DNA of 20,724 bases. Source: a virus. Positions 1-20,724 of the stretch are shown piece after piece. Each line of letters opens with the position of its first letter. Positions within the stretch are counted from its first letter, which is position 1. The position numbers were made by a program, and so were the translations under genes. The notes beneath the pieces were generated by a model. That model made no database searches, had not been told where the DNA came from, and saw nothing but the letters and a program-made list of their open reading frames with translations. The stretch is from IMG/VR virus record IMGVR_UViG_3300030104_005682, positions 1 to 20,724 of that record; one strand, 5' to 3'.

Positions 1-806
1 TTGCTGTAAGTTTTATAGCTGTACTGCTGAACAAGAGGAGGAACGTATTTTTCAGTAGGAGGAGTTACCTGTGGCATACGGTTTTGACCAATAAAGCCAC
101 CTAATGGTGCAGGTTTCCATTGTGCTTTACCTGCAGTAACTTGAATACCAGGCTTAGCACTAGAGCCAGGGAAAGTAGTATTAGTTAAGCCTAGGTTTTC
201 AGCAACAATAAAAGGTAGACCGTTAATTACTTGATCTACGTCCATATCAGGTTCTAAATCAAAACCAGGTTGCTTGCTACGGAACTGTTCTTTATTGTAG
301 TATTTACGAGGTATTATTCGTAGATAACCTGTGACTTCATTAATATCGACAATATACTTGTCACCATATTGGTTTCTAATTTTAGTTTCAGCTTTGTTCT
401 TTAATGATTCAAAAAAAGGATCAGAAACGGAATCTAAGTCATCACCAATACCGCCTGAAGCAATATTTTGGGAGTGTTCGCCAATAGATGGCTTAGAACC
501 ATGAACATGTTGATGTAAAGTAGATTGAGATTGTTCTCTAGCTTCTTTACGGATACGTGAAGCATTAGATCTTGCTGTATCTGTCGTGTATTGTCTTTCA
601 CCTCGTGATCGAGTTTGACTTTGTAGTTGACGGTTTCCAGTTCTAGGTTTCCAGTTACCACCTTTATCTAAACTCTGACCACGAGTAACTTTTCCGTCAG
701 GTTTTCCAAGTTGTTTTTCTAAATCGACTCTATCAAGTGGTCTACCAGCGTCTCGTTGTAATTGGTTAGCTTGCCTAGACCACTCCAGAGGAGCAAGTTG
801 AGGCAT
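1..806 (-). CDS. Unrecognised phage protein, N-terminal 268 residues (runs off the left edge)
   Basis: An open frame starts at ATG 806-804 and stays open to base 1, giving 268 residues with no stop, so the C-terminus lies outside the window. The first 90 residues are polar and basic, rich in Arg, Gln and Lys, and look disordered or nucleic-acid-binding. A small His cluster follows (H98, H100, H102, H111), then a predicted globular stretch at about 125-205 with alternating charged and hydrophobic residues. The tail (about 215-268) is rich in Pro, Gly and Gln. I do not recognise a family, and the His cluster is not enough to call a nuclease. It follows the HNH pair and the basic protein but is separated from them by an intrinsic terminator whose T-tract touches the ATG, so no normal Shine-Dalgarno can exist. 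No later in-frame ATG occurs before about residue 243, so this start is preferred. It does not look like the large terminase ATPase: no Walker A motif is visible in this portion. Confidence 0.7.
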   Translation of the reverse strand, partial: MPQLAPLEWSRQANQLQRDAGRPLDRVDLEKQLGKPDGKVTRGQSLDKGGNWKPRTGNRQLQSQTRSRGERQYTTDTARSNASRIRKEAREQSQSTLHQHVHGSKPSIGEHSQNIASGGIGDDLDSVSDPFFESLKNKAETKIRNQYGDKYIVDINEVTGYLRIIPRKYYNKEQFRSKQPGFDLEPDMDVDQVINGLPFIVAENLGLTNTTFPGSSAKPGIQVTAGKAQWKPAPLGGFIGQNRMPQVTPPTEKYVPPLVQQYSYKTYS

Positions 807-831
807 AAAAAAAGCGCCCCTTTCGGAGCGC
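807..831 (-). terminator. Rho-independent terminator before the left-edge gene
   Basis: On the minus strand a 7-bp stem GCGCTCC / GGGGCGC (one G-T pair) closes a GAAA loop (stem arms 831-825 and 820-814). It is followed at once by seven T residues (813-807). This is a textbook intrinsic terminator. The T-tract abuts the ATG at 806, so the terminator is both the end of the upstream transcript and the 5' flank of the next gene. Confidence 0.88.
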
Positions 832-862
832 GGTATTAGTTAGTTATTCACTAAGGTATAAG

Positions 863-874
863 TTGATTAATCAA
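863..874. repeat. 12-bp perfect palindrome overlapping a stop codon
   Basis: TTGATTAATCAA is a perfect inverted repeat covering the stop codon of the basic-protein gene and the first bases of the gap before the terminator. It could be a small operator or chance in AT-rich DNA. The rest of the gap (832-862) shows no convincing promoter. Confidence 0.35.
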
Positions 875-1248
875 TAAATAGTTGGAAGAACTTTTACCTT
901 GCGCTTTTTCTTTTTAGGACGACTACTGTTATAATCAGTCAGCATTTTATTAGTAATCTGCTGACTACGTTGACTAATAGTCAAATCCTTTTTGTTAGAT
1001 GCTGGTGGATTTGGTTTTGCTTTAGTTACAGGTTTTGCTTTAGTTACAGGTTTCTTTTCAGGAGCTGCTTTAGGTGCAGATTTCGCTGCATTTCTAAAGT
1101 TCTGAACATTTTTAGACCTTTGTTCAGGAGTCATCTTGCTCCACTTACTTTTCATAGCTGACATAGTAAGACCTTTAAAAGGATTCTTACCAGTTTTATT
1201 GCGTTCTTCAGCTATATAACTCGCAGAGGATCGTTTTGATTTAGCCAT
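871..1248 (-). CDS. Very basic Lys-rich small protein, possible DNA-binding
   Basis: This 125-residue protein of unknown function is strongly positive. A short possibly helical part (about 20-55, with Trp36 inside the motif KSKWSKMTPEQRSK) is followed by an Ala/Pro/Lys linker containing KPVTKA twice in tandem (residues 66-77). A second possibly helical segment follows (about 87-107), then a basic tail with the cluster PKKKKRKVKV at 111-120. The composition resembles histone-like or HMG-like tails and suggests nucleic-acid binding, but no family match is claimed. The ATG lies two bases after the stop of the upstream HNH gene (TAA-TT-ATG), so the two are cotranscribed and probably translationally coupled. 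An intrinsic terminator follows 40 bases after its stop, so it is the last gene of this transcription unit. Possible roles are DNA condensation, a packaging accessory, or partner of the neighbouring nucleases. Confidence 0.75.
   Translation of the reverse strand: MAKSKRSSASYIAEERNKTGKNPFKGLTMSAMKSKWSKMTPEQRSKNVQNFRNAAKSAPKAAPEKKPVTKAKPVTKAKPNPPASNKKDLTISQRSQQITNKMLTDYNSSRPKKKKRKVKVLPTIY
1013..1048. repeat. 18-bp tandem duplication (two perfect copies)
   Basis: The plus-strand unit GGTTTTGCTTTAGTTACA occurs twice head to tail (1013-1030 and 1031-1048). It encodes the duplicated hexapeptide KPVTKA in the linker of the basic protein. Because the unit is a multiple of three, gain or loss of a copy keeps the reading frame. 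Confidence 0.9.
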
Positions 1249-1250
1249 AA

Positions 1251-1574
1251 TTAATGAATATGTTGTTTAAGAATTTGTTCTCGTAATGGTGCGTTAAATT
1301 GGGTTATAAATGATTCCCAATTGGTTGTTCCTTTTTCCTGATTACATTTGAAACAGGCACAAACACTGTTCTTGGTATTGGTGGGACCACCCATAGACTT
1401 AGGATGGACATGATCAATAGTAAGTTCAGTAGTGTCATAAGAGTTTCCGCAATAAATGCATGTATTGTCAAAGTATTCTTTAATAGCACGCCTCCATAGG
1501 CGTTTGGCTTCTGGTGACGTCATAGCTATTAGGTTGTAGAGGTAATTGTCAGGATGTTGGAACAAAGGTGTCAT
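1251..1574 (-). CDS. HNH endonuclease, zinc-ribbon type
   Basis: This 107-residue protein carries a complete HNH signature: C39-x2-C42, then D54-H55 in LTIDHVHPKSMGG, N69, then C74-x2-C77-N78 followed by KG. The two Cys pairs would bind a structural zinc. D54/H55 with N69 and N78 form the beta-beta-alpha metal active site that cuts or nicks DNA. The layout matches the general phage and restriction-type HNH family (HNH, PF01844-like). Its ATG overlaps the stop of the preceding HNH gene by ATGA, so translation is coupled. The gene sits two places downstream of the small-terminase candidate. HNH proteins beside terminases are known to help packaging in some tailed phages (for example HK97 gp74), but they may also be free-standing homing endonucleases. 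The sequence does not separate these options. Confidence 0.88.
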   Translation of the reverse strand: MTPLFQHPDNYLYNLIAMTSPEAKRLWRRAIKEYFDNTCIYCGNSYDTTELTIDHVHPKSMGGPTNTKNSVCACFKCNQEKGTTNWESFITQFNAPLREQILKQHIH

Positions 1575-1819
1575 CGTTTAGCGTTTGTTTTACGTGCGCC
1601 TTTTTGGCGATTCTTCTTTCTTGAAATGCACCGTAAATTACTACGGTTATTGTTATTAGGGTTGTTGTCCTTATGGTCAACTTCTTTACCCTTACCACAT
1701 TTCAATGAACGTGAAGCACGTTTACGCGAAGTGTTCTTACCTTGTGTTTTTTTACGATATGCTTTTAGATAAGCTCTACGAGCAGCATATTCTTTCTTAT
1801 GGTTACGTGCGGCTGCCAT
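1571..1819 (-). CDS. Small HNH endonuclease, zinc-less NN type
   Basis: This 82-residue, highly basic protein starts at ATG 1819, which has a good Shine-Dalgarno (GGAGG, 1828-1824) four bases upstream. A longer TTG start at 1849 is possible but less likely. After about 40 Arg/Lys-rich residues comes the nuclease core: VDHKDNNPNNN around D48-H49, then NL at 61-62 and a terminal N70 in the pattern H...NN...NL...N. This is the short HNH type common in marine T7-like and T4-like phages; it lacks the Cys pairs of its neighbour. It overlaps the end of the upstream small-terminase candidate by 17 bases and the next HNH gene by ATGA. Cleavage of double-stranded DNA is inferred from the motif; packaging help and homing are both possible. 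Confidence 0.82.
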   Translation of the reverse strand: MAAARNHKKEYAARRAYLKAYRKKTQGKNTSRKRASRSLKCGKGKEVDHKDNNPNNNNRSNLRCISRKKNRQKGARKTNAKR

Positions 1820-2048
1820 ATAGCCTCCGCTGAACCAATTCTGGATCAACGTCAGGAATAATACTTGCTAACTTAGCTAGTGGACTTCCTTCCATTGCAA
1901 CACCAGAAATATCATTCGTCTTTAGCCAATCACAAGCAGCTTTAAGGTCTTGTGTAGAAGCCTCACCCGACTTAATGCGGGCAAGGAATTCTTTAGTCAC
2001 AAGGTTATGAAGCTCATTAAATTGGTCTTCAGTTGCCTTCTTCTTCAC
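1803..2048 (-). CDS. Candidate small terminase subunit (T7 gp18-like DNA maturase A)
   Basis: This 81-residue protein starts at GTG 2048 with a clear Shine-Dalgarno. Its sequence has the plan of small terminases of marine podoviruses: a helix with hydrophobic spacing (FNELHNLVTKEFLARI), then a GEASTQDLKAACDWLKTND segment, then a Pro/Asp-containing C-terminus ending in RRLYG. T7 gp18 is 89 residues, so the size fits. The place fits as well: after tail fibre and holin-like gene, as in T7 order 17-17.5-18. The small terminase would recognise concatemeric DNA and regulate the large ATPase/nuclease. The call rests on position, size and remembered resemblance, not on a catalytic motif. It overlaps the upstream 56-residue gene by 20 bases and the downstream HNH gene by 17 bases. 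Confidence 0.62.
   Translation of the reverse strand: MKKKATEDQFNELHNLVTKEFLARIKSGEASTQDLKAACDWLKTNDISGVAMEGSPLAKLASIIPDVDPELVQRRLYGSRT
1824..1828 (-). promoter_or_regulatory. Shine-Dalgarno GGAGG deciding the start of the small HNH gene
   Basis: GGAGG lies four bases before ATG 1819, inside the 3' end of the upstream gene. It favours ATG 1819 over TTG 1849. Most genes in this window lack such a site. Confidence 0.7.
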
Positions 2049-2199
2049 CTAGTAGCTCCCGTTTGATTAGATTGACGGCATAGTCATCAACGAGGTTATC
2101 TGTACGCTTTGCATAGGCAGATAGAAGCTCTACAACAAGCTTCTTTACTGAATCACTGGCAAGGAAGCTAAAAAGAATGGGTTTAATTAATGTAATCAT
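2029..2199 (-). CDS. Small conserved-looking protein of unknown function (56 aa)
   Basis: ATG 2199 to TGA 2031-2029 gives 56 residues. The N-terminus is hydrophobic (ITLIKPILFSFLAS, residues 2-15), followed by an amphipathic charged segment with a Lys-Arg-Thr-Asp-Asn centre and an acidic end (GEEEGN). Its ATG overlaps the stop of the upstream holin-like gene by ATGA, and its own 3' end overlaps the next gene by 20 bases. The tight coupling on both sides and the absence of frame breaks argue that it is real although short. The first 15 residues could insert in or lie on a membrane, so a lysis accessory role next to a holin-like protein is possible. No family is recognised. Confidence 0.72.
   Translation of the reverse strand: MITLIKPILFSFLASDSVKKLVVELLSAYAKRTDNLVDDYAVNLIKRELLGEEEGN
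2056..2060 (-). promoter_or_regulatory. Shine-Dalgarno GGGAG supporting a GTG start
   Basis: GGGAG is seven bases upstream of GTG 2048, which supports that non-ATG start. It lies within the end of the 56-residue upstream gene. Confidence 0.65.
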
Positions 2200-2423
2200 T
2201 TGAAGATAATTTTGTCTAGTTTGTTTTCAATCCGCACCATGTGCTCTTCCACCCGTCCTAAAGCACTAGCGAATTCACTCTTTGATATGTATTCTTCAGC
2301 AACACGTAATTCAACACCATCAACACGACGATCAAGTTCATGGACCCGTGAGTGGATACGGGTAATGAGAATGCTAAATCCGGTAGCTAAAGCGACACCC
2401 ACGGGGATAATCGACTCAAGCAT
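2196..2423 (-). CDS. Holin-like membrane protein with C-terminal coiled coil
   Basis: This 75-residue protein has one N-terminal hydrophobic segment (about residues 3-21, IIPVGVALATGFSILIT), then a long charged helix with heptad-like spacing (about 24-73) predicted to form a coiled coil. The position just after the tail fibres and before the gp18-like gene matches T7 gene 17.5, a small class II holin (67 residues). The combination of one membrane span and a coiled coil also resembles the XhlA-like phage lysis proteins, although in XhlA the order is reversed. A role in membrane permeabilisation for lysis is therefore inferred from position and topology. A spanin subunit or a membrane-anchored structural protein is the alternative. 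It starts 12 bases after the tailspike stop and no Shine-Dalgarno is visible. Confidence 0.6.
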   Translation of the reverse strand: MLESIIPVGVALATGFSILITRIHSRVHELDRRVDGVELRVAEEYISKSEFASALGRVEEHMVRIENKLDKIIFK

Positions 2424-2435
2424 TGTATTTAAAAA

Positions 2436-5186
2436 TTAGGGTTTAAAATCAGGATTATTTTGAATGGAATTACCACCATCATTATCTTGAATATCAAGAC
2501 CATCAGGACCATCGTCACGGCGTTGAATAAAAGTGTTACCAATAATGGCGCAGCCTTTAGCCTTACTAATAGTTATATAACTAACTGTGTCATAGTAACA
2601 AGTATTACCAATAATTGCAGCACCTACAAGACCTCCACCACCAGTAACAGTAAGCAATTTCCCACCATGATCGATTGTATTGCCTTGAAAAACAAGTCCA
2701 TAATTAGGAACACTTTCATCCTTTCCAACAACATCAGTTTCAATTAAAACAGCACCCTCTGAGTTTGTAAAAACATGGAAAGTATTACCCATGATTGAAG
2801 TACGTCTAAAACCTATATCTCCTTGTATTCCAGAAGCTTCATCATTATTGTAAACAATCTGGACACCAGCTTTAACATTCTTAGCTGTTTTCATGCGGTT
2901 ATTATGGAACTTAAGATTACGACCATTATATAGTAATCCTACATGACTAGAGTTGTTAGCATTTAAGTTAAAATCACAATCCATAAAAGAACTATCACCA
3001 TCATCTTTCTCTGGGTATTTACTTCCGGCACAAGCGTTGTTACTACGACCAGAAGGATTTCTGGCAAGTATAATTCCAGGATTACTACCAGTATCACATA
3101 TAAACTCTAGGTTTCTAACATTAACAGCTGATTCAAACCTCATCGTACCGCTAAGTCTAATAGAAGAACTAATACCATCTCCAAAGATAGAAACCTGACG
3201 TGGCGCAGCAAGATCTTCTAAAGTAGTTGCACCTATTTCGTAAATACCAGTAGGAAAATAAATACCAAGATTAGGCGGAGTATTACCATTACTATGGCAT
3301 ATACGGGCTCTACGATTTATTTCATCAAAAGCAGCCTGAACAGCAGCTGTATTCGTACCGTAACTTCTAACATTAACAACGTCAGTAGGAATACCAGTAC
3401 TGTCATGTGTGTGCTCTGGGACCGTATTGTTATTATTATTATTACCTACTTCATCTGCACGGGGAAGCCACTGACCCTGAGTACTAGCATTAGGTTTAAT
3501 AAATTTAAGAACATCACCATTAGAAGGATTCCCGACATTAACATTGCTCAGGTTATTGAGACTCAGGCTAAAGTTACCAAACTCGTCTGGACCAATGTTA
3601 TTAATTTTTTTAATAGCACCACTACCACCCTCATCATCATCATCATCAGGGTTAGTAGTATTAGTTTCTACTGGTTTAAGGGTAAAGGCGTCTCCGTCAT
3701 TTTGACCAGGTACTTTTACATTTAGGTTACCGTCTTGATAGTAGATCCTGCCTTTTGCATCACCATTATAATCACCAAAATCTATATAACCACCGACGGA
3801 CTTAGGAGTACCGCCATCATGCCGAAGATTGATACCACCATCTGAACCGTTAAGTATTACCTTGTTGTTACCATTACTATTTTGCAGATAAATAATAGCA
3901 TTTAAATTATCATCGATAACATTATCTGGATTATCTTGAATTATAACATCTTTAAGGGTTGGTGTAGGAGCAGTAGTTTCCTCATGTGAGTGATCAGAAG
4001 AAGCAAAATCACCCGGCGACTTATCACCTAACATATCAGCACTATCAGCTTTAAAAGCCCTAACTGCTCTAAGAAATTTTTGACTGCCTGAATCAAAGTT
4101 AGCGACATAATCAGCAGAAATTTTATCATTTCCTATTTCTCCTGTAACTTGAACACCTCTGGCAATTTTGTTCGCAACACTAATTTGATTCGGTGTGGTA
4201 TCAGTGTCAATATTAATAGTACTTGAACCTTGATATGTTTTACCAGGATCAGGGTCGGGAGCATCTTCTAAAGCCTTAATGCGATTCAGATAATGACTTG
4301 GTGGGAGTCCATTTTCATTAGCATCAGTGCCAAAGTACTTAGCAAAATCAGCTTCTTTAGCCTTCAAATATTGACCTAGCTTGTTATCGGCATCATATTG
4401 ACCATTAACAACATAATTACCCTTATTAGTAACAGTCCTAGCAATATTTTGGTTAACATTAATTGCACTGGTTCCATCAATACTGAGTCCTGTACCAGCA
4501 GTAAATGGCAGTACTACTGTTGCTTCATCTGTATCAACAATATTGATTGATTTTGATAATTCACCGTCGTAAGTAATTGTAGTTGTGGGACTGTCAGTAG
4601 CAGGGTCAAGACCAGCTCCGTAGTAATTAATAGTTAACGCATTAGCAACCTTGTCAGCCGTATCAGCTGTAGCAGCATTACCAGAAGTGTTAGCGTCAAT
4701 AGAAGTAGGCAGCCTTGCTTTATCTAGTTCGCCAGCATTAATGTTATCAGCATTACGATAATAATCTGGTAACTGGTTATCTAACTTTGATGCATTGGTT
4801 GCAGAAGCAGCAGAACCAGTAGTGTTGGCGTCAATAGAAGTAGGCAGCCTTGCTTTATCTAGTTCGCCAGTTGCATTAGCTAGATTGTTGTAGTAACCAG
4901 GATCTTCATTAGCTAGTTTAGCTGCATTACCGGCTGAACTTACCGAAAAGGGAGTACCAGAATAAGAACCACTAATAACACCAAGATTAGCATTAAAGTT
5001 CTCGTTCTTTGCAATATAAAGTTCAGGATTAACATTAATACCTTTAGAACTCCATGCACCTGAGTTCCCATCAGGAGATAGGACCCAAGTGTATGCAATA
5101 GAGTTATAGACAAACTGGTCGCCTTCCTGTAAAGGTCCTGAACCTAAACCAGCTTCTTGTCTATTAGTCGGGAAGTTAGCAGACAT
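2436..5186 (-). CDS. Tailspike / receptor-binding protein with predicted beta-helix (916 aa)
   Basis: Virion surface protein. Residues 1-50 form a small Trp/Gly-rich module (GDQFVYNSIAYTWV...W). Residues 85-180 contain repeated segments with ELDKARLPTSIDANT at 108-122 and again at 153-167, separated by NA/SK-type stretches typical of fibre shafts. Residues 390-405 have the DHSHEE motif often seen in fibres; a second H-rich turn (EHTHDS) is at 591-596. Low-complexity linkers D514-D518 and N582-N587 separate domains. From about 602 the sequence reads as a pectate-lyase-3-type right-handed beta-helix (VVNVRSYG, AVQAAFDEI, GIYFPTGIY, then repeated GNTF/GNTI-type rungs up to 885). Such domains bind or cut cell-surface polysaccharide; no catalytic residues can be assigned, so depolymerase activity is unproven. 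It overlaps the S74 fibre gene by TGATG and has a strong Shine-Dalgarno. Confidence 0.82.
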   Translation of the reverse strand: MSANFPTNRQEAGLGSGPLQEGDQFVYNSIAYTWVLSPDGNSGAWSSKGINVNPELYIAKNENFNANLGVISGSYSGTPFSVSSAGNAAKLANEDPGYYNNLANATGELDKARLPTSIDANTTGSAASATNASKLDNQLPDYYRNADNINAGELDKARLPTSIDANTSGNAATADTADKVANALTINYYGAGLDPATDSPTTTITYDGELSKSINIVDTDEATVVLPFTAGTGLSIDGTSAINVNQNIARTVTNKGNYVVNGQYDADNKLGQYLKAKEADFAKYFGTDANENGLPPSHYLNRIKALEDAPDPDPGKTYQGSSTINIDTDTTPNQISVANKIARGVQVTGEIGNDKISADYVANFDSGSQKFLRAVRAFKADSADMLGDKSPGDFASSDHSHEETTAPTPTLKDVIIQDNPDNVIDDNLNAIIYLQNSNGNNKVILNGSDGGINLRHDGGTPKSVGGYIDFGDYNGDAKGRIYYQDGNLNVKVPGQNDGDAFTLKPVETNTTNPDDDDDEGGSGAIKKINNIGPDEFGNFSLSLNNLSNVNVGNPSNGDVLKFIKPNASTQGQWLPRADEVGNNNNNNTVPEHTHDSTGIPTDVVNVRSYGTNTAAVQAAFDEINRRARICHSNGNTPPNLGIYFPTGIYEIGATTLEDLAAPRQVSIFGDGISSSIRLSGTMRFESAVNVRNLEFICDTGSNPGIILARNPSGRSNNACAGSKYPEKDDGDSSFMDCDFNLNANNSSHVGLLYNGRNLKFHNNRMKTAKNVKAGVQIVYNNDEASGIQGDIGFRRTSIMGNTFHVFTNSEGAVLIETDVVGKDESVPNYGLVFQGNTIDHGGKLLTVTGGGGLVGAAIIGNTCYYDTVSYITISKAKGCAIIGNTFIQRRDDGPDGLDIQDNDGGNSIQNNPDFKP
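3426..3443. repeat. AAT/AAC codon run (six Asn) in the tailspike
   Basis: Six Asn codons in a row (minus strand AAT x4, AAC, AAT) encode residues 582-587, just before the beta-helix. It is a trinucleotide microsatellite, so slippage changes linker length without shifting frame. Confidence 0.85.
3633..3647. repeat. GAT codon run (five Asp) in the tailspike
   Basis: Five consecutive Asp codons encode residues 514-518, followed by Glu and Gly/Ser-rich sequence. It marks a flexible acidic linker between fibre domains. Confidence 0.85.
4686..4735. repeat. 50-bp direct repeat, copy 1
   Basis: This 50-bp segment recurs at 4821-4870 with one mismatch (A to G at its seventh base), 135 bp apart start to start. 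Both copies encode the shaft motif ELDKARLPTSIDANT in frame. The near identity at DNA level implies recent duplication or gene conversion. Confidence 0.9.
4821..4870. repeat. 50-bp direct repeat, copy 2
   Basis: Second copy of the repeat at 4686-4735, 49 of 50 bases identical. Recombination between copies would delete or add exactly 45 residues without a frameshift. Confidence 0.9.
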
Positions 5187-6985
5187 CAGTCACCTCCATT
5201 GTTTTCCAACTCTTCAACACGAGCAGTTAGTTCAGCAACTGCACCAAGTAGTTTCATGATCAGAGCATCGTGACTGATGCCCTTGTAGCTGTCGTCTAAC
5301 TCTTCGTAAGTAGCAGGTGTGACTTGCTCTTCAGTGACGAGAACTTGCTCGGTTGTTTCAGCTTCAACGACTTCGCCTTCGTCATCAAGTACAGCTGGAA
5401 CTGTTCTTGTTTCATACACAGCAGGTACGACAACTTCAGGAGTTAGTTCTGCACCTTGCTTAGTGCGAGCAATGGTCTTAACGATGCCAGGGCAGATTAC
5501 TTCAACTTCTTGTGCAATAAGACCAAGGAAGCGTGTGTCTTTATCTGCAACAGGTGCATCAGAAGACCAATCCCAGTTACGGAGACTGTTGCCTAGTGCG
5601 GTTACATCAGCAAGCTGTGGGTTTGCATCAGTAATGTTTTCTTTAAACCGTTGATCTGAGGTGAGGACTGAACCTTGGGCTGAGACGGTGCCAGCGAAGA
5701 CAGCAGTTCCGTCATGACCGTTTAACGTGACATTTGAAACACTTGTTCCAGTTGCTTTTGCTTTAAGGTATAAAGAAGTGCCAACTCCACTTTGATAAAA
5801 GCCACCTTGATTAACACCACCATCATCTAGGTTGAAAATATAAGAACCGGAAGTAGCTGATGCTTGAATTGGACCAGAAAATTCAGCCGACCCATCTGTA
5901 TTAATGGAACTGGTGCTATTCTCTGTGCCTACCGTATATCCTTCGAAGACCGTACCGCTGGTGTTTGCGGCTCTTAAAGTCCCGTATTGGTTGAAAGAGG
6001 TTCCGCGTCCGGCTCCACTATTTGGGTCACTGCCAGATATTACGGTGCCGCCAAATGTAGCCTCGCCGTTCGCCTTCATATTAATTGAAGAGGCTGACCC
6101 ATTTATGCCAGAGTTCCATACATCACTACTACCACCGCTTCTTGTGGCGTACACATCTCCACTTGCGGAAATACCTGAGTACCCAGAAGCAAATGTACCG
6201 GCGCCTGTAGCAGTTATACCTGCTTTTAGGTTTGAACTAGCATCAGTAACCGCAAATCCATATTGAGTTCCTCCTACGTTTGCAGAAATCATGCTGAAAA
6301 CATTTGAAAAACGATTACTAGTTATGAGTCCCTTAAATTCAGCCGTGCCATCTGCTGAAATTGCTACATTTTTTGTGCTACTACCTTGAACGTAACCAGA
6401 AAGAATTGTTGAACTTCCAGACGCTTGAGTCGCATGAATACCACCTGTTGGATACAGTTGAGCACCAGCCGCAGCGCCGTTTAATGCAGCACCACCAACA
6501 GTTAAAGTTGACCCGAATGAAGAGGTGCCATCACTATTTAGGGAAGTGTTTGACGAACCAACAGAATTACCGCCAAGAAATGCACCACCGCCGAACCATC
6601 CTCTACCATCAGAAGTAAGGCTAATTTTAGAAGTAGAGTCATCTCCAGTTGCTTTTACTTGGATAGAACTTGAATTTTTAATTGACAAATTACCCTTAAA
6701 CTCAGAGCTACCATTACCAGCATCAAGAGTAATTTTATCGGTGCCAAGTGTTAGATCACCGGTCATATTTGCACCAGCTACTCGAACATAGCGTGCATCA
6801 GTATCATGGTAAGTATCGTTGCTATCAGCGATAACATTTAGATTACCATAGGTTGTAGTACCGTCGCCGATTTTAAGTGTTTTTAGATCAGTATCATAGC
6901 AAAATTCACCAGAAGCAGGTACTTTACTTGCATGAGTTGTCCAATTACCTGTAGTATCACGACGTACTTGAATTTTAGTTGTCAT
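5186..6985 (-). CDS. Tail fibre with C-terminal S74 self-cleaving chaperone (599 aa)
   Basis: Homotrimeric fibre protein. Residues 3-53 match the small N-terminal module found on many phage fibres and tropism proteins (IQVRRDTTGNW... then LKIGDGTTTYGNL). The shaft, about 80-440, holds eight or so short repeats of the form DG-x-A-x-F-x-G-x-(V/I), near residues 90, 126, 152, 212, 261, 306, 364 and 425. The C-terminal Peptidase_S74 intramolecular chaperone begins with SDQRFKENI: Ser443 and Lys448 have the spacing of the known S/K catalytic pair, and cleavage would be expected just before Ser443. GLIAQEVE (488-495) is the second family hallmark. A coiled coil (about 575-595) ends the protein. The released chaperone guides trimer folding. 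The gene ends by TGATG overlap into the tailspike gene. Function as fibre is firm; receptor unknown. Confidence 0.9.
   Translation of the reverse strand: MTTKIQVRRDTTGNWTTHASKVPASGEFCYDTDLKTLKIGDGTTTYGNLNVIADSNDTYHDTDARYVRVAGANMTGDLTLGTDKITLDAGNGSSEFKGNLSIKNSSSIQVKATGDDSTSKISLTSDGRGWFGGGAFLGGNSVGSSNTSLNSDGTSSFGSTLTVGGAALNGAAAGAQLYPTGGIHATQASGSSTILSGYVQGSSTKNVAISADGTAEFKGLITSNRFSNVFSMISANVGGTQYGFAVTDASSNLKAGITATGAGTFASGYSGISASGDVYATRSGGSSDVWNSGINGSASSINMKANGEATFGGTVISGSDPNSGAGRGTSFNQYGTLRAANTSGTVFEGYTVGTENSTSSINTDGSAEFSGPIQASATSGSYIFNLDDGGVNQGGFYQSGVGTSLYLKAKATGTSVSNVTLNGHDGTAVFAGTVSAQGSVLTSDQRFKENITDANPQLADVTALGNSLRNWDWSSDAPVADKDTRFLGLIAQEVEVICPGIVKTIARTKQGAELTPEVVVPAVYETRTVPAVLDDEGEVVEAETTEQVLVTEEQVTPATYEELDDSYKGISHDALIMKLLGAVAELTARVEELENNGGD
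5190..5197 (-). promoter_or_regulatory. Strong Shine-Dalgarno (GGAGGTGA) for the tailspike gene
   Basis: GGAGG ends six bases before ATG 5186, an optimal distance, and sits inside the last codons of the S74 fibre gene. It is the strongest ribosome site in the window. Confidence 0.85.
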
Positions 6986-7009
6986 AGTTAATTAGAAAAA
7001 AGTTAGGCA

Positions 7010-7645
7010 TCATGATGCTGCAGATCCAGCGTCTATAGAGTCAGTAAAGACAGCTCCGGCATTTTGAGCACCACCATCAGTATCAGGTTGAGTAAATATT
7101 GCACCAGCATTTGGATAACCACCATCAATAACATCAACCGCATTAAGGATGTTTTCTACATTATTTAGTCGATCTGCGAGGTCTGTAACAGCAGATTCTA
7201 GTTCAAGGATTCTAGCGTCTTGAGTTTGTTGAGCAGATAGTATTGAACTTTCTATATCATCAACATAAGAAGTATCAGCAGTAATAGTTACAGTACCTTT
7301 ACCACTCAATGGTGAAATTAAAATACCAGAACCAGGTTTAATTTCAGATACAGCATTTTCTAAAACTGATTGACTAAGAAAAGATTCAAGACGTGTGTAA
7401 TCTACTTCAACAAAAGCAGGTGAGGCGTCAACCCACTGTGTAGAGTCACCATCGTCATACCATATAAAAAGGTTACCTTGTCTGGGAGACCACCACAGAG
7501 TGCCTTCTACAGGTGTAGGAGGTGGATTTAAACTTACTTTAACAACAGGGTCTGAACTGTAAGCTGCTTTTAAAGCTCTTGATTCAACACTAAATAGTTT
7601 ACCACCTCTTGAAATAGCAAATTTGTCATTTTCAATAAGAGGCAT
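7010..7645 (-). CDS. Tail fibre-associated structural protein (211 aa)
   Basis: Probable virion adhesin component. The N-terminus (ENDKFAISRGGKLFSV, residues 5-20) resembles that of the upstream 320-residue protein and may dock on the tail. Residues 49-72 form the Trp-rich module LWWSPRQGNLFIWYDDG..TQWV, seen in many marine phage structural proteins. Residues 110-125 are beta-rich, and 129-170 form a predicted coiled coil, probably a trimerisation helix. The C-terminus repeats NAGAIFT (179-185) and NAGAVFT (195-201) joined by a DTDGG linker and ends in DAGSAAS. No enzymatic motif is seen. The ATG is two bases after the stop of the upstream gene; 24 bases without a terminator separate it from the S74 fibre gene. 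The exact role is unknown. Confidence 0.72.
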   Translation of the reverse strand: MPLIENDKFAISRGGKLFSVESRALKAAYSSDPVVKVSLNPPPTPVEGTLWWSPRQGNLFIWYDDGDSTQWVDASPAFVEVDYTRLESFLSQSVLENAVSEIKPGSGILISPLSGKGTVTITADTSYVDDIESSILSAQQTQDARILELESAVTDLADRLNNVENILNAVDVIDGGYPNAGAIFTQPDTDGGAQNAGAVFTDSIDAGSAAS

Positions 7646-7647
7646 AG

Positions 7648-8610
7648 TCAGGAAGGCAGAGGACTTAGAAGGTCAAAGTTACGTGGTGTGTAATATTGAT
7701 AAAGGAGGTTAGGTGTGACAGCATGTACTTTAGAAAGATCGCCATCATCCTCGTTTATATCTCCAGAATCAGGATTTACATCATCAGCTCTTGGAGCTAG
7801 GAATACACCTGGTGTGGTTGTACCAGCTAGAGCAACCTCAACATTTCGAGTAGTGCCAGTAGCACTTACAGAAACAGAAGCAGGTAAATTAGAAGCGACA
7901 CCACCATATGATGTACCGTTATAAGTTTGATCCCACCTAGTTGGTGGACTACTATCTACTACACTATTGAAGGCTATAACTGCATCAGCAATTGAGTCCT
8001 GAATATCTTTGTTAGTAGAAAACAGTAAATCAGCTGTAACAGCAAAAGTAGGGTTAGGACTAGATGTGACACCAGTAGTAGGAGTTACATCATCGCTAAC
8101 AGCAAGACCATCTACACCACCACTACGATCACTACGAGTGCTAGGTACTGTAGTGCTAGAATCTAAAGCTGTAAGAAGATTGACTTCAGGTTGTGCAGCA
8201 TTAGTATTATCAACTGAGATACCGTCACCAGCAGCTACACCAGTAAGGGTACCTGAACCGCTGCCACCACCGCTATTATCTAAAACATACCAAGCTGAGT
8301 CAGAAGAAGAATAAATAACCTGATCACCCAGCTCTACTGTTGCACTAGCAGGAACAGAAGTTCCCCATGCAAATGTAGCTCCTCCAGATGTCGCATCACT
8401 ATTGACATACATATCACCATTACTAGGGTTAGCTGGTGTTGCAGTACTGTCAGAGAAATTAGCAGTACCCTTAAAGTAGACTGCTGCTTGAGTATTAAGG
8501 AACTCAGAAATCTGTGCAGCTGTAGCTTTATAAGTACCTTTATCAGTTGCACCTGTGCTATTTGTAGGACGCTGAACAACAAATAGGTCAGTAGATTTTA
8601 AACTAGACAT
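7648..8610 (-). CDS. Tail fibre-associated structural protein (320 aa)
   Basis: Probable virion adhesin component. The N-terminus SLKSTDLFVVQRP...YKATAAQISEFL (residues 3-38) is a pattern common at the start of marine phage fibre proteins and related to the next protein. Residues 60-115 contain two Gly/Asp/Tyr/Trp turns (GDMYVNSDA, GDQVIYSSSDSAWYV) that look like small beta-sandwich or carbohydrate-binding modules. A Gly/Ser linker at about 113-121 (GGGSGSG) leads to a Thr/Ser/Val-rich beta region. The C-terminal third repeats a VTADLLF / VTPNLLY element. No cysteine cluster, signal peptide or enzyme motif is seen. The ATG is two bases from the upstream adaptor stop (TAA-TT-ATG), indicating coupling. 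I infer a distal or side fibre part; the exact role is unknown. Confidence 0.7.
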   Translation of the reverse strand: MSSLKSTDLFVVQRPTNSTGATDKGTYKATAAQISEFLNTQAAVYFKGTANFSDSTATPANPSNGDMYVNSDATSGGATFAWGTSVPASATVELGDQVIYSSSDSAWYVLDNSGGGSGSGTLTGVAAGDGISVDNTNAAQPEVNLLTALDSSTTVPSTRSDRSGGVDGLAVSDDVTPTTGVTSSPNPTFAVTADLLFSTNKDIQDSIADAVIAFNSVVDSSPPTRWDQTYNGTSYGGVASNLPASVSVSATGTTRNVEVALAGTTTPGVFLAPRADDVNPDSGDINEDDGDLSKVHAVTPNLLYQYYTPRNFDLLSPLPS

Positions 8611-8612
8611 AA

Positions 8613-9101
8613 TTAATTAAAAATTTGATTGAGAGTAGTAATATCAAAACCTATATTGTAGGTATTTGTAGCTTGATTATAAGTTTGAGTGATTGGGTTA
8701 GTGGTTTGCACTAGAGTTGTTTTACCACCTCCAGTAACACCACCTCCTCCGCTCATACAACGTGAATCTTCAATAGCAAACTGAAGCTGTTCAAAATTGT
8801 CATTTAAATCTCCAGCTTTAACTGGATGACCTGGTTGAAAGGTTGCCCTTAATGAGTCAACATCTGTCAGCCTATAAATAATAAATTCAGTTCCAGCAGT
8901 CGGTGCCTGTAAGAACCTAATGATGTTAGTTGAGTCTAATCGTGACCAATTTGTCGATTCAACATATTCCCTATTAGCATCATCATAAATAGCTACATAG
9001 AGATCTTCATTCTTGATAATTTCAAAGCTAAATAGGTAATCAGTGTCACTACCACTAGCTGTATAGTATTCGATTGTTTTACAACCTAGATCTAAGGACA
9101 T
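8613..9101 (-). CDS. Tail fibre adaptor, T7 gp17 N-terminal domain-like (162 aa)
   Basis: This 162-residue protein corresponds to the tail-attachment N-terminal domain of T7 gp17 (phage T7 tail fibre family PF03906), without the long shaft and tip of the T7 protein (553 residues). Recognisable are an early YLFSFEIIKNEDLYVAIYD stretch, the DSTNIIRFLQAPTAGTEFIIYR strand pattern, and the hallmark FQPGHPVKAGDLNDNFEQL (88-106). A Gly-rich linker (118-126) and a short beta-rich end follow. It would bind the tubular tail at the gp11/gp12 junction and carry the separate fibre proteins encoded downstream. Splitting of the fibre into adaptor plus distal subunits is common in marine podoviruses. It starts two bases after the gp16-like stop. 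Confidence 0.85.
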   Translation of the reverse strand: MSLDLGCKTIEYYTASGSDTDYLFSFEIIKNEDLYVAIYDDANREYVESTNWSRLDSTNIIRFLQAPTAGTEFIIYRLTDVDSLRATFQPGHPVKAGDLNDNFEQLQFAIEDSRCMSGGGGVTGGGKTTLVQTTNPITQTYNQATNTYNIGFDITTLNQIFN

Positions 9102-9103
9102 AG

Positions 9104-12100
9104 TTATCTATTTTTTGTTTTGTCGAGAATTACTTGAATATCAGCAGTTAGGCTGTTGTTATTTGTACGTACGTCTTCAGCTCTACGTTCTAATATTGTT
9201 CCACCTTGTAGTGCATCTAGTTCACGAATAGCCTCTTCCTTAGCAAGGTTTAGATAACGATCAAGCTCTGAATGAATGTTGGCAAAGTTCTTAAGCTGTG
9301 GTGTCATACCCTCAGCCTGTGCTGCCCTAAATGCCTCACGGAACTCCTTACCATCAGTAGAACGCATGACACGTTGAATAGCTTTCTTGAATGTTTTATT
9401 CTTACCCATCAGTCTTGCTATATCAGACTGTTCTTGTGGAGTTAGTTGGACACCTCTTCCATCAGTAGCCATTGAAGGACGTTTGTCATATTCAACATTA
9501 ATCAAGAACTGTTTTTCAGGACTGATCTTGCCGCTTACTTTCCAAGGACTATAAGTGTTGTATAAACGTGCAAAGAAGTTATCAGGTACGCCAATTTCAC
9601 CACCGTCAACAAAATCATACTCTTTAGGTAGAGCAAGTTTTGCAGGTGTACGGTTAGCAAGCATCGCTGCTAGGTTCTCTTCTACCACACGAAGATTAGG
9701 GGACATCAAACGTGTTAGTTCAGCCATCTGACTGGAACCAGGCATGACTGCAGCAGGTAGGAAGCTAGCTGCCCATCTGTTAATGGCAGCAGGGTTTCCA
9801 CTCAGAATGTCATATAAAGGTTCAATACCAGCAAGCATTGACTTATCAGTAATGGTTGCACTAAGTACAAAACCCATACCACTCAGTAGTTGATTTACAT
9901 CGCCTTCACCAAGGACGTCAAAGTTATCCATGATGTCAGCTGTTAATGCTAACCAATCAGTAACAGCACCAAGGTTGTCGTAGCTGACCCAATTACCACC
10001 AGGAATTTTAATTGATCTAGGTTTCCAATCTACTGATCTACGAAGTTGTTGCTTCTGTCTATCAAAGAAACCATTACCAGTAATACTGTCATTCATCATT
10101 AGACCAACAGCAGACATGGTTGCAAGTGTTCCGATAGCTTTACGACCTTTCATCTCAGCACGTATAGCATTGTATGCAATTTCAGCATTCTCATCAAATG
10201 GAATACCTCTAGCATCTAATAGCTTTTGTGCTTGAGCAGCAGGTATCTGATCAAAAGATCTACCAAACTGATTGACCTCATCAATAAACAATCCCATAGG
10301 ACTGTGTGATGCAGCAAAACCCATCATGTTGATAGGTGTTTTAGTAAAGAGAAGGAAAGGTTTTAATGCAGGGACATGTCGTATAACTTGAGATAAAGCT
10401 GTATTAGGAGCATTATCCAGGTTCATAGCAATCTCACCAGAAGCACGTCTTACGGCTTCATCGGAAACAATTGCCCTACCCTTTTCATCTAGTTTCCAGA
10501 TCTGCTTATATGATGCTTCTGCTAGTTGATCGATAGCATCAGCATCAATATTGGCATTCCTTGCTATCTCATCAAAAGCTCTACCTCGTGCTTCTACATT
10601 GCCTATAACAGCCTGTGTAAAGCCGTCAGCAGCCTGCATAGCGCGTGTTCCAAACCGTAACCATGGATGCTGGGTTAAGTCGTTAATAGCCTCAATCTGA
10701 GCCATCATGGCTTGAGGTCCAAAGTCACCTTCAGCAGCCTTTGCATCAGCAAAAGCATTCATTACTTCTAGTTGCTTGGTATTCTGTTGAACCATCGATT
10801 CACGACCGGCAACACCAGAATAATTAGGATCAAGTGCAGACCTCCGCATGGTTTCACCCATGTACTTCAGTCCTTTTCTCAAGGAATCACCCATAGCTGA
10901 GTATTGATACCAGCCACGACGCATCATATATTTGTCACCTTGCAGGAAAGATCCAGCAAGTGTAGTAATAGGACGTTCAATCAATAAAATAGCGTTAGCA
11001 GCTGCAGCTTTAATTGGTGTAGCAAATGCAGACAACGTAGCGTTATAGACATTTGCCCAGAATCCCTGCATTACAACAGAAGGAATCTCAGGCTGACGAT
11101 CAATAAACGCCTTACGTAAGACACCAGTTGATTGACGCATATAATTATTCAATGCATCAATAGTCTTGACATTGCCATCTGTAGCTTCATATGCCAACAG
11201 CAATGGACCAAGCATATCTGGACGTTTCTGACTGATCTCACGAAGAGTATCAACAGTCTGTTTAGATTCAGCTTTGAGCTGTGCTGTTATATCTGCACCC
11301 TTCTTACGTAGTTCATCAGGTGATAGAGGTTTGAAACCACGCTTAGCAGTATCCAACATCTTCAACAGGAAGCCACGTTGCTTACCTGTCTCACCATTAG
11401 CTATCATCAATAACTCAATACGATCCAGGAGCTGTTCCTGTAGACGTGGAGTAGCAGCAGTACCGTCAGCAAGACGTGCAGCAAAGGACATATCAGAAAC
11501 TTGTCCAGCAACACTGGTTCTTACCAAGGCATCAGAAACATCGCCATACTGCTTCATTGCTGTTTTTAGCTGTTCTTTGACAGCTCTAGCAGCATCGGAA
11601 GACAACATCTTGGCACCAGTATCAGGGTTAATACCTGTCTGGAATCGTTTGAGAAGCTGATCAATCTCACCATTAGTCATGTAACCCATATCCTTAGCCA
11701 GCTGTTCACCAGCATCAGTAATGGTCTTACTATTAATAAGCCGACCGTCATTCAGCTTGTATCCATACTCACCGGCATCAGATAGTGAATCACGTAGACC
11801 ACGCATAACAGTGTCATACTCTTCAACACCATCTAAAGCAAACTTCAAAGCAGGCTCAGTCATTACTGAACCAAGACGACCATAAGTAGAATCAAGGTTA
11901 TTCTGAACCCTTACCAAATCAACAGAAGCTCCAACAACACCTAGATCATCAGCAGTACGAATACCCATTTCTTCATAGCCATACATGTCATGTAAGCCAA
12001 AAATAGGTTCATCTAGGTTCTGTGATTTAGAGAAGTTATAACTACCAATACTGTCTAGATCATCAGAACGTTTAGCGGCACTCTTAGCAATGACCTCTTC

Positions 12101-12937
12101 TACATCATCAGATGCTTCTTCAAGATTACTAGCTAGCCATTTCTTTGCTTTTTCAGACTCAGGAATCCACTTAGTGGCGTTTCGTACACCTTGTGCATTC
12201 CTAAGAATAGTGGCGAATCCACCAGCGACATCAGCAAAGATACCAAGACCAGTGCCTTCAGTGGCGTTTTTAATTCGTTTAACATCAGGACTATCTGTAT
12301 CTAAGGTGGCAATATCATCAGGAATCCACGCATAAGTACGAGGAAACATTTTCTTTAGTGAACCAGATAGGTTATCACCTTCTGATGTTTCAGAAATAAA
12401 GTCAACTGTTGCACCAGCATAAGCACTAAACCCAGTCCTTCCAAGCCATTTAACAAATGGATCCGAAAATAGTTTTACTTTAGATCCTTTAGCTGCAGCA
12501 TCAAGAGCGCCAATGCCTGTCATAGACAAAGCTACAGTAGGTGCTACGACAGAAGTTATCTCCCGTACTGCCTGGGCAACTTCATTCTCATACTTAGGTA
12601 ATTTAGGTGCATTAAGACCAGTCAAGTTGACAGCATCAACTACCCAGTCAGAAACACCTGCAAATAGTTCTTCACCAGGTCTTACTTCCTTACCGCCAAG
12701 GATGTCTTCTTTAGACATACCCTTGAATTCAAGTTTACCTGATTCTTCTTTTGGTTTCTCCGCCTTAGCGGGTTCTTCTGTTGGTTTTGCCTGTGGTGTA
12801 GGTGAAGCTTCAGATTCCTCTTGAGGAGCTGCTACTTGTAATTCAGCCGCCTCTTGAGCGGCTTGCATCTTAAGTAGATCATCTTCATCTACACTTCCAG
12901 GTTCACCATTGAAGATTTGATCAATGGGATCTGTCAT
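9104..12937 (-). CDS. Internal virion (ejection) protein, T7 gp16-like (1277 aa)
   Basis: Large core protein expected to be injected with the DNA and to line the trans-envelope channel. Length (1277) and place after gp15 fit T7 gp16 (1318). The N-terminus (1-35) is acidic; residues 36-68 are a Pro/Glu/Lys/Ala disordered linker. Then comes a hydrophobic segment at about 127-149 (VVAPTVALSMTGIGALDAAA), long helical regions with few Cys, and a hydrophobic stretch KAIGTLATMSAVGLMM further along. Unlike T7 gp16, the N-terminus has no lytic transglycosylase motif; that domain is on the upstream gp15-like protein. The ATG overlaps the gp15 stop by ATGA. Assignment rests on position, size and helical composition, since this family diverges strongly. 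Confidence 0.85.
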   Translation of the reverse strand: MTDPIDQIFNGEPGSVDEDDLLKMQAAQEAAELQVAAPQEESEASPTPQAKPTEEPAKAEKPKEESGKLEFKGMSKEDILGGKEVRPGEELFAGVSDWVVDAVNLTGLNAPKLPKYENEVAQAVREITSVVAPTVALSMTGIGALDAAAKGSKVKLFSDPFVKWLGRTGFSAYAGATVDFISETSEGDNLSGSLKKMFPRTYAWIPDDIATLDTDSPDVKRIKNATEGTGLGIFADVAGGFATILRNAQGVRNATKWIPESEKAKKWLASNLEEASDDVEEVIAKSAAKRSDDLDSIGSYNFSKSQNLDEPIFGLHDMYGYEEMGIRTADDLGVVGASVDLVRVQNNLDSTYGRLGSVMTEPALKFALDGVEEYDTVMRGLRDSLSDAGEYGYKLNDGRLINSKTITDAGEQLAKDMGYMTNGEIDQLLKRFQTGINPDTGAKMLSSDAARAVKEQLKTAMKQYGDVSDALVRTSVAGQVSDMSFAARLADGTAATPRLQEQLLDRIELLMIANGETGKQRGFLLKMLDTAKRGFKPLSPDELRKKGADITAQLKAESKQTVDTLREISQKRPDMLGPLLLAYEATDGNVKTIDALNNYMRQSTGVLRKAFIDRQPEIPSVVMQGFWANVYNATLSAFATPIKAAAANAILLIERPITTLAGSFLQGDKYMMRRGWYQYSAMGDSLRKGLKYMGETMRRSALDPNYSGVAGRESMVQQNTKQLEVMNAFADAKAAEGDFGPQAMMAQIEAINDLTQHPWLRFGTRAMQAADGFTQAVIGNVEARGRAFDEIARNANIDADAIDQLAEASYKQIWKLDEKGRAIVSDEAVRRASGEIAMNLDNAPNTALSQVIRHVPALKPFLLFTKTPINMMGFAASHSPMGLFIDEVNQFGRSFDQIPAAQAQKLLDARGIPFDENAEIAYNAIRAEMKGRKAIGTLATMSAVGLMMNDSITGNGFFDRQKQQLRRSVDWKPRSIKIPGGNWVSYDNLGAVTDWLALTADIMDNFDVLGEGDVNQLLSGMGFVLSATITDKSMLAGIEPLYDILSGNPAAINRWAASFLPAAVMPGSSQMAELTRLMSPNLRVVEENLAAMLANRTPAKLALPKEYDFVDGGEIGVPDNFFARLYNTYSPWKVSGKISPEKQFLINVEYDKRPSMATDGRGVQLTPQEQSDIARLMGKNKTFKKAIQRVMRSTDGKEFREAFRAAQAEGMTPQLKNFANIHSELDRYLNLAKEEAIRELDALQGGTILERRAEDVRTNNNSLTADIQVILDKTKNR

Positions 12938-15432
12938 AGTTGTTGTTGAATAGAGGAACGCATAGTTCCTGGATCAGATAGTGCTCTTTGTCCATAGCCA
13001 TACTTACCAGCTTTTTCAATAACCAAACCGTAGTATTCTTGGCTTTCTATATTGTCAGGAATAGGACCACCAAATTCCTGAACATTACCTTCACCAGCAT
13101 TATAAGCAGTAATAGCTAGATAGTAATTACCATTAAACATATCAAGCAAACGCCTGAGATAATTAGCAGCATAGAAAATAGCTTCTTCAGGATTTAGAGG
13201 ATTAACACCAGGATGATATTTAGTCATAATCTGTGCAATACCTAAAGCACCTGCACTTGAAGGAACAGTCCCATCAATCACTTCAGGACGATAGGCACTT
13301 TCTTGATCTAGCAATCCAGCAAGAATTGAGGGATCAATATTTTCTTTGGATGCTGCATCAGCAATAATTTCACCATATCCACCAGGTACAAGTTCAGGAT
13401 TATATTGAGTCTGACCGACCAAACCACGAGCAGTACGTTCTGGTGTTTTAAATTGTCTAAGTAGTCTTTGTTGTGTAGATGTTAATTGATTTTGTATTAC
13501 CTCATAAGCAGGTGTAGCTGGTAAAGCCTCCATTCCATTTGTCTCTCTAAGTTTATTAATTAGTGAAAGTGGATCCATATCTAATATGTCTGCTGCATAC
13601 TCAACTGCTGGACTAGGGCTCCAGCCTTCTTCTCCATATCCTTTCTCCATTGCTTCCAATTGAGGCTTGTTGAAAAGAACAACATTCATACCATCATCTG
13701 GAAGATCCAAAGCATTCGTACCTAGTTTTAGTACACCATTCACACGAGCAATCTCTCGTTCGTTTGCTTGCTGTGAAGCAGGGTTAAACGTAGGAATAGC
13801 AGATGGATAAGGTAAAGATAGGCTCTTTAAACTTCCACCATCTTTGAAAGCATCACTGGCTTTAAACTCTGCCATTAGCTGAGCCAACGCTTTATTAGCT
13901 GGATCAGGCTCACCCGCTAATGCGTAAGTAGAAACAAGTTGATGGAACCTTCTCTTTTGTTTAGCAACCATCAAACCAACACTTGGATGGTTTTTAACGA
14001 TTCCATCTACTGTTGTTGGTGCCTCAACCATATCTTTAATGGCTTCTTCTATTTCTTTAAAGTCACCATTTTCCTTGCGTAAATTAGCTTGTGTTTGTGC
14101 TTGAGATAGATACTTCTTCTGCAACTTAGGATCAAACTGCTTTAACCTTTCAGGTGTCAGTAGATTCATAGCCATTAAGCCTTCAATCTGTTCTTCCTGT
14201 ACCTTTCGGGTCTTAGCATCAACAGTGTTCTTCTTAAGAACTGCTAGCTCTTGACTTTCAAAACCATACCTATCCCTTAGTGTATTAATAGCATCATCAA
14301 TTTGATCATCGGTAAAGCCATCACCATCTGAACTATCAAGGAATGCTTGGCGTAGATCTTCTTCAGCTTGCTTAAATTCAGTCAGTCTTTCTGCTTCTGA
14401 TTCTTGGAAGATCTTTCTTGATTCAGCACTGACCTGACGTTGCATCTTGGCAAACCTAGCTTGGTATCTCTCTCCATAGGTACGACCCTTGGAATCACCA
14501 GGAATCTTTTGACCTTTCATGATCTCAACATCAGTAGCAGTCAGGATGCCTGCTTGAAGAGCCTGTGTAATACGTTGATCAAACAAAGCCCACGAACCTT
14601 TATAACCAAGAGGTTTACCATTACTATCAACAGTATTACGTGTAGCGTCTAAAAATGCAGTAACATCAAGATCAGATGAAATTAAATTAGCTGCTTCGTC
14701 TTGACGAATTGCAGAGTCATCTTTAGCAAACTGCTTAGACCAGGCACTTACTGCTCTTGCGTCAACCTCAATCATCTTTGGATAAACTGTACTAGCTAGG
14801 AATTGAGGTGGTAAACCTGTCAACCCAGCACGTCTAGCAAATTCTTTAGATGCTATACGTCGAGCCGAGATATAAGAAGCACGATCTTTATAGTCTTCAG
14901 GTTTTACAAGTTGCTCCATAAAACTGCCATACTCATTTAAGGCGCCAATAGCAAACCCTTCAGCTTGTTTTACATTACTGAATGCAGTGCTTTTACCAAT
15001 AAGAGATGAAGCATCATAATTCTCACCATTATCACCTAAAACACCAGCTTCTACATCTGCAGCAACATGAGCTTCTTCTTTAGCTTGATCATATTGAAGA
15101 TTATAATCAGACATGTCAAGACCGCCACGTCTATATAAATCAAGACCTTTTGCTAAATCTTCTGCGTCTTGCTCTTCTTTCCTTTCTTTAGCAATATCAC
15201 CAAGCAGGTTAGATAACTTGCCGGAAAACTTACCAAGGGCGATAAGACCATCACCAGAGTCTTGTGCATTCTGGATACGGACTTGATTGTTACGTCTAAC
15301 TTGTGCCAGAGCTTCTTCATCTGCTCTATTAAGGCGTGCATTTTTACGATCTAAAGTTCGTGTCAGGTCAACCTGTTGTACTGGATCAAAACCTTCACCT
15401 TGGAAGTGATCATTAAATTGTAGTTGTTCCAT
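12934..15432 (-). CDS. Internal virion protein, T7 gp15-like with C-terminal lytic transglycosylase (832 aa)
   Basis: Core protein ejected with the genome. Residues 1-680 are predicted mostly helical, charged and rich in Gln/Glu/Lys, as in T7 gp15 (747 residues). Residues about 690-810 form an SLT lytic transglycosylase domain: ILAGLLDQESAYRPEV with catalytic Glu711, SAGALGIAQIM (726-736), and AYNAGEGNV (776-784). These three blocks are the family motifs ES, GxxQ and AYNxG. The enzyme would cut peptidoglycan strands to let the ejected tube through the wall. In T7 this domain is at the N-terminus of gp16, so here it is fused to the neighbouring protein. The start overlaps the gp14 stop (TAATG) and the end overlaps gp16 (ATGA). 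Confidence 0.9.
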   Translation of the reverse strand: MEQLQFNDHFQGEGFDPVQQVDLTRTLDRKNARLNRADEEALAQVRRNNQVRIQNAQDSGDGLIALGKFSGKLSNLLGDIAKERKEEQDAEDLAKGLDLYRRGGLDMSDYNLQYDQAKEEAHVAADVEAGVLGDNGENYDASSLIGKSTAFSNVKQAEGFAIGALNEYGSFMEQLVKPEDYKDRASYISARRIASKEFARRAGLTGLPPQFLASTVYPKMIEVDARAVSAWSKQFAKDDSAIRQDEAANLISSDLDVTAFLDATRNTVDSNGKPLGYKGSWALFDQRITQALQAGILTATDVEIMKGQKIPGDSKGRTYGERYQARFAKMQRQVSAESRKIFQESEAERLTEFKQAEEDLRQAFLDSSDGDGFTDDQIDDAINTLRDRYGFESQELAVLKKNTVDAKTRKVQEEQIEGLMAMNLLTPERLKQFDPKLQKKYLSQAQTQANLRKENGDFKEIEEAIKDMVEAPTTVDGIVKNHPSVGLMVAKQKRRFHQLVSTYALAGEPDPANKALAQLMAEFKASDAFKDGGSLKSLSLPYPSAIPTFNPASQQANEREIARVNGVLKLGTNALDLPDDGMNVVLFNKPQLEAMEKGYGEEGWSPSPAVEYAADILDMDPLSLINKLRETNGMEALPATPAYEVIQNQLTSTQQRLLRQFKTPERTARGLVGQTQYNPELVPGGYGEIIADAASKENIDPSILAGLLDQESAYRPEVIDGTVPSSAGALGIAQIMTKYHPGVNPLNPEEAIFYAANYLRRLLDMFNGNYYLAITAYNAGEGNVQEFGGPIPDNIESQEYYGLVIEKAGKYGYGQRALSDPGTMRSSIQQQL

Positions 15433-16100
15433 TATGAGAATGTCTTGTAGGTACTAGCACCATCAACAGCAGCACCCATTAAATTAGCAGCTAAAGATAG
15501 ACCTGAAGGTCCTGATCTCATTACTGGTTTTGGAGGTGCTACACCAACTTCAGGTGCGTAAGCTACATCAGAGTAAGCTTGGTTATTAGCAGAAATCTGT
15601 TCTCTATTAATCATGTCAGTTCGATTTCTATATGCAAACTGTGCTCCAAGAAGATTCTCTGCCATAATTGCTTGATTACGCCCAAACTGCGAAACAATAT
15701 CTGTATCAAGTCGATTAGAAGATCTTCCACGTCTACCTGCAGCAGCCTGAACTCCTGATCCTTTAGCTAGTGCAACTAACTGATCTTGCTGACCAAATTT
15801 TGCACCTGAATAAATACTATCTAATCTTTTCTGTTCAGATGCATAAGCTCTTTGAGCTGCGATCTGATTCTCTTGTGTTTGAACACGATACTGTGTTTTT
15901 TGAGCTGTGTATCGTTCACGCTCACGACGCCAGTTATTTTCACGAACTTTTAATTGATACTTGTAATTACCAACTGCTGCCTCATTTTGGGCACGAGCTG
16001 CAGCTGATGCAGATTGGTGTTGACCAATTGCACCTAGAGCTGTAGAGCCAGCAGATAGACCACCTAAAACCAAGGCTGTCGAACTTACGGGTTCACACAT
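15432..16100 (-). CDS. Internal virion protein B, T7 gp14-like (222 aa)
   Basis: Third ejection protein. T7 gp14 is 196 residues; this one is 222. Near the start is an Ala/Gly/Ser hydrophobic segment (about 7-26, STALVLGGLSAGSTALGAIG) suited to membrane insertion. A charged coiled-coil region follows (about 45-95, with RRERERYTAQKTQYRVQTQE), then a Gln/Ala/Asn-rich part and a Gly/Ala-rich end. T7 gp14 inserts into the outer membrane during ejection, and the same is inferred here. The ATG lies within the end of the gp13-like gene (16-base overlap), and the stop overlaps the gp15 start by TAATG, so the core genes are translated as a coupled series. Confidence 0.88.
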   Translation of the reverse strand: MCEPVSSTALVLGGLSAGSTALGAIGQHQSASAAARAQNEAAVGNYKYQLKVRENNWRRERERYTAQKTQYRVQTQENQIAAQRAYASEQKRLDSIYSGAKFGQQDQLVALAKGSGVQAAAGRRGRSSNRLDTDIVSQFGRNQAIMAENLLGAQFAYRNRTDMINREQISANNQAYSDVAYAPEVGVAPPKPVMRSGPSGLSLAANLMGAAVDGASTYKTFS

Positions 16101-16525
16101 TTGCTAAATTCAATAAAGGTTAAATTATTGGGTCCATATGTAATCTCTCTTAAGAACTTGAACCCTAGGAACTTAAGTAATTTCAGGTGAACAGTATTGC
16201 GTTTATCTACAATATTCCAAAGCTTAGGCTCAGGTCTACTATCTACAAAACGCTTTGCTTCTCTAGCGAAGGTGATTGGATAACTATGTATTTCAGGAGT
16301 GCATAGCATCCAGATAGCTCCTTCATCTGTAACGCCAGCTATACCGGCAGTCTTGCCGTTAGGCACTGTGAAGTAGACGCAGAAGCCTTTCTGTGAAGCG
16401 AGAGGTATGTGAATGGTAGGAATATGACCGTGACCTTCTTCTACCTCTCTGCGGTCATCTGGACGTAGATTAGAGGCTACCTGATAAGCAGCCTCCAATG
16501 TACATGGGTGAATGTATTTAGACAC
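16085..16525 (-). CDS. T7 gp13-like protein (DUF2833, GNAT-like fold)
   Basis: This 146-residue protein starts at GTG 16525, eight bases inside the tail tube B gene. Its size and place between gp12 and gp14 match T7 gp13 (138 residues). Sequence features agree with that family (DUF2833): an N-terminal helix region, a central IAGVTDEGAIWMLCTPEI strand-turn-strand, and a C-terminal LLKFLGFKFLREI with following FIEFSK, which resembles the end of a GNAT acetyltransferase fold. T7 gp13 is required for normal virion assembly rather than being an enzyme of known activity. Acetyltransferase activity is not claimed. No Shine-Dalgarno is visible; translation is probably coupled to gp12. Confidence 0.82.
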   Translation of the reverse strand: MSKYIHPCTLEAAYQVASNLRPDDRREVEEGHGHIPTIHIPLASQKGFCVYFTVPNGKTAGIAGVTDEGAIWMLCTPEIHSYPITFAREAKRFVDSRPEPKLWNIVDKRNTVHLKLLKFLGFKFLREITYGPNNLTFIEFSKCVNP

Positions 16526-19490
16526 GTTGATAATAACGATTATTGTAATCTCCTTCCCATCTCAATGAATACAATGTAAAAGGTCCATTGAATGTAGAAG
16601 TGATGGTAATATCTAGATTGGTGTTTTTCTCATACAGAGGTACTGTCTCTTCTCTAAGTAAGGTGATAGGAGCTGCATCAGCTATGTAAGCATCTGCAAT
16701 TGCTTGCTCATATCTCATCACAGAAGGATCTCTTGCGATCGTATAAGGATCTTTTGCATACCTTTCAATAGTAATATCATAAAAATTAGTTTCTCCTGTG
16801 TTAAGATGCATCCTATGAATAACTAAAGAAGCTGTGGTATCAGCTCGAAAAGACTGCTGTTCATTCTTAAGTACATAGAATCTAGGCAACTCTATTTTCA
16901 TTTCAAAATCAACATCATCATCTTGATATATATTAGATTCTAAATCATTACATAACAAGTCACCATCATCAGTGATTGCATAATGTTTATTGCCATCAAT
17001 AAATTGAAAACTTACATTAGATGGTAGCTTCCATTTAAACCATGCCTGCTGCAAATCATTTTGACTGTTTTCTTTAAAGTACTTATAAAGCCAAATAACA
17101 TCACTACCCTTCTTACCGAATGTAATTAGCCCAGACTCTTTACTACTACTGATCATAGAATAACCACTAGCAAAAGAATTAGATATGGGTTTACTCTTTT
17201 CTACAACATCTGTTTGACCTTCTCTGAATATATTAGTCATTTCATACATTAATGAAGAGTTTTCTGTACTACCTAGAAAACCTACATTAGTACTAATAAC
17301 AAATGGCTCACTGTTTATGTCAAATTTATAAGAAGAGACCTGACTCAGTTTGGCAGTGTTCGGTGAAAATATATCACTATCTGTAGTTAACAGGAATTGA
17401 TTGTACTCACCGAAGATTAACAATGCATTATTAACTTGAATTCCAGAATACAAATTAGCAGTGTAGTTAGATGTAGCTTCTACATCAACAGGATCAGAAG
17501 GACTAACAGTTAAAGCAGTTGAAGGGAAGAAATTAGTAAAGTCACCAGCATTAGAAGTGACAACGCTAGAGCCACTAAGAAACACTAATCTATTTCTATA
17601 GAACAAGATGTTATTGATTTTTTTATCAATAAAGCTCGGTGTAAATTGATCTTCAGTTCCACAAGTTCTCGCCGCATAAGCTACCTTTGCTATAATCCAA
17701 TCAGAAGAACTAGACCTATACCTTAAAATATGTGGCAAGGTTGATCTACTCATTGTGGCTCGCTCACCAGGCTTAGCTATCTCTTTCCAATAACCCATAC
17801 CTGATTCTACAAATGTAGGGACAATAGTGACACTGTTATTTCCTGTAGCTGTGCCGTTAGACGTAGCTGTAAATTCAGTACCTACAGAAGAATTTAAGGA
17901 TAGATTAGAATTAACAGTACTCCAATCAAAAGTCCCATCAGTTGTAGTGATTATATAGTTACTTGCACTTACAATATTTACCGTTGGAGGAAGTTCCGGT
18001 TTCAGTGTAACAAGATCATTAAAGTCCCTTACAAATTGAACAAAATAATCATCATCTTCTACGAAAGAGTTTGCAACCTTAACAATAAAACCTTGCTTAC
18101 ACTCAAGTGGAAGACCAGATACATTATTTAGAACAGCATACGGATTAGGATATTTATAAATTACTTCTGGATTCTCTGTATAAAAATCAGTTTCAGTAAG
18201 AGTCGGATTCTGTTCTAGGAATATAGTCTTGTCAGCTTCACGTTTTTCCTCCCAATCTAGGTCATACTCTGATTGAGTAGAAATAACATTTAGGAGATCC
18301 GGTTCTGAAGTGTCTATCTTAAATGGTTTGCTATCATAAATATAAATACCATTGCCAACAATTTCAACATTCTCTCTAGTAAAGCTTGAATCAAAAGTAT
18401 TAATCCTACTGTAAATCTCGTCAGCAAGTTTCTCTTGTAGATCTAACAATGAGTTATTATTGCTAGTTGGTGTAACACTAATGTTAGGTACATCAATTTG
18501 ACCAGATGTTGTTAAAGCTTCAGTGACCGTATAATCAATACTCATGGTCTTATTTAAGAGACCATGTGTACCAGGTATATCAACTGTAAATGTATCACCA
18601 ACCTGCCATCCCTCACCACCAGACAAAAGGATTGGCGCTGTATGGTCGTAACGGCAATTATAATTGAGACTATTAGGAAGAATCTCAGGAGTTGCTGTAA
18701 TTGATACTCTTAGTTGAATAGGTGCAGTTCTATTTCCAGTAATGCCGGTATACTTAGAATTAGTAGCAGTAGAACTTTGTAGATTATATGTACCTACAGC
18801 GTTACACTGAGCGTTGTTAACTTGTCCATGATTACCTCCACCAAAAAAATTACGATCAACACCTTCATCAATTTTAGAAGCCTGAGAAAAGGTGTTAATA
18901 CCTTCACCGACTCTATCAAAATTAATTTTATATGCTCTTTCTTGATCAACAACCTTGAATTCAATAAATGCTTCATACTCTCTTTTATTCTCCTTAGAAG
19001 CATCCATTCTTACCGTTTGACCGCTGTTGCAAATAAATGCAGTGTCAGCTAATGTAGCTGTTTTAATTGCATAATCAGATTCAGACTGAAGATATAATAA
19101 GCCATCATTGAGTGCATCACTCATGTCATCTGTATCAAGATTATCAAAGGCTTCGTCACCTGCACCTAGATTAATTACATCATCTGTACTTTTAATAGTT
19201 TGAACAGTCCCAGTATCAGCATCCCATCCCCTAACAAAACCTAATCTACTGACATTAAATATATATTTTTTCTGTTGATCACCTTCCCTTCTGATCAGAC
19301 AGAACCAAGTACCTGTAGTAGTAGTAGTTACATCAGTAACCTTTTCATAACCTGTCCTTTTGCAAAGACCTTTAGTGACATCAGGGTACACATTGACTGC
19401 ATCCCTAACCTGACCAGGCTTCTTTAGTTCATCCGGTTGTTCATTAATACCTTGAATAAAATTAGGTAGCAGTTGTGATACAGCTGTCAT
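16518..19490 (-). CDS. Tail tubular protein B, T7 gp12-like nozzle (990 aa)
   Basis: Forms the tail nozzle below the gp11 ring in T7-like virions. The start is characteristic: SQLLPNFIQGINEQPDELKK followed by GQVRDAVNVYPDVTKGLCKR (about residues 5-45). The interior is beta-rich with many Thr/Ser/Asn, and a recognisable block near residues 600-700 (LPHILRYRSS, NRLVFLSGSSVVTSNAGDFTNFF, TAL..SDPVDVEATSN) matches nozzle proteins. The C-terminus has LRWEGDYNNRYYQRV. It is about 200 residues longer than T7 gp12 (794), suggesting an inserted or expanded domain. It overlaps gp11 by ATGA and the gp13-like gene by eight bases. Function assignment is firm; the extra length is unexplained. Confidence 0.92.
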   Translation of the reverse strand: MTAVSQLLPNFIQGINEQPDELKKPGQVRDAVNVYPDVTKGLCKRTGYEKVTDVTTTTTGTWFCLIRREGDQQKKYIFNVSRLGFVRGWDADTGTVQTIKSTDDVINLGAGDEAFDNLDTDDMSDALNDGLLYLQSESDYAIKTATLADTAFICNSGQTVRMDASKENKREYEAFIEFKVVDQERAYKINFDRVGEGINTFSQASKIDEGVDRNFFGGGNHGQVNNAQCNAVGTYNLQSSTATNSKYTGITGNRTAPIQLRVSITATPEILPNSLNYNCRYDHTAPILLSGGEGWQVGDTFTVDIPGTHGLLNKTMSIDYTVTEALTTSGQIDVPNISVTPTSNNNSLLDLQEKLADEIYSRINTFDSSFTRENVEIVGNGIYIYDSKPFKIDTSEPDLLNVISTQSEYDLDWEEKREADKTIFLEQNPTLTETDFYTENPEVIYKYPNPYAVLNNVSGLPLECKQGFIVKVANSFVEDDDYFVQFVRDFNDLVTLKPELPPTVNIVSASNYIITTTDGTFDWSTVNSNLSLNSSVGTEFTATSNGTATGNNSVTIVPTFVESGMGYWKEIAKPGERATMSRSTLPHILRYRSSSSDWIIAKVAYAARTCGTEDQFTPSFIDKKINNILFYRNRLVFLSGSSVVTSNAGDFTNFFPSTALTVSPSDPVDVEATSNYTANLYSGIQVNNALLIFGEYNQFLLTTDSDIFSPNTAKLSQVSSYKFDINSEPFVISTNVGFLGSTENSSLMYEMTNIFREGQTDVVEKSKPISNSFASGYSMISSSKESGLITFGKKGSDVIWLYKYFKENSQNDLQQAWFKWKLPSNVSFQFIDGNKHYAITDDGDLLCNDLESNIYQDDDVDFEMKIELPRFYVLKNEQQSFRADTTASLVIHRMHLNTGETNFYDITIERYAKDPYTIARDPSVMRYEQAIADAYIADAAPITLLREETVPLYEKNTNLDITITSTFNGPFTLYSLRWEGDYNNRYYQRV

Positions 19491-20113
19491 CGTGCAAGTG
19501 TTCTATAAGGTTGATAAGATTGGTAGATAGTTCCGCTTGGAATCCCAAAGAATGTATGATCACCTTGATTACATTCGTACTCCATACATGCAGCACGAGC
19601 CTGTGCTTCTTGTTGAGCTAGAAGTTGTACAAGTTCTGGATTGGTAACCAGCTGTGCAGCAGCCCGACCACTAGCACGTAGAATTATGTATCGCTGGAAG
19701 GCAGAAGGTAATTCTTCAAAAGGAAGTTTCCAAGTGAAATCAAGACATACATTAGTTGTAAATTTATAAGTATGGTTATAACGATCGTACAATTTACCAC
19801 TTCGTCTTACTACATCTGTAGTTCTATACACTTGACCTGAGGTAACGTCTAGTCGTAGAACATCAACAGGTATTGTAATTTCATCTGAATTATTTGGTAC
19901 CATCTCATAATTAAATTCAGTGTTGAATATCCATCCTTCATTCTGTACATCCTTATCTACCTCTGTAATGATCTGGTGGATTACAGAAATTTCTGGGTTG
20001 ATATAAATAAGGTCTCCCGTAACAGTGTCGGTATCATAAATTCTTGATACTGGTGATTGTCCAATAGCTCCCAGTACAGAGTTCACACTGGAAAGTTCGG
20101 TTTCAGTTGTCAT
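19487..20113 (-). CDS. Tail tubular protein A, T7 gp11-like adaptor (208 aa)
   Basis: Dodecameric ring protein that joins the portal to the tail nozzle and anchors the fibres. T7 gp11 is 196 residues. Matching features include an N-terminal SSVNSVLGAIGQSPV (8-22), LIYINPEISVIHQIITEV with DVQNEGWIFNTE near residue 60, a middle LRLDV...GKLYDRYNHTYKF strand series, and a C-terminal FQRYIILRASGRAAAQL helix followed by a Gln/Ala helix. These are typical of tail tubular protein A. Its ATG lies 23 bases after the T-run of the intrinsic terminator, so it begins the read-through (tail) part of the transcript. No Shine-Dalgarno is visible. Confidence 0.92.
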   Translation of the reverse strand: MTTETELSSVNSVLGAIGQSPVSRIYDTDTVTGDLIYINPEISVIHQIITEVDKDVQNEGWIFNTEFNYEMVPNNSDEITIPVDVLRLDVTSGQVYRTTDVVRRSGKLYDRYNHTYKFTTNVCLDFTWKLPFEELPSAFQRYIILRASGRAAAQLVTNPELVQLLAQQEAQARAACMEYECNQGDHTFFGIPSGTIYQSYQPYRTLAR

Positions 20114-20136
20114 AATATACTAGGAATAAATACTAT

Positions 20137-20160
20137 AAAAAAAAGGGACCCGAAGGTCCC
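20137..20160 (-). terminator. Rho-independent terminator between capsid and tail genes (T-phi position)
   Basis: On the minus strand a perfect 6-bp stem GGGACC / GGTCCC closes a TTCG tetraloop (arms 20160-20155 and 20150-20145) and is followed by eight T residues (20144-20137). The C(UUCG)G loop is unusually stable. The site, after capsid and its small neighbour and before gp11, is that of T7 T-phi, which lowers but does not abolish transcription of tail genes. Confidence 0.92.
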
Positions 20161-20167
20161 ATAGTTA

Positions 20168-20383
20168 TCAGGAGCGATCACGAGCTGGTGCATCTGCTTC
20201 CACAGGATGGTAAGCAAAGCGCAAGTTCTTAGTCTCGCTATAAACACTTGAAGCGGAAACAGCAGAGCCGTATCCTTTTGAGGTCTTAGCAACAGAAGTA
20301 CGAATGGCGGTGTTACCACCAGACACACCTGCAGTTGCTCCACTGACGCCATTACCGCCAGCAGCAGAAGTTTGATTTGCCAT
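20168..20383 (-). CDS. Small protein after the capsid gene (71 aa, unknown)
   Basis: This 71-residue protein starts at ATG 20383, 21 bases after the capsid stop, and ends 7 bases before the terminator stem. It is Gly/Ala/Ser-rich at the N-terminus (about 1-45) with no Cys. A more ordered end follows (VYSETKNLRFAYHPVEADAP, 47-66), and the protein stops with ARDRS. It shares the capsid transcript upstream of the terminator, so it would be made at capsid-like levels. That is compatible with a minor capsid, decoration or head-stabilising protein. There is no recognised family. No Shine-Dalgarno is seen. The continuous frame, correct spacing and tight placement make it a credible gene. Confidence 0.78.
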   Translation of the reverse strand: MANQTSAAGGNGVSGATAGVSGGNTAIRTSVAKTSKGYGSAVSASSVYSETKNLRFAYHPVEADAPARDRS

Positions 20384-20404
20384 AATATCTATAAGTGATT
20401 ATTA

Positions 20405-20724
20405 TCAAACAGCTTGCAATTCAATTGCAGCAGCAGGGTTAAGTGTGCCAGCACCCATAGCAAGGCGTCCAACGACGACATCACCTTGGTACATGGTTTT
20501 AACATCAGCACCAGTGGTCTGGACTTGAGGTCCAATACCTTCAACAACAGCAGCAGCATCACGCATATAGATCAGACCAGCGTGATTAGTGAAGTCACCA
20601 GAGTAGTCGTTGTTCTCACCATCAACACGGCTAACAGAACCAGCCAAGAAAGGCAGGTTGTTAGAACGACGGATGGAGATACCAGCGATCTCATAGAGAC
20701 CCTCACCACTGTTCAGACTGCCTT
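20405..20724 (-). CDS. Major capsid protein, T7 gp10-like (C-terminal part, runs off the right edge)
   Basis: The frame is open from the window edge to TGA at 20407-20405, giving the last 105 residues. An internal TTG at 20647 looks like a start but the frame continues upstream, so the true start is outside the window. The segment reads GEGLYEIAGISIRRSNNLPF near the edge, then DYSGDFTNHAGLIYMRDAAA, an MYQGDVVVGRLAMGAG strand-turn and a final LNPAAAIELQAV. This matches the C-terminal A-domain and end of T7-like capsid proteins, which use the HK97 fold (T7 gp10A is 345 residues). It is followed by the 71-residue gene and the intrinsic terminator, the arrangement expected for the most highly expressed late gene. 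Confidence 0.9.
   Translation of the reverse strand, partial: GSLNSGEGLYEIAGISIRRSNNLPFLAGSVSRVDGENNDYSGDFTNHAGLIYMRDAAAVVEGIGPQVQTTGADVKTMYQGDVVVGRLAMGAGTLNPAAAIELQAV

Follow-up and report, generated by a model that had tools for sequence, protein, structure and literature searches.

A five-gene fibre cassette with an adaptor-only gp17 in an uncultured cyanopodovirus-like phage

Results

Gene content of the cassette

The 20.7-kb stretch of DNA analysed here (the window, 20,724 nt) is a genome fragment from an uncultured, cyanopodovirus-like phage, a short-tailed virus whose hosts are probably marine cyanobacteria. The phage was placed by the gp16 gene that neighbours the cassette, for which the best isolate match is S-CBP4 (51.7% over 88%). 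Next to gp16 lie five open reading frames, all on the minus strand and arranged head to tail (Table 1), in agreement with the initial annotation, which had described a five-gene cassette at this locus. They are spaced as in a tight operon (2, 2 and 24 nt, then an overlap of one base, where the start of ORF916 overlaps the stop of ORF599 in TGATG), and every ATG is separated from an in-frame stop by 1-9 codons. Their GC content is 0.14-0.28 at the third position vs 0.40-0.56 at positions 1 and 2, a difference that coding DNA is expected to show. The cassette DNA found no match among 50,697 phage records, and as a whole it seems to combine familiar parts in an unusual way.

Table 1. Coordinates and main features of the cassette genes and their neighbours
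Feature	Coordinates	Strand	Size and content
gp16 internal virion protein, upstream neighbour	9104..12937	-	phrog_6651, E 3.3e-289
Adaptor-only gp17	8613..9101	-	162 aa; T7_tail docking domain plus ~45 residues predicted disordered
ORF320, proposed shaft/connector segment	7648..8610	-	320 aa; dock-like motif ~aa 1-45
ORF211, proposed connector	7010..7645	-	211 aa; dock-like motif aa 1-36
ORF599, proposed distal part of split fibre	5186..6985	-	599 aa; Mtd_N, shaft/tip, S74
ORF916, proposed separate tailspike	2436..5186	-	916 aa; dock, repeats, probable C-terminal beta-helix
Conserved small gene downstream of cassette	2196..2423	-	75 aa; phrog_12220, unknown function

An adaptor without shaft or tip

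Several lines of evidence agree that the first gene encodes a short gp17-type adaptor, as had been proposed. The Pfam domain Phage_T7_tail (PF03906) is barely above its cut-off (25.6 vs 25.2 bits), the PHROG matches are to tail-fibre families (best E 3.4e-19), and a 24-row profile of the adaptor recovers T7 gp17 (2.6e-13) and the fibre of cyanophage P-SCSP1u (3e-10) from the PDB, where the adaptor sequence alone gave nothing significant (best E 0.058). Antibody chains that the same profile matched from E 0.0014 upward were taken as chance. The predicted fold, composed of strands plus a helix at residues 96-117, matches 28 PDB chains at E ≤ 0.001, every one from phage tail complexes. The docking domain of a T7-type gp17 is thus present with its fold, while the shaft and receptor-binding tip that such proteins carry on the same chain are absent from the 162 residues. 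Residues 116-162 have pLDDT under 50 and are predicted to form a disordered tail after the docking domain, and Pfam at E ≤ 0.1 finds nothing on the adaptor other than T7_tail.

Among the matches listed, which comprise 85 distinct complete proteins of the gp17 type, this adaptor is the shortest; the other 84 range over 235-1935 aa, beginning with 235 and 236 and continuing from 377 upward. The survey, drawn from searches around the adaptor of the window and counting proteins rather than phages, took in at least 80 loci and reduced 171 matches at E 1e-8 to these 85 by dropping proteins open at a contig end and collapsing those with equal C-terminal 150 residues. A looser threshold gave a count of 51, of which L058 (914 aa) is doubtful. 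An adaptor-only gp17 in a cyanopodovirus is not described in the relevant passages of PMC10575957, PMC6872550, PMC3909814, PMC11440229, PMC10820202, PMC4646655, PMC8776855 or PMC13320782. In the passages of the last of these, a preprint on Vibrio phage Peru-2, a figure legend assigns residues 1-112 to the docking domain and the main text 1-160, and a hinge is placed at 113-160, so that domain and hinge together span the whole length of the adaptor found here.

Two putative connectors

ORF320 and ORF211 have similar N-termini. Past its N-terminus, ORF320 has no relatives in the phage collection (E 1e-3), the viral contigs or all ORFs examined (E 0.1); it matches nothing in Pfam (E up to 10), PHROGs (E up to 1) or PDB sequences (E up to 1), and no counterpart of it occurs in any gp17 examined. 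The initial annotation had listed four separate adhesin-like genes after the adaptor: the genes are indeed separate, but the term adhesin-like lacks support for ORF320, which is unmatched beyond its N-terminus.

ORF211 carries a module of the type WW..GNL..YDDGDS.QWV at aa 38-75, which we also located past the adaptor in the gp17 of L051, L063, L053, L060 and L094/L097. Considering relatives with gp16 identity of at least 58%, the module is present in 4/6 distinct complete gp17s and absent from two (L052/L054 and L055), a count that excludes L050, L056 and L065, which end before or inside gp17; L056, at 90% in gp16, breaks off within gp16 itself. It is also present in unrelated proteins (L048, L049 and L098). 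The one PDB match of ORF211 (E 0.061), an antibody domain, was taken as chance.

Two probable types of tip

Different tip types were suggested by the initial annotation, and the two genes furthest from gp16 support this as likely. ORF599 combines an Mtd_N domain (aa 5-44, Pfam E 1.4e-12) with a C-terminal Peptidase_S74 chaperone (aa 443-502, Pfam E 2.3e-7, 31.5 bits vs a cut-off of 22). Endosialidase work has established a spacing of five between the Ser and Lys of S74. Ser443 and Lys448 are placed in this manner in ORF599, as in S74-processed fibres, and processing is accordingly predicted. Its C-terminal relatives (44-70%) occur in 14 loci (L175-L188), and in three of these, L177, L181 and L182, tips of this type (59-63%) are encoded by separate genes of 407-519 aa, which have other N-termini and lack an adaptor in the stretches examined. 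No result was obtained for ORF599 against PDB sequences. A simple pattern for a fibre-shaft repeat that is common in such proteins matched none of the five cassette proteins.

ORF916 begins with a dock of the type NFP..GD..Y.W (aa 1-50), and its C-terminal part (~aa 600-916) is probably a parallel beta-helix according to its structural model. The model aligns to the tailspike of cyanophage Pam1 (Z 22.2, 258 aligned, rmsd 3.8), and all of its listed structural matches have Z of at least 18.8. The fold is hence in favour of the beta-helix tailspike that had been claimed, but the model is a low-confidence one (mean pLDDT 55.4) and Foldseek returned nothing for it at E ≤ 0.001. ORF916 has no match of its own in Pfam or PHROG, and its protein gave no result against the phage collection (E 1e-3), viral contigs or PDB sequences. 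A 4-row beta-helix profile matched glucanase (8e-9) and pectin lyase (7.4e-8); its score is doubtful and may be carried by one row, L053, since this is a member of the Pfam pectate-lyase family.

Fused relatives and shared docks

In two relatives the parts that are separate in the window are found on one chain. The gp17 of L185 (1038 aa) is composed of an adaptor (14-117), an ORF211-type module (232-271) and a tip with S74 (800-1036), whose identity to ORF599 343-594 is 53%; Pfam gives 35.3 bits for its S74 and 22.7 bits for T7_tail, below the cut-off of 25.2. The gp17 of L063 (1328 aa) has an adaptor at 1-124, the ORF211 module at 178-216 and S74 at 1224-1281; after it come genes of 135 aa, 779 aa (a relative of ORF916) and 75 aa, an order that largely matches the window. 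The HMMs that we built for the beta-helix, S74, the module and the adaptor were refined on sets that contained the window or its relatives, and their E-values are therefore non-independent.

The T4-like cyanophage MA01 (Kyanoviridae) has fibre genes that begin with N-terminal docks resembling those of ORF211 and ORF916. Our dock HMM was circular, listing no protein outside its own training set, and a background of 1280 N-termini served as the independent test. None of the 1280 reaches the score of the ORF211 N-terminus against MA01 gene 4001; the corresponding fractions are 0.9% for ORF320 against MA01, 0.08% for ORF320 against a 452-aa gene of L053, and 0.16-0.23% for ORF916 against three MA01 genes, the background including true relatives. 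Two other L053 genes (507 aa and 156 aa), alike by eye, fall outside the best 2%. As the examined stretch of MA01 contains no adaptor match at E ≤ 10, the docks of ORF211 and ORF916 need not bind the adaptor.

Discussion

Comparison with known fibre systems

T7, against whose single fibre gene the cassette had been set, turned out to be a poor yardstick, because several cyanopodoviruses have multi-gene fibre cassettes. The gp17 of T7 and of cyanopodoviruses (P-SSP7, Syn5, P-SCSP1u gp28) shares with the adaptor its docking domain and its place after gp16, but forms one long chain (P-SSP7 715 aa, Syn5 1351 aa) in cyanopodoviruses. The fibre clusters of S-SBP1 (four annotated fibre genes) and MedDCM-OCT-S45-C4 likewise hold several fibre-type genes past gp16. 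One fibre gene of S-SBP1 has S74 (39.8 bits), and its counterpart in MedDCM-OCT-S45-C4 is annotated as endosialidase (S74 17.2 vs a cut-off of 22 bits); however, the gp17 of both remains long (1166 and 1089 aa). Of the 96 fetched loci, six contained at least two S74 proteins. The uncultured relatives L063 and L051 (gp16 69% and 70%) share with the window the adaptor, the ORF211 module, a spike gene of the ORF916 type and the 75-aa gene, as well as their order, but differ in having adaptor and module in one gp17 chain, which in L063 includes the S74 tip too; no S74 was seen in the gp17 of L051.

Docking proteins that lack a tip, with the tips encoded by genes of their own, are described in the passages of PMC6872550 for SP6/K1-5 (gp37) and for the truncated anchors of Klebsiella KP32 group D and KP34 group A. 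The docking protein is separate from the tips in our cassette as well.

A proposed fibre in pieces and a separate spike

We consider it about an even chance (probability roughly 0.5) that the cassette encodes one gp17-like fibre, split over several genes, and a separate beta-helix spike, since the short adaptor ends in disordered residues and L063 and L185 carry the modules in one chain. The cassette would then be the receptor-binding apparatus of the phage. The adaptor would form trimers whose sole role is to dock on the gp11/gp12 tail complex, ORF320 and ORF211 would extend it, and ORF599 would form the distal part, with S74 aiding trimer folding before being cleaved away; jointly these four may replace the single gp17 chain of relatives. 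ORF916 would be a second, separate receptor-binding protein, attached apart from this fibre, whose beta-helix may bind or cleave surface polysaccharide. We found no other phage with this split, and the argument for assembly of the split fibre is consequently drawn from the fusions.

The branched or alternative fibres of the initial annotation seem unlikely. In a branched system like that of SP6/K1-5 the adaptor would be a hub for ORF599 and ORF916, attached independently and side by side, and both the presence of two tip types and the K1-5 layout, a short adaptor with tips on separate genes in the passages of PMC6872550, are in line with this. However, according to the same passages the K1-5 adaptor bears a T4gp10-like domain for branching, and none was seen in the adaptor here, which ends ~45 disordered residues past its dock, leaves little room for one and has no Pfam match past T7_tail at E ≤ 0.1; moreover, adaptor, module and S74 lie on a single chain in L063 and L185. 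These fusions also speak against independent attachment, a somewhat improbable arrangement in which ORF320, ORF211, ORF599 and ORF916 would be separate small fibres or spikes, each on its own dock at a different site on the virion, and gp17 would be reduced to a base. Such an arrangement would fit the N-terminal modules that the downstream genes possess, the similar docks at the start of MA01 fibre genes and the separately encoded tips of L177, L181 and L182, which imply that a tip may have its own gene without deriving from a broken gp17.

An assembly or sequencing error that broke a normal long gp17 is very improbable. The split is indeed known from a single uncultured contig, and one frameshift inside 22 nt could join ORF320 and ORF211. 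However, the room for a single frameshift is just 1 nt at adaptor/ORF320 and at ORF599/ORF916, and ORF211 and ORF599 are in the same frame, yet have two stops between them; more than one error would therefore be needed. The lack of an ORF320 counterpart in the gp17s examined argues against such an error as well.

Implications for fibre evolution

A broader proposal, which we offer tentatively and hold to be rather less than probable, is that a T7-type phage turned its one-piece gp17 into a stack of separately made segments on interchangeable docks, similar to those at the start of fibre genes in T4-like cyanophages, with connectors and tips exchangeable gene by gene across short-tailed and contractile-tailed cyanophages. 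Even if the pieces do not assemble into a single fibre, the locus would still be a clear case of a gp17 reduced to its base. If they do assemble, this would be a T7-like tail with a segment-built fibre, like the long fibre of T4, and with a stand-alone docking domain; it would show that tips can be changed by swapping whole genes, and would offer a small set of separately testable proteins for studying how the segments join.

Gene organization of the cassette

The five-gene receptor-binding cassette proposed in the initial annotation is borne out, the five genes being recovered at exactly the coordinates given. An in-frame stop lies 1-9 codons upstream of each ATG, the genes are spaced by gaps of 2, 2 and 24 nt plus a one-base overlap (TGATG), and at three junctions a single frameshift could join neighbours, only inside 1, 22 or 1 nt. 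ORF211 and ORF599 share one frame, yet two stops separate them. The cassette is found in a virus fragment of 20,724 bases in IMG/VR, whose late genes follow the T7 order, all on the minus strand.

Late genes of the window, with the basis of each assignment
Gene	Position	Strand	Basis or remark
Capsid gene	right end of window	(-)	cut reading frame; named by place, not family search
gp11	late block, after capsid gene	(-)	named by place, not family search
gp12	late block, after gp11	(-)	phrog_457
gp13-like gene	late block, after gp12	(-)	Pfam score under cut-off
gp14	late block, after gp13-like gene	(-)	named by place, not family search
gp15	12934-15432	(-)	between gp14 and gp16
gp16	directly before cassette	(-)	phrog_6651
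Adaptor	8613-9101	(-)	gp17-type, 162 aa
ORF320	7648-8610	(-)	
ORF211	7010-7645	(-)	
ORF599	5186-6985	(-)	Mtd_N + S74 fibre protein
ORF916	2436-5186	(-)	probable beta-helix spike
75-aa gene	after cassette, then small terminase	(-)	
Small terminase gene	after 75-aa gene, then HNH gene	(-)	
HNH endonuclease gene	1251-1574	(-)	phrog_2214, 9.8e-26

The phage, which probably infects marine cyanobacteria, is cyanopodovirus-like, because the closest isolate for gp16 is Synechococcus phage S-CBP4 (51.7% over 88%), followed by S-B28 and others. Proteins similar to that of the HNH gene near the small terminase gene occur in three related loci (L051, L053 and L055). A transglycosylase SLT domain is located at the C-terminus of gp15 (aa 689-786, Pfam 7.9e-18); in T7 this domain sits on gp16.

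Fused and separate fibre genes in related phages

The two tip types previously proposed for the cassette are retained, but not the branched fibres. Our best reading, to which we give about an even chance, is a single gp17-like fibre whose adaptor, connector(s) and S74 tip are encoded by different genes, together with one spike of the beta-helix type. In the related locus L063 (gp16 69% identical over the half present), a 1328-aa gp17 carries the adaptor, the module found at ORF211 aa 38-75 (178-216) and S74 (1224-1281), and is followed by a 135-aa gene, a 779-aa ORF916 relative and a 75-aa gene. The 1038-aa gp17 of L185, a distant T7-like phage (gp16 22.6% over 755 columns), likewise combines adaptor, ORF211 module (232-271) and tip + S74, the last with 53% identity to ORF599 343-594. 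Three window genes therefore correspond, in order, to one chain, and the joining in one phage of parts that another encodes individually suggests that such parts may work together. Adaptor and ORF211 module also share the 480-aa gp17 of L051 (gp16 70%), and the module is present in four of six distinct complete gp17s from relatives with gp16 >=58%, being absent from those of L052/L054 and L055. The 1524-aa gp17 of L052/L054 has a pectate-lyase-type stretch inside the chain (1136-1236); the probable beta-helix of the window is on a separate gene.

However, ORF599-type tips (59-63% identity) have genes to themselves in L177, L181 and L182, where no adaptor match at E <=10 was found in the stretches examined; the window tip could therefore have been acquired as a gene in its own right. 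Several unrelated proteins contain the ORF211 module too. The tip gene is separate in L177 and cut in L178; both contigs hold weak relatives of the window 75-aa gene (29.7%) and HNH gene (39%), and are perhaps distant cyanopodoviruses.

Adaptor and probable spike

The adaptor matches tail-fibre families in PHROGs (3.4e-19) and, barely over the cut-off, the T7 fibre N-terminal domain in Pfam. Its sequence alone gave no significant match among PDB sequences (best E 0.058), while a 24-row profile including the window recovered T7 gp17 (2.6e-13) and the P-SCSP1u fibre (3e-10). The predicted fold consists of strands followed by a helix (96-117), with pLDDT <50 at residues 116-162, and all 28 PDB chains matched at E <=0.001 are from phage tail complexes. 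Each P-SCSP1u fibre has an N-terminal jelly roll plus helix, and its trimers are located between adaptor and nozzle docks (PMC10575957). For Vibrio phage Peru-2, a preprint places the docking domain at 1-112 (figure legend) or 1-160 (text) and the hinge at 113-160 (PMC13320782); on these limits, the window adaptor has the length of docking domain and hinge only.

At least 85 distinct complete proteins with the adaptor domain were obtained from 220 loci and the window; the matches listed, which are relatives of the window adaptor rather than a survey of all phages, measure 162 (window), 235, 236, 377 and up to 1935 aa. Short anchors and adaptors are already described from Klebsiella phages and coliphages (PMC6872550). 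One locus (L055:12787-13497; gp16 58%) has a 236-aa gp17 followed by eight listed ORFs of <=242 aa, possibly a minimal receptor-binding apparatus.

ORF916 residues 580-916 were modelled, with a mean pLDDT of 55.4, as coils made up of short strands together with a helix. Beta-helix enzymes and tailspikes top the Foldseek list, none at E <=0.001; a finer structural aligner gave Z 22.2 against the cyanophage Pam1 tailspike. An 811-aa gene of L051 is related to ORF916 (5.3e-5), and the L063 779-aa gene, which BLAST at 1e-3 did not link to it, is tied to it through N-termini and alignment (25% and 20% identity, respectively, over the entire alignment).

Cassette diversity and N-terminal motifs

Multi-gene fibre cassettes are ordinary in this phage group. 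S-SBP1 has four annotated tail-fibre genes, and a search across 96 loci, not all of them from different phages, plus the window yielded 29 S74 proteins (28 minus a Syn5 duplicate), with S74 on gp17 itself in nine (eight without the duplicate) and on separate genes in the remainder; six loci (L009, L011, L026, L035, L041 and L059) have at least two. Carbohydrate-binding and tail-fibre proteins are the top identifiable genes of under-recruiting islands in marine phages (PMC3909814), and a tail-fibre gene is among five cyanopodovirus core genes with incongruent trees (PMC4646655). We also found a 1544-aa gene with Laminin_G_3, SPRY and DUF7483 domains after gp17 (L097:14797-19428; gp16 60%), which is another kind of tip, and tandem pectate-lyase-type genes, one of 676 aa and one cut at the contig end (L010:12388-14875).

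ORF320 and ORF211 open with similar motifs. Compared against 1280 background N-termini, that of ORF211 scored best with a gene of the T4-like cyanophage MA01 (0/1280 as high), that of ORF320 resembles a 452-aa gene of L053 (0.08%) and weakly MA01 (0.9%), and that of ORF916 resembles those of its relatives in L051 and L063 as well as those of three genes from MA01 (0.08-0.23%). Two more L053 genes, look-alikes by eye, were outside the best 2%. The gene at L053:6679-8037 carries two tandem copies of the motif (aa 1-28 and 26-61). Because these motifs are shared with MA01, the claim that they bind a T7-type adaptor is weakened, and the likenesses suggest that modules may have been exchanged between cyanophage types.
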